Below are positions 1-64,000 of a DNA stretch of 64,000 bases, piece by piece (position 1 is the first letter of the stretch; each line of letters starts with the position of its first letter). The position numbers and the translations under genes were made by a program. The notes below the pieces were generated by a model that was given only the letters and a program-made list of their open reading frames with translations, ran no database searches and had not been told where the DNA came from. The stretch comes from Agathobaculum butyriciproducens (GTDB lineage Bacteria; Bacillota; Clostridia; Oscillospirales; Butyricicoccaceae): assembly GCA_003096535.1 (NCBI GenBank), contig QEKJ01000003.1, positions 1 through 64,000 of the forward strand. Reading direction: 5' to 3'.

Positions 1-294
1 GATAACGGCAGCGAATTTGCCAATGTAGATGGCATGGAGAACTCCGGCCTGCGCAAGAGTGAGAAACGCACGAAAGTATATTACTGTCATGCCCACCATA
101 GCTGGGAGCGTGGTTCTAATGAGAACGCTAACCGTCTAATCCGGCGATGGTTTCCAAAAGGTACTGACTTCTCCAAGGTGACGGCAGCACAGATCGCTGC
201 TTTGCAGGACTGGATCAATAACTATCCACGCAAGGTTCTCAGTTGGGCAACCTCTAATACAGTGTACGAACTGTATATGCAGCAGCAGGAATAA
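1..294 (+). CDS. IS30-family transposase, C-terminal part (cut by window edge)
   Basis: The reading frame is open from base 1, so the N-terminus lies outside the window. The visible residues begin DNGSEFA, which carries the second Asp of the IS30 DDE triad. They continue with the family signature YYCHAHHSWERGSNEN, whose Glu is the third catalytic residue. The family usually has F-P-K-G-T-D-F next, and it is present (FPKGTDF). The C-terminus reaches a normal stop, so this end looks intact. The protein cuts and joins the ends of its own IS. The terminal inverted repeat of the IS could not be delimited because only one end is visible. Confidence 0.9.
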   Translation, partial: DNGSEFANVDGMENSGLRKSEKRTKVYYCHAHHSWERGSNENANRLIRRWFPKGTDFSKVTAAQIAALQDWINNYPRKVLSWATSNTVYELYMQQQE

Positions 295-323
295 GCCATC
301 AAAATCGCATATTTTCTCATTTT

Positions 324-348
324 AGGAGTGGCGAAAAAAGTCACTCCT
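324..348 (+). terminator. Hairpin downstream of the transposase
   Basis: AGGAGTG (324-330) pairs with CACTCCT (342-348) around an A-rich loop. It has no strong U tract, so it could instead belong to the IS end. The rest of 295-504 shows no gene. Confidence 0.35.
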
Positions 349-504
349 TGTTGGCGTGCTTAAAATACCTCGAATTACCCTAAAAAAGTGCTTATAAAGT
401 GTAAAAAGTAAAGGCATTGTGTATGATGTACACAATGCCTAAAAATCTTCTATCAATTTGTGTTAATTTTGCTCTTGCTACTCAGCTGTAATATCAGCAG
501 AGAA

Positions 505-1185
505 TTACTGCAGATTCTCGATGAGTTTGCGGCAGGTATCAGCGGACAGGCTGCTGTACAGGTGATAGACGATGTCATCGTGCGTCCAGAGGAGCGTGAC
601 CGTGCCGTTTTTCTCGATCATCGTAACCGGGCTGCCGTGCAAAGCAAATTCGGTAACGGATGCGTTTTCTGTGTCCACGAGCTTGTGTGCCTCCGAAGTG
701 TCCGTAATCCGGGTGCAGGTCAGGTCGAGAAAATCGGTAGTGCTCTCGTAGGTGACGGTATAGCCGTTAGGTGTGCTGTGCTCATCGGTTTTGTGCATGG
801 TATCCGGCAGATCGAACAGAACCGGCGGTGTGAACGCCTTGCTGTCGGTTTCGGACGGCAGGGCCGATGAAAAACGATAGTCGGTCAGGTCGTTAAACAC
901 GCGCACGACAGTATTGATAAGCGATACGCGGTATGCCTCTACGCTCATCGCGCAGCCGAACGAAACCGCAGCGGAAAGCAGCAGAACAGCGGCCGTGCGG
1001 CGCGCAAGACGGAGGCTCCGGTTAAACGCTGCAGAGTGCTTTTGTGCACGCACCAGACGGCGCATTTCACGCCGGAATTTTCGGGAGAAACGGTGCTCGG
1101 GCAGCGCATCCGGCGTGCAGGCTTGCAGCCACAGTTCGCGCGCTTCGGCGGCCTGCGCGGACAGCATATCGTCAGTGATCTTCAT
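505..1185 (-). CDS. DUF4367-domain membrane protein, partner of the ECF sigma factor
   Basis: This 226-residue protein starts one base after the stop codon of the upstream sigma factor, so the two are translationally coupled. The N-terminal ~60 residues are charged and cytoplasmic-like, a single membrane segment lies near residues 65-85 (TAAVLLLSAAVSFGCAM), and the rest is extracellular. The C-terminal part resembles DUF4367 (a VTMIEKNGTVTLLWTHDD strand pattern followed by an IVYHLYSSLSADT ending). In Clostridia, DUF4367 proteins next to ECF sigma genes are usually sensors or anti-sigma factors. That role is inferred from position and topology; no zinc anti-sigma motif is visible. Confidence 0.7.
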   Translation of the reverse strand: MKITDDMLSAQAAEARELWLQACTPDALPEHRFSRKFRREMRRLVRAQKHSAAFNRSLRLARRTAAVLLLSAAVSFGCAMSVEAYRVSLINTVVRVFNDLTDYRFSSALPSETDSKAFTPPVLFDLPDTMHKTDEHSTPNGYTVTYESTTDFLDLTCTRITDTSEAHKLVDTENASVTEFALHGSPVTMIEKNGTVTLLWTHDDIVYHLYSSLSADTCRKLIENLQ

Positions 1186-1719
1186 TTACGGTTCCTCCAT
1201 CTCGCTCAGCGCTGCGCTGAGTTTTTCCTTGGCACGCTGGATGAGCTTGCGCACGTTCGGCTCGGTCGTATCCAGAATATTCGCAATCTCCGCGTTGGAA
1301 TAGCCGCAGTCGTACCGCAGGAGCAGTACCGAGCGGTAACGCGGCGGCAGGGACGCGATAGCGGCGGCCAGTGCGTCGCGCGCGGCGAGACGCTCGATCT
1401 CGGCGGCAGGCGCAGCTCCAATATATTCCTCGGCAAGCGGCAGGACATTGCGGCGCTGCTTTTCGCGGTACAGGTCGATTGCTTTGTGCTCGGTAATAGT
1501 GACGAGCAGCGCACGCGTTTTGTGACACCTTGGTGAAGAAATGGTATCCAGAATTTCGATGACTTTGAGAAAAGCCTGATGCACCACGTCCTCCGTATCG
1601 CTGCTGTTGCACAGAATGCGGTTTGCGGTGTAGTACATCAGATTTTTGTATTCGCTGTAAAGAATCTCGAACTTGGACTTGTCCGCATCCGAGTCGATCA
1701 TTGCCAGATAGAGAAACAT
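1186..1719 (-). CDS. ECF-type RNA polymerase sigma factor
   Basis: The 177-residue protein has sigma-70 region 2 near residues 20-90 (YSEYKNLMYYTANRIL, DTEDVVHQAFLKVIE) and region 4 near 115-170 (LPPRYRSVLLLRYDCGYSNAEIANIL), the normal ECF layout without regions 1 and 3. It is transcribed from a well-formed sigma-A promoter at 1751-1779 and followed directly by its presumed DUF4367 regulator. A divergent gene at 1918 sits behind an ECF-like promoter and is a candidate target. The stimulus cannot be read from sequence. Confidence 0.9.
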   Translation of the reverse strand: MFLYLAMIDSDADKSKFEILYSEYKNLMYYTANRILCNSSDTEDVVHQAFLKVIEILDTISSPRCHKTRALLVTITEHKAIDLYREKQRRNVLPLAEEYIGAAPAAEIERLAARDALAAAIASLPPRYRSVLLLRYDCGYSNAEIANILDTTEPNVRKLIQRAKEKLSAALSEMEEP

Positions 1720-1750
1720 TTTTACGCCTTCCTGCCTGTTATTTTAGCAG

Positions 1751-1779
1751 ATTATAGCATATTGTGTCCGGCTGTGCAA
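1751..1779 (-). promoter_or_regulatory. sigma-A promoter of the ECF sigma operon
   Basis: On the minus strand TTGCAC (1774-1779) and TATAAT (1751-1756) are separated by 17 bp, about 30 bp before the sigma start codon. Confidence 0.75.
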
Positions 1780-1846
1780 TCCAAAGAGCGGATTTGCAGG
1801 CCGGTTTTTCTCATGCCGCAAAAATTCAAAAATTTTTGCGGGAGCG

Positions 1847-1877
1847 TGTCACAAAACCGGAAGGACATTCGTCTATA
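1847..1877 (+). promoter_or_regulatory. Candidate ECF-type promoter
   Basis: TGTCAC (1847-1852) and CGTCTA (1870-1875) are 17 bp apart and lie about 40 bp before the start of the gene at 1918. TGTCAC plus CGTC is a common ECF promoter shape and differs clearly from the sigma-A boxes used elsewhere in the window. Its position opposite the ECF gene suggests control by that factor, which is an inference. Confidence 0.5.
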
Positions 1878-1917
1878 TAGTATGAGCAGGACAGGAGAGC
1901 CGGAAAGGAGGGAGTGC

Positions 1918-2604
1918 ATGAACAATCGCAGGATATGGTTTCGATTAGGCGGCGTACTGGCTGCGGCAGCTGTCTGCACAGGCGGTGCGGCCGTTGTCTC
2001 CGACCGTGCGCAGGAAGCGAAAAATGTACAGAGGGCGTTCCTCGGCGCGATGGAAACGCAGATGCGGATAGGGTGCTATCCGTCGGAGACCGGCTCACCG
2101 GCCGACCTGACCGAGCGGGAACGCACGGAACTGCAGACGGCATACACTTCACGGGTGGAGCAGTACTACACCGAGAAAAATCCCTGCAGAAAACGATACA
2201 TTGCACTGAACGAGGATTTTCTGACGGCTTGCGATTCTGATGTAGAATACAGCGAGTTCGGCGGCGTGGCCGACTGCCGATTTGACAGCGTGCGGCTGTA
2301 TGCAGACCGAATGACGGCGGTGGTGCAGGCACAGACCGTTGTTTGGGATAAACGGATCTCCGGCAATCCGGAGCAGGGATTTTCGGTGGAGCTGCCGGTC
2401 AATCGGGATACCATCACTGCGACTATGAAGAAAGAGAACGGCGTGTGGAAACTGGACTCGATTGATTCACAGATCAGTCTGTCGGCTGCCGTATCGGCGG
2501 ATGATGAGGTTTGCAGAGAACGCTATCCGACATTTGAAACGGCAAGGCAGGTGGCAGACAGTATAGATGACCAGGCATACATAAAGGAGGCGCGTTTCGC
2601 TTGA
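1918..2604 (+). CDS. Exported protein of unknown function
   Basis: The start is set by AAAGGAGG at 1904-1911, 6 bp before ATG; an in-frame extension upstream to 1579 has no ribosome site. The 228-residue product has an N-terminal hydrophobic segment (residues about 8-27, LGGVLAAAAVCTGGAAVV) and a polar exported remainder. It contains a strand-rich core ending in a KKENGVWKLDSID motif, as seen in secreted small-domain (DUF4829/lumazine-like) proteins. I do not recognise a specific family. It is divergent from the ECF sigma operon and preceded by an ECF-like promoter, so it may be a target of that system. Confidence 0.75.
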   Translation: MNNRRIWFRLGGVLAAAAVCTGGAAVVSDRAQEAKNVQRAFLGAMETQMRIGCYPSETGSPADLTERERTELQTAYTSRVEQYYTEKNPCRKRYIALNEDFLTACDSDVEYSEFGGVADCRFDSVRLYADRMTAVVQAQTVVWDKRISGNPEQGFSVELPVNRDTITATMKKENGVWKLDSIDSQISLSAAVSADDEVCRERYPTFETARQVADSIDDQAYIKEARFA

Positions 2605-2703
2605 ACTATTTTGGGCTGCACCGTGTGGCTGCTCCCGCATGAAAAGGATAGAGCGGCGGACTTGTTGTGGGGACAAATCCGCCGTAAACGGAAGAGAAAA
2701 GTG

Positions 2704-2736
2704 AAACAGTCACAGACTGAACTGCTGTGACTGTTT
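2704..2736 (+). terminator. Intrinsic terminator after the 1918 gene
   Basis: AAACAGTCACAG (2704-2715) pairs with CTGTGACTGTTT (2725-2736) and is followed by a T-rich stretch. Confidence 0.75.
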
Positions 2737-2778
2737 TCGTCTGCTTGCAGAATATACAAAAAATTTTGAAAAAAGTTG

Positions 2779-2807
2779 TTGACATTTCTGAGAGAATATA
2801 ATATACT
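2779..2807 (+). promoter_or_regulatory. sigma-A promoter of tRNA-Phe
   Basis: TTGACA (2779-2784) and TATACT (2802-2807) are separated by 17 bp and lie 20 bp before the tRNA. Confidence 0.8.
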
Positions 2808-2827
2808 AAACAAGCGCTGTAAAAAAC

Positions 2828-2903
2828 GCCTCTGTAGCTCAGTCGGTAGAGCAGGGGACTGAAAATCCCCGTGTCGGTGGTTCGATTCCGCCCGGAGGCA
2901 CCA
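2828..2903 (+). tRNA. tRNA-Phe (GAA)
   Basis: The 7-bp acceptor GCCTCTG/CGGAGGC, D arm, anticodon stem GGGGA/TCCCC with loop CTGAAAA (anticodon GAA) and T arm GGTGG-TTCGATT-CCGCC are all present. CCA is encoded at 2901-2903. Confidence 0.95.
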
Positions 2904-2904
2904 T

Positions 2905-2937
2905 TTTTTAATGAGTGCCATTGGCACTCATTAAAAA
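2905..2937 (+). terminator. Long perfect hairpin after tRNA-Phe
   Basis: A 15-bp stem around the trinucleotide loop ATT (arms 2905-2919 and 2923-2937), A/T at its base and GTGCC/GGCAC at its top. It can terminate transcription in either direction. It also resembles the small palindromes with trinucleotide loops found elsewhere in the window. Confidence 0.6.
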
Positions 2938-2940
2938 ATA

Positions 2941-3110
2941 ATACCTCCGTGCTGAGGAATCGAAAGCTGGCTCTTGGAAATATGCCGGTGGCATATTTCA
3001 ACCAGCGTGGCTTTTTCCGCAGAAAAAGCGATTCCGCCCGGAGATGTAGCGTCGGAGCGGCAAGTAACCCATCTTCGAGTCAAAAAATCGCGTTAGCGCG
3101 AAAAACCAAA
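2941..3110. repeat. Palindrome-rich relic with a fragment of the tRNA-Phe 3' end
   Basis: No gene is seen here. AAATATGCC (2978-2986) pairs with GGCATATTT (2990-2998) across loop GGT. CGATTCCGCCCGGAG at 3029-3043 repeats bases 2883-2897 of tRNA-Phe exactly. A CGCG-TTAG-CGCG hairpin follows near 3090. The stretch looks like the debris of duplications and small palindrome insertions between two tRNA genes. Confidence 0.6.
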
Positions 3111-3113
3111 TAT

Positions 3114-3189
3114 GCGGCTGTAGCTCATCTGGTAGAGCGCCACCTTGCCAAGGTGGAGGTAGCGAGTTCGAGCCTCGTCAGCCGCTCCA
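3114..3189 (+). tRNA. tRNA-Gly (GCC)
   Basis: Acceptor GCGGCTG/CAGCCGC, anticodon stem CACCT/AGGTG with loop TGCCA-centred (anticodon GCC), T arm with GTTCGAG, and encoded CCA. Its 3' end is repeated twice downstream. Confidence 0.95.
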
Positions 3190-3494
3190 AATCAAAGGAC
3201 ACCGATGTAATTCGGTGTTTTTCTTTTATCCGTAGCACACTCGCTTCCTCCACCTTCGTAAAATCAGAGGTCGGGGTCCCCGTGAAAGCCTGCGGCTTTT
3301 GCGGGGTGTGGATGCGAGTTCGAGCCTCGTCAGCCGCTCCAAATCAAAGGACACCGATGTAATTCGGTGTTTTTTTTATCCGCAGCACACTCACTTCCTC
3401 CACTTTCATAAAATCAGAGGTCGGGGTGTGGATGCGAGTTTGAGCCTCGTCAGCCGCTCTAAATCAAAAAAGCACCGATGTATTCGGTGCTTTT
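3162..3494 (+). repeat. Tandem copies of the tRNA-Gly 3' end with its terminator
   Basis: The sequence from the T arm through the CCA, a short spacer and an ACACCGA-loop-TCGGTGT terminator occurs three times, beginning at 3162, 3314 and 3434. The spacers between copies (TTTATCCG..CAGCACACTC..CTTCCTCCAC) are also repeated. The unit is about 120 bp; the first interval is 152 bp because of a 30-bp palindromic insertion plus 2 bp in a T run. Copies 2 and 3 lack the tRNA 5' part and are pseudo-tRNA fragments. Confidence 0.9.
3278..3306. repeat. Small palindromic insertion with apparent target duplication
   Basis: CCCCG-TG-AAAGCC, loop TGC, GGCTTT-TG-CGGGG folds into a near-perfect hairpin. The neighbouring tandem copy (3421-3432) has the empty site TCGGGGTGTGG. 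The filled site has GGGGT on both sides, as expected for a 5-bp target duplication. Confidence 0.7.
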
Positions 3495-3665
3495 TGTTTT
3501 ACCCAAACCGCCAGCCACTGTTAATTCTTTGTCGGTTTACCGCTTCACCATGATAGTGCAATAACCGCTTTGCATGAAATTCCCTTTATCAGAAAATGAA
3601 ATTTATGAAAAAATACAAAATTCACGTTTGCAGCAGAGAAACAAACGCAAACTGCGAAAGAACGC

Positions 3666-3694
3666 TTGTGACACCCCGTCAAATATGCTATAAT
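3666..3694 (+). promoter_or_regulatory. sigma-A promoter of lepA-hemW
   Basis: TTGTGA (3666-3671) and TATAAT (3689-3694) are 17 bp apart. The resulting leader of about 200 nt to the lepA start holds two hairpins: CACCGC/GCGGTG just after 3713, and CGGTAATAC/GTATTACCG at about 3778-3800. No gene is supported in 3495-3907. Confidence 0.6.
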
Positions 3695-3907
3695 GAGCCT
3701 ATATTTGAGGTAACACCGCACAATGAAAGCTGCGGTGCTTTGCGGAAATTTTGCGCCCTGACTTCGTTCCGGTTTCACGGTAATACAGCAAGTATTACCG
3801 CAAAACTGTGTATAGTCAGTACACGAAATTTACTCGCAAATCACACTTGTTCCATTATGCGGTATTACCTTGTTCGCTTTACAGTTTACAGATAAGGAGC
3901 TTTCGAC

Positions 3908-5719
3908 GTGAAAAATCGCGAGCAAATTCGCAATTTCTCCATCATTGCGCATATTGACCACGGCAAATCTACGCTGGCAGACCGTCTGCTGGAGCAGTGC
4001 AAGGCCGTTTCCGTGCGTGAAATGGAGGAGCAGCTACTCGACAATATGGAGCTTGAGCGCGAGCGCGGCATTACCATCAAGGCGCGTGCTGTCCGCATGG
4101 AATATACCGCGGACAACGGCAAGACCTACGAAATGAATCTGATCGACACCCCGGGACATGTGGACTTCAACTATGAGGTTTCGCGTTCTCTGGCGGCGTG
4201 TGAGGGTGCGCTTCTGGTTGTTGATGCGGCACAGGGTATTGAGGCGCAGACGCTCGGCAACACCTATCTTGCCATTGACGCCGGTCTGGAGGTCGTGCCG
4301 GTCATCAACAAGATCGACCTGCCGGCGGCAGACGCGCCGCGCGTCAAGAAGGAGATCGAGGATATCATCGGCATTCCGGCAGAGGACTCGCCCGAAATTT
4401 CCGCAAAAATGAATATCAACATTCACGAGGTGCTCGAGCGTATCGTCACTGATATTCCGGCGCCGGAGGGCGATGCGGATGCGCCGCTGCGTGCGCTCGT
4501 GTTCGACAGCCAGTATGACCCGTACAAGGGCGTTGTCGTTTACATGCGCCTGCTTGACGGCAAGATCTGCCCGGGCATGAAGGTCAAAATGATGGCCACC
4601 GGTGCCGAATTTCAGGTGCTTGAGTGCGGCTATATGCTGCCGCTCGGTCTGTCTCCGCAGCAGGAGCTGTGTGCCGGTGAGGTAGGCTACTTTACCGCCT
4701 CTATTAAAAAGGTATCCGACACTCGTGTCGGCGATACCGTTACCGGTGTGGAAAATCCGACGCCGGAGGCGCTGCCCGGCTATCGCCCGGCACGTCCGAT
4801 GGTATTCTGCGGTATTTACACCGAGGACGGCTCCAAGTATCCCGACCTGCGTGACGCACTTGAAAAACTGCAGCTCAATGACGCAGCGCTGTCGTTTGAG
4901 CCGGAAAGCTCGGTCGCACTCGGCTTCGGCTTCCGCTGCGGCTTCCTCGGTATGCTGCACATGGAGATCATTCAGGAGCGTCTCGAACGCGAGTTCGACC
5001 TCGACCTTGTTACCACGTTGCCGAGCGTTATCTATGAGGTCAGCAAGACCGACGGCACCGTGCAGCGCTGCGATAATCCGCACGATTATCCGAGTCCGGA
5101 TGTTATCGAGGAGGCTCGCGAGCCGTATGTCAAGGCGTCCATCATGACGCCGCAGGAGTTTGTCGGCAACATCATGCCGATGTGCCAGGACCGCCGCGGC
5201 ATTTTTAAGGATATGCAGTATCTGGACTCCAATTTGGTCGAGCTGCATTACGAAATGCCGACCGGTGAGATTATTTATGACTTTTTCGACGCGCTCAAGG
5301 CTCGTACCAAGGGTTATGCATCGCTCGATTATGAATTTATCGACTATCGCAAGAGCGATCTTGTCAAGGTCGATATGCTGCTCAACGGCGATCAGGTGGA
5401 CGCGCTGTCCTTTATCGCGCACCGCGACAAGGCCTACGGCCGTGCCCGCCGTATCTGCGAAAAGCTGAAGGAGAATATCCCGCGTCAGCTGTTTGAGGTG
5501 CCGATCCAGGCAGCCATCGGCGGCAAGGTCATCGCTCGTGAAACCGTCAAGGCGCTTCGCAAGGACGTACTGGCTAAGTGCTACGGCGGCGATATCACGC
5601 GTAAGAAGAAGCTGCTCGAAAAGCAGAAGGAAGGCAAGAAGAAGATGCGTGCGCTCGGCACGGTTCAGCTGCCGACCGAGGCTTTTATGGCTGTGCTTAA
5701 ACTCGATGAAGAAAACTAA
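3908..5719 (+). CDS. lepA: Elongation factor 4 (LepA)
   Basis: This 603-residue ribosomal GTPase back-translocates or remodels stalled ribosomes. The G motifs are intact: AHIDHGKST (G1) near residue 15, DTPGH (G3) near 80, and NKID (G4) near 135. The C-terminal LepA-specific domain with the basic tail ([19 protein letters not shown]) is present, and the length is normal for the family. The GTG start at 3908 follows AAGGAG at 3894-3899. hemW starts inside its last codons. In Bacillus, lepA-hemW lies beside gpr-spoIIP. Here those genes are about 6 kb away, separated by other genes. Confidence 0.97.
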
Positions 5720-6848
5720 CGCTGCAACAGGCGGCAAGCCGCTCGGCCTCTACCTGCACATCCCGTTCTGCGTGAAAAAGTGCGCGTACTGCGATTTTTA
5801 TTCGATCACGGATGCGTCACTCAAAGCCGATTACACGGCGGCGCTGATTCGTGATATAAAGGCGTACGGCGAACGCTGTTCCGGTTACACGGTCGATACC
5901 GTGTACATCGGCGGCGGCACGCCGACCTGCCTTGGCGCAGGCTATCTCAGCGAGATTTTACAGGCGGTCGGGGCATGCTTTGCAATTGCGGAAAACGCCG
6001 AAATCACGGTGGAATGCAATCCGGAGAGCACGGATCAAGCGGTGCTGGAGGCCATGCATAAGCACGGCGTCAACCGGCTCTCGTTTGGCGTGCAGGCGGC
6101 GCACGACACCGAGCTTAAACGCATCGGCCGTATCCACGACTTTGCGCAGGCACAGGCAGCCGTAGAACTCGCACGGCAGTGCGGCTTTACCAACATCAGC
6201 CTTGACTTGATGTACGGCCTGCCGGACCAGACGCAGGCGCAGTTTCTCGACTCGGTAACGCAGTGTTTGACGTTGAATCCGCAGCATTTGTCGTGCTACG
6301 GACTCAAACTGGAGCCTGCAACACCGATGGGACGTGAAAATCCGGTTCTGCCGGATGACGACACGCAGGCAGATACCTATCTTGCCATGTGCAGACTGCT
6401 CTGCAGGAACGGCTTCGAGCACTATGAAATATCAAATTTCGCAAAACCGGGTTTTCGTTCCCGGCATAATTTCAAATACTGGGATCTTTCCGACTATCTC
6501 GGACTGGGACCGGGCGCCCATTCTTTCCTGAATGGCCGCCGGTTCGCGTTTGCCCGGGATATCAGGGCTTATATCAGCGGTGAGAGCATCCCGCAGGACG
6601 AGGAGGAGGTCTCGGACTTCCGGCGGCAGGGCGAATACCTGATGGTGCGTCTGCGTACCTCGGACGGTGCGGATATGCACGATCTCGAAAACCGATACCA
6701 TGTCAGTACGGCTCCTTACGAGCAGGTATTCTGCATGCTGGAAAAGCACGGTCTTGCCGCTCACGAGGGAACACGGTGGTATCTCACCGAACAGGGGTTT
6801 CTGGTTTCCAACAGCATTATCAATGCTGTGGTGGAAGCCGGAGAATAA
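5706..6848 (+). CDS. hemW: HemW-like radical SAM protein (heme chaperone / HemN paralogue)
   Basis: The start ATG at 5706 overlaps the lepA end by 14 bp, which favours translational coupling; upstream in-frame codons lie inside lepA. The 380-residue protein begins [18 protein letters not shown], with the radical-SAM CxxxCxxC cluster motif. [17 protein letters not shown] and SFGVQ follow in the order typical of HemN/HemW, and the HemN C-terminal domain is present. HemW is a heme-transfer protein rather than the true coproporphyrinogen dehydrogenase. The lepA neighbour and the C-V-K-K-C spacing support HemW. Confidence 0.9.
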
Positions 6849-6929
6849 TTGAGAACGACGGATTCTCAATTTTCCATTATTCATTTGTTTGTGATAAATT
6901 AACATATACGCAAAAATGGAGGAATCACT

Positions 6930-7199
6930 ATGCGCGCAGTAATCACAGTAACAGGCAAGGACCGTACCGGTATCATCGCCAAGATTTCGAACACGCTCTA
7001 TGAGCAGCAGGTCAACATCATCGACATTTCGCAGAACGTCATGGAAGATGTATTTGCAATGGTTATGCTGGTAAACATCGACAAGTGCACCGTAGACTTC
7101 AACACGCTCATCGACCTGCTTGACAAGGATGGTGAGGAACTCGGCATGAAGATTCACACCATGCACGAGGACATCTTCGACGCAATGCACAAAATCTGA
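6930..7199 (+). CDS. ACT-domain protein, UPF0237 family
   Basis: A single 89-residue ACT fold (RAVITVTGKDRTGIIAKISNTL, then VNIIDISQNVMEDVFAMVMLV). UPF0237 proteins are usually encoded directly before a UPF0210 protein, as here (66-bp gap), and are thought to sense a small ligand such as an amino acid. The ligand is unknown. ATG follows GGAGG at 6919-6923. Confidence 0.9.
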   Translation: MRAVITVTGKDRTGIIAKISNTLYEQQVNIIDISQNVMEDVFAMVMLVNIDKCTVDFNTLIDLLDKDGEELGMKIHTMHEDIFDAMHKI

Positions 7200-7265
7200 C
7201 AAATTGACGGAATCGAGAGCAGGTAACCGATTCTCAACTCTCAATTTTTCAGGAGGTTTAGTTAA

Positions 7266-8630
7266 ATGTCTATGATCAACACGAAAGATATTCTGGAAAC
7301 CATTAAGATGATCGAGGAGGAGCACCTCGACATTCGTACCATCACGATGGGCATTTCGCTGCGCGACCTTGCAGCGGACGACATCAATGTGCTGGCAGAC
7401 AAGGTATACGACAAGGTAACGCGCCGCGCGGAAAAGCTGGTTGCCACCGGCGAGCAGATTGAGCGCGAGCTTGGTATCCCGATCATCAACAAGCGTATTT
7501 CGGTAACGCCGATCGCCATGGTCGGTGCGACCTCCTCGGCAAACAGCTATGTACCGCTGGCCAAGGCGCTTGACCGTGCCGCTGCGACCACTGGCGTCAA
7601 CTTCGTCGGCGGCTTCTCGGCTCTGGTGCAGAAGGGTTTTGCCAAGGGCGATGAAATCCTGATCAACTCCATTCCGGAGGCAATGGCGGAGACCAATCTG
7701 GTCTGCTCGTCGGTCAACGTTGCGTCCACCAAGGCGGGCGTCAATCTGGATGCCATCGGTCTGATGGGCCGCATCATCAAGCAGACCGCAGAACTGACCA
7801 AGGACAATGATTCCATGGGCTGCTCCAAGCTGGTCGTTTTTGCCAACGCGGTAGACGATAACCCGTTCATGGCCGGTGCGTTCCACGGCATCGGTGAACC
7901 GGAGACCGTTATCAACGTTGGCGTTTCCGGTCCGGGCGTTGTGCAGTCCGCAATTCGCCGCGCAGGTGACTGCTCCATCGGCGAGGTAGCTGACGTGATC
8001 AAGAAAACTGCGTTCAAGATCACCCGTATGGGCCAGCTGGTCGGCGCACTGGCAAGCCAGCGCCTGGGTGTGCCGTTCGGCATCGTTGACCTGTCTCTCG
8101 CACCGACGCCGGCGATCGGTGACTCGGTTGCGCGTATTCTGGAGGAAGTTGGTCTGGAGGTCTGCGGCGGCTGCGGCACGACCGCAATCCTCGCGATGCT
8201 GAATGATGCCGTTAAGAAGGGCGGCGTTATGGCATCCTCGAGTGTCGGCGGTCTGTCCGGCGCATTCATTCCGGTTTCCGAGGACGAGGGCATGATTGCG
8301 GCGGCTCAGGCAGGCGCACTGACCCTTGAGAAGCTCGAAGCAATGACTGCGGTATGCTCGGTTGGTATCGACATGGTTGCTGTTCCGGGTGACACCACTG
8401 CTGAGGTCATCTCCGGCCTGATCGCGGACGAGATCGCAATCGGCGTTGTCAACACCAAGACCACTGCTGTCCGTGTTATCCCGGCCATCGGCAAGGGAGT
8501 CGGTGATATGGTCGAGTTCGGCGGTCTGCTTGGCTCGGCTCCGATCATGCCGATCAAGACCGGTTCTCCCGCGAAGTTCATTAACCGCGGAGGCCGTATT
8601 CCGGCTCCGATTCAGAGCCTCAAGAACTAA
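7266..8630 (+). CDS. UPF0210 / PFL-family protein
   Basis: The 454-residue protein matches the UPF0210 (DUF711) family end to end: [29 protein letters not shown] at the start, glycine-rich stretches in the middle ([21 protein letters not shown]), and a short conserved C-terminal [11 protein letters not shown]. It is cytoplasmic with no signal. The family is related to pyruvate formate-lyase-type folds, but its reaction is not established. Co-transcription with the ACT protein upstream is likely; AGGAGG lies before ATG. Confidence 0.9.
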
Positions 8631-8645
8631 CTGCATAAAGCGCAT

Positions 8646-8677
8646 AAAAACAGCTCAGCAATGCCTGAGCTGTTTTT
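8646..8677 (+). terminator. Intrinsic terminator after the UPF0210 gene
   Basis: AAAAACAGCTCAG (8646-8658) pairs with CTGAGCTGTTTTT (8665-8677). Confidence 0.85.
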
Positions 8678-8701
8678 ATGCTATGCCTGTGAGACGAAAA
8701 G

Positions 8702-8727
8702 ACGCCCGCTCAAAAATGAGTGGGCGT
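8702..8727 (-). terminator. Terminator of the small exported protein gene
   Basis: ACGCCC-CTCA pairs with TGAG-GGGCGT. Read on the minus strand it is followed by a T-rich tract, just beyond the stop at 8737. Confidence 0.7.
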
Positions 8728-8736
8728 TTATTGTTT

Positions 8737-9153
8737 TTACCGGTTCTCGTTGCCTTTTTGGCACATGGCAGTGAAAATCACGCCTGCACCGGAGACAACC
8801 CCTACGCTTATCCACAGCTTGGATGAGCCGTCAGACAAGTGCACCTTGAAGCTGTCAGACGTTGGGATATCGTTCTCTGCAATATCAGTAGCCGAAACCT
8901 CGTTATCGCAGGTTTCACCGGCCGGAATCGGTCCATCGGGAATGTCGATAATGATCGGCTCATAGGAAATCTCCGGAACCTCGGAATCCGGACGGTTTAC
9001 AGATGAATCAGTCTCGTTCTTTGAGATCTCTGAAACGAAAGCAGCGTCCGTCTCCGGAGAATCTTCTGCTGCAAAAGCGCTGATGCCGAGCATATTCAGA
9101 CTCAGGCTGGCGGTGGTCAGCAGAACAAGAAAACGCTTGCCTTTTCTCTTCAT
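8737..9153 (-). CDS. Small exported, membrane-anchored protein of unknown function
   Basis: ATG at 9153 is preceded by GGGAG; the longer frame to 9189 has no ribosome site. The 138-residue product has a signal peptide (KRKGKRFLVLLTTASLSLNMLGISAFA-A), then an acidic Ser/Asp/Pro-rich region, and ends with a hydrophobic segment (WISVGVVSGAGVIFTAMC) and a short charged tail. This looks like a surface protein held by a C-terminal membrane anchor; no LPXTG motif is visible. No family is recognised. Confidence 0.65.
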   Translation of the reverse strand: MKRKGKRFLVLLTTASLSLNMLGISAFAAEDSPETDAAFVSEISKNETDSSVNRPDSEVPEISYEPIIIDIPDGPIPAGETCDNEVSATDIAENDIPTSDSFKVHLSDGSSKLWISVGVVSGAGVIFTAMCQKGNENR

Positions 9154-9324
9154 GAGCTCTCCCTCACTTTCGCATGAAATCAGAAGCATAAATCAATGCC
9201 GCTTCTTATTATCGAACATAGTTTATCAGACAGCAGATACAGAAAGAGGGTATATTTTGCGAAATGACAGCATTTTCCTAAAAATATTTTATACAAGGCG
9301 CTAAAGCGGACAACGGACACGGAA

Positions 9325-9353
9325 AAAGCCGTTCTGAGGCATAGAACGGCTTT
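9325..9353 (-). terminator. Terminator of the ArsC-like gene
   Basis: AAAGCCGTTCT (9325-9335) pairs with AGAACGGCTTT (9343-9353). The minus-strand reading ends in a T run. Confidence 0.8.
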
Positions 9354-9360
9354 GGAGAAG

Positions 9361-9696
9361 TTATTCCCACTGCTCCCAAACATCGGGCTGGTAGCCGACA
9401 GTTGCCTGACGGCCGTTGCGGACAATTGGCGTTTTCATCAGCGTGCCGTCCTCGAGCAGCTTTTCCTTCTTGTCCTCGTCGTAGGCGAGGTAGGCAAGCG
9501 ACGCATAACTCTTGCTTTTCTGGTCGAGCAGGTTGTCCAGTCCGCCGACAGCCTTCAGCACGCTGTCCAGTTCACCCTTGGACATGCCCTTTTGCGCAAG
9601 GTCGATCATCTGGAATTTAATGCCGCGCTCCTTGAACCATCGCTGCGCTTTTTTGGTATCAAAACACTTGTTTTTACCGAAAATCTGAATATTCAT
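9361..9696 (-). CDS. ArsC/Spx-family thioredoxin-fold protein
   Basis: 111 residues with the ArsC-like start NIQIFGKNKCFDTKKAQRWFKERGI, the LLDQKSKSY region, and the typical LMKTPIVRNG ending. A single Cys (residue 10) replaces the CxxC of Spx, so it is nearer the YffB/ArsC-like reductases. Its substrate cannot be assigned; arsenate is possible but no ars genes are nearby. Single-gene transcription is likely, with a terminator directly after. Confidence 0.85.
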   Translation of the reverse strand: MNIQIFGKNKCFDTKKAQRWFKERGIKFQMIDLAQKGMSKGELDSVLKAVGGLDNLLDQKSKSYASLAYLAYDEDKKEKLLEDGTLMKTPIVRNGRQATVGYQPDVWEQWE

Positions 9697-9863
9697 GCCG
9701 TAATCTCCTTTGCTCTGCTGTTTGCATTATAGCAGAATTGGGAGAGGAAAACAAGGGCAATACCGCATAATTGAACAAGAGCGATTTGCGCAAAGCGCCG
9801 CGGCAGCGCGACCGGAGCCTGCGCAAGGAACCGCAGTTTTAATTGTGCGGTGTTGCCCAAATC

Positions 9864-10694
9864 CTATTGCGGTCGGCGCAGGTGCAAAACGCCGCAGGTG
9901 CGTGTGAACGGATACAGCAGCGCGCAGACAAGTGCGGCGCATCGGCCAACCTCACACAGGAGGAGCGGCACTGCGAAGAATACCTCGCCGTGTCGGGCAA
10001 AATTGCCGATGGCAGCCAGTCCGGCGGCAGTGAACGCCGGATAGGGGAGTAGGGCAGCGGTGTTAGCTCCAAGCAGTAGCACTGTGCGCAGCAGCAGGAG
10101 TGCGAGCAATGCACCGCCTGCGCTGAGTCCGCGCGACACGCTTGCGGACAGCCTGGTCTCCGGCAGAGAAAACGCCAGTACGACCGATGCCGGCAGCAGG
10201 GAGTACAGAATATGCCGGAATTGCGGCAGCAATGCCGCTGTCGGTGCGGAAAAGCTGGCAGGCGTAAGCTGTGTGAATGTCAGCACGCCGGAGAGCAGGA
10301 GTACCGTACCGGCAAGCCACGCAATCGGCAGTGCCCACATGGCACAGCGGTTGAGCCCCATTGATGCCATGAACAGGATGCAGACTGTCAGCAGCACAAC
10401 TGTGCTGCCGCATGAGCGTCCGGTGAACACGGTCTTCTGCAGGAAAATGCTCATGCGGGCGATGGATGCAAGCAGCGGAAACAGCGAGGTCAGGGCGAGC
10501 ACCCATTGTGCAGGAGCCGAATGCCGAATACGGTCGGACAGCCTTGCTGCTCCGATACCGGCCAGTGCACAGACCGTACACGCGAGTGCAGCGGCGTACA
10601 CGCTCTGCCCGTCGGCGGGAAGATACAGTAATTCGCTCATCGGCAGCAGGGCAAACAGCGCCGTACACCACCGCGGAAACAGCCGCTCACGCAT
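9864..10694 (-). CDS. GerAB-like spore germination permease, short form
   Basis: A multi-span membrane protein (about 277 residues and some 8 hydrophobic segments) in the second or third position of a gerA-type operon. The chosen start (10694) overlaps the GerAC-like stop by 8 bp. Segments such as LTSLFPLLASIARMSIF and LPASVVLAFSLPET fit the APC-type GerAB fold, which binds germinants in the spore inner membrane. The protein is shorter than typical GerAB (about 360), so some helices may be missing or diverged. Identification leans on operon position. Confidence 0.65.
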   Translation of the reverse strand: MRERLFPRWCTALFALLPMSELLYLPADGQSVYAAALACTVCALAGIGAARLSDRIRHSAPAQWVLALTSLFPLLASIARMSIFLQKTVFTGRSCGSTVVLLTVCILFMASMGLNRCAMWALPIAWLAGTVLLLSGVLTFTQLTPASFSAPTAALLPQFRHILYSLLPASVVLAFSLPETRLSASVSRGLSAGGALLALLLLRTVLLLGANTAALLPYPAFTAAGLAAIGNFARHGEVFFAVPLLLCEVGRCAALVCALLYPFTRTCGVLHLRRPQ

Positions 10695-11313
10695 AGGCGC
10701 CACCGCCGATCTCACCGTCTAAAAAGCAGTTCAGCCGTTCGTTTTTGAACACTGCCGTGCCTGCCGGTGCTGTCTGTCCGAACGCATCCACGCGCAAGGC
10801 CGGAAGAATGGCCGTGCCGTCTGCGTGCAGCACATCGGTGACGCGGTACAGCGGCATATCCGGCAGAATGCCGTCCTGCGCGGAGCGGTCAAGCAGCTCG
10901 CTGAGCGCGTACACCTCGTTGTCGTTCTCCAGCAGCTCGGCGGCAGAGCCGTCCCGCACGACGGCTGCCCGCAGGCTGAGCCGCACATCGTTTTCACGGC
11001 AAAGATAGTCCGCCAGCGGAAGAATGCTCTCGGAAACCGCATCCTCGCTTAAAAGCAGCACCTGTGCATGGCTCAAATACAGGTCGCCCGGCAGGATACT
11101 GCGCAGGTTGCGCAGTGCGTCCGTTACATCGGTTCCGGTGGCGGACAGGTAAGCCGGTGCGGCGGTGTCGTCCGGCGAGTCCTGCCGCACAACCTCGGCG
11201 GTCAGGCAGTACACACCGTTTTTGCAGTCGAGCGCAAGCGCGGATACCGGCGAAACCTCTCTCGCACAGCCGCACAGCAACAGCAGCAGCGGCAGGAATC
11301 TGAGCAGATTCAC
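10687..11313 (-). CDS. GerAC-like spore germination lipoprotein, short form
   Basis: GTG at 11313 with AAGGAGG upstream overlaps the GerAA stop by 4 bp (GTGA). The longer open frame to 11550 lies inside gerAA and is rejected. The 208-residue product has a lipobox (LLLLLCGC-A), then the GerAC N-terminal pattern including ALALDCKNGVYCLTAEV and LRNLRSILPGDLYLSHAQVLLLSED. Typical GerAC is about 370-400 residues, so the C-terminal domain appears to be absent. The lipoprotein works with GerAA and GerAB in the germinant receptor. Confidence 0.7.
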   Translation of the reverse strand: MNLLRFLPLLLLLCGCAREVSPVSALALDCKNGVYCLTAEVVRQDSPDDTAAPAYLSATGTDVTDALRNLRSILPGDLYLSHAQVLLLSEDAVSESILPLADYLCRENDVRLSLRAAVVRDGSAAELLENDNEVYALSELLDRSAQDGILPDMPLYRVTDVLHADGTAILPALRVDAFGQTAPAGTAVFKNERLNCFLDGEIGGGAYA

Positions 11314-12758
11314 GGGCGTTCCTCCTTCGACGGGCGTTTGACGGCAAAGCGGTCGCAGCGCATGAAAAACCATGGATAGCGAAGCCAGGTGTCCTCGTGC
11401 TCGGCAGAGATGCGCGGCACCAGATTGAGCAGATACGGTACCGAGCACGAGTGCATGCGGCACAGTGCTGCGAGTGTTAATCCGAGTGCAAGACCAACGC
11501 CATACAGTCCCCAGGAGGCTGCAGCAGCGAGCAGCACGAAGCGAAGCCACAGGGCAGCAGTCTGCAGCTTGGGCACCATCAGACCGGTGACACCCGCGAT
11601 AGCGACTACGATAACGGTCGGTGCGGCGGCAAATCGCGCGGAAACTGCCGCGTCACCGAGCACCAGACCGCCGACAATGCTCATCGTCTGTCCCATGGCA
11701 CCGGGCGTTCGCGCTCCGGCTTCCTTGAGCGCCTCGAGCACGAACAGCATCAGGAGAATCTCCCAACCGATGGGAAGGGGAACGCCGCGCTGTGCGGCGG
11801 AGACAGCGAACAGCAGCCGCGCGGGCACTAATTCTCGGTGATAGAGCATGAGTGCGGCGTACATGGCGGGAAACGTGATCGTGAATACAAATCCGATGAC
11901 ACGCAGGATGCGCGAAAGATTCGCCTGCAGAAAGCTGATATAGTAGTCGTCGTTGGACTGAAAGCACTCCTGAAACAGAAACGGCGCTGTGAGCGCTACC
12001 GGACTGCCGTCCACGACAATGACGCACCGACCCTCCAGCATACGGGAAGCGGCAACGTCCGGCCGTTCGGTCGTGCCGAGTGTCGGAAACGGCGACCAGC
12101 GGTGGTCGCGGATGCGCTCGGCAAGATAGTTGGAGTCGAGCACACTGTCGATATCGAGCGCGGTCAGACGCGTTTCCAGACGCTCAACCAGACTGTTTTC
12201 ACACAGTCCGGCGATATAGCACAGGCACACGTTGGTGTTCGTGCGGCTGCCGACGCGCATAAACCGGAATTTCAGCCGAGGGTCGTTCACGCGGCGGCGG
12301 ATGAGCGCCAGATTGGGCATAAAGCACTCGGTGAAGCCCTCTCGCGGGCCGGAAAGCACGCGCTCGTTTTCCGGCTCGGCGGTGCTGCGCTTGTCGAAGC
12401 CCTTGGTGTTGACGAGAACCGGACGTGCATCGCCGTCAGTCAGTACAATGGCGTCGCCGTAGAGAAAGGCGGCAAATACCTTGTTCATATCGGTTTCCAC
12501 GCGGCATTCGTCGGCCTGGAGCACAGCGGCGGCGAGTATATCGGCGGAAAGCCGCGGCTGCTCACAGCGCAGGATCGGCCGCACAAGGCTCTGGTTGATG
12601 GCAAGGGAATTTACCATGCCGTCAAAGAAAAACAGCGCACAGCGCAGTCCGTTTTGACCGATGGCACGCCGTATGATAAGCGTATCGTCGTTCCGGAACA
12701 GCTCCTGCATCATGCGGATGTTTCGTTCCAGATCGGCGGTAAATGTGATCGTTTCCAT
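11310..12758 (-). CDS. gerAA: GerAA-family germinant receptor subunit
   Basis: 482 residues from ATG 12758, chosen over the upstream frame because GGGGTGA precedes it. The N-terminal cytoplasmic part (LERNIRMMQELFRNDDTLIIRRA) and the C-terminal membrane half show GerA hallmarks: YIAGLCENSLVERLETRL, PFPTLGTTERPDVAASRMLEGRCVIVVDGSP, PAMYAALMLYHRELVP and PIGWEILLMLFVLEALKEAGAR. It forms the oligomeric ion channel of the germinant receptor in the spore membrane. It is the first gene of the gerAA-gerAC-gerAB operon and is expressed in the forespore in known sporulators. Confidence 0.93.
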   Translation of the reverse strand: METITFTADLERNIRMMQELFRNDDTLIIRRAIGQNGLRCALFFFDGMVNSLAINQSLVRPILRCEQPRLSADILAAAVLQADECRVETDMNKVFAAFLYGDAIVLTDGDARPVLVNTKGFDKRSTAEPENERVLSGPREGFTECFMPNLALIRRRVNDPRLKFRFMRVGSRTNTNVCLCYIAGLCENSLVERLETRLTALDIDSVLDSNYLAERIRDHRWSPFPTLGTTERPDVAASRMLEGRCVIVVDGSPVALTAPFLFQECFQSNDDYYISFLQANLSRILRVIGFVFTITFPAMYAALMLYHRELVPARLLFAVSAAQRGVPLPIGWEILLMLFVLEALKEAGARTPGAMGQTMSIVGGLVLGDAAVSARFAAAPTVIVVAIAGVTGLMVPKLQTAALWLRFVLLAAAASWGLYGVGLALGLTLAALCRMHSCSVPYLLNLVPRISAEHEDTWLRYPWFFMRCDRFAVKRPSKEERP

Positions 12759-12847
12759 AGTTTCACCCCGAGTTAGGGTGCGCACTATGATAAAAATTAT
12801 TCGGAAAGTTATCTTGTAGGGCGGGGTGACCTCATTCCGCCCTGCGG

Positions 12848-13915
12848 TCAAGTGGTCAATTCGGCCGAAAGAACCTCGCCAAATAATTTGATTCCCTTCA
12901 GCGCTTCTGTCATCGTATTGCCCGACGAACCTACCTCCACCAGAAACGCGCTGTGCGTTGCATGCTGATTAAAACGCTGGGTCCGCAGATTAAGCGGACG
13001 CATGAGCGTCGGATAGGTGCGGTTGAGCCGGTACTGCAGCGATGCTGCACGCTTCAGGTTCTCCTGCCAGTCCGGGTGATACAGGCCGCCGTCATCTGTG
13101 CCGACCACAAGCATAAGCTGTGCAGTTTCCTCGCCGTTTATCGTGCAGGAGGTCTTGTAGGCGCGGCCGTCATCGGTCAGGATCGAGTCGCGGTGCACAT
13201 CAATGACGGTTGTGATGGATGGATATTCTGCCAGCGTGTCCTCAACCACGGCAAGCGAGCGGTCATACGCGCCGGTGTACACGGGCGAATCGAAAATTTC
13301 GCGGATATGTACGGCCTCAATGCCGTTGTTCTCGAGGACCTTCTGCAGCTCGTCACCGACGCGCACTACATTGTAATTGGTATCGGTCGTGCGCTCGGTC
13401 TCGGTCGGTGTATACGGAAAAGCGGCATCCGGCGTGTAGCTTTCGCTGCTGTGTGTGTGATAGATAAGCACCTGCGGCCCATCTCCATCAGCGGAAAAAT
13501 GCTCGTCTGCGGCCAGACAGTCTGCCGCATCCACGTCATACGAGGTCTCGTTGTTGATGGAGACCGTGGCAGCCTTGTCAGCGGCCGACAGCACCGGATT
13601 GTCGTTCTCGGTGTCGGACGAGGGCACATAGGTGCTCTCTGCAAGCGGATTTTCCGCCTGCTCATCCCGCGCTGCGGCAGCCGTGCGCGGCGTGTACACC
13701 TCGGCGGTATCCTCCGGCGAAACGCCGAACTCGAGCGCCATTGCGCGGGTGACAAAGCCGCTGTTGCGAGCCAGACCAGTCAGTGCCTTTTGTGCGATCG
13801 GCTCGCCGCCTGCCCGGGAAAAAATCAGCAGCGACAGCGCCAGACAGAGGGTGATGGCGGCAGGCAGGCGGATGCCGCCTCTCGATCGGAATTTCTGATG
13901 TTTACGCCGCTTCAT
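12848..13915 (-). CDS. spoIIP: Stage II sporulation protein P (amidase/endopeptidase)
   Basis: 355 residues from ATG with GGAGG upstream. An N-terminal membrane anchor (ITLCLALSLLIFS) and a disordered linker precede the catalytic domain, with zinc-site residues in IYHTHSSESY and VIDVHRDS and the final HSAFLVEVGSSGNTMTEA. SpoIIP degrades peptidoglycan with SpoIID and SpoIIM during engulfment. It sits next to gpr as in Bacillus. The gerA operon follows about 90 bp after its stop on the same strand. Confidence 0.96.
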   Translation of the reverse strand: MKRRKHQKFRSRGGIRLPAAITLCLALSLLIFSRAGGEPIAQKALTGLARNSGFVTRAMALEFGVSPEDTAEVYTPRTAAAARDEQAENPLAESTYVPSSDTENDNPVLSAADKAATVSINNETSYDVDAADCLAADEHFSADGDGPQVLIYHTHSSESYTPDAAFPYTPTETERTTDTNYNVVRVGDELQKVLENNGIEAVHIREIFDSPVYTGAYDRSLAVVEDTLAEYPSITTVIDVHRDSILTDDGRAYKTSCTINGEETAQLMLVVGTDDGGLYHPDWQENLKRAASLQYRLNRTYPTLMRPLNLRTQRFNQHATHSAFLVEVGSSGNTMTEALKGIKLFGEVLSAELTT

Positions 13916-13986
13916 TGCGCCATCCTCCTTGCTGTTTCATGCTATCTATCATACGCCGTACAGCGTGCGAGTATGCCCGAAACCTG

Positions 13987-14871
13987 TCACGAGAGGTACA
14001 GGTCGATATCGGCAACACTGAGGTGCGGATGCAGCGCCATGTTGACCGCATAGCCGATCATGCGGGAGATGTCGGCAACCTCGCGGTCAATGTCGCGCGT
14101 GGTGATCATCACCGGCTGAGAGAGGTCGTCCAGCGCTTCGCAGGCAGGCTGCCCGAGCTGGCTGCTGATCTCATGTGCGAGCGTTGCACCGTCCACCACG
14201 GTCGGCACGCCAACGGCGATAACCGGCACGCCGAGTGTTTCCTTGTTGAGCGCTGCGCGGGCGTTTCCCACGCCGGCCCCCGGCGTAATGCCGGTATCTG
14301 CCAGCTGAACCGTACGCAGCAGCCGCGACAGCCGACCGGCGGCAAGCGCATCCACGGCGATGACAGCGGCAGGGCGCACGCGGTCGAGCACACCGCAGAT
14401 GACCTCGCCGGTCTCGACGCCGGTCTGTCCGAGCACACCCGGAGCCAGTGCGGAAACGGGCCGCCAGTCCGCGAAAATAGCGGGTGACTGCGCTACCAGA
14501 TGCCGCGTAGCAATGACATGATCGGCGGTCTGCGGACCGATGGCATCGGGGGTTATCATACGGTTGCCCAGCCCGGCAATGAGCACCGGACCGTCATTCG
14601 GATGCGGCAGCAGCTCGCGCAGCAGCGTGCTGAGCGCCTTGCAGGCACGCGGAAACGCATCTTCCTCACGGCGGATGAGTGCATCCAGCTCAAGCGTGAG
14701 ATAGCGCCCCTGCGGCTTGCCGATCTCGCGGGCAGCATCCTCTGAGAGAATGCGTACCTCGTGTACGGCGAAGCCCTCAAGCGTGCGATCGGACTGCCGG
14801 ACATGCGGCAGGGCAGCGGCTGTTTTATGGTTTTCGATTGCCTCAACGGCCAGATCGGTGCGGAAAGCCAT
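13987..14871 (-). CDS. gpr: GPR germination endopeptidase
   Basis: 294 residues from ATG 14871 behind GGAGGG; an in-frame TTG two codons upstream is less likely. GPR cleaves the DNA-protecting SASP proteins early in germination and is made as an autoprocessed zymogen. Family motifs are clear: FRTDLAVEA near the N-terminus (the processing region), VLIAGLGNRMITPDAIGPQT, VIAVDALAAGRLSRLLRTVQLADTGITPGAGVGN, and GVPTVVDGATL. It is divergent from rpsT, the conserved Firmicutes order. Confidence 0.96.
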   Translation of the reverse strand: MAFRTDLAVEAIENHKTAAALPHVRQSDRTLEGFAVHEVRILSEDAAREIGKPQGRYLTLELDALIRREEDAFPRACKALSTLLRELLPHPNDGPVLIAGLGNRMITPDAIGPQTADHVIATRHLVAQSPAIFADWRPVSALAPGVLGQTGVETGEVICGVLDRVRPAAVIAVDALAAGRLSRLLRTVQLADTGITPGAGVGNARAALNKETLGVPVIAVGVPTVVDGATLAHEISSQLGQPACEALDDLSQPVMITTRDIDREVADISRMIGYAVNMALHPHLSVADIDLYLS

Positions 14872-14940
14872 GCGCAATCCCTCCTTACAAGGATAGTTTT
14901 TTCGAGGAAAAAGTTTTTATGCAGAAAATGAAAAAAACAC

Positions 14941-14969
14941 TTGCTTTTTTTGTGAGAAGATGATAGAAT
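14941..14969 (+). promoter_or_regulatory. sigma-A promoter of rpsT
   Basis: TTGCTT (14941-14946) and TAGAAT (14964-14969) with a 17-bp spacer. Confidence 0.65.
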
Positions 14970-15010
14970 AATATCACTGTTGAATAGAAAACGAAGGAGG
15001 TGTTTTCAGA

Positions 15011-15274
15011 ATGCCCAATATTAAGTCTGCAAAGAAGCGCGTTAAGGTTAACTCCGTAAAGGCGCTGAACAACCAGATGGCTAAGAGCGAGCTCAAGACC
15101 ACTCTGAAGAAGTTTGATGCTGCGATTGCTGGCGGCGATAAGGCTGAAGCAACTGCTGCTTACACGACCGCTGTCAAGGCTGTCGATCAGGCGGCTGCCA
15201 AGCACCTCCTGCACAAGAACAATGCGTCCAACAAGAAGAGCAAGATGACTACCAAGCTCAACGGCATGGCGTAA
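15011..15274 (+). CDS. rpsT: 30S ribosomal protein S20
   Basis: 87 residues beginning PNIKSAKKRVKVN and rich in Lys and Ala, with two helices as in bS20, which binds 16S rRNA. GAAGGAGGTG precedes ATG. A terminator follows directly, so it is monocistronic. Confidence 0.97.
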   Translation: MPNIKSAKKRVKVNSVKALNNQMAKSELKTTLKKFDAAIAGGDKAEATAAYTTAVKAVDQAAAKHLLHKNNASNKKSKMTTKLNGMA

Positions 15275-15293
15275 GTTCTGGTATAGAACATCG

Positions 15294-15318
15294 AAACCGC
15301 AAGTTTAACTTGCGGTTT
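15294..15318 (+). terminator. rpsT terminator
   Basis: AAACCGCAAGT pairs with ACTTGCGGTTT across TTA, then a T run. Confidence 0.9.
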
Positions 15319-15354
15319 TTCTTTTTGCATCATTTAGATATTTATCGAAATGTG

Positions 15355-15382
15355 TTGACAAATGCAGAAACTGTGGTATACT
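15355..15382 (+). promoter_or_regulatory. sigma-A promoter of the sdpR/sdpI-type operon
   Basis: TTGACA (15355-15360) and TATACT (15377-15382) with a 16-bp spacer. Confidence 0.8.
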
Positions 15383-15388
15383 GAAAAC

Positions 15389-15408
15389 AATTAGATGATC
15401 ATCTAATT
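15389..15408 (+). promoter_or_regulatory. 20-bp perfect palindromic operator
   Basis: AATTAGATGATCATCTAATT is a perfect palindrome that begins 7 bp after the -10 box and therefore covers the transcription start. An ArsR/SdpR-type repressor is encoded in the same operon, so autorepression here is likely (inferred). Confidence 0.75.
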
Positions 15409-15438
15409 AACAGGATAACGAGAAGGGCGGTGAACGGA

Positions 15439-15672
15439 ATGGACATTACTATTCTGATTTGCGCGATTGCGCTGATTTTAGCGGCAATACTGGTACTCTG
15501 GCAGGCAAAAGCGCTTGCAAGGTGCGATTTAATTTGTAAATCCTGCGGCACGAAGCAGAATCTACCGTGGAAGCGGCTGGTTTTCCGCACGCATGTGGGA
15601 AATGACTGGCAGCTATATTGTCCGGTCTGCGGACGCAAAACGTGGTTTGCCGCACGAAAGAGGGGACAGTAA
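15439..15672 (+). CDS. Small membrane protein with a zinc-ribbon tail
   Basis: 77 residues from ATG 15439 (AAGGGCGG 10 bp upstream); an in-frame GTG at 15430 is too close to the ribosome site. One N-terminal membrane helix (ITILICAIALILAAILVLW) is followed by a cytoplasmic part with CKSCG and CPVCG, a plausible zinc ribbon. The stop overlaps the next start by one base (TAATG), which couples it to the SdpR-like repressor. Function is unknown; membrane position beside an SdpR/SdpI pair suggests a signalling or immunity accessory role. Confidence 0.7.
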   Translation: MDITILICAIALILAAILVLWQAKALARCDLICKSCGTKQNLPWKRLVFRTHVGNDWQLYCPVCGRKTWFAARKRGQ

Positions 15673-15956
15673 TGGGGTTTCAGCAGAGCTTTAAGGCACT
15701 CAGCGATCCGGTGCGGCGCGAAATTCTGTCGCTGCTGCGGCGCGGACCGATGGCGGCGGGCGATATTGCGGCGCACTTCGAGGTGTCGGGCGCAACCATT
15801 TCGCATCACCTGTCCGTCCTGCGGGATGCGGGTCTGGTGCTGGATGACAAGCAGGGCAAGTACATTTATTATGAGCTGAATATGTCGGTCGTGGATGAGA
15901 TTCTCGAATGGATCAGCGCCTTGAAAGGAGATGTCAGGAATGAAAAAAATCAGTAG
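15672..15956 (+). CDS. ArsR-family winged-helix repressor, SdpR type
   Basis: 94 residues starting MGFQQSFKALSDPVRREILSLLRRGPMAAGDIAAHFEVSGATISHHLSVLRDAGL, the winged-helix core of autorepressor SdpR proteins. No metal-binding cysteines are visible, as expected for SdpR. It overlaps the preceding zinc-ribbon gene by 1 bp and precedes an SdpI-like gene. In Bacillus, SdpI at the membrane captures SdpR when the toxin SdpC is present. The 20-bp operator at 15389 fits autorepression. Confidence 0.88.
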   Translation: MGFQQSFKALSDPVRREILSLLRRGPMAAGDIAAHFEVSGATISHHLSVLRDAGLVLDDKQGKYIYYELNMSVVDEILEWISALKGDVRNEKNQ

Positions 15957-16587
15957 ACTGCAGGTGACGGCGTGGGTGCTGTCGCTGCTGCCGGCGGCAA
16001 TGACAGCGGTGTTTTACAGCAGGCTGCCCGCGGAAATTCCCATGCAGTGGGATCTTGCCGGCCATATGAATTACGAAACCAGATGGCATTTGTGGATCGT
16101 GGCCGGGATGGCACCGCTGTTTGCGGTTCTGTTTTACTTTCTGCCGCGGTTTGACCCGAAAAGCAGGAACTACAGCAAGTTTTACGATGTCTATATCGGG
16201 TTTCAGATCATGATCGACCTGTTCCTGACCGCAATGTGCGGTATCTGTATTGCGGAAGCACTGCGTCCGGGTACGGTTGATGTGCCGACAGTCGTATGTC
16301 TGCTCGTCAGCTTGCTGGTGATGTGCCTCGGCAACATTATGCCGAAGTTTCGCATGAACTGGTACTGCGGACTCAAAACACCGTGGACGCTGTCGAGCGA
16401 AACTGTCTGGACGAAAACGCATCGTGTGGCAGGCCGCATGATGTTTGCGGCGGGTATTATCGGTGCGGCAGGCTCGTTCGTTCCGAACGAAATTGCAAAG
16501 TTTGTGCTGGTGCTTGCGCCAATGGTGGCGGCAACGATTATCTCGACTGTTCTGAGCTGGCGATGGTACCGCGCAGAACAGCAGTGA
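15940..16587 (+). CDS. SdpI-family membrane protein
   Basis: 215 residues from ATG 15940, 9 bp after AAAGGAG; it overlaps the repressor gene end. It begins with a DUF1648-type segment (ATAVFYSRLPAEIPMQWDLAGHMN) and continues with SdpI features (PKFRMNWYCGLKTPWTLSSETVWTKTHRVAGRMM) and about five membrane helices. SdpI confers immunity to a killing peptide and signals to SdpR. No sdpC-like toxin gene is seen in this window, so it may guard against toxins from other strains. Confidence 0.88.
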   Translation: MKKISRLQVTAWVLSLLPAAMTAVFYSRLPAEIPMQWDLAGHMNYETRWHLWIVAGMAPLFAVLFYFLPRFDPKSRNYSKFYDVYIGFQIMIDLFLTAMCGICIAEALRPGTVDVPTVVCLLVSLLVMCLGNIMPKFRMNWYCGLKTPWTLSSETVWTKTHRVAGRMMFAAGIIGAAGSFVPNEIAKFVLVLAPMVAATIISTVLSWRWYRAEQQ

Positions 16588-16607
16588 TAGACGAAAAATG
16601 AACTTTG

Positions 16608-16637
16608 AAAGCGCGGTTTGCTGGAAAACCGCGCTTT
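16608..16637 (+). terminator. Terminator of the sdpR/sdpI-type operon
   Basis: AAAGCGCGGTTT pairs with AAACCGCGCTTT, followed by T-rich sequence. Confidence 0.85.
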
Positions 16638-16696
16638 TCTTGTATAAAAAGGTTAAAATTACAGAATGGTTACAACAAATTTAGTCATATTTTAAC

Positions 16697-16725
16697 TTGT
16701 CAAGTGGGGAACGGTGTGCTATAAT
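16697..16725 (+). promoter_or_regulatory. sigma-A promoter of the SLH gene
   Basis: TTGTCA (16697-16702) and TATAAT (16720-16725), 17-bp spacer. Confidence 0.75.
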
Positions 16726-16793
16726 TTTGAAGCAAGTTTACATAGGTGGGGAATACACCCTATCTATCATAACCACTGAGCAAGGAGAATATT

Positions 16794-17885
16794 ATGAAAA
16801 GAACGCGAAAGCTGGTGACCGTTGCGGTGCTGGCGGTTGCGGTGGTCGTAAGCGCGATCACGGCAGCCTATGCACTGAGCGCGAACACCGTGGAGACGTA
16901 TGCGTATCTTCCTGAACACTCGGTTTACTTTTATGATACAGCAGGAGAGTACGCGTGGGCTTCCCGCGAGGTTGATACGCTTGCCGTTGCAGGCGTGATC
17001 AAGGGCGGCGGAACCCATCTGTTTTATCCGGGCAACGCCATTACCCGAGCGGACTTCATCGTTATGCTCGACCGCGCCTATGGCATGAGTGAAGCGCTCG
17101 ACAATGGTCAGGTCAATTCGAACGGCTCGTTTGTCGATGTGCCGAGCAGCGCCTATTACAGCAAGGCGGTTATCGCGGCGAAAGCCTTCGGCATAGCGGC
17201 GGGCACCGCGACCGGTGAGTTTCAGCCGCAGCAGAGCATGACCCGTCAGGACGCAATGGTGTTCCTCAAACGCACGATTGACCGCACGGCGCTCAAACTG
17301 GGCACCGGTTCGGTGAGCAGCTTCTCGGATGCGAGCAGGATTTCCAATTACGCGAAGCCTTCCGTCAGTGCACTGGTCGGTGCTAAGGTGATCGGCGGCT
17401 CGAAAGGAAAGATCAATCCGCTTTCCAAGGTAACGCGTGCGGAGATGGCGGTGATGCTCTATCGGGCAACGCATTTGACCGTGCAGAGCAGCGGCGCTGT
17501 GTATCAGAGCCGCGGCGATCTGGTCAACCTGTGTATCGGTACGCAGAATTACTGCGATGTTGTGATCGAGAACTATGATCCTTCGGTGACGTATACCGGT
17601 CTGATGGGGTATACGGATTTCCGACGAGTCGGCGGCGTTACCTACGTTTCGCTGAGCGGCAAACGCGCGATCGACCGCACGGTAACGTACACGAACGGCG
17701 TGTTCACCTTCGCAGACGGTGAGGGTACAGTGAGCATTCCGGCGGCCGCCGATTGCGTAGCTATCGATGTCAGTCAGCCGTACCATCAGCTGAATGCGCC
17801 GACAAGCACCGGCAGTACCTACCGGCATTGCTATCCCTCCATCGAGGACGGCACGGTTACTGCAATTTATTATTCCAGGATATAA
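16794..17885 (+). CDS. S-layer-homology (SLH) domain surface protein
   Basis: 363 residues with a signal peptide (LVTVAVLAVAVVVSAITAAYA-L). Three SLH repeats follow: about 50-110 (GEYAWASREVDTLAVAGVIKG...ITRADFIVML), 110-175 (FVDVPSSAYYSKAVIAAKAFGIAAG...MTRQDAMVFL) and 175-230 (SFSDASRISNYAKPSVSALVGAKVIGG...VTRAEMAVML). They bind pyruvylated cell-wall polymers. The C-terminal ~130 residues form a strand-rich domain of no recognised family. It is a single-gene unit with its own promoter and terminator. Confidence 0.92.
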   Translation: MKRTRKLVTVAVLAVAVVVSAITAAYALSANTVETYAYLPEHSVYFYDTAGEYAWASREVDTLAVAGVIKGGGTHLFYPGNAITRADFIVMLDRAYGMSEALDNGQVNSNGSFVDVPSSAYYSKAVIAAKAFGIAAGTATGEFQPQQSMTRQDAMVFLKRTIDRTALKLGTGSVSSFSDASRISNYAKPSVSALVGAKVIGGSKGKINPLSKVTRAEMAVMLYRATHLTVQSSGAVYQSRGDLVNLCIGTQNYCDVVIENYDPSVTYTGLMGYTDFRRVGGVTYVSLSGKRAIDRTVTYTNGVFTFADGEGTVSIPAAADCVAIDVSQPYHQLNAPTSTGSTYRHCYPSIEDGTVTAIYYSRI

Positions 17886-17890
17886 CGAAG

Positions 17891-17917
17891 CCACCCTGCT
17901 TTCGCAGGGTGGTTTTT
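17891..17917 (+). terminator. Terminator of the SLH gene
   Basis: CCACCCTGC pairs with GCAGGGTGG, then TTTTT. Confidence 0.9.
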
Positions 17918-17978
17918 CGTTGTTAAATTCGTGGGCGGAAACTGGAGAAACGTTACGTTCATTCTCCATTTTCTATTA

Positions 17979-18011
17979 AAAAGACACCTCCGCTATGCAG
18001 AGGTGTCTTTT
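17979..18011 (-). terminator. Bidirectional terminator, cysK side
   Basis: AAAAGACACCTC (17979-17990) pairs with GAGGTGTCTTTT (18000-18011). T runs exist on both strands between the convergent SLH and cysK genes. Confidence 0.85.
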
Positions 18012-18069
18012 TTATACATTTGGAGATGAATGGATTTTTGGAGAGAATTGCAGGATTTGAGAATTAAAA

Positions 18070-19002
18070 TTACTCGGAAACCAGCGGGGTGGACAGGTAA
18101 CGGTCGCCGGTATCAGGCAGCAGAGCTACGATAACCTTGCCGGCGTTCTCCGGACGCTTGGACAGCTCAACAGCAGCCCACAGAGCAGCACCGGAGGAAA
18201 TACCCACGAACAGACCCTCGCTGTGAGCGAACTGGCGAGAGGTTTCAAATGCATCCTCGTTTGCGACACGAATAACTTCGTCGTAAACCTTGGTGTCGAG
18301 TACATCCGGAACGAAGCCGGCGCCGATACCCTGAATCTTATGCGGGCCGCCCTTGCCGGTGGACAGTACCGGGGAGGTATCCGGCTCAACAGCTACTACC
18401 TTGACATTCGGGTCCTGATCCTTCAGGTACTTGCCGGTGCCGGTTACGGTGCCGCCGGTGCCTACGCCTGCAACGAAGATGTCAACCTTGTGACCGGACT
18501 GCTCCCAGATCTCGGGACCGGTGGTTGCGTAGTGCGCAGCCGGGTTTGCCGGGTTTACGAACTGACCGGGGATGAAGCTGTTCGGGGTCTCCTTAGCCAG
18601 CTCGTTTGCCTTTGCAATCGCACCGGACATACCCTTCGTGCCTTCGGTCAGAACCAGCTCAGCGCCGTATGCCTTCAGCATGTTGCGGCGTTCAACGCTC
18701 ATGGTTTCCGGCATGGTGAGGATGATGCGGTAGCCGCGGGAAGCTGCAACTGCTGCCAGACCGATGCCGGTGTTGCCGGAGGTCGGCTCGATAATGGTTG
18801 CGCCCGGCTTGAGTGCACCGGACTTCTCGGCCTCGTTGATCATGGCGTTTGCGATACGATCCTTAACGGAACCGGCCGGATTAAAGTACTCCAGCTTTGC
18901 GAGAACCTGTGCATTAGCGCCAGCCTTAGCTGCAAACTTTTCAGCCGCATACAGCGGGGTGTTGCCGATCAGGTCGGAGAAGCTCTTTTTAATATCAGAC
19001 AT
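18070..19002 (-). CDS. cysK: Cysteine synthase A (O-acetylserine sulfhydrylase)
   Basis: The 310-residue PLP enzyme makes cysteine from O-acetylserine and sulfide. The PLP lysine lies in [11 protein letters not shown] near residue 44, the substrate loop in [10 protein letters not shown] near residue 70, and the phosphate loop in [12 protein letters not shown] near residue 178. The C-terminus is normal. Its 5' leader encodes a cysteine-rich peptide at 19070-19108, pointing to translational attenuation by cysteine supply. The sigma-A promoter is at 19160-19188. Confidence 0.96.
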
Positions 19003-19069
19003 GGGATAAACCGCCTTTCAAAATTAAGAAAAATTAGAATGTGATGTTAATAAGGAATGATGGGAAAAC

Positions 19070-19108
19070 TCAGTCGATGCAACATCGACACATTCGCCGG
19101 ATCATCAT
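19070..19108 (-). CDS. Cysteine-rich leader peptide of cysK
   Basis: The 12-residue frame MMIRRMCRCCID has three Cys codons among four (TGT-CGA-TGT-TGC). It is preceded by AGGAGA with an 8-bp spacer and lies between the cysK promoter and cysK. The Cys codons sit inside a hairpin (GTCGATG, loop TTG or CAA, CATCGAC). The start region AATGATG can pair with CATCATT downstream of the uORF. Ribosome stalling at the Cys codons would change this structure. Cys-codon leader peptides are known elsewhere (Actinobacteria); here it is an inference from sequence. Confidence 0.65.
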   Translation of the reverse strand: MMIRRMCRCCID

Positions 19109-19159
19109 TGAGATCACTCTCCTTAATTCACTTTAATCATATGTGTTTTGTATGAATTA

Positions 19160-19188
19160 AATATACAACCGAAACTCCTGTTTGTCAA
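19160..19188 (-). promoter_or_regulatory. sigma-A promoter of cysK
   Basis: TTGACA (19183-19188) and TATATT (19160-19165), 17-bp spacer, minus strand. An inverted repeat TTAATTCA/TGAATTAA (19123-19130 and 19153-19160) lies just downstream of the -10 and could be an operator. Confidence 0.75.
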
Positions 19189-19251
19189 TAGGAATTTTGA
19201 AAAAAGTCAAAAAAACTTCCGCACCCGGAAAATGGTGCGGAAGCTCACGAT

Positions 19252-19923
19252 TTAATGATTGAGATCCCAGTCGATGGGGTCGATGCCGTGCGCTTCGAGA
19301 AACGCATTGCATTTGGAGAAGTGCTTGCAGCCGAAAAAGCCATTGTACGCCGACAGAGGAGAGGGATGCACGCTTTCGAGCACAAGGTGCTGCGGTGCAG
19401 TGATGAGTTTCTTTTTGCTACGGGCATTGCCGCCCCAGAGCAGAAAGACGATTGGCTGCTCATGCTCGTTCAGCTTTTCGATTATATGGTCGGTGAAGGT
19501 CGTCCAGCCGAGGTTTTTATGGCTGTTCGCCTGCCCGCGGCGTACGGTCAGAGTCGTGTTCAGCATGAGCACACCGCGCTCCGCCCACTTGGTGAGCGTG
19601 CCGTCCTTGGGAGGTACAATGCCGAGATCACTCTGCAGCTCCTTGAAGATGTTCTGCAGGCTCGGAGGCGGCTGAACACCTGGCTGAACCGAGAAGCAAA
19701 GTCCGTGCGCCTGTCCGGGACCGTGATACGGGTCCTGCCCGAGAATGACGGCCTTGACCTTGGAATACGGCGTGTACCGCAGAGCGTTAAAGATGTTCTC
19801 TGCCGCCGGATAGATGGTCTGCTCGGCGTATTCCTTTTTCAGCCAGTAGCGAATGCGCTTGTAATAATCCTGCTCAAACTCACCGGCAAGGATCTCGTCC
19901 CAATCGTTGCCAAGATGTACCAT
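19252..19923 (-). CDS. ung: Uracil-DNA glycosylase
   Basis: 223 residues from ATG 19923 behind GGTGGAG; the frame to 19998 has no ribosome site. Family-1 UDG removes uracil from DNA. The water-activating loop [18 protein letters not shown] near residue 62 carries the catalytic Asp, and the [18 protein letters not shown] loop near 185 carries the catalytic His. Length is normal. Confidence 0.97.
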
Positions 19924-20031
19924 GCTATCACTCCACCATTTCAGTTGTTCTAACTTTTTTGTCGTTTTATGTTTTATAAAGTATAAAAAGTATAACATAC
20001 TGACTGCGATGTGTCAAAGTGCAGTTTTTTT

Positions 20032-20215
20032 GCCGCTTGTGAGCGGTGAGAGTTTCACGCTCTGCGGAGCGCAACTCCCTCGCTCAGGTTCAGCGAAAAA
20101 CCTGCCGCCCGGACAGGGTATATTGCTAACGCAACTCGTGTGCCCCGGTCAATCGGTGCAGAGAAAAGACGGATGTTTAAACGGCTTGATGACCGTTTTT
20201 GAATAAACCATGAAT
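20032..20215. repeat. Palindrome-rich intergenic mosaic
   Basis: No gene is seen between ung and htpG. The stretch holds several short inverted repeats: a GCTCTGCGGAGC hairpin inside GAGTTT..AACTC, TTGCTAACGCAA, and AAACGG/CCGTTT with a T run that may act as a terminator. It resembles the clusters at 2941-3110 and 35855-36075. Confidence 0.5.
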
Positions 20216-20229
20216 TTTGTAAAGCCCTC

Positions 20230-20258
20230 TTGATTTTTTCTGACTTTGGGATTATTAT
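20230..20258 (+). promoter_or_regulatory. sigma-A promoter of htpG
   Basis: TTGATT (20230-20235) and TATTAT (20253-20258), 17-bp spacer, directly before the CIRCE element. Confidence 0.65.
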
Positions 20259-20265
20259 ATCAATG

Positions 20266-20292
20266 TTGGCACTCGGTGATTGAGAGTGCTAA
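20266..20292 (+). promoter_or_regulatory. CIRCE operator (HrcA binding site)
   Basis: TTGGCACTC, 9 bp, GAGTGCTAA matches the CIRCE consensus (TTAGCACTC-N9-GAGTGCTAA) at 17 of 18 positions. It overlaps the transcription start of htpG, so HrcA repression of this chaperone is expected. Confidence 0.92.
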
Positions 20293-20325
20293 TACCAAAC
20301 AACAAACACAGAGGTGTATGTAATC

Positions 20326-22236
20326 ATGGCAACCAAGCAGTTTAAGGCAGAATCCAAGCGCCTGCTCGATTTGATGATCAACTCCATTTATACGCACAAG
20401 GAAATCTTTCTGCGTGAGCTGATCTCCAACGCATCCGACGCAACGGATAAGCTCTACTATAATGCAATGAAGGAAGGCAAGACCGGTATCACCCGCGACA
20501 GTCTGCCGATTGAGCTGACGCTCGACAAGGCAAACCGCCGCTTTATCATCGAGGACCACGGCTGCGGCATGACTGCCGAGGAAATGGAGAACAACCTCGG
20601 TACGATCGCGCATTCCGGTTCGCTGGCGTTCAAGAACGAAAACGAAAAGCAGGACGACATCGACATCATCGGTCAGTTCGGCGTTGGCTTCTATGCGGCA
20701 TTTATGGTCGCAAAGCATGTTGAGGTCGTATCCCGTGCGGCAGGCAGCGACGAGGCCAACCGCTGGGAGTCCGACGGTGCGGACGGCTACACGGTTGCAC
20801 CGTGCGAAAAGGCAGAAAACGGCACGAAAATCGTGCTGACCATCAAGGACAATACGGAGAACGAGAATTACGATGAATTTCTCGAGCCGTACCGTATTCA
20901 GGGTCTGGTAAAGAAGTATTCCGATTACATTCGCTATCCGATCAAGATGGATATGACGCGCTCCCGCATGAAGGAGAAGCCGGCGGATGCAGGTGACGAC
21001 TATAAGCCGGAGTGGGAGGAGTACACCGAGAATGAGACCCTCAATTCCATGGTTCCGATCTGGAAGAAGTCCAAGAAGGAGCTGAAGGACGAGGATTACA
21101 ACAGCTTCTATACGCAGAAGTTCTACGATTATCAGCCGCCGCTGTGCCACATCCATTCCAGTGTGGAAGGCGCGGTAACGTACACGGCAATGCTGTTCAT
21201 CCCGTCTCACGCGCCGATGGACTACTACACCAAGGATTATGAGAAGGGTCTGCAGCTGTACTCCAACGGCGTACTCATCATGGACAAATGCGCGGATCTG
21301 CTGCCAGATCATTTCAGCTTTGTACACGGCATGGTCGATACGGCAGATCTGTCGCTCAACATCTCCCGTGAGATGCTGCAGCACGACCGCCATTTGAAGG
21401 CCATTGCGCAGAGCCTTGAGAAGAAGATCAAGAGCGAGCTGCTCAAGATGCAGAAGGATAAGCGCGAGGATTATGAGAAGTTCTGGGCAGCGTTCGGCCG
21501 TCAGATCAAGTACGGTGCTTATGTTGAGTACGGCGCGCACAAGGAGCTGCTGCAGGATCTGCTGATGTACCATTCCTCCACGGAGGACAAGCTGGTATCG
21601 CTCGCGGAGTACGCTTCCCGCATGAAGGAAGACCAGAAGTATATCTACTATGCTTGCGGCGAGACCATCGACAAGATCAAGCTGCTGCCGGTTATGGAAA
21701 CGCTGTCCGACAAGGGCTACGAGGTGCTGTGTATGGATGACAGCATTGATGAGTTCTGCGTCAAGATGCTCGCTAAGTACAACGACAAGGAATTCAAGTC
21801 CATCGCGGATGCAGACCTCGGTCTGGACAGCGAGGACGAGAAGGAAGAGATCAAAAAGCTGAGTGAGGACAATAAGGATGTCCTCGAAGCGCTCGGCAAG
21901 GCGCTCGAGGGCAAGGTTAAGAAGGTCGAGCTGACCAGCCGTCTCAAGAGCCATCCGTGCTGCCTGCGTGCCGAAGGCCCGGTAACGCTCGAGATGGAGA
22001 AGGTGCTCAACCAGCAGGCTGCTGTCAACGGCGGTCAGAGCGTACACGCAGAGCGTGTTCTGGAGCTGAATGCCGAGCACCCGATCTTTAAGAAGCTGTG
22101 TGCGCTGCAGGCAGAAGGCTCGGATAAGGTAAGCACCTATGCGGATATCCTGTACACGCAGGCGCTGCTCATCGAGGGTATGCCGGTGGATGATCCGGTG
22201 GCTTACGCAAATGCTGTTTGCAATTTGCTCTCCTGA
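20326..22236 (+). CDS. htpG: Chaperone HtpG (Hsp90)
   Basis: 636 residues from ATG 20326 (an in-frame GTG at 20314 is too close to GAGGTG). The GHKL ATPase domain shows ELISNASDATDKL, DHGCGMT and GQFGVGFYAAFMVA. The middle domain has the catalytic-loop region NISREMLQHDRHLK, and the C-terminal dimerisation domain is complete. HtpG is an ATP-driven cytosolic chaperone. The CIRCE site upstream places it in the HrcA regulon, unlike the CIRCE-free htpG of B. subtilis. Confidence 0.97.
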   Translation: MATKQFKAESKRLLDLMINSIYTHKEIFLRELISNASDATDKLYYNAMKEGKTGITRDSLPIELTLDKANRRFIIEDHGCGMTAEEMENNLGTIAHSGSLAFKNENEKQDDIDIIGQFGVGFYAAFMVAKHVEVVSRAAGSDEANRWESDGADGYTVAPCEKAENGTKIVLTIKDNTENENYDEFLEPYRIQGLVKKYSDYIRYPIKMDMTRSRMKEKPADAGDDYKPEWEEYTENETLNSMVPIWKKSKKELKDEDYNSFYTQKFYDYQPPLCHIHSSVEGAVTYTAMLFIPSHAPMDYYTKDYEKGLQLYSNGVLIMDKCADLLPDHFSFVHGMVDTADLSLNISREMLQHDRHLKAIAQSLEKKIKSELLKMQKDKREDYEKFWAAFGRQIKYGAYVEYGAHKELLQDLLMYHSSTEDKLVSLAEYASRMKEDQKYIYYACGETIDKIKLLPVMETLSDKGYEVLCMDDSIDEFCVKMLAKYNDKEFKSIADADLGLDSEDEKEEIKKLSEDNKDVLEALGKALEGKVKKVELTSRLKSHPCCLRAEGPVTLEMEKVLNQQAAVNGGQSVHAERVLELNAEHPIFKKLCALQAEGSDKVSTYADILYTQALLIEGMPVDDPVAYANAVCNLLS

Positions 22237-22380
22237 GATATATAATAATATAGTTAGTATATAATAGATTATATACGCGGGGATAAAAGAGTGAATGATT
22301 GATGGATTGAGAATAGCGATGCGGCTCGGCTGTGTCGATACTACATTTTATTTATGAACAAAACCGGAAGGTGATGAAAC

Positions 22381-23289
22381 ATGAAGAGAATGCTGTGGAT
22401 ACTCAATCCGCATGCGGGACGCGGTGCAATGAGCGGAAAGATCATCGGCTGCGTAACCGCATTTCAGCAGGCAGGATATGATGTGACGATTTATATCACG
22501 CAGGGTGCGCAGGATGCAACGCGTGTTGCACGGGAGCGTGCGGGCGAGTTCGATCGCATTGTGTGTGCAGGCGGTGACGGTACGCTGAACGAGGTGATTA
22601 CCGGTCTTATGCAGGCGGAGACCCGTCCGGTTCTCGGTTATGTGCCTGCCGGTACAACAAACGACTTCGCGTTCAGTCTGGGCATTTCCAAGGTGCCCGC
22701 TGAGGCGGCGGTTATTGCTGCAGGCGATACGCTGCAGGCGCTGGATATTGGCCGCTTCAACGATCGCTATTTTAACTATATTGCGGCGTTCGGTGCGTTT
22801 ACTGAGGTCTCCTATGAGACACCGCAGCAGACCAAGAACATTTTCGGGCGTGCTGCGTATATCATCGAGGGCATTAAGGCGCTGACCAACATCAAAACCT
22901 ACCACATCCGCGTGAACAGCGCGGAAACGCAGATGGAGGACGATTTCATCTACGGTATGGTGACAAACACGGTGTCGGTCGGCGGCTTTAAGACCATCCG
23001 GCCGGATGGCGTGGCGCTGGATGACGGGCTGTACGAGGTGCTGCTCATTTACCCGGTCGAAAATCCGATGGAGCTGCAGTGGCTGGCGAATGACCTGCTG
23101 ACGCACAATATCGAATCTAACCGCTTCGCGTACTTCCGCACGTCAAAAATCAGTTTTTCGTCCGATGACGAGGTAACGTGGACGCTGGACGGCGAGTTCG
23201 GCGGTGCATTGCACAATGTGCAGATTACCAACTGCAGCCGTGCGATCACATTTGCCACCGGCAAGGAGCCGGAATGCAAAGAATCATAA
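22381..23289 (+). CDS. YegS/DagK-family lipid kinase
   Basis: The 302-residue protein has the diacylglycerol-kinase catalytic pattern: LNPHAGRG near residue 8, CAGGDGTLNEVITGL near 60, GYVPAGTTNDFAFSLGI near 84, and DGLYEVLLI near 215. It phosphorylates diacylglycerol or a related lipid at the membrane; DgkB-type recycling is the usual role. AAGGTGATG precedes ATG. It is likely monocistronic, with a terminator near 23394. Confidence 0.9.
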   Translation: MKRMLWILNPHAGRGAMSGKIIGCVTAFQQAGYDVTIYITQGAQDATRVARERAGEFDRIVCAGGDGTLNEVITGLMQAETRPVLGYVPAGTTNDFAFSLGISKVPAEAAVIAAGDTLQALDIGRFNDRYFNYIAAFGAFTEVSYETPQQTKNIFGRAAYIIEGIKALTNIKTYHIRVNSAETQMEDDFIYGMVTNTVSVGGFKTIRPDGVALDDGLYEVLLIYPVENPMELQWLANDLLTHNIESNRFAYFRTSKISFSSDDEVTWTLDGEFGGALHNVQITNCSRAITFATGKEPECKES

Positions 23290-23393
23290 GAAAAGTCCTG
23301 CAGAATGCGAGCTTAACCGTGATAAGGAACGAATGCAGTCTTATTATGGATAGCCGATGGATTCAGGTGTGCAAGGACCACAAACGCAAAGAC

Positions 23394-23424
23394 AACCGCC
23401 CATTTCCGAAAGGAAGGGGCGGTT
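23394..23424 (+). terminator. Terminator after the lipid kinase gene
   Basis: AACCGCCC pairs with GGGCGGTT around an inner TCC-GGA step and is followed by a T run. The rest of 23290-23594 shows no gene. Confidence 0.75.
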
Positions 23425-23594
23425 GATTTTTTGCTGTTTATCAAAAGCAAACTTATTCAATTTCATGGACGAGGTGGAAATCTTCGTATCGGCAGAGCCC
23501 GGGATCACAGAAAACGGCGTGACTTTCACGGTCACACCGTTCTTTGCGGCACAATAATTACTTGTCACGATTCAGTGTCAGCTTTGCGGGGTTT

Positions 23595-24179
23595 TTATAC
23601 GTTGGGTGCAAGCAGGATGGGCTGAAGCTGTCTGCCGTTCATGGCTGCGTCAATGGCAGCGGGAATCAGCGTCATATCTGCGACAAGCGAGCGCGGCTTG
23701 CTGTGCGGCGCATCCTGCCGGAGCGGCACGAAATAGTAATGCCGGCGATTCAGCAGCGTGCCGAGATTGGCGGCGCTGCCGGACAGACCGTCGTTGGTGG
23801 AGACCGCCAGCACGACCGGACGTTCTCCGCGCAGATGGCTTTTGACCGCCATGGTTGCAGGCGTGTCCGTCAGACCGTGCACCAGTCTGGCGAGCGTATT
23901 GCCCGTGCATGGAGCAACGATCAGTATATCAAACAGCGCCTTCGGTCCAATCGGCTCGGCGGAAACAATGCTGTCGATAGGGGAGATGCCGGTGAGTGCG
24001 GTCAGCTCCTCGCGCCAGTGCGCGGCGGTGCCAAAGCGGGTGTCGAGTGTACCGGCGCTGTCGGACAGAATCGGCGTGACCGTGTCGCCGCGCTCGATGA
24101 GTGCTTGTATAACCGGCATGACCTTGGCAAAGGTACAGAACGAACCGGTCAGTACAAAGCCAATGCGGAGTTTGCTCAT
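23595..24179 (-). CDS. spoVFB: Dipicolinate synthase subunit B
   Basis: 194 residues of the flavoprotein-like SpoVFB family: RIGFVLTGSFCTFAKVMPVIQALIERGDTVTPILS, LIVAPCTGNTLARLVHGLTDTPATMAVKSHLR and NDGLSGSAANLGTLLNRRHYYFVPLRQD. With SpoVFA it makes dipicolinic acid in the mother cell for the spore core. Its start overlaps the spoVFA stop by 4 bp (ATGA). Because spoVFA is interrupted upstream, full expression of this operon from the spoVFA promoter would need excision of the intervening element. Confidence 0.95.
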   Translation of the reverse strand: MSKLRIGFVLTGSFCTFAKVMPVIQALIERGDTVTPILSDSAGTLDTRFGTAAHWREELTALTGISPIDSIVSAEPIGPKALFDILIVAPCTGNTLARLVHGLTDTPATMAVKSHLRGERPVVLAVSTNDGLSGSAANLGTLLNRRHYYFVPLRQDAPHSKPRSLVADMTLIPAAIDAAMNGRQLQPILLAPNV

Positions 24180-24658
24180 AAGATGCCCTCCTCGTGCAGA
24201 ATGGTGTCCACGGTATCGAATACCGCGCGTGCAGCGCTGAGCGGTGCTACCTTGCCCGGAAGAGACAGTGCGTGCAGCACGCGGCAGCCATCCGGAAGCA
24301 GGGTATCGGCGGCAACACCGCCCGGCAGAGATGCAAGATCAATGATGAAGCAGGGCGGTTTCATGTCGGATAGTACCTCGGTTGTCAGGATCGGAGCGGG
24401 TACGGTGTTGAAAATCAGGTCAAAACCGGCAAGGTGACCGGCGAGCCTGCGTGTATCCAGTGCGTGCAGTCCTGCGGCGGCGATGCGTGCAAAATCACGC
24501 GTACAGCGTGCGGAGACTGTAACCTGTGCATCGAGAGCGTACAATTTGCGTGCAAGAAGCATGCCGATCCGTCCGGCACCAATCACCAGACAGCGTGCAT
24601 TTTGCAGCGTGAACGCAGTTTGCTCCATCGCGAGCTGAAGTGCTCCCTCGCAGGTAGG
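24176..24658 (-). CDS. spoVFA: Dipicolinate synthase subunit A, 3' part of the split gene
   Basis: The last about 160 codons of spoVFA, beginning (P)TCEGALQLAMEQTAFTLQNA and running through the NAD-binding CLVIGAGRIGMLLARKL and FIIDLASLPGG to a normal stop. The N-terminal domain is absent here; its codons lie at 31212-31607 on the same strand. Upstream sequence in the same frame (KANPFMRQTANAF) belongs to the inserted element. Intact relatives have about 290-300 residues and read N-S-I-P-T-V-E-G across this point. Confidence 0.9.
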   Translation of the reverse strand, partial: PTCEGALQLAMEQTAFTLQNARCLVIGAGRIGMLLARKLYALDAQVTVSARCTRDFARIAAAGLHALDTRRLAGHLAGFDLIFNTVPAPILTTEVLSDMKPPCFIIDLASLPGGVAADTLLPDGCRVLHALSLPGKVAPLSAARAVFDTVDTILHEEGIL

Positions 24659-24667
24659 GAAGGCGTT
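24656..24667 (-). other. Recombination junction, spoVFA 3' side
   Basis: Minus strand AAC-GCC-TTC-CCT. It shares AACGC (24663-24667) and CCT (24656-24658), in frame and at equal spacing, with the other junction. The crossover must lie in one of these short identities. Confidence 0.75.
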
Positions 24668-24728
24668 AGCGGTTTGGCGCATAAACGGGTTTGCTTTCGC
24701 ATAGACTGCAAGCGAAGGAGGGATAGCC

Positions 24729-24866
24729 ATGAAACTGACCGAACAGGAGCAGGCTGCTGTTTCGCGCGGCATGATCGAGGGTCTGCTCCGCGCTTTGCAC
24801 GCGGAAGGCGTGCTGCCGCCCGAGCGTCTGGAGCTGGTGCTCGAGCTGCTGTGCGCAGGCCGCTGA
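24729..24866 (+). CDS. 45-aa SHOCT-like small protein before the recombinase
   Basis: MKLTEQEQAAVSRGMIEGLL followed by RALHAEGVLPPERLELVLEL, ending LCAGR. AAGGAGG at 24715-24721 is 7 bp before ATG, and the recombinase start follows the stop by 1 bp, so the two are co-translated. The L-x(2)-EG-x-(L/I)-x(3)-(E/R) helix pattern resembles SHOCT-type short domains. Small genes next to serine recombinases often affect directionality, so a role in excision control is possible but unproven. Confidence 0.75.
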   Translation: MKLTEQEQAAVSRGMIEGLLRALHAEGVLPPERLELVLELLCAGR

Positions 24867-24867
24867 C

Positions 24868-26193
24868 ATGCTGCGCGTGGCCGCCTATTGCCGCGTTTCC
24901 ACCTCGCAGGAGGACCAGAGAAACTCGCTGGAGAATCAGCGGCGATATTTTTCGGAGTACATCAGCCGCCAGCCGGACTGGGAGCTTGTGGAGGTTTATG
25001 CGGACGAGGGTCTGTCCGGCACCTCGTCCGACCGGCCTGCCTTTCGGCGCATGCTGGCAGCGGCAGCAGAAGAGAAAATTGACCTGATTTTAACCAAAGA
25101 GGTCTCACGCTTTGCCCGAAATACGGTTGACACGCTCGCGTACACGAGGCTGCTGCGCCGTCAGGGAGTCGGTATTGTATTCATTGGAGATCAGATCGAC
25201 ACCCGCCAGAACGACGGTGAATTTCGGCTTACCATAATGGCAAGCGTAGCGCAGGAGGAGAGCCGCAAAATCTCTGAGCGCGTCAAGTGGGGGCAGCAGC
25301 GCTCGATGGAGCGCGGTGTGGTGTTCGGATGCGATAATATTTACGGGTTTTCCCTGCGGGGTGGGGAATTGACAGTGAATCCCGAACAGGCGGCAGTCGT
25401 CCGCGAGGTGTATCGCCGTTTCTTGATGGACGGCAAAGGTACTTACATCATCGCACGGGAGCTGACCGCCGAGGGCATCCCGCCGCCAAGCGGAAAAGGG
25501 AAATCGTGGTCGTCTACGATGGTGCTGCGGCTGCTCCGGAGCGAGAAATACTGCGGCGATCTTCTGCAGCGCAAAAGCTGCACGCCGGATTTTCTCGATC
25601 ATCGCAAGGTGAAAAATGAGGGGCAGTCACCGCAGGTCTATCTGCGGGATCATCACGAGGCGATTGTGCCGCGCTCGATGTTCGAGGCTGTCCGGCGGGA
25701 ACTCGACCGCCGGCAGGCAAACCGCAAAGCCGGCAGCCGACCCTCCGCGCGGTACTGGTGCTCCGGAAAAGTGGTCTGCGGACGGTGCGGCAGTCGGTTT
25801 GTGCCGCGCAGAGGGGCACAGGCGGACGGCGGTCTGCGATGGGTGTGCGGGAAACGGGTGCAGCACGGCGTGGCAGCGTGTGCGGCTCCGGCAGTTGGGA
25901 ATCGGATTTTGCTGGACTGCATGAAGCAAATTGTACAGGATTTACCAATCGGCATGGAGATGGTATTGCGGCAGACCTTGCGCGCCATACCCGACCTCAC
26001 ACGCACCGAAAGGCAGCAATTCTGTACAATTTTACGAAAAAAGCTGTACAGTGAAACGGTTTACAGCGCGCTGCTCGATCATATCACCGCAACGGGGGAG
26101 GGCTTGACTGTATATCTGCACGGCGTGTCCGAACCGCTGCATTTCGAACTTTCGGGCAGAGAAAAACCGTCCGTGCAGCGCACGGACGGCTGA
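24868..26193 (+). CDS. Large serine recombinase of the spoVFA element
   Basis: The 441-residue protein has a resolvase catalytic domain (AAYCRVSTSQEDQRNSLENQ, nucleophile Ser11; LTKEVSRFARNTVDTL; MASVAQEESRKISERVKWG). A recombinase domain follows (NIYGFSLRGGELTVN, IARELTAEGIPPPSGKGKSW, ILRSEKYCGD-like), then a zinc ribbon (VVCGRCGSRFV, WVCGKRVQHGVAAC) and a short C-terminal part. It is the same class as SpoIVCA of skin. It sits about 210 bp from the spoVFA junction, transcribed away from it, and ends 3 bp from the convergent ttcA gene. Confidence 0.95.
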   Translation: MLRVAAYCRVSTSQEDQRNSLENQRRYFSEYISRQPDWELVEVYADEGLSGTSSDRPAFRRMLAAAAEEKIDLILTKEVSRFARNTVDTLAYTRLLRRQGVGIVFIGDQIDTRQNDGEFRLTIMASVAQEESRKISERVKWGQQRSMERGVVFGCDNIYGFSLRGGELTVNPEQAAVVREVYRRFLMDGKGTYIIARELTAEGIPPPSGKGKSWSSTMVLRLLRSEKYCGDLLQRKSCTPDFLDHRKVKNEGQSPQVYLRDHHEAIVPRSMFEAVRRELDRRQANRKAGSRPSARYWCSGKVVCGRCGSRFVPRRGAQADGGLRWVCGKRVQHGVAACAAPAVGNRILLDCMKQIVQDLPIGMEMVLRQTLRAIPDLTRTERQQFCTILRKKLYSETVYSALLDHITATGEGLTVYLHGVSEPLHFELSGREKPSVQRTDG

Positions 26194-26196
26194 ACA

Positions 26197-27057
26197 CTAT
26201 TCGCTTTTCTTTCCGCGTTCGTCGTAATCATCGAGGAACGAGTGGAGCACGCCGCCGGTCTTGTAACCGGGCATCATGTCCAGATTTACCGCGTGGATGC
26301 TGTTGAAAATGCTGCGCTCGATATTCGGGTTGTCGCGGCGCAGACGGCGCAGCAGGATCTTGACCTCCTGCCGCTTGGAACCGCCGCCGCCGTTGTCGCA
26401 CATCGTGCAGTTTTCGGTGAAGCGGCACGCGCACTGGATAAATTCGAGGTTGTTATACTGCTTCCACGCGAGAATATCCTCCTCATGAATGCAGTACAGC
26501 GGACGAATCAGCTCCATGCCTGCAAAGTTGGTGCTGTGCAGCTTGGGCAGCATGGCCTGCATCTGTGAGCCATAAAACATACTCATCACGGTGGTTTCGA
26601 TGACGTCGTTGAAGTGGTGGCCAAGTGCGATCTTGTTGCAGCCAAGCTCCTGCGCCTTGCTATACAGATAGCCGCGGCGCATCCGCGCACACAGGTAGCA
26701 CGGGTTTTTCTCGCTGCTGTTGGCGACCGCGAAAACATCGGTCTCGAACACGGTGATCGGGATATGCAGCAGCGCGGCGTTGCTCTCGATCTTATTGCGG
26801 TTGATCTCGTTGTAGCCGGGGTCCATAACGAGGAAAACTACCTCAAACGGCACCTCGCTGTACCGCTGGAGCAGCTGCATCAGCTTGGCCATCAGCATGG
26901 AATCCTTGCCGCCGGAGATGCACACGGCGATCTTGTCGCCCGGCTGAATCAGCTGATACTGTCGAACCGCCAGTGTAAACGGGTTCCAGATGGTCTTGCG
27001 GAATTTTTTGATGATACTGCGCTCGATCAGCTCGTGCGGCTGTAAATCTCGTTTCAT
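26197..27057 (-). CDS. TtcA-family tRNA 2-thiolation protein
   Basis: 286 residues with the ATP-pyrophosphatase PP-loop ISGGKDSM near residue 49, CYLCARMRRGYLY (CxxC) near 118, GHHFNDVIET near 145, and a distal C-A-C / CTMC group near 210-220. These fit TtcA enzymes that carry an Fe-S cluster and make s2C32 in tRNA. It is co-transcribed with the cysteine desulfurase 16 bp upstream, a plausible sulfur donor. It lies inside the spoVFA element. The exact tRNA target is inferred. Confidence 0.85.
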   Translation of the reverse strand: MKRDLQPHELIERSIIKKFRKTIWNPFTLAVRQYQLIQPGDKIAVCISGGKDSMLMAKLMQLLQRYSEVPFEVVFLVMDPGYNEINRNKIESNAALLHIPITVFETDVFAVANSSEKNPCYLCARMRRGYLYSKAQELGCNKIALGHHFNDVIETTVMSMFYGSQMQAMLPKLHSTNFAGMELIRPLYCIHEEDILAWKQYNNLEFIQCACRFTENCTMCDNGGGGSKRQEVKILLRRLRRDNPNIERSIFNSIHAVNLDMMPGYKTGGVLHSFLDDYDERGKKSE

Positions 27058-27073
27058 AATGATGCTCCCTGTA

Positions 27074-28195
27074 TTACTTGACTAACTCGTGATAGCACGC
27101 GTCGAAAACGGACAGAAATTCGTCGATTTCCGCGTCCGTGGTAAGGTGGCTCAGGCTGATGCGCCATGAGGACAGTGCATTTCTGCGATCACGGCTGACA
27201 GCAAACACTGCACGGGACGGCAGACCGTCTGCCGAGCAGGCGGATTTGACCGATACGCACACGCCTTTTTCGGACAGCGCGCGCTGAAATACGGTGCCTT
27301 TCACATTCTTGACGCTCAGATTGAGGATATGCGGCACGGTGTGCTCCGGACTGTTGATATGCACCGCGGGATACGCCGCAAGTGCCTTCCGAAGCCGTTC
27401 GCTGTGGCGCTGAACGACCGCACAGCGGCTCTCACGCTCATCGCATGCCAGCTGCAGTGCCAGCGCAGATGAAGCCGCCAGACCGAGTGCAGGCGTGCCG
27501 CTGCGGTACAGCGTCGTGCTGGCACCGCCGTTCATCTGCGGCTCGAGCGGCATACGGCTGCGCTTAAGCAGCACGCCGCTCCCGCAGATGCCGCCAAACT
27601 TGTGCGGCGCAAAGCTCAGCGTGTCGATACCGGAAAAGTCCACCGGGATGCGTCCGATAGCCTGCGTTGCGTCAATGTGCAGACGGCAGTTCGGATGGTC
27701 AGCCAGCAGCGCTGCGATTTCGTTTACCGGCTGAATGGTGCCAAGCTCGCTGTCCACCGCGCAGATGGCAACGAGAACGGTATCCGGACGCAGAAGCTCG
27801 CGCACTTCCTCCGGGTCAACCGTGCCGTCCAGACCGATGGAGAGCAGGTCAATCTCCCAGCCGCGCTCCTGCAGGGCGGTCAGGCTGCCGCTGACCGAGG
27901 AATGCTCGAGCGGTGTGGAGATGATATGCTTGCCGATATGCCGTGACGCCTGTGCGATGCCCTTGATGGCGAGGTTGTTCGCCTCGGTCGCACCCGAGGT
28001 AAAGATGATCTCGGCAGGGGACGCGCCGGTCAGTGCCGCAATCTGCTCGGTGACACGCGCCATTTCCTCACGGGCGGCTTTGCCAGCCGCGTGTACCGAG
28101 TTCGGGTTGGCCGGGAAGCGGCGTTCCATATCGCAGAATCGCTCGAGCACCACGGGGTCAGCGGGTGCATGGGCGGCATAATCGAGATAAATCAT
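27074..28195 (-). CDS. Cysteine desulfurase (NifS/IscS family)
   Basis: The 373-residue class V PLP enzyme starts IYLDYAAHAPADP. It shows TSGATEANNLAIKG near residue 65, the PLP Lys in SFAPHKFGGICGSG near 205, and the mobile-loop Cys in VSVKSACSADG near 325. It releases sulfur from cysteine as persulfide. With ttcA directly downstream it probably feeds tRNA thiolation; NifS-like desulfurases dedicated to one partner are common in Firmicutes. It has its own promoter at 28231-28259. Confidence 0.93.
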   Translation of the reverse strand: MIYLDYAAHAPADPVVLERFCDMERRFPANPNSVHAAGKAAREEMARVTEQIAALTGASPAEIIFTSGATEANNLAIKGIAQASRHIGKHIISTPLEHSSVSGSLTALQERGWEIDLLSIGLDGTVDPEEVRELLRPDTVLVAICAVDSELGTIQPVNEIAALLADHPNCRLHIDATQAIGRIPVDFSGIDTLSFAPHKFGGICGSGVLLKRSRMPLEPQMNGGASTTLYRSGTPALGLAASSALALQLACDERESRCAVVQRHSERLRKALAAYPAVHINSPEHTVPHILNLSVKNVKGTVFQRALSEKGVCVSVKSACSADGLPSRAVFAVSRDRRNALSSWRISLSHLTTDAEIDEFLSVFDACYHELVK

Positions 28196-28230
28196 AGCAT
28201 GGACTCCTCAAAATAAGGTTAACGGCTATA

Positions 28231-28259
28231 ATCATAGCATTCTTATAGGAAAAAGTCAA
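28231..28259 (-). promoter_or_regulatory. sigma-A promoter of the desulfurase-ttcA operon
   Basis: TTGACT (28254-28259) and TATGAT (28231-28236), 17-bp spacer, minus strand. Confidence 0.7.
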
Positions 28260-28270
28260 GATGGACAGAA

Positions 28271-28304
28271 AAAGACTGCTGTCTCCGATGAAACAGCAGT
28301 CTTT
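28271..28304 (-). terminator. Terminator of the que operon
   Basis: AAAGACTGCTGT pairs with ACAGCAGTCTTT. A T run follows on the minus strand, just beyond the queC stop. Confidence 0.85.
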
Positions 28305-28308
28305 TGTT

Positions 28309-28995
28309 TTACCTCATTGCGGGGTCGGTCACGCCGTTGGCCTCGAACGCGCGGATGCGATCCAGGCAGGTGCCGCACTTGCCGCACGGCTTGTCGCCGC
28401 CCTCGTAGCAGCTCCACGTCAGCTGATAGGGAACCTGCAGCCGCAGACCTTCGGCAACGATCTGCGCCTTGTTCCAACGCACGAACGGAGCCTCGATGCG
28501 GACATCACCGCCCGAGCCGAGTACGATGGAGTGGTTCATTGCATTTACGAAATCCTCACTGCAGTCGGGATAGGCATTGCCGGCGGCATCGTCGTGATGC
28601 GCACCGTAGTAAATCACGCTGCAGTTCTTGGACAGCGCAACGCTGGCCGCTGCCGACAGGAACAGACCGTTGCGGAACGGCACATAGGTCGTAACCGGCT
28701 TGCCGCCGCGCTGCGCGAGCTGCTCGGCGTAGGATTCCTCGGGGATGTCCTCGGTCGAGTGGGAAAGCAGCGAGCAGTCGCTGTACGCGAACACCGGCGT
28801 CAGGTCGAGAGACGTGCCCTCGATGCCGTAGTATTCGAGAACCGCCTTTGCAGCCTGGATCTCCTTAACGTGCTTCTGACCGTAGTAAATGGACAGCGCG
28901 CACACATTCTCCTTGCCGTGCTTCTCGATGGCAAGCGCAAGACAGGTTGTGCTGTCCACGCCGCCGCTGCACAGGACCATTGCCTTTTCGCTCAT
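28309..28995 (-). CDS. queC: 7-cyano-7-deazaguanine synthase
   Basis: 228 residues with the PP-loop [15 protein letters not shown] near residue 9, [33 protein letters not shown], and the zinc site [19 protein letters not shown] near 200-215. It converts CDG to preQ0 in queuosine synthesis. Its start overlaps queF by 4 bp. queD, queE and folE are not in the window, so they must be elsewhere or the pathway is partial. Confidence 0.96.
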
Positions 28996-29489
28996 CGGTT
29001 GTCCACCTTCTCCGGGTACAGATCGTGGTGGGTGAGACGCTCGAATGCAACCTCCTCCCAGCGGGTGCCGGGCTTGCCGTAGTTGCAGTACGGGTCGATC
29101 GAGATGCCGCCGCGCGGTGTAAATTTGCCCCAGACCTCAATGTACTTCGGATCCATCAGGCGGATGAGGTCCTTCATAATGATGTTTACGCAGTCCTCAT
29201 GGAAATCGCCGTGGTTGCGGAAGCTGAACAGATACAGCTTGAGCGACTTGCTCTCTACCATGCGCTCGCCGGGCACATAGGAGATATAGATAGTAGCAAA
29301 GTCCGGCTGGCCGGTCATCGGACACAGGCTGGTGAACTCCGGGCAGTTGAACTTGACAAAATAGTCATTGTCCGGATGCTTGTTCGGGAAAGTCTCCAGC
29401 ATTTCGGGCGCGTAGTCCGAGGGATACTGGTTCTTCTGGCTGCCCAGCAGAGTGACGCCGTTCAGTTCTTCTTTATTTCTTCCGGTCAT
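28992..29489 (-). CDS. queF: NADPH-dependent preQ0 reductase
   Basis: 165 residues of the short (YkvM) QueF type. The catalytic Cys is in [16 protein letters not shown] near residue 56, followed by [27 protein letters not shown] and the C-terminal [18 protein letters not shown]. It reduces preQ0 to preQ1. It follows queT and overlaps queC. Confidence 0.96.
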
Positions 29490-29512
29490 GGTTGCATTCT
29501 CCTTACATTTAA

Positions 29513-30010
29513 TTAGGCCTTAGTTGCCTTGGGATACAGTGCACGCTGCAGTACGTTCACCAGAACGACACCGCAGACCGCAGGTACGGACTGACCGATG
29601 CACAGGCTGGTGGCAAGTACAGAATACGGAACGTGCAGCAGATAGCTCAGATAGCTCGGTACGCCGAGACCGGGCACAAGGATGATCGGGAGGATCATCA
29701 GCCAGAGGCTCCAGCCCTTGCGGCGGATGAGCACGATGATCGCGGTAACGATGATACCGACGAAGCAGCCTCCGAACCAGTCCAGCAGACCGAGTCCGCC
29801 GAACAGAAAGTTGGCAATGAAATTCGCGAAACCAAGCGGCAAAACCAGGAACGGAAACAGGTAAGCGAGCGCATACAGAGCCGTCGCAATGCGGATCTGG
29901 TACGCACCGAAAGAGAAGCTCTGCGTAAAGTACAGCACAACAACGTAAAGTGCCATCACCATAGCAGAAACGGTCAGTTTTTGAACCTTGCTCATGTTTT
30001 CTTTTACCAT
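29513..30010 (-). CDS. queT: QueT-type transporter, ECF S component
   Basis: 165 residues from ATG 30010 behind GGAGGTG; the open frame to 30043 lies upstream of this site. About five to six membrane helices ([67 protein letters not shown]) match the QueT family. The family is thought to import queuosine precursors with a shared ECF module, which is not in the window. A preQ1 riboswitch-like leader precedes it. Confidence 0.93.
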
Positions 30011-30080
30011 ATTTCGTTCACCTCCAAATAATGCACACAACAACGTTGATTGAGAAACGTAAAGTTTTTCTGTTTCGTTG

Positions 30081-30154
30081 TCCCTAGTTTTGTTTTACGA
30101 CAGGATGGTTTCGAACTGTCATTCCATATCCGGAAGCAAAGTGCCGAACGGCAC
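30081..30154 (-). promoter_or_regulatory. preQ1 riboswitch-like leader of queT-queF-queC
   Basis: Minus-strand leader with a hairpin GTGCC-GTTC-GGCAC, then a GACAG/CTGTC stem enclosing a loop, then an A-rich linker and AAAACTAGGGA. The final CTAGG motif with the A-rich strand is typical of preQ1 aptamers (pseudoknot tail). Its size and its gene (queT in Clostridia) favour the class III type. A further stem ACAACGAAAC/GTTTC..GTTGT lies between it and the queT ribosome site and may be the expression platform. A covariance-model check has not been done. Confidence 0.6.
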
Positions 30155-30161
30155 AAACGAT

Positions 30162-30190
30162 AGTATAGCGTATTTTTATCGTTTATGCAA
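30162..30190 (-). promoter_or_regulatory. sigma-A promoter of the que operon
   Basis: TTGCAT (30185-30190) and TATACT (30162-30167), 17-bp spacer, minus strand, just upstream of the riboswitch-like leader. Confidence 0.75.
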
Positions 30191-30284
30191 GTGTAAAAGC
30201 ACCAAAATGCGTTTTTTGATAGAGAGATTATGCGGTTTCACAGAGAAGCGCAGAGCACCTGTCTGGTTGGGAGAAAACCGGACA

Positions 30285-30323
30285 TTCGACAGAAAAAATG
30301 CGGTCTTGTCGAAAATTGTCGAT
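30285..30323 (+). promoter_or_regulatory. Cluster of three 0A-box-like sites
   Basis: TGTCGAA occurs at 30307-30313 and, inverted, at 30285-30291. TGTCGAT lies at 30317-30323, exactly 10 bp after the first. The 0A-box consensus is TGTCGAA. The sites lie about 115-150 bp before the Spo0A-like gene at 30437, so control by Spo0A or autoregulation is likely. Confidence 0.6.
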
Positions 30324-30436
30324 AAATATGCGGGAAAAAGCAGGGATATCCGCTTGCGCGGACGCGCTGAATATGTAAAAATAAGATGTAATCCATCAAT
30401 CGGCATAAGATAGAGAAAGCCGGGGGAAAGCAGTAA

Positions 30437-31180
30437 ATGAAGATCAAACAAGGCAAAATGCGTATTTTACTGGCGTGTGCGGACGAGTCTCTGCTGAAAC
30501 AGACAAAACGGCTTATGCAGGCGAGCAAAGAGCTGGAGCTTGTCGGCTGTACGTCGAACGGCACGAAGGCGTGGGAAATGATTCGACAAAAAATGCCGGA
30601 TATGGTCGTGCTGGATACCGACCTGCCATATGCGGACGGCTTTGCCGTTGCGTCATGGATGAGACAGAATAAGATGTGGGATACGAGCATTATCCTGCTC
30701 AGCTCGTTCATCGGCGGTCAGACCTATGTGGAGTGCAGCCTGCTGCACATTAACGTGCTGCTGCGTAAGCCAATCTGCGCGGATGCACTGTATGAGCGCA
30801 TCAAGCTGGCGGTCACCTGTACCAGTCGGGGAGACACGGTGGAGCAGCGGCTGGCCCAGATCCTGCGTGAGCTGGGTATGCGCGAGCAGACGATCGGCTA
30901 TCAGTGTGCATTGCTGACCGTGTGCCTGTATCGGGAGACCGACGGTGCCAGCATCACCAAGATCATTTACCACAGTGTCGCGCAGCAGATGAACAGCGAA
31001 GGCAGTAATGTGGAGCGCAATATGCGCTATGCCGTTCACCGCGCATGGGATAAGTGTGATAAAGCCGTGCTTGCCAGGTATTTCGGTGAAGCGCGTGCAC
31101 AGGATAAGGAGCCGCCGAGCAACCGCGAATTCTGTGCGGCTCTCGTGGAGTATCTCCGGCAGGAAGCCTGCCGCCTGTAA
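30437..31180 (+). CDS. Spo0A paralogue (response regulator)
   Basis: The 247-residue protein has a receiver domain at about 8-125: acidic ADES, phospho-acceptor region VVLDTDLPYADGF, LLSS, and Lys in LLRKPI. A C-terminal Spo0A-type DNA-binding domain spans about 140-245 (LAQILRELGMREQTIGYQCALLTV, ITKIIYHSVAQQM, SNVERNMRYAVHRAWDK, PPSNREFCAALVEYL). The recognition-helix segment differs from the near-invariant SRVERAIRHAIE of true Spo0A, so this is a diverged copy. It sits 30 bp from the spoVFA junction, inside the element, and may tie excision to sporulation. Confidence 0.85.
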   Translation: MKIKQGKMRILLACADESLLKQTKRLMQASKELELVGCTSNGTKAWEMIRQKMPDMVVLDTDLPYADGFAVASWMRQNKMWDTSIILLSSFIGGQTYVECSLLHINVLLRKPICADALYERIKLAVTCTSRGDTVEQRLAQILRELGMREQTIGYQCALLTVCLYRETDGASITKIIYHSVAQQMNSEGSNVERNMRYAVHRAWDKCDKAVLARYFGEARAQDKEPPSNREFCAALVEYLRQEACRL

Positions 31181-31211
31181 CCGGACAGCCTGTGCTTTTT
31201 GCAAATGCGGC

Positions 31212-31223
31212 AGGTACCGCGTT
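31212..31223 (-). other. Recombination junction, spoVFA 5' side
   Basis: Minus strand AAC-GCG-GTA-CCT, sharing AACGC and CCT in frame with the junction at 24656-24667. After it the frame runs on into element sequence (AAFAKSTG..), unrelated to SpoVFA. Confidence 0.75.
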
Positions 31224-31607
31224 GCGGATCGCCAGCTCCTCGCGGGATAAGTAGTCGATGAGTGTCAGTCCGTTCTGCACCGCGCGGGCGTGTACGGAAA
31301 AGGGCACGGCACCGGCCAGCGTCAGCGTTCCGGCGGGAATGGCATCGAGTACATCGCCAATCGTGTGCTGTGCATTGGCAAGCGGCGCGTTCAGACTGCC
31401 GTCCCCCGTCTGCACCGGCATAGGCAGAATGACCGCGCGTGCGTCAGCAAGGCACGCCTGCAGGTCACTTGCAGCCGTGCAGCCTGCGGCGGGGCGGCGC
31501 TCGAGTGCAAATGTGCGCACGGTGTGGCCTGCTTCATGCAGCAGCTCGGCTAAATATGCCTGACGCACGTCGCCGCCGACGACGGCGAGAGTCGTCGATT
31601 GATTCAT
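31212..31607 (-). CDS. spoVFA: Dipicolinate synthase subunit A, 5' part of the split gene
   Basis: The first 132 codons from ATG 31607 (AAAGGAGG 11 bp upstream): LAVVGGDVRQAYLAELLHEAGHTV, ARAVILPMPVQTGDGSLNAPL, TLTLAGAVPFSV, LIDYLSREELAIRNAVP. This is the N-terminal substrate domain of SpoVFA up to the conserved N-A-V-P. Past the junction the frame continues into element sequence, giving a useless hybrid if translated. A late mother-cell-type promoter candidate lies at 31629-31656. Confidence 0.92.
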
Positions 31608-31628
31608 AAGCAAAAACCTCCTTTGCGC

Positions 31629-31656
31629 CATTCTATGCCGGATGCAAAAGAGGAGT
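31629..31656 (-). promoter_or_regulatory. Candidate sigma-K (or sigma-E) promoter of spoVFA
   Basis: Minus strand AC (31655-31656), 17 bp, CATAGAATG (31629-31637). The sigma-K form is AC-N16/17-CATA-N3-TA, with one mismatch here. B. subtilis spoVF is sigma-K dependent. Confidence 0.45.
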
Positions 31657-31667
31657 GAAAAGAGAAC

Positions 31668-31697
31668 ATCCGCTCTTTGTACAAACAGAGAGCGGAT
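31668..31697 (-). terminator. Terminator of the M24 peptidase gene
   Basis: ATCCGCTCT (31668-31676) pairs with AGAGCGGAT (31689-31697). A T-rich stretch follows on both strands. Confidence 0.7.
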
Positions 31698-31710
31698 ATT
31701 TTTGTATAGA

Positions 31711-32910
31711 TTACTGATTGAGTACCTCGAACAGCGTGTCGCATGCGCCGGTGAGCGACTGCGCAGGACCGTCTGCGGTGATCTCATAGGTGTTTTCGCA
31801 GCCGATGAGGCCGACACCCGGAATCGCGATCTTCGGCTCAACGGCAAGCGTCATGCCGGACTCGAGCGGAGCCGAGAAGCCTTTGGCGAGAACCGGTGTT
31901 TCGTCCATTGTCAGACCGATGGAGTGGCCGAGGAACTTGCAGCCGTTCATAAAGCCTTCGCGGAACGCAGGATCGACGAGAGAGAGGATCTTCTCGTAAA
32001 TCTCAGCCGGAACGGCACCGGCGCGCAGGAGAGATGCAGTTTCGTTCTCCAGCGCAATGCACTGCTCGCGTGCCGCGCGGATCACACCGCTCTGCGGATG
32101 CTTGTCCAGCTCGCCGTAGTAGAACGTAATACTCTTATCGGTATGGTAGCCGCGCCAGCCGCACGGAATATCCAGCAGGACGGTGTCGCCTTCGTGCAGC
32201 GTGCGCTCGGACGAGCCGATGGACTTCATTGCGGTCGAGGTGCCGACACAGCCGGAGGGGCTGTCCAGTGCGGTGGGACGCAGGCTGTTTTCACTGAAGC
32301 TGGCAATACCGAGCACGTCCTCGGCTGCCGGCTGATTGTAGCGCGAGATACCCATGCCGCCGCGGTCCACGATGGCGGTGCAGATCTCGCTGCACAGGCG
32401 TGCTTCGCTGACGCCTTCGCGCAGGAATGCCGGAGCAAGTTCCTCGATGACATAGCGGTGCAGTTTGCCGGATTCGCGCATACAGTCAAGCTCATACGCG
32501 CTCTTGACCGAGCGCAGACCGCTCAGAACGCCGTCCATCGGCTTGGGTGCAAAAGGCAGATGCTTGTTCAGCATGGAGAGCTTTTGCAGCGTCATGGTCT
32601 TTGCGGCAACGTAGACGGTCTCCGGAATATCCGGATAGACCTCCTTGATGCCGCGAAAGCTGCCCATCGGACGGATGTCTGCAAAGGCGGATTCGTCCTT
32701 TGCAACATCAAACGAGCGGCGGACGAACAGCGTAGCCTGATCGGGTGTCACGACAAGTGCGCCATCCTGCATGGTGCCGGTGAAGTAGTACATGTCGAGC
32801 GTGTTGTCAAGCAGAAGCATGGACCACGCAGGGTCCTTCTCGGTCATGGCACAGCGCAGACGGTCGAGCCGCGTGTTCAGTTCGGCGGCGGGCACGGGAA
32901 TATGGGGCAT
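31711..32910 (-). CDS. M24-family aminopeptidase (Xaa-Pro type)
   Basis: The 399-residue protein has an N-terminal creatinase-like domain (LDRLRCAMTEKDPAWSMLLLDNTLDMYYFTG) and a C-terminal pita-bread domain. Metal-site segments are visible: LLDIPCGWRGYHTDKSITF (two Asp), GHSIGLTMDETP (His), LAVEPKI (Glu) and GCENTYEI (Glu). It trims N-terminal residues next to proline in cytosolic peptides. A related gene often lies near efp, which is not seen here. Confidence 0.9.
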   Translation of the reverse strand: MPHIPVPAAELNTRLDRLRCAMTEKDPAWSMLLLDNTLDMYYFTGTMQDGALVVTPDQATLFVRRSFDVAKDESAFADIRPMGSFRGIKEVYPDIPETVYVAAKTMTLQKLSMLNKHLPFAPKPMDGVLSGLRSVKSAYELDCMRESGKLHRYVIEELAPAFLREGVSEARLCSEICTAIVDRGGMGISRYNQPAAEDVLGIASFSENSLRPTALDSPSGCVGTSTAMKSIGSSERTLHEGDTVLLDIPCGWRGYHTDKSITFYYGELDKHPQSGVIRAAREQCIALENETASLLRAGAVPAEIYEKILSLVDPAFREGFMNGCKFLGHSIGLTMDETPVLAKGFSAPLESGMTLAVEPKIAIPGVGLIGCENTYEITADGPAQSLTGACDTLFEVLNQ

Positions 32911-33071
32911 GGATGATCCTCCTGTATGATTAACGGTGGTTTACAAAAATGTTACTTTTAGTGTAGCACATATTTAACCGGAGAGCAACGCAGACGCGTT
33001 GACTTTTTATACCTTGTGCGATATGATTATAGTCTATGGAAGGACTGCGTTGTGCAGGGAAGGGAGCGATT

Positions 33072-34601
33072 ATGATGCGCAGAAAAGTAGGCAAGCTGCT
33101 GGGCGACCGCCGCGTTGTCGGAGGATTCCTGCTGCTGATTCAGCTTGCAATCGTTATGTTCGGCGTAAGCTGGGCAAGTACGGAATATCACTGGCTGACA
33201 CCGGCACTGACCGTGCTGAGCGTTATCATTGTCATCTGGCTGGTGCGTAAGTACGACAACCCGATGTACAAGATCACATGGATGCTGGTTATTGTGCTGC
33301 TGCCGCTGTTCGGCGGCTTGTTTTATCTGTTCTGGGGCAATACGCCGCTCAATCGGGCGCGTACCCAGCATCAGTACGAGCCGAAACCGCCGGATTTCAC
33401 TGATTATATGCGCACGCCTGCTACAAAGGAGCTGATCGAGCAGCATCCGCGTCATGCAGCACGCGCCCGCTATATCGAGACGCTGGACGGTATGCCGGTG
33501 TGGACCAACACGGAGACGAAATATTTCCGTATCGGCGAGGAAATGTTCGACTCCATGTGTAAGGAGCTGCGCCGCGCACAGAAGTTCATCTTTCTGGAGT
33601 ATTTCATCATCGAAGAAGGCATCATGTGGGATACTATCCTTGACATCCTGCGGGAGAAGGCGGCCGCCGGACTGGATGTGCGTGTGCTGTACGACGACGT
33701 TGGTTCGATCTGCACGCTGCCGAAAAACTACGACCGCTATCTGATGAGCCTCGGCATTCACGCGGTGCGCTTTAACCGCTTTATCCCGACGCTGAACACC
33801 TATCTCAACTACCGCAACCATCGCAAGATGACGATTATTGACGGCAATGTCGGTTATATGGGCGGTATCAATCTGGCGGATGAGTATATCAACAAAAAGG
33901 TACGCTTCGGCTACTGGAAGGACACCGGCATCATGCTGCGGGGTGAGGGAACAGCCAATATGACCGCCCTGTTCCTGCAGATGTGGGAGTATGTCACCGG
34001 CGAGGATATGCCGCCGCTCGAAAACTATCTGCCGACTGCCAAGCTGCCGGCAGACGGCTATGTGCAGCCGTTTGCGGATTCACCGCTCGACGACATCAAT
34101 ATCGGTGAATCCACCTACCTGCAGATCATCCATAACGCGCGAAAGTACGTCTATATCACCACCCCGTATCTTGTACTGGATAACGAGATGATTACGGCGC
34201 TGACCATTGCGGCGCAGTCCGGCGTGGACGTGCGCATCCTGACGCCGGGCATCCCGGATAAAAAGCTGGTGTACATGATCACACGTTCGTACTATCAGCA
34301 GCTGCACCGAGCGGGTGTGAAGATTTATGAGTACCGACCGGGCTTTCTGCACGCGAAAACCATCGTGTCCGACGATGATACGGCGGTGGTCGGTACGATC
34401 AACATGGATTTCCGCTCGTTCTTCCTGCACTTTGAGTGCGCGACCTGCTTCTACAACAGCTCGGTCGTTGCCGCCGTTAAGCAGGACATTATGGAGACCA
34501 TCAATGTCAGCCGCCGGATTGATGACGAATGGCTGCGCCGTGTGCCGTGGATTCGGTCGATCATGGCAAGCGTGCTGCGTCTGTTCGCGCCGCTGCTGTA
34601 A
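33072..34601 (+). CDS. cls: Cardiolipin synthase
   Basis: About 509 residues from ATG 33072 behind GGGAAGGGAG. Two N-terminal membrane helices with the PLDc_N region (MYKITWMLVIVLLPLFGGLFYLFWG) precede two HKD motifs: YRNHRKMTIIDGNVGYMGGINLADEY near residue 255 and FLHAKTIVSDDDTAVVGTINMDFRS near 435. It condenses two phosphatidylglycerols into cardiolipin at the membrane. The thrE-like genes follow 18 bp later. Confidence 0.95.
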   Translation: MMRRKVGKLLGDRRVVGGFLLLIQLAIVMFGVSWASTEYHWLTPALTVLSVIIVIWLVRKYDNPMYKITWMLVIVLLPLFGGLFYLFWGNTPLNRARTQHQYEPKPPDFTDYMRTPATKELIEQHPRHAARARYIETLDGMPVWTNTETKYFRIGEEMFDSMCKELRRAQKFIFLEYFIIEEGIMWDTILDILREKAAAGLDVRVLYDDVGSICTLPKNYDRYLMSLGIHAVRFNRFIPTLNTYLNYRNHRKMTIIDGNVGYMGGINLADEYINKKVRFGYWKDTGIMLRGEGTANMTALFLQMWEYVTGEDMPPLENYLPTAKLPADGYVQPFADSPLDDINIGESTYLQIIHNARKYVYITTPYLVLDNEMITALTIAAQSGVDVRILTPGIPDKKLVYMITRSYYQQLHRAGVKIYEYRPGFLHAKTIVSDDDTAVVGTINMDFRSFFLHFECATCFYNSSVVAAVKQDIMETINVSRRIDDEWLRRVPWIRSIMASVLRLFAPLL

Positions 34602-34619
34602 TGAGAGGAGCGTGGTTTG

Positions 34620-35384
34620 ATGGACCGACCGGAGCAGACACTTTCCGCTGTGCTGGATGCGGGAGAGCTGCTGCTGACCTCGGGTGCTGAGGCAGCTCGC
34701 GTAGAGGACACCATGCGCCGTCTGGCACGCGCCTACGGTTTTGTACGAGCGGATGTGCTGACCATCACGGCCAGCATGGCAGTAACGGTACGGACGGCAG
34801 ACGATCAGGTGATTACGCAGACACGCCGCATCCTGCGGCGCGGAACCGATATGCGCTGCATTGAGGCGGTCAACGAGCTGTCGCGCAAGGTATGTGTGAA
34901 TCCTATCCCGCCGGAGGAATTACACGCACATCTGGAAGCCATCCGCACCGCACCGGATAAGCTGCGCTGCCGGCTGCCGCTGGCGTATCTGATCACGTCA
35001 GGCTCGTTCGCTGTGTTCTTCGGCGGCACCTGGAGAGACGGCATAGCCGCCATGCTGTGCAGCGTGCTGCTGTATGTCATCGGCGTGCTCGGTGATCGGA
35101 TTTCGTTGCAGCCGCTGGTGCTGACCATGGTCAGCTCGGCGGCGATGTGCACGGCAGCGGCTCTCACGGTAAAAACCGGCATGGGACAGAATCTGGATTA
35201 TATCATTATCGGCAACATCATGCTGCTGATTCCGGGCATTCCGTTCGTCAACTCCATGCGCGATATTTTCGTGGGCGACACCATCACCGGACTGCTCAGT
35301 GCATTTGAAGCGGTTTTGCGAGCGCTTGCCATCGCGGCAGGCTGCGCGCTTGTGCTCATGCAGACTGGGGGCGGTGCCGTATGA
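34620..35384 (+). CDS. ThrE-type exporter, N-terminal half (DUF1212)
   Basis: 254 residues with the DUF1212 start LDAGELLLTSGAEAARVEDTMRRLARAYG and about five C-terminal membrane helices. In two-gene ThrE systems this larger half pairs with a small DUF3815 protein, which overlaps its end by 4 bp here. The pair exports threonine, serine or related small molecules; the substrate is not readable. Confidence 0.9.
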   Translation: MDRPEQTLSAVLDAGELLLTSGAEAARVEDTMRRLARAYGFVRADVLTITASMAVTVRTADDQVITQTRRILRRGTDMRCIEAVNELSRKVCVNPIPPEELHAHLEAIRTAPDKLRCRLPLAYLITSGSFAVFFGGTWRDGIAAMLCSVLLYVIGVLGDRISLQPLVLTMVSSAAMCTAAALTVKTGMGQNLDYIIIGNIMLLIPGIPFVNSMRDIFVGDTITGLLSAFEAVLRALAIAAGCALVLMQTGGGAV

Positions 35385-35836
35385 CGGGTGAAATCCTTCT
35401 GCAGATTGTCATGGCGATGATCGGTGCGCTCGGCTTCGGACTGCTGTTTCATATTTCCGGCAGCCGCCTGATCACGATCATGCTGGGTGCTGCGGTAAAC
35501 TGGGGTGTATACCTGCTGGCGATGCAGTGGTATGATAACCGCGTGACCGCGTTTTTTGTCTCTACGCTGGCAACGGCCGCACTGGCCGAGCTGCTCGCGC
35601 GATTGCTCAAAGCGCCGGTCATCACGCTGCTTGTGCCTATGCTGGTGCCGCTGATTCCGGGCGGCGACCTGTATTACACGACGCTTGCGCTCGTGCAGGG
35701 CGACACAGCAGGCTTTGCTCGATACGGTACGCTGTTCATCGAGGAGGCGGGCGCGATGGCGTTCGGCGTCATCCTTGTGGCGTGCCTGGTGCAGACTCTC
35801 GGCAAGCTGTGGCTGCTGCACAGCGAAAGAAAATAA
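35381..35836 (+). CDS. ThrE-type exporter, C-terminal half (DUF3815)
   Basis: 151 residues with four to five membrane helices: LLQIVMAMIGALGFGLLFHI, LITIMLGAAVNWGVYLLAM, VITLLVPMLVPLIPGGDLYYTTLALVQGD, and a final EEAGAMAFGVILVACLV. P-x-(I)-PGG-x-x-Y is typical of the family. ATGA overlap couples it to the previous gene. Confidence 0.9.
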   Translation: MTGEILLQIVMAMIGALGFGLLFHISGSRLITIMLGAAVNWGVYLLAMQWYDNRVTAFFVSTLATAALAELLARLLKAPVITLLVPMLVPLIPGGDLYYTTLALVQGDTAGFARYGTLFIEEAGAMAFGVILVACLVQTLGKLWLLHSERK

Positions 35837-35854
35837 AGAAAGCGTTCTGTAAGA

Positions 35855-36075
35855 GGCTGTCGCGAAACTGCAGTTTCGCCGACAAGCAGGAACGGACCGT
35901 GGGCCGTTCCAAAGTCGTCCGAAAGTTCCTATACAGAAACTTTCTCCCTCCAGAAGTATAAAAAACCGAACGCCATCCTTGCGCGGCTTCTTGGCCGCGC
36001 TGCGTGGCACATGTCCCCGGATTTTTGGAATTTGCATGGCAAATTCTATTGAAACACGCGCTACCGCGCGATAGG
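35855..36075. repeat. Cluster of six small palindromes
   Basis: The convergent gap holds one hairpin after another: GCGAAACTG/CAGTTTCGC (35862-35879), GGAACGG/CCGTTCC (35889-35910), GAAAGTT/AACTTTC (35921-35944), GCGCGGC/GCCGCGC (35981-36000), GAATTTGC-ATG-GCAAATTC (36028-36046), and CGCG-CTAC-CGCG near 36057. No gene is seen. Several have a 3-nt loop, as at 2987 and 3291. Confidence 0.7.
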
Positions 36076-36138
36076 ATAAAATTGGTTTACTACAAACTGA
36101 GCGTTCTGTAAATTTCATACAGAACGCTTTTGTGCTGC

Positions 36139-36468
36139 TTACAGCAGGTGAATTGTCAGATATAACGCACAGAGCAGAATCGCGATCCACACAGTGGCGA
36201 AAATTACATTGTACACTACCCGCGCAAGCGGCAGACGTGCCTGCCGCAGAGCCTTTCCCAGTACATCCGGGTCACCGAGTGCGCGCAGCACCTGACGCAC
36301 AGCCTGCTCCTGTGTGAGACTGCCGCGGCAGCGCAGCTCCTCCGCGCGGCTGAGAATATGGTCGGTTAGCTCCCGCCGAACGCGGGCACGGTAAGGCGGC
36401 CACAGGAGATGCCGGCACACGCGGTGCAGGTACGGCACAATCAGCTTATTTGGTGACACAGGCGCCAC
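36139..36468 (-). CDS. HAAS-type membrane protein (PadR partner)
   Basis: 109 residues: a helical cytoplasmic part (YRARVRRELTDHILSRAEELRCRGSLTQEQAVRQVLRALGDPDVLGKAL), the HAAS signature, then one membrane helix (VIFATVWIAILLCALYLTIHLL). HAAS proteins follow PadR regulators and tune them or a linked membrane function. It overlaps the PadR gene by 23 bp. Confidence 0.8.
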   Translation of the reverse strand: MAPVSPNKLIVPYLHRVCRHLLWPPYRARVRRELTDHILSRAEELRCRGSLTQEQAVRQVLRALGDPDVLGKALRQARLPLARVVYNVIFATVWIAILLCALYLTIHLL

Positions 36469-36781
36469 CTCCGATTGGCTTGCGGCAGGTTTTCCACTGT
36501 TCCCGGCAGCAGGTGAGCGTTTTCACGCCCTGACGGGTCAGTCGGTAAAACCGGTGCGTGCCGTCCTCGGTCTGCCGTTCACAGGAGCGGACATCGCCGC
36601 GTGCCTCAAGTCCGTGCAGCAGGGGATACAGGCGGCTTTCGCGGATGGCAAACGCGCAGTCTGAGCGGCATTCCACCTCATGCAGCAGCTGAAAACCGGT
36701 CTTGTCCGCCTCCTCAAGCAGAGAAAGTACAAGCAGAGCTGCGCTGTCGTAAAAGGCAGCGTCTTTTTGTCCTCGCGGCAT
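36446..36781 (-). CDS. PadR-family transcriptional regulator
   Basis: 111 residues with a PadR winged helix: ALLVLSLLEEADKTGFQLLHEVE..., IRESRLYPLLHGLEARGDV, and the wing TEDGTHRFYRLTRQG. It is the short subfamily-1 form and probably represses its own operon with the HAAS gene. AAAGGAGGGG precedes the start. Confidence 0.9.
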   Translation of the reverse strand: MPRGQKDAAFYDSAALLVLSLLEEADKTGFQLLHEVECRSDCAFAIRESRLYPLLHGLEARGDVRSCERQTEDGTHRFYRLTRQGVKTLTCCREQWKTCRKPIGGGACVTK

Positions 36782-36805
36782 GGAGATCCCCTCCTTTATA
36801 TATTC

Positions 36806-36834
36806 AGTATAACCGTTCGCAAGGGGTGCGTCAA
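36806..36834 (-). promoter_or_regulatory. sigma-A promoter of padR
   Basis: TTGACG (36829-36834) and TATACT (36806-36811), 17-bp spacer, minus strand. Confidence 0.75.
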
Positions 36835-36866
36835 ATTATTTTACACAGATTTTACGATTGCAGCGC

Positions 36867-36895
36867 TTGCGTTTGTATGCGGAATAGGGTATTAT
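36867..36895 (+). promoter_or_regulatory. sigma-A promoter of the COG2426 gene
   Basis: TTGCGT (36867-36872) and TATTAT (36890-36895), 17-bp spacer. Confidence 0.6.
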
Positions 36896-36959
36896 TAACA
36901 AGTATATCTGTGTGAGTATTCGCTGTTTATCATAGAACACTTGTCAGGAGGAAAAAATC

Positions 36960-37451
36960 GTGTTTTCATCGTTATTCAACTGGCTGATGGGCGCAGGCCG
37001 TGAACTGGCGGTTGTGCTCATCTCCATGGTTCCGCTGGTAGAATTGCGCGGTGCGGTCCCACTGGGCGCGGTCGCAGGCGTGCCGGCGATCGAGCTGATC
37101 CCGCTGGCTGTGATCGGCAATATGATCCCGATCCCGTTTTTACTGTTTTTCGGCGAAAAGCTGCTGGACTGGGTGTGCTCGCTCGGCCCGCTTTCCGGAT
37201 TTGCCACCAAGTACCGTGAAAAGCTGCTCGGAAAGACCGGTCAGGTCACCCGGTATGAACGGCTGGGTCTGTTCCTTTTTGTGGCGATCCCGCTGCCGGG
37301 CACCGGAGCATGGTCGGGTGCATTGATCGCAACGCTGCTCAAAATGCCGAAAACCAAAGCGCTGACTTCGATTCTGTGCGGCGTAATTGTTGCAGGCTTC
37401 ATTATGCTGCTCGGTTCTCAGGGTGTAATTGGCGTTGCACATTTGTTTTAA
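36960..37451 (+). CDS. COG2426 membrane protein (putative small multidrug exporter)
   Basis: The 163-residue integral membrane protein shows the family marks VPLVELRGAVPLGA near residue 25 and IPLPGTGAWSGALIATLL near 105, with four to five helices. The name small multidrug export protein is from the family; transport has not been shown here. GGAGG lies 8 bp before the GTG start, and a strong terminator follows. Confidence 0.85.
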   Translation: MFSSLFNWLMGAGRELAVVLISMVPLVELRGAVPLGAVAGVPAIELIPLAVIGNMIPIPFLLFFGEKLLDWVCSLGPLSGFATKYREKLLGKTGQVTRYERLGLFLFVAIPLPGTGAWSGALIATLLKMPKTKALTSILCGVIVAGFIMLLGSQGVIGVAHLF

Positions 37452-37452
37452 C

Positions 37453-37488
37453 AGATAACAGCCATTCCCGTGGGAATGGCTGTTATCT
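37453..37488 (+). terminator. Terminator of the COG2426 gene
   Basis: AGATAACAGCCATTCC pairs with GGAATGGCTGTTATCT, then TTT. Confidence 0.9.
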
Positions 37489-37531
37489 TTTGCAGCAGTG
37501 AAAGAAAAATACCCTTTTCGGAAAATTCCTC

Positions 37532-37560
37532 TTGCCAACCGGTGCGATTTACGATATAAT
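37532..37560 (+). promoter_or_regulatory. sigma-A promoter of the tRNA-Leu/tRNA-Pro pair
   Basis: TTGCCA (37532-37537) and TATAAT (37555-37560), 17-bp spacer. Confidence 0.75.
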
Positions 37561-37571
37561 AACCATGTTAT

Positions 37572-37658
37572 GCCGGTGTGATGGAATTGGTAGACGTAGT
37601 GGACTCAAAATCCACCGCTGGCGACAGCGTACCGGTTCGAGTCCGGTCACCGGCACCA
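37572..37658 (+). tRNA. tRNA-Leu (CAA)
   Basis: Acceptor GCCGGTG/CACCGGC, anticodon stem GTGGA/TCCAC with loop CTCAAAA (CAA), a long variable arm (class II) and encoded CCA. Confidence 0.95.
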
Positions 37659-37703
37659 TCAAGCGCCTCGGTTCCTCGGAATACGGGGCGCTCACAATAC
37701 TAT

Positions 37704-37779
37704 CCGGGTGTAGCGCAGTTGGTAGCGCGCTTGTTTTGGGAACAAGATGCCGCAGGTTCAAGTCCTGTCACTCGGACCA
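37704..37779 (+). tRNA. tRNA-Pro (TGG)
   Basis: Acceptor CCGGGTG/CACTCGG, anticodon stem CTTGT/ACAAG with loop TTTGGGA (TGG), T loop TTCAAGT and encoded CCA. Confidence 0.95.
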
Positions 37780-37785
37780 GATGAA

Positions 37786-37818
37786 ACATCGCTTAAACGT
37801 CGTTTTGAGCGGTGTTTT
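37786..37818 (+). terminator. Terminator of the tRNA pair
   Basis: CGCT-AAACG pairs with CGTTT-AGCG, followed by a T run. Confidence 0.75.
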
Positions 37819-37858
37819 TTGCGTTTGCAGAACAGAATGAATTTTCGGGAGGAACAAC

Positions 37859-38344
37859 ATGAAACTGACCCATTTGGATGAAAACGGTGCAGCGCACATG
37901 GTCAACATCGGCGCAAAGCCGGTCACGCAGCGCGAAGCTGTGGCGCAGTCCGTGCTGACCATGCAGCCGGAGACGCTGCGCATGATCCTTGACGGCACAG
38001 CGCCCAAGGGCGATGTGTTCGCGTGCGCGCGCATCGCGGGCATTATGGCGGCCAAGCGGACGGCAGAGCTGATCCCGATGTGTCATCCAATCCCGATCGA
38101 GAGCGTGGACATCGCCATTGAGGCTGTCTCGGAGACGCAGGTGCGCGTTGTCAGCACGCTGCGCTGCTCGCACAAGACCGGCATTGAGATGGAAGCACTC
38201 ACGGCGGCCTCTGTTGCTGCGCTGACCATCTACGACATGTGCAAGGCGGTGGACCGCGGTATGCGTATTGATGAGACGCTGCTGCTGCACAAGACCGGCG
38301 GCAAAAGCGGCGATTATCACGCGGAAGGAGCGGCGGCACGATGA
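37859..38344 (+). CDS. moaC: Cyclic pyranopterin monophosphate synthase
   Basis: 161 residues with [14 protein letters not shown] near residue 73, [30 protein letters not shown] near 107, and a C-terminal [13 protein letters not shown]; the Lys and Asp of the last two motifs are catalytic. It catalyses the second half of the first step of molybdopterin synthesis. Other moa/moe genes are absent from the window. It overlaps the XdhC-like gene by 4 bp. Confidence 0.96.
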
Positions 38345-39276
38345 CTTTGCTGGAACAGCTGCAGGCTGCCGCAGAAAATGCGCGCAAGGGACTTCCGGCG
38401 GCGCTGACCATCGACGCGGACGGCGTACAGTATACGCGCAATTTCATGCCGCAGGAACGCCTGATTCTGCTCGGCGGCGGCACGATCGCGCAGCCGCTTT
38501 GCCGCTATGCGGCCGATCTCGGTTTTGAACTGGTCGTGGCGGACGACCGACCGTCCTTTGCCAACCATCCGCGCTTTCCGGAAGCAAAGCAGATTGTATG
38601 TGATCTGTTTCCGGCGGCAATCGAGAAAATCGGCATCCGAGAGAGCGATTACGTTGCCGTTATCACGCGCGGGCATCGTTATGACGCGGACTGCCTGCGG
38701 GAGCTTCTGCGCGGCATCATGCCGCGCTATCTCGGCATGATCGGGTCGAAAAGACGCACGGTCGGTCTGCTGAACATGCTTGAGGAAGAAGGCTTCTCTC
38801 GGGCAGATCTCGACCGCATTCATACGCCCATCGGTCTGGACATTGGTGCACTGACCGTCAAGGAGATCGCGATTTCTATCGTGGCAGAGCTGATCGCGGA
38901 ACGCCGCCGCACGACCGACCGCCGTTCCAAGAGCAGCATTCTCACCGCAGAGGATATCGACCTGCCGCTGCTGGAAACCGCTGCACGCGGTGATATTCCA
39001 AAAACGCTCATGCTCGTGTACGAGACCAGCGGTTCCACGCCAGTAAAATCCGGATCGTACATGGTGGTCGATGCCAATACGGCTACTGCGGGCACCATCG
39101 GCGGCGGCTGCAGTGAGAGTGCCGTTATGCGGCAGGCGTATTACTTGATCGGCACCGGCGAGCACAAGTGCGTCACCATCGACATGAGCAACGACATTGC
39201 TGCGCAGGAAGGTATGGTTTGCGGCGGGCAGATGAAGGTGCTGCTGGCGGATTTGGGTACGAAAAAATCGACATAA
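38341..39276 (+). CDS. XdhC/CoxI-family protein
   Basis: 311 residues. The Rossmann-type XdhC C-domain comes first ([89 protein letters not shown]). The small CoxI domain follows ([19 protein letters not shown]...[12 protein letters not shown]), the reverse of the E. coli XdhC order. XdhC proteins insert sulfurated molybdenum cofactor into xanthine-dehydrogenase-type enzymes. Coupling to moaC supports a molybdoenzyme role; the enzyme itself is not in the window. Confidence 0.88.
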
Positions 39277-39295
39277 AGTGAAAAAAGTTGTCGAA
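39267..39295 (+). promoter_or_regulatory. Two 0A-box-like sites before the sensor-kinase operon
   Basis: TGTCGAA at 39289-39295 and, inverted, TGTCGAT at 39267-39273, 30-60 bp upstream of the candidate promoter at 39326-39354. Control of the operon by Spo0A is possible. Confidence 0.45.
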
Positions 39296-39325
39296 AAATA
39301 CTGGGATAAAATGTCATATTCTCTC

Positions 39326-39354
39326 TGGCATTCATAGATTTTAAATGGTATAAT
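39326..39354 (+). promoter_or_regulatory. Candidate promoter of the solute-binding protein/kinase operon
   Basis: TGGCAT (39326-39331) and a perfect TATAAT (39349-39354), 17-bp spacer. The weak -35 fits an activated promoter. Confidence 0.5.
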
Positions 39355-39382
39355 AAGGATAAAAAGTAAAGCAGGGGAAGCC

Positions 39383-40204
39383 ATGAGACTCAAAAGACGG
39401 ATTTTCGGTGTATTTGCAGCAGCACTGGCGGGTGTGCTGCTGTGCGGATGTACGGCTGCCGAGGGTATGCAGGAGCACCGGACGGAAACACCGATAACGA
39501 TCAAGGTGGGCAGCGACAACTATCCGCCGTTTAATTATACCGATGAAAACGGCAATCCGGCAGGCGTGGATGTGGATTTGGCTAAGGAATCCTTCGGACG
39601 GCTGGGGTATGCAGTATCCTTCGTCGGCATTGACTGGGAAGAAAAGAAGAAACTGGTTGAACATGGTGATATTGACTGTATCTGGGGATGTTTTTCCATT
39701 GATGGGCGCGAGAACGAATACAACTGGACCGAACCGTATATGATCAGCCGCCAGGTGGTTGCAGTCAACCGAAGCAGCGATATTTACCGGCTGAGCGATC
39801 TGGAGGGCAAGACCATTGCTGTGCAGTCCACCACCAAGCCGGAGAGTATTTTCCTCGAGCGAACGGATAGCCGCATTCCGCTTGTGCGTGAAGTATACAG
39901 TCTGGAGGATCGCGAACTGCTCTACACCTCTCTCGGCAAGGGTTATGTGGATGCGATCGCGGCGCACGAAACCGCTATTCGGCAGTATATGAAGGATTAT
40001 GATGCGGATTACCGTATTCTGGACGAAAGCATTCTCACGACAGGAATCGGTGTGGCATTTGCAAAAAACGATACGCGCGGACTGAGCGAACAGCTTTCCC
40101 GGGTTTTTGAGGAAATGCGTGCAGACGGTACGACTCGAACGATCATAGGCAGGTATCTGTCCGATCCGGATAAATATTTGGAGGTGGACTGTGCTGCAGA
40201 TTAA
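39383..40204 (+). CDS. Extracellular solute-binding lipoprotein (SBP_bac_3)
   Basis: 273 residues with a lipobox (AALAGVLLCGC-T) and a family 3 periplasmic-binding fold: IKVGSDNYPPFNYTDENGNPAGVDVDLAKE, WGCFSIDGRENEYNWTEPYM, LEGKTIAVQSTTKPE and GIGVAFAKNDTR. No permease or ATPase genes follow. Instead a membrane histidine kinase overlaps its end by 14 bp, so it may act as the sensing subunit of that kinase rather than as a transporter part. Confidence 0.88.
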   Translation: MRLKRRIFGVFAAALAGVLLCGCTAAEGMQEHRTETPITIKVGSDNYPPFNYTDENGNPAGVDVDLAKESFGRLGYAVSFVGIDWEEKKKLVEHGDIDCIWGCFSIDGRENEYNWTEPYMISRQVVAVNRSSDIYRLSDLEGKTIAVQSTTKPESIFLERTDSRIPLVREVYSLEDRELLYTSLGKGYVDAIAAHETAIRQYMKDYDADYRILDESILTTGIGVAFAKNDTRGLSEQLSRVFEEMRADGTTRTIIGRYLSDPDKYLEVDCAAD

Positions 40205-42356
40205 AAAGGGCAAAGCCACACGCCGGTACGAACGGATTGCGGCTGCAATCGGCGCCGTGCTGGTTATCGTGGTCGGCTTTAACACGATGCGTGCGGAGAG
40301 CGCGCAGACACGGGAACAGCTCGGCAATACGATAGATTATGTGAAGGAGCAGTGCACGACCTATACACGCTACAATGCTGCAGCTGTTACCAAAAGCCTG
40401 ATGCGTATCATGGACAACGCACAGCAGGTAAACCGCAATATCGGCTATGAAGGCTCGGCTGTAGATGAAGAACGGCTTCGGTTCTATGCGCAGGAACAGC
40501 GGCTGACCGGCATTATTCTGCTGGACACAGATGGAAGCGTGCAGTGCGAGTATAACGGTGATCTGCTGAATTTTCTGACGCTGCAGGAGTATATAGAGCG
40601 GGATACAGTGCTCGATGTGGTCAGGTATCCGCAGAAGACCTATGCTTCGCGGATTGACCTGCCGGACGGCTCCTATGTGGATATTTCGGCGTACGGCCGT
40701 ACAGATGTGCCCGGTGTGATCGTTGCATACTATCACACCACTGCGGAGTATGCACGCAATTATACGCTGACCATACAGGGTTCGCTTGCGGGCTATAATA
40801 CCAGGGACGACGGTGTGATTGTGGTGGCAAACGGCGACCGCATTATCGCGTCCAACGATGAAAAGCTGGTTGATACCAAGGTGGAGGACAGCCGTATTCT
40901 GCAGCAGATCAAGTCGAATCTTTCGTCCGCCGCGGTCGGACATTTCAAGTGCGATGGCAGCATCTATTTCGGCGGTCTGGACCGCAGCCGCGATTACTAT
41001 ATCTACGCCTATGTATCCGACCGCATGGTAGCGACTGATATGGTCAAAAATATGATGGCGGCGCTGATCATCTATCTGGTCATGCTGACCGCGATTCAGA
41101 TGTTCCGCAGACGTTCCGCGCGGGAATATCTGGCCGAGCGGGATCGGCGCGAGCGGGAATTCCGTGAGCAGCTGATGGAATCCGCTGAAAAGGCCGAGCA
41201 GGCCAACCGCGCTAAGACCGAGTTCCTGCAGCGCATGAGCCACGATATCCGCACGCCGATCAACGGCATTCGCGGTATGATTGAGATTGCGAATTACTAC
41301 AAGGACGATCCGGACAAGCAGACCGAGTGCCGGAAGAAAATCTGGGATGCCTCCGGTCTGCTGCTCGAGCTGGTAAACGAGGTGCTGGACATGGGCAAAC
41401 TCGAATCCGGCGAGATCATGCTGGAGGAACGCGAGTTTGACCTCAAGGAACTGCTGGACAGCGTCGGCATGGTGGTGGATAAGCAGGCGCGGGAGCGGGG
41501 CATTACGATAATAACGGATGGCTATCCGGTTGAGCACCGCTGCCTGCTCGGCAGTCCGCTGCACCTGCGGCGGCTGCTGATGAATATCATCAGCAATGCG
41601 GTCAAGTACAACCGCGTGGGCGGCGAAATCAGGTTGGGATGCTGCGAAAAGCCGAGTGCGGATCCGGAGACTGCACAGATTGAATTCACCTGTGCGGATA
41701 CCGGTATCGGCATGAGCGAGGAGTTTCAGAAGCATGTATTTGAGCCGTTTGCACAGGAGCGGAATACGGCTCGATCGGAATACGGCGGTACCGGTCTGGG
41801 TATGCCGATTGCGAAAAGTCTGGCGGAGAAAATGGGCGGCACGCTGTCCTTTGTCAGCAGGCAGGGCGTAGGCACGACGTTTACGCTGTCGCTGCCGTTC
41901 CGCATCTGCCATGCACCGGAGAAGCGGAACAAGCCGAAACGCCTGCTGCAGACCAGCTCTATTGCCGGACTGCATGTGCTGGTTGCGGAAGATAACAGGA
42001 TGAATATGGAGATCGCTGAGTTTGTACTCAATGTGGAAGAAGCCTTCATCATCAAGGCAGTGAATGGCGAGGAGGCGGTACGCATTTTTGCCGATTCCAG
42101 GCCGGGAGAAATTGATGCGATTTTAATGGATGTGATGATGCCGGTGATGGACGGTCTGGAAGCGACGCGGCGTATTCGTGCGATGAAGCGTCCGGATGCG
42201 AGAACCATTCCAATCATCGCCATGACAGCAAACGCTTTCGCAGAGGACCGTCAGCGTGCCTTTGCTGCGGGCATGGATATGCATATTGCAAAGCCGCTGG
42301 AAGGCTCGGAGATGGTGGAAACGCTGGAGCGGTTTGTCAAATCCTCGCGGAAATAG
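40191..42356 (+). CDS. Hybrid sensor histidine kinase
   Basis: 721 residues from GTG 40191 behind GGAGGTG. A membrane helix at about 16-34 and another at about 284-303 flank an extracellular sensor domain. HisKA follows (EFLQRMSHDIRTPINGIRGM, His near 350), then HATPase (NAVKYN, ADTGIGMS, GGTGLGMPIAKSL), and a C-terminal receiver at about 595-715 (LVAEDNRMNM, LMDVMMPVMDG, MTAN, AKPL). No output regulator is adjacent. Together with the binding protein upstream and the 0A boxes, it could be a phosphorelay kinase feeding sporulation, which is an inference. Confidence 0.9.
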   Translation: MLQIKKGKATRRYERIAAAIGAVLVIVVGFNTMRAESAQTREQLGNTIDYVKEQCTTYTRYNAAAVTKSLMRIMDNAQQVNRNIGYEGSAVDEERLRFYAQEQRLTGIILLDTDGSVQCEYNGDLLNFLTLQEYIERDTVLDVVRYPQKTYASRIDLPDGSYVDISAYGRTDVPGVIVAYYHTTAEYARNYTLTIQGSLAGYNTRDDGVIVVANGDRIIASNDEKLVDTKVEDSRILQQIKSNLSSAAVGHFKCDGSIYFGGLDRSRDYYIYAYVSDRMVATDMVKNMMAALIIYLVMLTAIQMFRRRSAREYLAERDRREREFREQLMESAEKAEQANRAKTEFLQRMSHDIRTPINGIRGMIEIANYYKDDPDKQTECRKKIWDASGLLLELVNEVLDMGKLESGEIMLEEREFDLKELLDSVGMVVDKQARERGITIITDGYPVEHRCLLGSPLHLRRLLMNIISNAVKYNRVGGEIRLGCCEKPSADPETAQIEFTCADTGIGMSEEFQKHVFEPFAQERNTARSEYGGTGLGMPIAKSLAEKMGGTLSFVSRQGVGTTFTLSLPFRICHAPEKRNKPKRLLQTSSIAGLHVLVAEDNRMNMEIAEFVLNVEEAFIIKAVNGEEAVRIFADSRPGEIDAILMDVMMPVMDGLEATRRIRAMKRPDARTIPIIAMTANAFAEDRQRAFAAGMDMHIAKPLEGSEMVETLERFVKSSRK

Positions 42357-42389
42357 GAGCAGAAGCGCAGAAAGAATACGATATAAAGG

Positions 42390-42416
42390 AAAGTCAGCCA
42401 AAAACGGCTGACTTTT
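42390..42416 (+). terminator. Terminator of the hybrid kinase operon
   Basis: AGTCAGCC pairs with GGCTGACT across an A-rich loop, then TTTT. Confidence 0.85.
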
Positions 42417-42482
42417 CCTGTATAGTGCAGTTCTGCTGCCCGCAGCATACACACAGCGGAACTATTCGGCAGGATGGAAAAC

Positions 42483-42968
42483 TCACATCAGCCGTTCCTT
42501 CGCAAGCAGGTGGGCGTAATGCTGTTTGGCGCGGCTCAAGCGCGCACGGCTGGCCTCGTGGCTGATATGCAGATACTCGGCAATGTCCACACAGTTCAGA
42601 TTCAGCTGATACCGCAGATATAGAATCTCCTTATCCGTGCGGGATAATTCATTCGGCAGCAGGTCGAGCATAGAAAGGGACGCCGGTTCGCAGCCAAGAT
42701 TCTGAACGCTGTCCAGCGGCACCTGCACATACCGGCTCTGCCGTTTGTACTCATCAAGCGCGAGATTGGTCAGCACGGTGTGCAGCCAGCCGGGCAGATT
42801 CGGGTGCTGGCGCACCCGGTCAAAATGCGTCAGCAGGATGGTAAACGCCTCGTTTGTCAGTTCCTCTGCTGTAAACGGGTTGTGTGCAATGCGGATGGCC
42901 GCATACAGCAGCCGTTTGTAATTCCTGTCGTATAATTGAGAAAACAGCTCCTTGTCCTGTGCCGTCAT
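42483..42968 (-). CDS. ECF-type sigma factor
   Basis: 161 residues with region 2 (YDRNYKRLLYAAIRIAHNPFTAEELTNEAFTILL) and region 4 (LSRTDKEILYLRYQLNLNCVDIAEYLHISHEASRARLSRAKQH). No anti-sigma gene is adjacent. The sequence is only distantly like the sigma factor at 1186-1719. Its targets are not apparent. Confidence 0.85.
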   Translation of the reverse strand: MTAQDKELFSQLYDRNYKRLLYAAIRIAHNPFTAEELTNEAFTILLTHFDRVRQHPNLPGWLHTVLTNLALDEYKRQSRYVQVPLDSVQNLGCEPASLSMLDLLPNELSRTDKEILYLRYQLNLNCVDIAEYLHISHEASRARLSRAKQHYAHLLAKERLM

Positions 42969-43143
42969 AGATCGTTCACCTGATTCCTATCGGGTTATGT
43001 TATGCACGATACCCGTTTTCAAGGGGAAAATCAATAGCGCGTTCCTGATTGGTCACTTTGCGTTCCCGCTCTGCAGCCGGACGTCCATCAATCTGCGGTA
43101 TAATAGAAACGGGGCAGCAGGAGACAGAACGCTTTGTGAAATA

Positions 43144-43172
43144 TTGTCTGCTGTGCTGCTTTATGGTATAGT
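43144..43172 (+). promoter_or_regulatory. sigma-A promoter of the LytTR two-component operon
   Basis: TTGTCT (43144-43149) and TATAGT (43167-43172), 17-bp spacer. Confidence 0.6.
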
Positions 43173-43202
43173 TAGTTCAGAACACAACAGGGAGGAGCAC
43201 GC

Positions 43203-43910
43203 ATGCGCATTATACTGTGCGATGACGATACCGCATTCACGCAGGTCTTTGAAAAACGCTTGCTGACCGTTTTCAAAAAATACGGGATCACACCGGAGAT
43301 CGTGTCCGCGCACACGGGCGTGGAAGCCTTGCGCGAGATTACACGCAGGCCGACGGATGTGCTGTTTTTAGACATTGATATGCCTGAAAAAAACGGCTTT
43401 TCGGTCGCGGAAGAGCTGTCAGCCATGCCGTCGAAGCCTCTTATCATTTTCCTGTCCGGCATGGAAGATCTGGTGTATCAGTCGTTTGCGTTTCAGCCGT
43501 TCTGGTTTCTCCGCAAAACGCATCTGGAGGAGCTGCCGCAGGTAACCGAGAAAATGCTGCAGCTTCTCAACAGCCGTCAGATTCACTACACGGTTACGAT
43601 GAACGGCAGCAGCACCCGCATTCCAATCACGGAGATTGCGTATTTTGAGAGCCAGGGACATTATATCGTTGTACATTACAACGAGAAATCCCTGCGGTTC
43701 AAGGCACGCATGAGCGATATCGAAACGGCACTCAGCAAATACTTTTTCGTGCGCTGCCACGTTGGCTATCTGCTGAATTGCCGGTTTGTTCAAATCTGCA
43801 GCCGGACAAGCGTCACCTTGACGGACGGAACGGTCCTGCCGGTCAGCCGCGCCAAGGCAGAGGAAACACAGACCGCCTTTATGGCGTATATGAGGAGCCT
43901 GCGCCCATGA
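43203..43910 (+). CDS. LytTR-family response regulator
   Basis: 235 residues: a receiver (IILCDDDTAFTQVFEKRL, phospho-Asp in VLFLDIDMPEKNGFSV) and a C-terminal LytTR DNA-binding domain (IPITEIAYFESQGHYIVVHY, FVRCHVGYLLNCRFVQIC, LPVSRAKAEE). This is the AgrA/VirR class, which binds direct repeats. The GHKL kinase gene overlaps its stop by 4 bp, an agrCA-like pair without agrB or agrD. Confidence 0.92.
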   Translation: MRIILCDDDTAFTQVFEKRLLTVFKKYGITPEIVSAHTGVEALREITRRPTDVLFLDIDMPEKNGFSVAEELSAMPSKPLIIFLSGMEDLVYQSFAFQPFWFLRKTHLEELPQVTEKMLQLLNSRQIHYTVTMNGSSTRIPITEIAYFESQGHYIVVHYNEKSLRFKARMSDIETALSKYFFVRCHVGYLLNCRFVQICSRTSVTLTDGTVLPVSRAKAEETQTAFMAYMRSLRP

Positions 43911-45211
43911 ATTTCTGGTTTGAAATGGCGATTAACGCCGTAGAGATAACCCTTATTTTGAGCTTCTTGGTGCAGTATTTCGGCTACCGCATGGCCGGTC
44001 CGGCGAAATACATATGGACGGCACTCTTTGGCGTGCTGTCCTTCGGCAGTGTAGCCTTTTTCTCCTGGGGGCAGTTGTATGAAGGCTATGCAAGCTTGGT
44101 ACAGATATTGATTAACATTGCGTTTTGCTGTATTTTGCTGCGCGGGTCAATTCTGCAGAAGATATTTGTTTCTGCATTTACAATGGGCCTTGTGGCTGTT
44201 ATTGCAACTTTTACAGCACTGCTTGTTGCAAAGCTATCCGGAAATAATGTTACCCTGCTGCTCAGCCGGTTTAATTCGGTTCGTATTATCTCGATTTTGA
44301 TAACCAAGCTGCTGTTTTTTGTTATCACGCGGATTATCCTGCGGGTGAAGGAAAACGGTAAAATCAAATGGCTGGATGTTATCCCGCTGGCAGCGATTCC
44401 GACATTATCCATTATTACGATTACGCTGATGATGTACGCGGCGATACAGGAACCGCATATTCAAAATATTGTATTTTATGCGGTGTGCATCGTATTGGCG
44501 CTGAATATCCTGATTTATTTCCTGTTTGTTCGATTGGGGCAGGTCAGCAAAATCCAGACCGAAATGGCGCTGCTCGCGCTGCAGAACGAATGCCTGCAGG
44601 AAAACGCCAAGGACATTGAGAACATGTATGACACGGTTCGTGCGCTGCGGCATGACCTCAAAAATCATCTGCTCTGTATTTTATCCATGGCGGAAGAACG
44701 GGATGTCGAGGGTATCGAGCAGTACACAGGGCAGCTTCTGCAGCAGCAGAATACTGTCAACAAGCTGATCATGTTTTCGGGCAGCAAGGTGCTGGATGCG
44801 ATCATCAACAGCAAAAGCGCAGCCGCGGAACGGGCAGGCGTTCGGCTGAGCGCTATTATCACAACCCCGCTGGCGGGTGTTTCGCCGGAGGATATTACCA
44901 TCATCCTCGGCAATGCGCTGGACAACGCGATTCGTGCCGCAAAAGACAGTCAGCGCAAGGTGGTGGATATTCATATTCAGCCGCAGGGAGCATACAGCTC
45001 GATTGTGATTGCCAATGATATCGCACATCCGGTGCTGTTGGACAATCCGGCACTGCGTACCACGAAAAATATCCGGTATCGCCACGGCTTCGGCATTCAG
45101 AATATGCGGCAGGCGGTGGAACGTAATCAGGGACTGATTCGGTTTTATAAGCAGAACGACCGGTTCATCTGCGATATTTTGCTCCTTAACGTGCCAAGCA
45201 GGAACGAATAA
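43907..45211 (+). CDS. GHKL-domain sensor histidine kinase (AgrC-like)
   Basis: 434 residues from ATG 43907 (ATGA overlap); the longer open frame starts inside the regulator gene. Six to seven N-terminal membrane helices (to about residue 205) are followed by a coiled segment, the phospho-acceptor region MYDTVRALRHDLKNHLLCIL, and a GHKL ATPase domain (ITIILGNALDNAIRAA, RHGFGIQNMRQAVERNQGL). It pairs with the LytTR regulator. The ligand is unknown; no signal peptide gene is nearby. Confidence 0.9.
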   Translation: MNFWFEMAINAVEITLILSFLVQYFGYRMAGPAKYIWTALFGVLSFGSVAFFSWGQLYEGYASLVQILINIAFCCILLRGSILQKIFVSAFTMGLVAVIATFTALLVAKLSGNNVTLLLSRFNSVRIISILITKLLFFVITRIILRVKENGKIKWLDVIPLAAIPTLSIITITLMMYAAIQEPHIQNIVFYAVCIVLALNILIYFLFVRLGQVSKIQTEMALLALQNECLQENAKDIENMYDTVRALRHDLKNHLLCILSMAEERDVEGIEQYTGQLLQQQNTVNKLIMFSGSKVLDAIINSKSAAAERAGVRLSAIITTPLAGVSPEDITIILGNALDNAIRAAKDSQRKVVDIHIQPQGAYSSIVIANDIAHPVLLDNPALRTTKNIRYRHGFGIQNMRQAVERNQGLIRFYKQNDRFICDILLLNVPSRNE

Positions 45212-45246
45212 CGACTAAGCAGGAATAGCCGGTTGCAATTTCGGTG

Positions 45247-45319
45247 AAAAGCAGTTATCTTACAGATAGACCATGACAAATGCAATGTGCATGGGTTATC
45301 TGCTGAGATAACTGCTTTT
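45247..45319 (+). terminator. Long stem-loop after the two-component operon
   Basis: AAAAGCAGTTATCT (45247-45260) pairs with AGATAACTGCTTTT (45306-45319) and ends in a T run. The 45-nt loop has its own small hairpin (GCAATGTGC region). It is larger than a usual terminator. Confidence 0.65.
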
Positions 45320-45399
45320 TTGAGGTGAGTCCGATGCTATGTTGAAATGAAAACCGGTAAGGTATGGATAGTAATTAGAGAGCAAACAGGGAGGGTTAA

Positions 45400-46002
45400 A
45401 TGATGAACAGATTTCGAAAAATACTGAGCGCCGCGCTGGCAGGCTGCATGGCGGTCTCTGCGCTGATGATGAGCGCCGGTGCGGCGAATACCGGCACAGA
45501 AGCCGCACGCGAGAAGGCCATTTACGGCAGTCAGGCGTGGACGGTGAACGGTGCGGCAGCTATTCAGCACAGCGACGGCACAGTAGAGCCGGTACCGGAG
45601 TTCTCGGCGCTGTATCCCGGGTGGACAGTGCCGAAGCAAGCGGCTTCGGTATCGAGTACGACACTGGCTGAGGTGGCTGATGTCGGTTCGCATTCGATCA
45701 GCGGCTATTACCGGAATGTGTATTTGACGCAAGATGTGAAGTACAAGCCGTTTTACAGTTTTCTGGGAAACGGTGAGACGGTCAGTGCGTTTGCGGTGAC
45801 GATACCGGGCAGAAAATACAATCTGGGCATTTACAACGAGACAGCGCAGCAGGACGCAGGCTGGCTGCCGAATCTCTCTAAGGGCGATCGCGTACTGCTG
45901 CAGACCGCAAATGGTGTATACTGCTCGATTCGCGCAAGCGTACCGTTGAATATGCCGATTGGGTATTCGCGTATGAAGGTAGCGGAGGCAGGGGGGAATT
46001 GA
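45400..46002 (+). CDS. Exported protein of unknown function
   Basis: 200 residues from ATG 45400 behind GGGAGGG. A signal peptide (FRKILSAALAGCMAVSALMMSAGA-A) is followed by a strand-rich domain with no recognised family, rich in Ser, Ala and Tyr (GYYRNVYLTQDVKYKPFYSF, GNGETVSAFAVTIPG). Mid-protein Asn/Tyr/Gly composition fits a small secreted or wall-associated protein. Own terminator at 46013-46042. Confidence 0.7.
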   Translation: MMNRFRKILSAALAGCMAVSALMMSAGAANTGTEAAREKAIYGSQAWTVNGAAAIQHSDGTVEPVPEFSALYPGWTVPKQAASVSSTTLAEVADVGSHSISGYYRNVYLTQDVKYKPFYSFLGNGETVSAFAVTIPGRKYNLGIYNETAQQDAGWLPNLSKGDRVLLQTANGVYCSIRASVPLNMPIGYSRMKVAEAGGN

Positions 46003-46012
46003 AAATGCGTGA

Positions 46013-46042
46013 AAGAGCTGAAACTTTTGGGTTTCAGCTCTT
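46013..46042 (+). terminator. Terminator of the exported protein gene
   Basis: AAGAGCTGAAAC pairs with GTTTCAGCTCTT, then TT. Confidence 0.85.
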
Positions 46043-46263
46043 TTGGTGATGCGGAAATTGTGCTTTTGCTGCCGATCGGTAGCATATGTTCTGAAACGAT
46101 ATCCTGTCATCCTAAAACTCGTTAAAAAGGTGCTGAACCTGCACTAAAATGAAGCGCTGCGATTTTGGTAGACACTTGTGGTAGACACCAGTTTTTCACG
46201 AATTACATCACAAAACTAAATACCGTAAAAAGTACAGAAAAAGAGCTTCAAACATAAGTTTGA

Positions 46264-46331
46264 AGCTCTTTAACTTGGTGCGGATGGGGGGACTTGAACC
46301 CCCACGTCCTTGCGAACACTAGCACCTGAAG
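46264..46331 (-). repeat. attL: 68-bp direct repeat, left copy
   Basis: Identical to 63635-63702. Homology of lower identity continues about 90 bp further left (46170-46263 against 63540-63634), including TTTTTCACGAATTACATC and an inverted repeat acting as the tRNA terminator. Confidence 0.88.
46276..46331 (-). pseudogene. Truncated tRNA-Leu (CAG), 3' half
   Basis: Acceptor 3' strand, T arm, variable arm and anticodon loop of tRNA-Leu are present. At 46332 the sequence departs from tRNA. This is the remnant left when the island replaced the 5' half. Confidence 0.9.
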
Positions 46332-46649
46332 ATACGATTTTTGTGCATATAACCAGCTGCAAAATGAATAATACGAGTGTGAAACTTAAATTTTGTACTG
46401 AATAGCTGGTGCTTTTTCATAAAATCAGAATTTACAATACTAAAAAATTCGAGAAAAAACCAGCAGAAAATCGGTATATTCTGGTAGAAAATCTGATTTG
46501 CAGCGGAAATTTTGCTTGGAAATACAATCTATTAGACACATATTAGACAGCATCATTATTAGAAAAAACGTATTACATAAAATGTAGGTCGCAATAAAGT
46601 ATTTTCGCGACACAAGGTACACGTTCTCATTTAATAGCGGGAGCGATTG
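46332..46649. other. Left end of the island, no gene
   Basis: AT-rich and without a supported gene. It contains ATTAGACACATATTAGACAG at about 46529-46548, a motif repeated outside attL (46167-46190, GTAGACAC) and just inside attR (63538-63562). These are candidate integrase arm sites. Confidence 0.5.
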
Positions 46650-48350
46650 CTATTCTTTACACACGTTAAACAAATTTAATAATTGCTCAATTTCAGCTTC
46701 GTGAGTTATATAATCCGCCTCATCAAGAAGACGATTATGTTTTTGTAATGTAATGACGGTAGCGTTTTTTGCAGAATCGCCGAGACTGTCCTTGTAATCG
46801 TTAAAATCTATTGTCGCAAGAATCACTTGTGGAAGCATTGATATTCCGGCGATCATTGATAAAATTTCTTTACTGCTCTCTTGGCTGGCTTCCTTGCCTC
46901 GTGGTGAATCTACGACAAACGGCAAGCGAATAGTTTGCGTTTTAAAATATTCCATTGTCTGAAATAAGCCTACAAATTGAGATAAAATTATTTTATTTTC
47001 CAATGTTCCCTGCGCTTTTATCGGAGAAAGTAATTTGATGGTACCGTCATAGGCTGCATTCCAAGCTCCCAATTTTATAATATTTAGTCTGGTAAACTCG
47101 ATATATTTACTCTCAACTTCTTTTTTACTGGGAAAGGACTTTAGTTCTTTGGCAATATCTTTAAGCGCTTTTCGAATATCAGATTGTTCTTTTTGATTTT
47201 TACCTAATCGGGTATTAAGTTTATCAACGGATTCGCTTATTCCGCGATGACGAATATATAAATCAAATTCATCTTCCTTATTGGAATATGCGGTTTCTAA
47301 ATTGTTTAGTTTCTTCGTTAGAGTGATATATTGTTGTTTTTCTTTCTGAAGATCATCTCGGATTGATATAATCACTTGTCCGATATATGTTTTTACATAG
47401 GAATCGCTGACATTTAGGTAATTCGCATGGACTCTGTTGTAGATTTCATCATCATACAAATAACCGCACCGTGGACAACTATGAGTAAATATTTCTTGGT
47501 TACTCTGTGCAGTTTTTGCGATAGTATGATATTCTGTAATGACTTGCAATTGGTGTTCGTGCTGTTCCAATGAAATCTCTAGTTCTTGAATACGATTTCT
47601 TTTCTCGCCAATCTGTTTGACAAGAGTCCGGATTTTGTTTTTAGAGATCTGAATATTTTTATCAAACTGCGCTACATCATCTGCGGGAACAATACCTTGA
47701 ATTTCATCAGTAAGCGCTTCAATTATATCAAGTAATTTAGTCGCATCTGTTTTTAACGTATCCAGTTCTTCTTGCAACTTATCTCTTTGAGCCATCAACT
47801 CTACAGCGCTTTTGGTATAAATACTAAGATGATAATACAGAGATTTCATTCTGTCATGTTTTTTATACTGCTCTTGGTTTTGAAAGCTGCCATATAATTC
47901 ACTCCAACCGTTATCTTGGTCGATATAATATGGTAAAAATGTGAAGACTGGTGGGGCTAGAGTAACTCGACCATCTTTCTTGCTGTCTAAGTATATTCCA
48001 AAGTGAAAAATTTTTTCTAATAGCGGAGCAAGTTCAGACATAACTTTGCTTGTGACTAAAATCAATTCTTCGCCTTTAAATACTGCAAAACTTTTTATTT
48101 GACGCACTATTCTATAATCAATATTATCGACACAGAAATCCAAGACAAATAATTTGTTATTTACATTCCATACACTATCATATTTTACATTTGCCCCTAA
48201 TGTATGATACAGAGATTTTAATAATGAAGATTTACCTACATGATTATTAGTGCTTGTAATAACATTTAATCCTTTTTGGAATTGCTGAAAACGTGCCTTA
48301 TGTGAAACAATATCTGCAATTAAGATGCTCTTGAAATACATTTCGCTCAT
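46650..48350 (-). CDS. Rad50/SMC-like ATPase with zinc hook (Lamassu/ABC-3C-like)
   Basis: 566 residues from ATG 48350, overlapping the preceding stop by 4 bp. An N-terminal ABC half-site (LNVITSTNNHVGKSSLLKSLYHTLG, Walker A near residue 38) leads to two coiled-coil stretches flanking a CPRCGYLY zinc hook near residue 290. The C-terminal half has the signature/Walker B region (LPFVVDSPRGKEASQE, QVILATIDF). This layout is shared by LmuB of Lamassu and the ATPases of ABC-3C conflict systems. It is encoded with a DUF4297 protein, the usual nuclease partner. A defence function is inferred. Confidence 0.75.
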   Translation of the reverse strand: MSEMYFKSILIADIVSHKARFQQFQKGLNVITSTNNHVGKSSLLKSLYHTLGANVKYDSVWNVNNKLFVLDFCVDNIDYRIVRQIKSFAVFKGEELILVTSKVMSELAPLLEKIFHFGIYLDSKKDGRVTLAPPVFTFLPYYIDQDNGWSELYGSFQNQEQYKKHDRMKSLYYHLSIYTKSAVELMAQRDKLQEELDTLKTDATKLLDIIEALTDEIQGIVPADDVAQFDKNIQISKNKIRTLVKQIGEKRNRIQELEISLEQHEHQLQVITEYHTIAKTAQSNQEIFTHSCPRCGYLYDDEIYNRVHANYLNVSDSYVKTYIGQVIISIRDDLQKEKQQYITLTKKLNNLETAYSNKEDEFDLYIRHRGISESVDKLNTRLGKNQKEQSDIRKALKDIAKELKSFPSKKEVESKYIEFTRLNIIKLGAWNAAYDGTIKLLSPIKAQGTLENKIILSQFVGLFQTMEYFKTQTIRLPFVVDSPRGKEASQESSKEILSMIAGISMLPQVILATIDFNDYKDSLGDSAKNATVITLQKHNRLLDEADYITHEAEIEQLLNLFNVCKE

Positions 48351-49423
48351 TTTTGACGCCTCCAATCATTTATCAGTATACTTGTAACTACCACTAGCAT
48401 ATAAAGGTCATTATATATTGGCGGTAAGGATTCTATCGTTACAGCGATACGCTTAGAGTATTCAAGCATATTCTCTGCTTTTTCTCTTGGAGTTACGGAA
48501 ATTCGCTGAGCGGTTTTTCGAAATAACTCACGTTGTGAGTTAAGTTTTTTCTGCCCATCAGTTAATACTTGAAGATACGCAAGAGACAATTCATGTTGTT
48601 CTGATTCATGATATTCTGTCCATTGTTCTATTTCTTCATATGTTGGAATGCAGACGATCATAGCACTATCAATAACTCGAGTTATATCATTTTTTGAAAC
48701 GCCTTTATGCTTTCTTATGGTTTCAAAATCCGAATCATTATTTAGCTGTTCATAAGACTGACGCTGCGATAACAATTCGACTAGCGTGTTAAATATGGTT
48801 TTGGCCATATCTAATGTAATGTTTGGATATTTTTCGTGTAAAATCTCATTCAAATTCTGTTCAGCTATATCTCTATGTTTGGCTATTGTTAATGTTGTAC
48901 GTATGTGAACGAATTTAGAGAGGTCAACAGTGTCGGGAGATATCGAAAGTGCTGTACCAATATCTTTTTTTATCTTTGCTTGGGTAATGCTATCCATGCT
49001 TAAAAATGGGGTTTTTTCGCTTGAAAATACCTGCCCTTTAATGCCATCGGTTGAAGAAGCAGTAATTTTTAGAACGCATGGAGTGATCAATCCAAGTTCT
49101 TTCACATTCCATTCTTTGTTGCTAAGATGCTGATATAATTTGGGGAGCCATTCTTCACGAATAACCGTACTGATCGTGATAGACTCTTCATGACTTTTCA
49201 TCTGATAATAACTGACAACTGCAGGAGAATTCTCACTATCAAAGATAGAGATATCATCATAATGGTCTAAAACCAGTAAATAGTCAAGATTATCGAATAA
49301 TTCGACAGCCATGTGAATAGCTTGACTGACCTGCATATCTAAGCGGTTATAAGCAAGGCTTCCGGAGCGAGTATCCGCTTTGACTTTTCGGGGAGTATGT
49401 AGACTCTTACTCAAAATATTCAC
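48347..49423 (-). CDS. DUF4297-type nuclease protein (Lamassu LmuA-like)
   Basis: 358 residues if the GTG at 49423 is used; its ribosome site is weak, so the start is uncertain. Residues about 20-80 (SGSLAYNRLDMQVSQAIHMAVEL, LLVLDHYDDISIFD, VVSYYQMKSHEES) match the PD-(D/E)xK-like DUF4297/Cap4 endonuclease domain with Asp and Q-x-K positions. The rest is helical and may bind the SMC partner. No SAVED domain is present, so this is not a CBASS Cap4 effector. It lies directly upstream of the SMC-like ATPase and downstream of an R-M operon on the same strand. Confidence 0.7.
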   Translation of the reverse strand: MNILSKSLHTPRKVKADTRSGSLAYNRLDMQVSQAIHMAVELFDNLDYLLVLDHYDDISIFDSENSPAVVSYYQMKSHEESITISTVIREEWLPKLYQHLSNKEWNVKELGLITPCVLKITASSTDGIKGQVFSSEKTPFLSMDSITQAKIKKDIGTALSISPDTVDLSKFVHIRTTLTIAKHRDIAEQNLNEILHEKYPNITLDMAKTIFNTLVELLSQRQSYEQLNNDSDFETIRKHKGVSKNDITRVIDSAMIVCIPTYEEIEQWTEYHESEQHELSLAYLQVLTDGQKKLNSQRELFRKTAQRISVTPREKAENMLEYSKRIAVTIESLPPIYNDLYMLVVVTSILINDWRRQK

Positions 49424-49526
49424 ATCCTAACGGTTATATCATATCTAATGTAGAAATATAGATTTCAATTTTAACATCTATTTGCAATGTGAGAAATCAC
49501 ATATCATCTAGATACATTAACAGGGT

Positions 49527-51242
49527 TTATATAACAAGTCCGTTTACAATTTCAGTTACCTTTTCAGAAACGGTTGTATCAATATACCGTTTCCAAGTAG
49601 GAGCCTCCAACAAATCTCTTCTAGACTCGCATTGCAAAATTAAATCTCGAAGTTTTTCTGGACTTGCTTTGTCGGCTTTAAACATTGCTACAAAGTAGTC
49701 TTTGAATTGAGCAAGTGTCAATGGAAGGATATTCAATCGTTGTTTGACATCACCTTTGGCATACCAAACGCCATGTCTAAATGTCTCGGCAGTATTAGTA
49801 TCAATACGAACGGCAATAAACATACCATATACCGGCTTATCGTATTTCAGGACTGCATCAGAAACATGACGTCGAACCGGTTCCCCCTCCATAGCTTCTT
49901 GGCGCGAAGATGTAGACATCGTGACTTCGGTGAGAATAGTAAATTCCTCAAACTCGCAGTATAAGTCACCCTTACCTCCACCTGCTGCTGAAACAGGCAT
50001 AAAATCAGAATCCAATTTGAATCCGCGAACTTCATAAGGTTTATTTACCATATGGTCGATTGCTAATGCAGCTCGCCAAAGTGTCCATTCAAGGTAAGCT
50101 GGAGTTTCGTCCTTAGGTACTTCAATGGCAGCATCTTCGTCATAGACCAATTTACCACCACCTTTAATCAGCAGGGTCATATAGTCTCTGATTTCTTGCC
50201 ACTGATTACATTGCTCTTTGGCATATTGAATTTCGTCCGTCTGAGCCAGAATATTTTCAAGTCGTTGCCTTGCGATATTTATTTCTGCTGCAGTGTTTAA
50301 TGGGAGATCAGAAATATCAAATAGAATATGACGCTCTCGCATCTGCTTAATCAAATCGTCAAGCAAAGATTTGGCGATTTCTTTGTTATCAGTGGGCAGG
50401 GGCGCACCCATACAAAGCATTTTATATTGTTCTATAATAGGTTCTGAACTTGCAGTTGCTTTCGCAAGTTTCTCTGCTATCACATGCTTTGTCGGAACAA
50501 TGATAAGTCCTCTGCCTTTTCGCTGGAGTATGCCAGAAATGCGAAGATAGCGCATATTCATATCACTATAATCCAAGAAATTATCAGACTTCTTGTCGTA
50601 ATTTTCACCTCTGGCTACAATTTCTTTTTTATCAAAAGAACGCTTGGCAGGGGCAGCGGTCCTTCGCTGGCGCAGATCAAGAATTCTATCAACGACCTCA
50701 TCTACATTATAGCTGGGATTAGTGGTATGTCCCCACAGTGCGAACTCGATTCTGCTCAATTCAGACGAGCCGGTTCGTCGCTCAAGTTCGAGCATGATTG
50801 CCAGCAGCCATCTTAACGGAGAGAAATAGTGTGTCTTATTAGGCATCGGATATTGTTCAATGCTCATTGATCGAAGAAAGCACTCTTGCACAGCGGGGTA
50901 TGTGTCTGCTTTCAGAAAGGTTCTGCCAAATGGCGTGATTTCATCAAGCGGTCCTAACTCTTCCTGCACACCATCTTTTTTCTTGATCTGGGGATAAATA
51001 AAACCATTTCTGGAAAACATCAAGCGCCACTTTCGCGCGTGACTTCCGGACTCATCTTTACCATTTTCATTTTGGATGATTCCTTTTTCATCCAAAAGAC
51101 GCATAAAGCCTATTTCGTTATCTCTTCCATGGAGATTCCCAACATAGGGTGAATTTGCAAATACAGCGAAACCATCTTGAATGCGGTTCGGATTGCGCAA
51201 TCCCGTATTACCGGCAAGCCAAATTTCTATCTTCATACTCAT
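49527..51242 (-). CDS. AlwI-family type II restriction endonuclease
   Basis: 571 residues resembling AlwI-type enzymes: GNTGLRNPNRIQDGFAVF at the N-terminus, a DEITPFGRTFLKAD winged-helix region, and a C-terminal catalytic part (GGKGDLYCEFEEFTILTEVTMSTSSRQEAMEGEPVRRH) where Asp, Glu and downstream residues suit a PD-(D/E)xK site. AlwI cuts GGATC outside the site. The recognition sequence here is inferred from the family and from the adenine-methylase partners; it is not shown by the sequence. Confidence 0.8.
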   Translation of the reverse strand: MSMKIEIWLAGNTGLRNPNRIQDGFAVFANSPYVGNLHGRDNEIGFMRLLDEKGIIQNENGKDESGSHARKWRLMFSRNGFIYPQIKKKDGVQEELGPLDEITPFGRTFLKADTYPAVQECFLRSMSIEQYPMPNKTHYFSPLRWLLAIMLELERRTGSSELSRIEFALWGHTTNPSYNVDEVVDRILDLRQRRTAAPAKRSFDKKEIVARGENYDKKSDNFLDYSDMNMRYLRISGILQRKGRGLIIVPTKHVIAEKLAKATASSEPIIEQYKMLCMGAPLPTDNKEIAKSLLDDLIKQMRERHILFDISDLPLNTAAEINIARQRLENILAQTDEIQYAKEQCNQWQEIRDYMTLLIKGGGKLVYDEDAAIEVPKDETPAYLEWTLWRAALAIDHMVNKPYEVRGFKLDSDFMPVSAAGGGKGDLYCEFEEFTILTEVTMSTSSRQEAMEGEPVRRHVSDAVLKYDKPVYGMFIAVRIDTNTAETFRHGVWYAKGDVKQRLNILPLTLAQFKDYFVAMFKADKASPEKLRDLILQCESRRDLLEAPTWKRYIDTTVSEKVTEIVNGLVI

Positions 51243-51256
51243 GCGACAACCTCCAA

Positions 51257-53152
51257 TTAATACCCGACGAAAAGATATTCCTTGACGGAATTCCTATGGG
51301 TTTTGGCATTATTCTGATTTCCAAAAGAATATTTGTAATCGACCGGAACAACTTCGACATGTTCCTTGTGCTTTGCCATGATGGCTACCATCTCATCTTG
51401 GGTGGGCAAGCTATTAGATGAATAGGACACAATTAAGATGCTATTGGAAAATTTTTTGAATAGCTTGTCAAATGCATCGGCTGCACCCTTACGCGTAGAA
51501 AAGGGTGTGGGATAAGATTTGAACTTTTTGGTTTGAGTATGTTCTTGAATTTCTACGCCTTTCCAATCTCGGGCAAGACCCTCCACGAAATGATATCGGC
51601 GTACATATTCATTATCAGAGAGCGGCGAATAGTACGGAGGATCTATATATATGAGGTCAGCTTGCTCAATGCGAAGGTCCATAGCATCGCCGTTCTTTGA
51701 TTTATTTGGTTTTCCGTTGTCAAATACGGCTTTATTTACAGCCTCAACTGCTTCAAGAAATTGCTGAGAAAGTGTTTTTTGTAAATCTTTACGTCCGTCA
51801 TTATAGCGCTGACCTGTGTATGTGAAGATACCGCGAGGACGCTTTTTGGTGCAAGCACGAATCAGTGCAGTCATTGCAATGGCACGCTTGTACTGGTCAT
51901 GTATCTCAGCAATATTGGTGCGCAAGGTATCGATTAGATCGTTTTCGGCATCCGTATAATATAAGTCTTTGAATGTATTTGCAACAAAATGATCGGACTC
52001 TTTGTGCGAAATCAATAAATTTTCTGCCTCATTCAGTGGCAGAGTAACATTGCTATTTTCAATCATTGCTTTGGTGAAAGTAGCTGACATAGACATATAA
52101 TCATTGCTAATTACGGTTTTGCCTTGGGTTTTGAACATATATCCGACAATGCCTGAACCTGAGAATAAATCTACCACTGTTTCTGCCTGAAATTGTGAAG
52201 CAACTGCCCAAATTTCAGAAAGCAATTTGCTCTTTGAGCCCATAAAACGAGTAGGGGGATAGAGAGAAACTTGTTTGGGCAACGGTGTGGGCGCGAGGTT
52301 GATAAGAAAACGCTGTTTAGGTGGAACAGTGACGATTACATCTTCGCCTTTGCGTGTATTACCGTTACAGGAAATATGGCGTTTGGTTTGGATAACATCA
52401 ATTTTAAAAGGGGCATACAATTCATGAACAAGAGGATGATTGGAATTGGTTAGAATAACATGACATCCTTTTTCATGCAGGCGCATAACTTGTTTAGCAA
52501 GTTCAACATGATCCTCTTCATAAAATTGCTCTTTAGTATATCTTTTGAAATCCGAATATTCAGAAATCGGAAGATATGGTGGATCTAAGAAAATAAAATC
52601 TCCTGGTTCAGCATAATGCTCCAGCACAAGAAAGTAATCGCCGCATACAATTTCAGCGTTCTGCAAGGATTTTGATGCAGCATAAAGTGATTCAATGTCA
52701 CATATTTTGGGCTTTTTATACTTTCCGTAAGGAACATTAAAATGCCCCTTTTTGTTGACACGATAGAGTCCGTTATAGCATGTTTTGTTTAGATAAATCA
52801 TTCTTGCAGCAGCTTCAGCTTCGGGAAGTTCTTCCCAGTCCAAACTGCGCACAGCATAGAACATTTCACTTGTGTTTTCATATTTCTCAAGATAGGAAAT
52901 CACTTCATCAACATGTTCTGCTACCTGACGATACATATTAATCAACTCAGGGTTACTATCTGCAATAATCGCATTTTCTGGTTGCAATGCAAAAAACATT
53001 GCGCCACCACCGATGAAAGGTTCGATATAACGCCCATAGCTAGAAGGAACTTTAGGAAGCAGCTCTTTCAACATTTGGGTTTTGCCGCCAGCCCATTTGA
53101 GAATGGGTTTAGCCACTATTGTAGAGATTTGTGTTGCAGTATTACTTTGCAT
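51257..53152 (-). CDS. Fused double DNA adenine methyltransferase
   Basis: 631 residues with two complete methylase units. Unit 1 (about 10-280) is Dam/MboIA-like: PILKWAGGKTQML, YIEPFIGGGAMFFAL, and catalytic FLDPPYLP. Unit 2 (about 300-625) has RFMGSKSKLLSEI, VVDLFSGSGIVGYMF, and YIDPPYYSPLSDNEYV. Two fused N6-adenine methylases are what an asymmetric site such as GGATC needs, one per strand, as in M.FokI-type fusions. It precedes the AlwI-like endonuclease by 14 bp and protects host DNA. Confidence 0.88.
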   Translation of the reverse strand: MQSNTATQISTIVAKPILKWAGGKTQMLKELLPKVPSSYGRYIEPFIGGGAMFFALQPENAIIADSNPELINMYRQVAEHVDEVISYLEKYENTSEMFYAVRSLDWEELPEAEAAARMIYLNKTCYNGLYRVNKKGHFNVPYGKYKKPKICDIESLYAASKSLQNAEIVCGDYFLVLEHYAEPGDFIFLDPPYLPISEYSDFKRYTKEQFYEEDHVELAKQVMRLHEKGCHVILTNSNHPLVHELYAPFKIDVIQTKRHISCNGNTRKGEDVIVTVPPKQRFLINLAPTPLPKQVSLYPPTRFMGSKSKLLSEIWAVASQFQAETVVDLFSGSGIVGYMFKTQGKTVISNDYMSMSATFTKAMIENSNVTLPLNEAENLLISHKESDHFVANTFKDLYYTDAENDLIDTLRTNIAEIHDQYKRAIAMTALIRACTKKRPRGIFTYTGQRYNDGRKDLQKTLSQQFLEAVEAVNKAVFDNGKPNKSKNGDAMDLRIEQADLIYIDPPYYSPLSDNEYVRRYHFVEGLARDWKGVEIQEHTQTKKFKSYPTPFSTRKGAADAFDKLFKKFSNSILIVSYSSNSLPTQDEMVAIMAKHKEHVEVVPVDYKYSFGNQNNAKTHRNSVKEYLFVGY

Positions 53153-53166
53153 TTAGCTGCCTCCTT

Positions 53167-53379
53167 TCAGACCTTGGAATTCGGGATAAGTTCCATGATA
53201 TCACCGATGTCACATTGCAAAGCGGTACAAATCTTTACGAGTACATCGGTTGTAACATTTTCGTTTTTTCCAAGTTTCGCCATCGATGCATGACTGATGC
53301 CTGCTGCGATGCAGAGGTCTTTCTTTTTCATATCTTTATCAATAAGTAATTTCCAAAGTTTTTTATAACTAACAGCCAT
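53167..53379 (-). CDS. XRE-type regulator (possible R-M controller protein)
   Basis: 70 residues with a Cro/C1 helix-turn-helix (LWKLLIDKDMKKKDLCIAAGISHASMAKLGKNENVTTDVLVKICTALQCDIGDIMELI). It is the first gene of the methylase-endonuclease operon, the usual place of a C protein that delays the endonuclease after entry. A close paralogue lies at 55765-55968. Confidence 0.8.
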   Translation of the reverse strand: MAVSYKKLWKLLIDKDMKKKDLCIAAGISHASMAKLGKNENVTTDVLVKICTALQCDIGDIMELIPNSKV

Positions 53380-53605
53380 ACATTACACTCCGATAATAAT
53401 TTTATAATTCATAATTAGAAGAATTAAAATCAGCATTCGCTGAAATCTATGCTAGTATATCATACTTTTCTATATAGAACAAGATATGAGTAAAAAACAA
53501 TTTAAGAAAGATATTTTCGGAGAAAGTGACCTCATATGTCGAAGTTAATGCGAAAACTTATATATGTGGAACATCTTATCATAGGAATATGTTATGCCTA
53601 GAGTT

Positions 53606-54526
53606 TTACCGTCTTGCCAAATAACTTTGCACCGTAACATTATCCCGCCAATGTGCGAGGTGAAGCACACTCGTGGCCCGCAGGGCCAGCCGGTCGAGAA
53701 TCCACGGCCGTCCCTGCTTGATGGCTAAATCCTTGTTCTTGCCGCGCAGAACATACGGCTGATCGAAGAAGCTCAACGGTTCAAGATGGCCGCGATGCTT
53801 CTTGTTAAGCTGGTGCCACTGGGTCGCAACCTCTTTGTACAACTCTTTGCGAAACTTTGGGTCCTTGGCCTGCTCGGTGTAGTAGGCGCAGATATTCATA
53901 GCATATTCTCGGCGCTGACCGTGGTAGTCGAAATTGTGGCCAAAATCTCCGGCAATGAACAGCTTGCGATGTGAGCCGTCGAAGAATTTTTCGACTTGAG
54001 AAATATCTTTGTCGCAAACACGCTGTTCCTGATATTTACCGCCTTTGCCTTTATCAACGACAACATAGCAATGCCCGTTTTTGTATATAAGCGAATCGCC
54101 GCGCAGCCGTTTGAGGTCGCCCTCGCGCAGACCGAGGAACTTATTCAGTTCTGCCGGTTTACCGCCATCACCACGCCCTTTGCCAGCGCTGCGCTTGAAT
54201 TCGCTTGAAGCACGAATCGGTTTGCGAATGTCTTTGATTGCAATGCCCGTGGCCTTGCAGATTGGCACCAGATAATTGTGAATGGTAGACGCAGATTTGC
54301 CCTCGGCTTCAAGTTGATTCTCGTAACGTTGGATTTCGTCTTTGCCGATTTCGCTTAAATTTCGGATGCCATAGCTTTTGAAAACGTCTGCCGCTTTGTG
54401 ACACCAGTTGCAATAATTTTCCCTTGTTTGGAATGATACCGGTTGAGAGAGGTCTTGCCGCTCCATCAATCCCGGCGCGTTGATAAGCTGATGAAAAAGG
54501 CTTCCGTTATTATTCCTGTTGTCCAT
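53606..54526 (-). CDS. Divergent tyrosine-recombinase-like protein
   Basis: 306 residues with an N-terminal SAM-like core-binding region (ENYCNWCHKAADVFKSYGIRNLSEIGKDEIQRYENQLEAEGKSASTIHNYL). The C-terminal half has the order of catalytic positions in integrases: LREGDLKRLRG (Arg), KGKGGKYQEQRV (Lys), YHGQRREYA (H-x-x-R) and LHLAHWRDNVTVQSYL (Leu-x-His ... Tyr). Spacing is unusual, so it may be degenerate or a distinct subfamily. It is the second recombinase in the island and its target is unknown. Codon use looks more GC-rich than the R-M genes beside it. Confidence 0.6.
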   Translation of the reverse strand: MDNRNNNGSLFHQLINAPGLMERQDLSQPVSFQTRENYCNWCHKAADVFKSYGIRNLSEIGKDEIQRYENQLEAEGKSASTIHNYLVPICKATGIAIKDIRKPIRASSEFKRSAGKGRGDGGKPAELNKFLGLREGDLKRLRGDSLIYKNGHCYVVVDKGKGGKYQEQRVCDKDISQVEKFFDGSHRKLFIAGDFGHNFDYHGQRREYAMNICAYYTEQAKDPKFRKELYKEVATQWHQLNKKHRGHLEPLSFFDQPYVLRGKNKDLAIKQGRPWILDRLALRATSVLHLAHWRDNVTVQSYLARR

Positions 54527-55764
54527 AAAATCCTCCTATACAAAAATTGCTTTGCGAATGGATATAGTTATCCCGTAATTTTTGTGCGTCCGCACCGGGA
54601 ATTTCAACCCGCCATGCCGTTCAACTCTCGCCCGAGAGACATCTTTTTTGTTCGCTGATATTCGAATCAGTGGGAAAGATGATAAACCTAATTGGGCGAA
54701 TTAGTTGGGAAACAAATCAATTTTTGAACAACCTAACATCTATATGAAGAAAAAATTCGTGAGAGGCTACAATCATTGCCGTAGTAAAGCCAGTGGCGCA
54801 TCGGTGATATTTGAGAAAATCCGATTGAGCAGCTGCTTAATCGGTTATATTGCACTTTTTCGTGCAATATAACCTTTAAGCCATTCGCGTTCGATGTGTT
54901 ATTTACGACCAATAATTGCAGCAGTAGGTTGGTGAACGACAGGAAATATTTGTCATGTCATGCGCTCGTCCGAGCCGCCGATGTTCACCAATTCCGTTTC
55001 GATTGCACACGTCCCAACTTTGATTGTGATTGCGTTTTTCATTGAAAACACAACCACGGACGCTGTTTCAAGGTGCATATCGTGCGGTTTTCCTAACCGC
55101 CGGAAACAATTACTTGAAACAACTAAAGCCTCCTTTTCGTCAAATAATTAGCTACATAAAGATTATGTGAGAAGTGATAGTCGGCAAAAACACAACAGCA
55201 CCGAAAATCCGGAGATTTCGGTGCTGTTAGTGCAAAATATGAAATTATTTACAGTGAAAATGAAAACGGCGAAAAAGTTGCAGCCAGAGAACAGGCGAAA
55301 AACCCCGTAACCAGAAAAAATCGAACAAAAACCGTATAGGAAACATCAAAATCATTGCATCAAAAAAGCGAGAAAAAGACGTAAAATCGAAAAATATACG
55401 ATTTTTTCTGTCCAGACCCCGTAATCATTACGGTTTCCCCGAAATCATAAAATCAGGGGTCGAAATCACATACGGGGTTTGGTTGCAAAAACACGGGTTT
55501 TCGTGGTTTTTCAGGTGATAAAAGCACAGTCGAATTGTACAAATACAGACAACAAAATTCGTATAGATATACAAAATAATTATTGATTGGAAAGCGGAAA
55601 ATAGCAAGTGCGGTAATGTAGGCATTTTTGATTGTCAATGTTTGTAGTTCTATAATCATTGAAAAAATCAATAAACTTTGAAAATTTCAAAAAACATTGT
55701 GCCTAAAAATATAGACCGAAGTCAAAAAATTGCTGCATTTTGCGGTTCGGCTTCGGTCTGTTTT
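54527..55764. other. 1.2-kb gene-poor stretch with several inverted repeats
   Basis: No supported gene. GGTTATATTGCAC/GTGCAATATAACC (54842-54873) is a perfect 13-bp inverted repeat. AACAGCACCGAAA/TTTCGGTGCTGTT (55194-55228) is a terminator-like hairpin. From 55388 to 55525 follow AAAATCG/CGATTTT, CCGTAATCATTACGG and CACG/CGTG hairpins in an A-rich context. The last cluster could be an origin (replication or transfer) or a regulatory zone; nothing proves it. Confidence 0.5.
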
Positions 55765-55968
55765 TCAATCAGGAATGTGTTCGAGGATGTCCTCAATTCC
55801 GCAATCAAGCTGGTTGCAAATCTTGTTGAGCGTTTCCATCGATACCTCTTCGTTCTTGCCTAATTTAGCAAGTGTGTTTGAGGTCAAATTAGCGGCTGCT
55901 GCCAAGTCTATACGTTTCATGCCCTTGTCGAGCAGTAATTTCCACAGCTTTATATAGGACCAAGCCAT
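55765..55968 (-). CDS. XRE-type transcriptional regulator
   Basis: 67 residues, helix-turn-helix of the Cro/C1 type (LWKLLLDKGMKRIDLAAAANLTSNTLAKLGKNEEVSMETLNKICNQLDCGIEDIL). About half its residues match the regulator at 53167-53379. It is divergent from the unknown operon at 56356 and may repress it. Confidence 0.8.
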   Translation of the reverse strand: MAWSYIKLWKLLLDKGMKRIDLAAAANLTSNTLAKLGKNEEVSMETLNKICNQLDCGIEDILEHIPD

Positions 55969-56291
55969 GTGAATTCCTCCTATAAGTAATATCTGTATTT
56001 ATAGTATATCGCAGAAAAATAAAAATGTAAACAAAACATTAAATATGGCGTTATCGCTATATTTAATGTTGACATAGCCATTGTATGGTGGTAATATAAC
56101 ATCAGAAAACAAAATAACGTGGCAGTACAAGAGAGCGCCAACTCTCTTGCACCTGCATAGGTGTCTATCCCACCTACACAACGGAAAAACTTCCGCACCA
56201 CGCAGAATAAGTATACCCTTTTTTAAGCAGAAATGCAAGCGAAACGGGCTTATTTAGCGCACCCGGATTTTCCTCCAGTCGAAATTGTTAG

Positions 56292-56319
56292 ACAGCGTGT
56301 AGGCACACCTACACGCTGT
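56292..56319 (+). terminator. Hairpin before the unknown operon
   Basis: ACAGCGTGTAGG (56292-56303) pairs with CCTACACGCTGT (56308-56319), followed by TTTTTG. It lies 37 bp before the first gene, so it may be an attenuator rather than the end of another unit. Two smaller hairpins (AGAG/CTCT and ACCTGCATAGGT) lie at about 56130-56162. The rest of 55969-56355 shows no gene. Confidence 0.65.
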
Positions 56320-56355
56320 TTTTGTTTTCAAACAATTTCAAAGGAGGGTTCTTTT

Positions 56356-56859
56356 ATGGAATCTAAGCATTTAGTTGGTGGACTTGGCATGACCACGACC
56401 GGAGAGCAGGTTACTGTTATCGTCTACCCATACCGCCTGCCGAAGCGTTTGAAGCCGCTCACCGAGTGCATTCTTGAAACGCAGAAGAACTTCGGCAAGG
56501 GTGCAGTCGGCACAGTGCTGCTTCTCTGCATCGACCCGAAATCCAAGTTCGAGCTGGTTTGCCGCAACGGTTTGCGTGTGGTTATCGTCCCGCCGAACCA
56601 TCCGCTGTTCCGCGAAACGTTGGAAACCATGCCGCGCCTGTGCGGGTTCGTGCATCTGGTTTATGCCGCGCTGCACGATCTGGCTTCCGGTATCGCGCCG
56701 ACCAAGGTTTTCGCCTACACTGTCAACCAGTGTCCGAACGATTACCGCGAGTGGAGCAAGGGCATCGGTGACGAGGCAGACGAAGTTCTCGCACACATCA
56801 TTGCTGAGTTGTCCACCGACCCCAAATTCTATCGCCAGTTCGCTGTTTTTGCTGATTGA
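56356..56859 (+). CDS. Island protein of unknown function (operon gene 1)
   Basis: 167 residues from ATG 56356 behind AAGGAGGG; the open frame back to 56233 crosses the hairpin and lacks a site. Soluble, mixed alpha/beta (VTVIVYPYRLPKRLKPLTECILETQ, VGTVLLLCIDPKSKFELVCRNGLRVVIVPPNH), with no signal or membrane segment. No family is recognised. It is first of three same-strand genes ahead of the integrase; gaps are 12 and 20 bp. Confidence 0.7.
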   Translation: MESKHLVGGLGMTTTGEQVTVIVYPYRLPKRLKPLTECILETQKNFGKGAVGTVLLLCIDPKSKFELVCRNGLRVVIVPPNHPLFRETLETMPRLCGFVHLVYAALHDLASGIAPTKVFAYTVNQCPNDYREWSKGIGDEADEVLAHIIAELSTDPKFYRQFAVFAD

Positions 56860-56871
56860 GGAGGTTTTTTC

Positions 56872-57555
56872 ATGATTAATCTTATCACTTTTCAGGACGC
56901 TTTTCGTAAAATCCAGACCGTAGAGTCCATTTATTTGAACGACACCGTTCAGCACTTTCGCAATCATGCGATGGAGCTGAGCAAGTCCGAGTTGAAAGAG
57001 CTGACCGATGTGCTTGAAAACGATGTATGCCGCGAAATCGAGCGCATTACTAACGATTTGCACGTTGAGTATTTCAACAAGGCTGACCGTGATTGTCAGC
57101 TGGCTGCGTTGGTTAATCAAATGTCCGAGAGCGACCGTCGTACCTTTCAGATTTACGACTTTCTGATGTATCCTTGGCGTGACGGAGCACCGGAGGCCCG
57201 ACTCCTGCTCATCGACTGCTTCGAGGACGAGCTGTTCTTCCTCACACCGAATGTCGTCGTTACCCGTCGCACGCCGGAAGAAGTCAACAAGGCCATCGTG
57301 ATGCTCATGCAGCTGTTCCACGTTCTCACAATCGCCGACTTCCAGAAGATTGCTGTGCCGATGCATTGCAATGTCGAGGGTTACCTTTATGCACTTTTAA
57401 CCGGTCGTGTATCGCGTGAACTTGACCCGCTGTGCCACATTGACGAGCTGGAAATGGCAGTCCTTTATCGCGGACGGCACAATGATTTGGTGCAGGAATT
57501 GTTTAGATTGCACCATCTGCTGATGAAGATTTACGCTGACGGAAAACTGTTTTAA
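56872..57555 (+). CDS. Island protein of unknown function (operon gene 2)
   Basis: 227 residues with GAGGAGG before ATG. No known domain. It shares a core with the next gene: (Y/F)-P-W-x-x-G-A-P near residue 101, a D/N-CF-x-D-x-LFF motif, then VMLMQLFHVLTIADFQKIAVPMH against VMLKELFEHVSFQDFQKVALPLH. The two are therefore tandem paralogues. Acidic, leucine-rich and soluble. Confidence 0.7.
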   Translation: MINLITFQDAFRKIQTVESIYLNDTVQHFRNHAMELSKSELKELTDVLENDVCREIERITNDLHVEYFNKADRDCQLAALVNQMSESDRRTFQIYDFLMYPWRDGAPEARLLLIDCFEDELFFLTPNVVVTRRTPEEVNKAIVMLMQLFHVLTIADFQKIAVPMHCNVEGYLYALLTGRVSRELDPLCHIDELEMAVLYRGRHNDLVQELFRLHHLLMKIYADGKLF

Positions 57556-57575
57556 CGGTCTTGGAGGTTACGATT

Positions 57576-58280
57576 ATGAATAATTTTGCTATTGAAGCTG
57601 TACAATCCCTGTTTAAAAATATGCTGAATGTTCCGCAGTCGGAACTGGGAACAACTGTAATGCACTTCCGCGAGGAAGTGAAAAACCTTGGTGAGCCGGA
57701 ACGGTTCGCTGTCACCGGAGATTTGGTGCTTCGGGTGCAGGAGCTTGCATGGGAACTGGGTGATCGTTTCCATCTGGATTATTGCACGACTTTGGACGAG
57801 TTGGAGTTCAATCTGCTGGATTGTGAAAGCCAGATGACCGAAAAAGAGAAGCGTGTTTTCGATTGGTTCATGTTCTTCCAGTACCCGTGGCCGAACGGTG
57901 CCCCTAACTGTGTTCTGTTCCTCGTGAACTGCTTTGATGGTAAGCTGTTCTTCATGTTGCCCGACATTATTCTCGGAGAGAACAAGATGGAGGATTTGAA
58001 CCACATGATTGTCATGCTGAAAGAACTGTTCGAGCACGTTTCATTTCAGGATTTTCAAAAGGTCGCCCTGCCGCTCCATCGTGATGCGGAGTGTTGCCTG
58101 CACGCGCTCTTGGACGGCGATTTCCCGCCATGTCTTAGTCCGATGCAGGATATTGACGAAATGGCAGGTCATGTCAGCCGTCCGCACCCTGATACCTTTA
58201 TTGATGCGCTGTTTCGTCTGCATTACACCTTGAAAGGTATGTACCTCGAGGGCAACCTGAATGAATATCGACCGTTTTAA
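57576..58280 (+). CDS. Island protein of unknown function (operon gene 3)
   Basis: 234 residues from ATG 57576 behind GGAGG; an in-frame ATG five codons earlier has no site. Paralogue of the preceding gene (FQYPWPNGAPNCVLFLVNCF, KLFFMLPDII, DFQKVALPLHRDAECCLHALLDGD). No catalytic motif or membrane segment is apparent. A terminator at 58300 ends the operon. Confidence 0.7.
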   Translation: MNNFAIEAVQSLFKNMLNVPQSELGTTVMHFREEVKNLGEPERFAVTGDLVLRVQELAWELGDRFHLDYCTTLDELEFNLLDCESQMTEKEKRVFDWFMFFQYPWPNGAPNCVLFLVNCFDGKLFFMLPDIILGENKMEDLNHMIVMLKELFEHVSFQDFQKVALPLHRDAECCLHALLDGDFPPCLSPMQDIDEMAGHVSRPHPDTFIDALFRLHYTLKGMYLEGNLNEYRPF

Positions 58281-58299
58281 GTCGTGAGGGCATAAGAAA

Positions 58300-58323
58300 A
58301 CAGGAGCGCTGTTGCGCTCCTGT
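58300..58323 (+). terminator. Terminator of the unknown operon
   Basis: ACAGGAGCGC pairs with GCGCTCCTGT across TGTT, then a T run. Confidence 0.9.
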
Positions 58324-58527
58324 TTTTCTTCACATCGACTTAATACATACTATGAAGGTAAGAGGTCTAAAGCCTCCACATATTTCAACAGTGTGGAATG
58401 TCTATCGTAAACAATGCACGAATCGTTATATCCCAATTTTCAAAAATCACGAACCCTTTTCCATACGGAAAGGACTTTATATGAACAAAAACACATTTTC
58501 ATCACTTCAAGAGGGAGGTGATGCTCA

Positions 58528-59682
58528 ATGAAAGGAAGTTTACAGAAAAAACGCGATAAGTATTATGTCGTAGTTTATCAAAAGGATGAAAACGGAAAAC
58601 TTCGTCAAAAGTGGATTCCAACAGGAATTTCATCCAAGGGACGTAACCAGACAAAAGCAGATGCGGCACTGCACCGTATTTTAACGGAATTAGAAGCGCA
58701 AAATGCGAAATCAACTTCGTTTCTTGTCACAAAACTCAAATTTGTTGAGGCTTTGCTGGCATGGGTCGAATATAAGAAGTATGAAATCCGCACAAATACT
58801 TATGAACTGTATACTCTGAACCTTAACAAGCATATTATGCCGTTTTTCGAGAAGAAAAACAAGCTGGTTACGGAAATTACGATAGATGATATTGAAGATT
58901 ACTACAAGGCAAAATTGAAGGAGGGACTGTCCGTAGAAACGATTAAAAAGCACAATATTATTATTCGCGGTACTCTCGAAAGGGAGTTGGACAAGGGAAC
59001 GATTTCAGTCAATCCCTGCGACCGCGCTCGTTTACCTCGCCAGAATCGTCAAGACCGATTTAAGGGGCAGGCGTATACAGTAGAACAGGCAAACAAGCTG
59101 CTGGAAGTCATTCACGGTGAAGTGTTGGAACCGGTTATCATGCTGGGTCTGTTGTTTGGTATGCGCCGCAGTGAAGCACTGGGTTTACGATGGAGTGACA
59201 TTGATTTAGAAAAGCAGACCATCGTCATTTCTTTTACAACAACTCAAATGCGTACTCTGCTGATGGATGAACACACCAAAAGCGCTACAAGCCACCGCAT
59301 GCTCAGCGTGATGGATGATGTAATCGGATACTTCAAGCGCTTGAAAGCGCAGCAGGAGGCAAATAAGCGCGAGTACGGCGATAAGTATCACGACTCCGAT
59401 TTTGTCTGTGTTTGGCCGGATGGCCGTATCATCCTGCCGGGCTATGTTTCGCACAACTTTAAGAAGCTGCTGGCGAAATACAGCCTGCCGGAAATCCGCT
59501 TTCACGATTTGCGTCATACGGCAGGAAGCCTGCTTCTGGCGCAGGGAGTGAACATTAAACAGATTCAGGAATTTCTCGGTCACTCCGATGTTACGACCAC
59601 GCTGAACATCTACGTCCACACCGACGAGGAGGCGAAAAAGGAAACGGCTGCCGCGATGGGAAAGGTGCTGAAACTCAGCTAA
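58528..59682 (+). CDS. int: Tyrosine site-specific integrase of the island
   Basis: 384 residues with GGGAGGTGAT before ATG. An N-terminal arm-binding domain (GSLQKKRDKYYVVVYQKDENGK...WIPTG) is followed by a core-binding domain (about 65-165) and the catalytic domain: Arg in GLLFGMRRSEALGLRW, HDLRHTAGSLLL (H-x-x-R), LGHSDVTTTLNIY with the nucleophile Tyr. This is the Tn916/phage-type integrase expected to act on the tRNA-Leu sites. No clear excisionase gene is beside it; the two XRE-type proteins are possible candidates. Confidence 0.95.
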   Translation: MKGSLQKKRDKYYVVVYQKDENGKLRQKWIPTGISSKGRNQTKADAALHRILTELEAQNAKSTSFLVTKLKFVEALLAWVEYKKYEIRTNTYELYTLNLNKHIMPFFEKKNKLVTEITIDDIEDYYKAKLKEGLSVETIKKHNIIIRGTLERELDKGTISVNPCDRARLPRQNRQDRFKGQAYTVEQANKLLEVIHGEVLEPVIMLGLLFGMRRSEALGLRWSDIDLEKQTIVISFTTTQMRTLLMDEHTKSATSHRMLSVMDDVIGYFKRLKAQQEANKREYGDKYHDSDFVCVWPDGRIILPGYVSHNFKKLLAKYSLPEIRFHDLRHTAGSLLLAQGVNIKQIQEFLGHSDVTTTLNIYVHTDEEAKKETAAAMGKVLKLS

Positions 59683-59719
59683 AACCCCATCTTGTCCAAC
59701 GGCCATCGAAAAAACACAG

Positions 59720-59751
59720 AAAAGCGCTTCAAAATATTTTGAAGCGCTTTT
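59720..59751 (+). terminator. Terminator after the integrase
   Basis: AAAGCGCTTCAAAA pairs with TTTTGAAGCGCTTT. The context CACAGAAAA..ACTTG resembles the terminator beside tRNA-Leu at 46240-46275. Confidence 0.85.
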
Positions 59752-59762
59752 ACTTGATAAAA

Positions 59763-60689
59763 TTATTGTCCTTTCAACTGCTCCATTTTCTCCCACAGAG
59801 TAGTTGATGTAAAAAGTCCGCGAATAAATGTTTCCACCTGCGGTTCTTTTGCTCCTTTGCGAGCGATTGCAACAAACTGGTTTGCTGTTGCATGCCAGTC
59901 GTTGGTCGGTACTGTGATGACACCTTCCGGTAATTCATTTTTGAGAAATTCCGGGATTATAGCAATGCCGATACCTGCTTTTACCATCAACAGCACCGCA
60001 TCTAAACTGTTAACTCGGCGCACATCGGCAAAGTGGACCTGCGTCTTTTGAAATTTTTCCAACAGATTATCTAAGGAGCACGGACCGGATTCTTCACTGA
60101 TTGTTAAAAGCCGTTCCTGTCCACAGCGTTCTTTGGGAAAGGTAGCTGCACCAGCCAACGGATGATCGGTGTTCATTGCAATACAGACCTCGGAAGAAAA
60201 CAAGGTTTGTATGTCTACCGCCTGATCGGCTAAGTATTCCATGCTGACCGGAAGCGCGAAAGCTATGTCGATTTCGCCGGTAGATAGGTGCTCCAGCAAT
60301 TCCTGATAGCCGTATTTAGTCACCATTACCTCGACCATTGGGTAGCTTTGATGAAATTCCTTTACCAGTTCGGAAACAAAACTCTGCTCATACTGCCCAA
60401 TCCCAATCCGCAGTTCTCCTGCAAGACGCTTTCCCACCATTTGTGTTTCTTTTACGATTTTATCGTAATTTTTTAATAACGGTGAAATTCCGTCAAAAAA
60501 ACACTTACCGGCAGGTGTGAGCTGTATTGTTCGATTGCTTCTGTCGAATAAACGACAGTCCAACTCGCTTTCGAGCATAGCGATTTGACGACTCATGGCA
60601 GTCTGTGCCATATGCAATTCTGCTGCTGCTCGAGTAAAATTCATGTGCTTTACCGCAGTTACAAAGCAACACAGTCGATCAATCGTCAT
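59763..60689 (-). CDS. LysR-family transcriptional regulator
   Basis: 308 residues: an N-terminal winged helix (DRLCCFVTAVKHMNFTRAAAELHMAQTAMSRQIAMLESELDCRLFDRSNRTIQLTPAG) and a periplasmic-binding-like effector domain to the end. It lies downstream of the amidohydrolase and transporter genes on the same strand, the usual company of such a regulator, and likely controls them in response to their substrate. Confidence 0.93.
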   Translation of the reverse strand: MTIDRLCCFVTAVKHMNFTRAAAELHMAQTAMSRQIAMLESELDCRLFDRSNRTIQLTPAGKCFFDGISPLLKNYDKIVKETQMVGKRLAGELRIGIGQYEQSFVSELVKEFHQSYPMVEVMVTKYGYQELLEHLSTGEIDIAFALPVSMEYLADQAVDIQTLFSSEVCIAMNTDHPLAGAATFPKERCGQERLLTISEESGPCSLDNLLEKFQKTQVHFADVRRVNSLDAVLLMVKAGIGIAIIPEFLKNELPEGVITVPTNDWHATANQFVAIARKGAKEPQVETFIRGLFTSTTLWEKMEQLKGQ

Positions 60690-60821
60690 ATGCTCACCTT
60701 TTTCTCTTTTGTTTATATCAATACTATATCACATAAATTCCATGCGGAAAAGAGTGAGTAAAGAAAGATTATAAATAAAGGGAAATGTTTATAAAAGATA
60801 GCGATTAGAGTCGTTGAGCTT

Positions 60822-62003
60822 TTAAGAATTATGGTTTTCCAGCCAGCGCATTGCACATTGCGCGTATACTGCGGTTCCGATCGGCAGCGCAGACTCGTTT
60901 ACACGCATAGCAGGCTGGTGAGGCCCCAGTGTGTATCCCTCCTCAATGCTGCCTACACCAAGCTGGAGAAATACAGCAGGTACTTTTTCGGCGAGCATAG
61001 TGAAATCTTCGCTGCCACCCATCTTGGGACAATCCGCTACGGACTCACGAGGAAGCATTTCACGGAGATATGATTGGAATTCCTGCAGTTCCGGCTCCGG
61101 GTTGACGAGCGGCGGAACACCATATAAGTGCTCGACTGTTGCACATCCGCGGAATGTTGCCGCTACACCAACAGCAATTTCTTCCACTCGTTTCAGCAGA
61201 AATTCACGTTCCTTCGGACTGTTGGTGCGGATAGATACCTCCAGCACTGCTTCGCCTGCTACGCTGTTGCAGGTTGTTCCGCCTGCAATGCGGCCTACCA
61301 GAACAATGCTGTCCTGTTCCATAGGTAGCTCACGAGCGGTCAATTCTTCCAGTGCGAGGATGATGTGCGCGGCAATATGAATTGCATCAACACCGTTTTC
61401 TGGCAGTGAACCGTGTGCATCTTTGCCGTGTACTGTGATCTTTACCGCATCACCAGAAACGGCTACGCAATGATGAATGCAGCAGATTCGTCCGGTTTTG
61501 CTGAATGTATTGCCGGTAATAATATGCAGGCCCAGTGCCATATCTACTTTAGGATTCTCTAAAATGCCGTTATCCAGCATATCTTTTGCACCGCCCATGA
61601 TTTCTTCAGCAGGCTGGAACATAAACTTTACCGTACCATGCAGTTCGTTTTCTCTTTGCTTGAGGAGTTTGGCTGCACCTAAAAGCATAGCACTGTGGCA
61701 ATCGTGTCCACAGGAATGACAATGACCGTTTACAGCAGCAAAACTCTCGCCGCTCTCTTCGGCCATTGGGAGTGCATCCATATCTGCTCGCAGCAGAATG
61801 GTGCGGCCGGGTTTGCCCGCCAGACAGGTGATACCCATTTTGCCTACCTTTTTTGGCTGATAACCATACTCTGTTAGTTTGTTGAAAATATAAGCGTAAG
61901 TCTGCGGCAGGTCAAATCCTATTTCCGCAAATTGATGGATCGTTCGACGATTGGTAATGATCTCGTCGTGCAGGGATTGTGCATCCGTTAAAATCTGATT
62001 CAT
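60822..62003 (-). CDS. M20-family amidohydrolase
   Basis: 393 residues with the M20D pattern: RTIHQFAEIGFDLPQT, LLRADMDALPMAEESGE, the metal site HCHSCGHDCHSAMLLGAA (Cys and His ligands), FMFQPAEE, GKDAHGSLPENGVDAIHIAA, and a C-terminal GGSEDF. It hydrolyses an N-acyl or N-aminoacyl amide bond; the substrate is unknown. The transporter gene directly upstream suggests uptake and cleavage of an amide-linked nutrient. Confidence 0.92.
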   Translation of the reverse strand: MNQILTDAQSLHDEIITNRRTIHQFAEIGFDLPQTYAYIFNKLTEYGYQPKKVGKMGITCLAGKPGRTILLRADMDALPMAEESGESFAAVNGHCHSCGHDCHSAMLLGAAKLLKQRENELHGTVKFMFQPAEEIMGGAKDMLDNGILENPKVDMALGLHIITGNTFSKTGRICCIHHCVAVSGDAVKITVHGKDAHGSLPENGVDAIHIAAHIILALEELTARELPMEQDSIVLVGRIAGGTTCNSVAGEAVLEVSIRTNSPKEREFLLKRVEEIAVGVAATFRGCATVEHLYGVPPLVNPEPELQEFQSYLREMLPRESVADCPKMGGSEDFTMLAEKVPAVFLQLGVGSIEEGYTLGPHQPAMRVNESALPIGTAVYAQCAMRWLENHNS

Positions 62004-62021
62004 ATGGATAACACCTCACCT

Positions 62022-63209
62022 TTAACCCAGCAGAATGGGAGTGACCAATCCTGCCAGCACAACAGAAGCGATGCTTACCGATACCACGCAGGAAACGATC
62101 ATCTTGGGCAGCAAATGATTCAGCAGTTTCTTTTCTTCCTCTTCATCGATGCCGTTTGCGCTTGCTACACCAGAAGAAACTTCGGTCGCTGCTGCATAGT
62201 TCACAGGATAACCCAGCATACAGCCGATGCCTACCGCGATAGACAGCCAGGGACTCCATTTCAGCAGCTTGCCGATAATGATAGAGAAGATGACAACACC
62301 GACTGCGCCAAGAACCAGTAAACCGATAACAACCGGCAGCATACCGCCGAACTGCTTTAATGTCATGCTGACAAAGCTGCTGGTAACACTGCAATAGGTG
62401 GCTAGCATCAGCAGACCTTCACCTCCGGCTTTCCGAACCGCACCTGGTTCGATAATTCCCAGAGCAGCAAAGAGAATACCGCCGACCAGATAAGTGATGC
62501 CGGACGAAATACCGGTCAGTGTAGTGACTGTATAGGCGATAAAGCCAACAAAAGCTGCACGCGCAAGATGGATGTTAGGCGTATCCAGCGTTTTAGGAGT
62601 TGGCGGAAGAATTCGAATGCTCAGTTTCTTTTCATCAGACAGCATTTTTCCGACCTGCTTTGCATCGTTGACTAAAAACCGGTTTGCTTCTTTTCTGAGG
62701 CAGAACGACGCAATCGGAAGCCCGATCAAAACCTGCAATGCCATTACGGAAGCTACGAATCCAGCCAGATCGGCGCGGCCAGCTTCATTTGCCGCAGCGG
62801 TCAGAATCATCGTTGCAGCCATGCCGCCGGAAGCAGGACCCATTGCACTCAGCGCATACTCTTTGCCGAAAATCAGTGTACCTGCGGTAAGGTAGATTGT
62901 GACCAGTCCTGCAACACCAGCCAGCGAAATGATTACTGTTTTCCATTCGCGTTTCAGATCATTCAAATCTAGCATGGAACCTACATTTACCAGAATCAGA
63001 GCCATACCGAATGTCGGGATCAGACTCATCAGACCGGATTGTTCCATCAAATCCGCCGGAAGTACTTTTAATGTACTGCCGAATATCAAAAACAACAGGA
63101 TAGCGACCAGAACAGAACTGATAACACCTCGTGTTTTAGCCGCAATGACGTCGCCAATGCCAAAGGCCAATGCAATTATCGCAAATGCCAAAATAGGAGA
63201 CCAAGTCAT
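62022..63209 (-). CDS. Multi-span transporter, glutamate-symporter-like
   Basis: 395 residues from ATG 63209 behind GAGAGGAAA; the open frame to 63359 has no ribosome site. About ten membrane helices with Gly-rich segments (GLMSLIPTFGMALILVNVGSMLDLNDL, MGPASGGMAATMILTAAANEAGRAD, ALGIIEPGAVRKAGGEGLLML). The pattern is nearest to Na+/glutamate-type symporters, but I cannot assign a family firmly. It ends 18 bp before the amidohydrolase start, so the two form an operon. Confidence 0.75.
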   Translation of the reverse strand: MTWSPILAFAIIALAFGIGDVIAAKTRGVISSVLVAILLFLIFGSTLKVLPADLMEQSGLMSLIPTFGMALILVNVGSMLDLNDLKREWKTVIISLAGVAGLVTIYLTAGTLIFGKEYALSAMGPASGGMAATMILTAAANEAGRADLAGFVASVMALQVLIGLPIASFCLRKEANRFLVNDAKQVGKMLSDEKKLSIRILPPTPKTLDTPNIHLARAAFVGFIAYTVTTLTGISSGITYLVGGILFAALGIIEPGAVRKAGGEGLLMLATYCSVTSSFVSMTLKQFGGMLPVVIGLLVLGAVGVVIFSIIIGKLLKWSPWLSIAVGIGCMLGYPVNYAAATEVSSGVASANGIDEEEEKKLLNHLLPKMIVSCVVSVSIASVVLAGLVTPILLG

Positions 63210-63406
63210 AGGGATTTCCTCTCTTTCTTTACACCATAAGGGTCGTATGTAATCAGATACTGGAACACCGCAAGCTGATTTTCTGAATAACAAAAACAGC
63301 CATTTATGCAGATGTTTGTTTTCTGATCTAATGGCGCGCTTTTTGACTTGTTGCAACATAATTATATTAGCATATAGCGAAATTTTTGTACAATATTGTT
63401 TTTGAC

Positions 63407-63436
63407 AATAGGCATAACAAAATTGTTATGCCTATT
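63407..63436 (-). promoter_or_regulatory. 30-bp palindromic operator candidate
   Basis: AATAGGCATAACAA (63407-63420), AA, TTGTTATGCCTATT (63423-63436) is a perfect inverted repeat about 200 bp upstream of the transporter start. It has no T run on either strand, so it is more likely a regulator site than a terminator. The rest of 63210-63540 shows no gene. Confidence 0.5.
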
Positions 63437-63634
63437 CGGTGATTGCAGAAATGAAAAGGGGAAATGTTTAAACTCGTCTAATACAATGCTAATGTTAGCG
63501 CAAAGAATTTAGTGCGAAAACACAGGTCGTGCAAAGTATTAGACACTGGTATTAGACAGCAGTTTTTCACGAATTACATCGTAAAACGAAACACTCTGAA
63601 AAGTACAGAAAAAGAGCTGAAATCAAAAGATTTC

Positions 63635-63702
63635 AGCTCTTTAACTTGGTGCGGATGGGGGGACTTGAACCCCCACGTCCTTGCGAACACTAGCACCTGA
63701 AG
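63635..63702 (-). repeat. attR: 68-bp direct repeat, right copy
   Basis: Identical to 46264-46331. It supplies the 3' half of the functional tRNA-Leu(CAG). ATTAGACACTGGTATTAGAC lies about 80-100 bp to its left, on the island side. Confidence 0.88.
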
Positions 63703-63732
63703 CTAGCGCGTCTGCCATTCCGCCACATCCGC
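63647..63732 (-). tRNA. tRNA-Leu (CAG)
   Basis: Acceptor GCGGATG/CATCCGC, anticodon stem CTAGC/GCTAG with loop TTCAGGT (CAG), long variable arm, T loop TTCAAGT and encoded CCA. It is the integration target of the island; the 3' half from the anticodon loop onward comes from the island. Confidence 0.95.
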
Positions 63733-63754
63733 ATATTTGGTTGTTGAAAGAAGG

Positions 63755-63839
63755 TGGTGCGAGTGACGGGACTTGAACCCGTACGTCGATCGACACACGC
63801 CCCTCAAACGTGCCTGTCTACCAGTTCCAGCACACTCGC
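63755..63839 (-). tRNA. tRNA-Leu (GAG)
   Basis: Acceptor GCGAGTG/CACTCGC, anticodon stem CACGT/GCGTG with loop TTGAGGG (GAG), long variable arm and encoded CCA. It precedes tRNA-Leu(CAG) in the same transcript. Confidence 0.92.
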
Positions 63840-63882
63840 ATTCTGTTCTCATCGAGTCGCCTCACTGTCAGCGACAAGAATT

Positions 63883-63911
63883 ATTATATCCATGTGGACG
63901 CCAAATGTCAA
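63883..63911 (-). promoter_or_regulatory. sigma-A promoter of the two tRNA-Leu genes
   Basis: TTGACA (63906-63911) and TATAAT (63883-63888), 17-bp spacer, minus strand. Both boxes are consensus. Nothing is seen from 63912 to the end of the window. Confidence 0.9.
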
Positions 63912-64000
63912 CACCTTTTTTCAAATTTTTTTAAAAAATTTCAAAACGCGAAAAACAGACGATTTCTCTGACACGCGAAACAGTTTGTGTGTTACAATAG

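Follow-up and report, generated by a model that had tools for sequence, protein, structure and literature searches.

The locus described here raises the question of whether spoVFA (dpaA), which is found in two pieces in Agathobaculum butyriciproducens, is a broken gene or one that is rejoined during sporulation. Both the heat resistance of spores and their germination depend on dipicolinic acid (DPA). The window, a stretch of 64,000 nucleotides of contig QEKJ01000003.1, was analysed together with related genomes, and its features are collected in Table 1.

The sequence-only reading of this DNA had placed the two halves on the same strand with 6,556 bp between them, and the coordinates together with the DpaA_N and PRK08306 matches bore this out. 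The score of the C half against PRK08306 (DpsA) was under the whole-protein cut-off, as expected for half a protein, and the C half also matched dipicolinate synthase A (PDB 3d4o) with E 1.5e-26. The break point is the Pro codon of N-A-V-P-T, and joining after the CCT common to both junctions gave an uninterrupted 291-aa frame, in agreement with the 291 codons proposed earlier. Precise removal of the island would restore the spoVFA frame, as expected of a sporulation gene-intervening element (skin, vfbin, gin, SPbeta/spsM and yin being of this kind). An intact second spoVFA, named earlier as evidence against this view, was not encountered, since a domain search of the genome gave no second DpaA_N match. 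The adjoining flavoprotein gene, from its position, is presumably spoVFB (dpaB).

Table 1. Features of the split spoVFA locus (positions in the window).
Feature	Position	Strand	Basis and remarks
spoVFB (dpaB, presumed), flavoprotein	23595..24179	-	Directly 3' of spoVFA; Pfam Flavoprotein E 1.9e-25
spoVFA 3' half	24176..24655	-	159 codons + stop; NCBIfam PRK08306 positions 134-291, E 3.7e-52
Intervening element	24656..31211		6,556 bp between equivalent bases
Putative attR core, CCT	24656..24658	-	Junction comparison and att-arm analysis
Putative -10 CATAGACT ahead of small ORF and recombinase	24700..24707	+	CATANNNT motif
Small ORF, 45 aa	24729..24866	+	Strong RBS; stop 1 nt before recombinase ATG
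Large serine recombinase, 441 aa	24868..26193	+	Pfam Resolvase, Recombinase, Zn_ribbon_recom; PHROGs phrog_95 (integrase) E 2.3e-116
PP-loop ATPase, TtcA-like	26197..27057	-	NCBIfam TtcA E 2.5e-56, under its cut-off
NifS/IscS-like cysteine desulfurase	27074..28195	-	Domain matches; under equivalog cut-offs
queC	28309..28995	-	Only queC match found in this genome
queF	28992..29489	-	Domain match
queT transporter	29513..30043	-	Domain match; start codon unsure
0A-box-like sites 5' of the spo0A paralog	30285..30323		TGTCGAA at 30285 (-) and 30307 (+); weaker TTGTCGAT at ~30316 (+)
Spo0A paralog, 247 aa	30437..31180	+	Response_reg E 2.3e-13; Spo0A_C E 8.2e-23
Putative attL core, CCT (Pro codon; central CC)	31212..31214	-	Junction comparison and att-arm analysis
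spoVFA (dpaA) 5' half	31212..31607	-	132 codons; Pfam DpaA_N E 1.3e-24; last residues NAVP
Putative -10 CATAGAAT ahead of spoVFA	31630..31637	-	CATAGNNT motif

Among 25 genomes of the genus, spoVFA was split at the same codon in 12, intact in 8 and without a real match in 5, three of the latter being 82% complete or less; the same-codon split was also found in eight genomes beyond the genus set. Thus the uninterrupted relatives with which a comparison had been proposed do exist. Chance or misassembly is unlikely because other genomes, among them one of 2 contigs (G012), have their break at the same codon, and an assembly artefact was rejected on these grounds. At this position the relatives have other islands, both parts of the gene being retained, and related recombinases occupy this codon in different families and also in a second order. 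SpoVAC was found in 24 of the 25 genus genomes, and these are therefore likely to be spore formers.

One explanation would be that an ordinary integrative element inactivated spoVFA in a host which forms spores without DPA, makes DPA in another way or does not sporulate. The genus genomes lacking a real match, incomplete as three of them are, agree with it, and so do two single cases: in G046, which may be a decayed case, the N half lies at the end of a contig and is spread over two frames, with no C half found, and in G421 an integrase gene, which we take to be of the Tn916-like type, is inserted at another place in spoVFA and was not counted as a same-codon split. General decay of both halves, which had been put forward as counter-evidence to programmed excision, was however not observed in the 16 split genes; G046, outside this set, is the possible exception. 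Neither half contained stops or frame errors in 15 of 15 split genes, to which G247 was added in the conservation analysis. Residue cells in which 29 intact genes do not vary were kept in the 16 split genes in 994 of 1008 cases; in a leave-one-out control with 12 of the 29 intact genes, 63/63 to 63/65 were kept. The dN/dS values were about 0.07–0.25 in each half, split–split pairs included, although they are rough with dS near saturation; the selection test was made without the halves of G011, G046, G394 and G442. This conservation, the recurrence of related recombinases at one codon in distant hosts and the mother-cell-type -10 before the recombinase operon (see below) make simple inactivation improbable.

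A second explanation, in which the DpaA_N and Rossmann domains of SpoVFA act as two separate polypeptides and the island has no bearing on function, appears hardly credible. The split is close to the domain boundary, the DpaA_N match covering residues 7–120, and an in-frame ATG or a start preceded by a Shine-Dalgarno (SD) sequence stands before the C half in 8 of 17 elements, with a weak SD-like match in G049 (ATG) and G011 (GTG). However, the other nine C halves (G002, G008, G009, G013, G021, G024, G047, G067 and G247) have neither an ATG nor an SD-matched GTG or TTG within the open stretch that leads up to the junction, and a two-piece protein is disfavoured for this reason. Moreover, the tails of the N halves range from 5 to at least 300 codons with no common end in the 16 elements read.

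With respect to the crossover, the sequence-only reading had offered both AACGC and CCT. CCT with the core CC is now favoured and AACGC is not preferred, because CC is the axis of the attP inverted repeats; these are pronounced in G024, G049 and G138 (18/23 arm positions each) and in G247 (20/23). Arm symmetry reached p ≤ 0.02 in 13 of 17 elements; it was not significant in G008, G012, G013 and the present element, whose attP arms are weakly symmetrical (7/23, p 0.31). At 7 nt, TACCTGC is the longest sequence shared exactly by the two junction regions; it was rejected as the crossover since its copies are in different codon registers and the frame would break. From the comparison of split and intact genes, the recombination site is inferred to be the invariant spoVFA proline codon, with CC as its core.

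The large serine recombinase starts 213 bp from the C-half junction, close to the 210 bp estimated before. The 18 recombinases read from spoVFA sites are related. They formed one clade in a quick tree. A more careful tree, to which G442 and an outside root were added, did not draw them as one; eight earlier rows were left out of it (L118–L122, duplicates of spoVFA elements; L057, short; L006; L107). A single clade (18 against 41) was not rejected (p-AU 0.52). At order level, 34 of 295 genomes had a recombinase match at E 1e-100 or better, and in the short flanks checked G247 was found beside spoVFA and most other loci were not. Sixteen recombinase loci from a contig scan showed no spoVFA match in the DNA examined around them. 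Patterns of close relatives of the recombinase had no match in viral_contigs, and a phage origin was not adopted; yet the family, phrog_95, is that of phage integrases, and the recombinase may still have a phage ancestor.

The 45-aa small ORF is a candidate recombination directionality factor. Related ORFs of 37–50 aa, which were used to build a model, stand directly 5' of the recombinase in 13 elements; no known family was matched in NCBIfam or PHROGs. They are not special to spoVFA elements, weaker matches preceding some other recombinases, e.g., L055. The CATAGACT -10, presumably of the sigE/sigK type, belongs to a motif (CATANNNT) that 12 of the 13 elements tested have upstream of the recombinase operon, as compared with 0.34 expected by shuffling; G024 is without it near attR, and G049, G067, G138, G247 and G442, with the recombinase elsewhere in the element, were outside this count. 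The -10 ahead of spoVFA itself, CATAGAAT, is taken to be of the sigK type, and CATAGNNT preceded spoVFA in all 11 upstream regions inspected. The mother-cell-type -10 motif suggests a putative mother-cell control of excision.

From these comparisons, the island is very probably a sporulation gene-intervening element, with spoVFA rejoined by programmed excision in the mother cell. spoVFA would stay split in the spore line, as it would in vegetative cells. In sporulating cells, the small ORF and the recombinase would be transcribed from the promoter-like sequences by a mother-cell RNA polymerase of the sigE or sigK type, the small protein would probably switch the recombinase to excision, and the action of the recombinase on the CC core would cut the island out of the doomed chromosome of the mother cell in circular form. 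The spoVFA gene would then be rejoined in frame, and the spoVFAB operon, read from its own sigK-type promoter, would provide dipicolinate synthase.

The islands may also move. Split and intact states require 8 changes on the SpoVFA tree, on which G008 and G012 are sisters carrying different recombinase lineages, and it follows that islands move or are exchanged. These data, with the further recombinase-like genes and defence or glycan-type cargo in the G138 and G024 elements, would agree with excision that is random in vegetative cells or occurs upon transfer to new hosts, as in ICE/IME, with no sporulation programme. Such behaviour is compatible with programmed excision; as a sole explanation it is unlikely, since the promoter motif is of the mother-cell type and both halves of the gene have been retained. 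Nor was any transfer gene recognised in the 26 cargo proteins of relatives that were scanned (3 without a family match), which cover a minority of the cargo of the large elements. The genes of the 6.6-kb element itself include no relaxase or transfer gene and no phage structural gene, all seven large genes being otherwise assigned. Its cargo combines the only queC match of the genome with queF, queT and two genes of the sulfur-transfer type. The queuosine operon is not a constant part, as only this element carries it among those read by tblastn; queC lies in 5 other genus genomes on contigs other than the spoVFA-bearing ones.

The element also encodes a Spo0A version which scored 110 bits against an equivalog cut-off of 200 (NCBIfam TIGR02875), below the level of canonical Spo0A, and is 30–33% identical to the regular Spo0A of the genus; on both counts it is regarded as a paralog. 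The sequence-only reading had not noted the Spo0A paralog, the small ORF, the mother-cell-type motif or how widespread the family is. Paralogs with a receiver domain are present in seven elements (G000, G007, G008, G009, G012, G013 and G021); they are not a constant part, as other elements that were read have none (those of G004 and G067 are incomplete). 0A boxes are clustered in four of these seven; they are not common to all, with none in G008 and G021 and a single weak one in G012. Tentatively, the islands might be self-governing, tying DPA synthesis to their own excision, with some carrying a Spo0A version that, driven by 0A boxes, times excision or biases the decision to sporulate; their survival would be tied to spore formation, and the islands would also serve to harbour host genes that can be exchanged.

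No published spoVFA intervening element was found in the literature searched, the contents of PMC4773242 and PMC3416734, in which the word spoVFA is present, lying outside its scope. As compared with described elements, the gene hit, the receiver-bearing Spo0A paralog of seven elements, with clustered 0A boxes in four of them, and the exchangeable, varied, non-phage cargo are new. To the targets listed in the sequence-only reading, yabG can be added (PMC10747680). The vfbin element in spoVFB of Bacillus weihenstephanensis (Abe 2013), reported to be excised during sporulation (PMC4191935, PMC10747680, PMC5025042), likewise interrupts a dipicolinate synthase gene, but that of subunit B, in a Bacillus and with phage-related genes, whereas the spoVFA island interrupts subunit A and has varied cargo with no phage structural gene, and some spoVFA elements carry the Spo0A paralog. 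The gin element in gerE of Bacillus cereus ATCC10987 (28.6 kb, three recombinases, of which GirC needs GirX; PMC5595907) is also a non-phage element with serine recombinase by which a sporulation gene is restored, as predicted here, and differs in target, size and number of recombinases. In Clostridioides difficile, also of the Clostridia, the skin element in sigK has a serine recombinase and the 72-aa directionality factor CD1234 under sigE/SpoIIID control, the recombinase being expressed vegetatively too and encoded apart from CD1234 (PMC5025042). The spoVFA elements likewise pair a serine recombinase with a small ORF, and differ in having this ORF of 37–50 aa directly before the recombinase. 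Phage-borne spo0A homologs (PMC10294663) are another case of the Spo0A DNA-binding domain on mobile DNA in spore formers of the gut, but are reported as truncated and without a receiver, while the element paralog has both domains. In PHROGs, one 278-position family (phrog_37855) was matched by the element Spo0A in two stretches, and longer phage homologs may therefore exist.

In addition, a second split site, at another conserved spoVFA motif, was found beside an unrelated recombinase in two genomes. The conserved spoVFA proline codon acts as an integration hotspot in different families and in a further order, and in view of this and of the second split motif such elements may be selected for rather than accidental. 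Through the Spo0A paralog, the decision to sporulate is connected with a mobile element, a connection that is directly testable. If the proposed excision is true, a DNA rearrangement has to precede DPA synthesis in a number of Clostridia, and spore formers would be wrongly annotated as having a broken spoVFA.

The two halves of spoVFA (dpaA) in the window are 6,556 bp apart between equivalent bases (see table). CCT is found at both junctions, and joining there gave a single 291-aa frame reading AIRNAVP-TCEGALQ, in agreement with the split and the restored frame claimed by the sequence-only reading. That reading had also named an intact second spoVFA, or decay of both halves in related genomes, as evidence against it. 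No second DpaA_N match was found elsewhere in the window's genome (57 contigs totalling 2.8 Mb; completeness 99.7%), and 15 of 15 split genes contained neither a stop nor a frame error in the N (5′) or the C (3′) half.

Features of the split spoVFA and its insert, listed from the C half to the N half
Feature	Position	Strand	Remarks
spoVFB			flavoprotein gene, directly after the spoVFA C half
spoVFA C half	24655-24176	minus	last 159 codons; matches the remainder of dipicolinate synthase A
CATAGACT			first feature from the C-half junction, ahead of the small ORF
Small ORF	24729-24866	plus	45 aa; strong ribosome site
Serine recombinase	24868-26193	plus	441 aa; starts one base past the small ORF stop
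TtcA-like PP-loop protein gene		opposite to recombinase	next after the recombinase
NifS-like desulfurase gene		opposite to recombinase	after the TtcA-like gene
queC, queF, queT		opposite to recombinase	in that order after the NifS-like gene
Spo0A paralog		plus	247 aa; receiver and Spo0A_C domains; its end is some 30 bp short of the N-half junction
spoVFA N half	31607-31212	minus	first 132 codons; DpaA_N match

The joined SpoVFA protein was used as query against 149 genomes, the window's genome among them. Within the genus (n = 25) the gene was split at the same codon in 12 genomes and intact in 8, and 5 gave no real match (G001, G006, G010, G014, G016). The same-codon split also occurred elsewhere in the family (G047, G049, G067), in a different family of the order (G138, G247) and in the class outside that order (G394, G442; 108 genomes sampled). 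Element size ranged from about 2.5 kb (G009, G021) to about 45 kb (G024), the elements of G004, G007, G011, G013, G067 and G394 being interrupted by contig ends. SpoVAC was present in 24 of the 25 genus genomes, including G010 (one contig, 4.0 Mb), which has no real spoVFA match and whose best Spo0A-type matches were one at 28% identity and one partial. In G046 (locus L160, contig C201) the N half lies in two frames, ends at the usual codon close to the contig end and is followed by sequence like that of the N-half junction (attL); the C half was looked for in this genome and not found, and a decayed split gene or a sequence error is possible.

The 29 intact genes share 63 invariant positions, and 16 split genes (the 15 above plus G247) retained 994 of the 1008 cells at these positions. 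The dN/dS ratio was about 0.07–0.25 per half, split-versus-split comparisons included, these values being rough with dS near saturation. The open stretch before the C-half junction had no ATG and no SD-preceded GTG or TTG in 9 of 17 elements; some start was present in the other 8, with a weak SD-like match in two (G049, G011). Judged from sequence, production of the C half as a separate product would not be generally possible.

Known intervening elements interrupt sigK, spoVFB, spoVR, spsM, gerE and yabG (PMC4191935, PMC10747680, PMC5595907, PMC5025042). No published interruption of spoVFA or dpaA was found in the largely open-access literature searched.

At the split point, the sequence in intact spoVFA genes of the genus is CGYAAYGCNRTNCC-NAC. 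The clearest attP, that of G024, showed a 15-bp inverted repeat flanking a centre of 10 bp whose midpoint is CC, and the arms matched at 18–20 of 23 positions in G024, G049, G138 and G247. Arm symmetry reached p ≤ 0.02 against shuffles in 13 of 17 elements and was not significant in four, the window's included (7/23, p 0.31). Since the arms centre on CC, the recombination core is most likely the CC of the invariant proline codon.

The recombinase lies at a different place or orientation in G049, G067, G138, G247 and G442. Among the 13 elements that carry it at the C-half end, 12 had CATANNNT between the junction and the small ORF (0.34 of 13 expected by single-base shuffling), G024 being the sole exception; CATAGNNT was found upstream of spoVFA in all 11 regions inspected. 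We take this motif to be a sigE/sigK -10. An ORF of 37–50 aa, alignable over its full length and matching no known family, precedes the recombinase in 13 elements. A model built from it also matched, more weakly, ahead of some other recombinases, and the small ORF may therefore be a general partner of recombinases of this type.

Other interruptions of spoVFA were seen. In G036 (L086, L159) and G048 (L085, L065) the gene runs on beyond codon 134; its split lies near codon 240, at a conserved PGG motif, and its tail is found about 16–17 kb onward on the same contig, adjoining spoVFB. The nearest serine recombinases, far outside the codon-132 family, would act at this second, apparently independent split site. 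In G421 (L155, L156) the break in spoVFA falls at about codon 191, next to a Tn916-like integrase gene, and is probably an ordinary insertion.

The queC of the element is the sole queC match in its genome; 5 of 24 other genus genomes have queC, each on a contig different from that of spoVFA. A cargo scan of 26 proteins, covering the large elements in part, left three without a family. Type IV pilus-type genes and MATE were found in G002; HGD-D and MATE in G247; an N6 methylase with a restriction-type helicase, a macro domain and a DEAD helicase in G138; a RecQ-like helicase, an ABC protein, UDP-galactopyranose mutase and a class II glutamine amidotransferase-type protein in G024; YitT in G008; xanthine/uracil permease in G011 and G017; MMPL in G047; and a chemoreceptor in G049.

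The seven best matches to the Spo0A paralog among 60 genomes, the window's included, all lie inside spoVFA elements. The paralog is 30–33% identical to the regular Spo0A of the genus, whose gene in the window's genome sits elsewhere, on contig C1. The phospho-acceptor Asp, the Ser/Thr and the Lys of the receiver were retained in 7/7 paralogs; the Asp-Asp that starts the acidic pocket was missing in six and halved in G009, an Asp or Glu remaining only adjacent to it. Ordinary phosphorylation is therefore doubtful. The regular Spo0A as assembled (L157, G000:C1:6000-9000) has Glu (GAA) at the phospho-acceptor position, where the seven further regular Spo0A proteins of the genus in the alignment have Asp; this is either a real change or an assembly error. 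A 63-residue open frame for a Spo0A C-terminal end (L158, G000:C1:16500-18500) lies about 10 kb from that gene.

The 0A-box sequence TGTCGAA occurred 10 times in the 260 bp upstream of the seven paralog genes (0.21 expected) and twice in the remaining 22 kb examined of those elements. The upstream sites numbered two in the window's element (G000), two in G007, three in G009 and three in G013, with none in G008 or G021 and a weak one in G012. A 10-bp tandem spacing was seen in G007, G009 and G013, and in G000 if a weak site is counted. The whole window contains 11 copies versus 10.2 by chance and is thus not enriched; the clustering is what stands out. Gut phages carry spo0A homologs, which are reported to lack the receiver (PMC10294663), and PHROGs holds one longer Spo0A-homolog family; no paper linking Spo0A paralogs to mobile elements was found in the literature searched.

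A quick tree placed all 17 spoVFA recombinases known at that stage in one clade. When G442 was included and the root placed outside, the free tree did not draw them as a single clade, but a single clade was not rejected (p-AU 0.52, 18 spoVFA recombinases against 41 others). Because the split state changes eight times on the SpoVFA tree, and two recombinase lineages within the genus run across SpoVFA relationships (G008, G012), we conclude that the islands are repeatedly gained, lost or exchanged.
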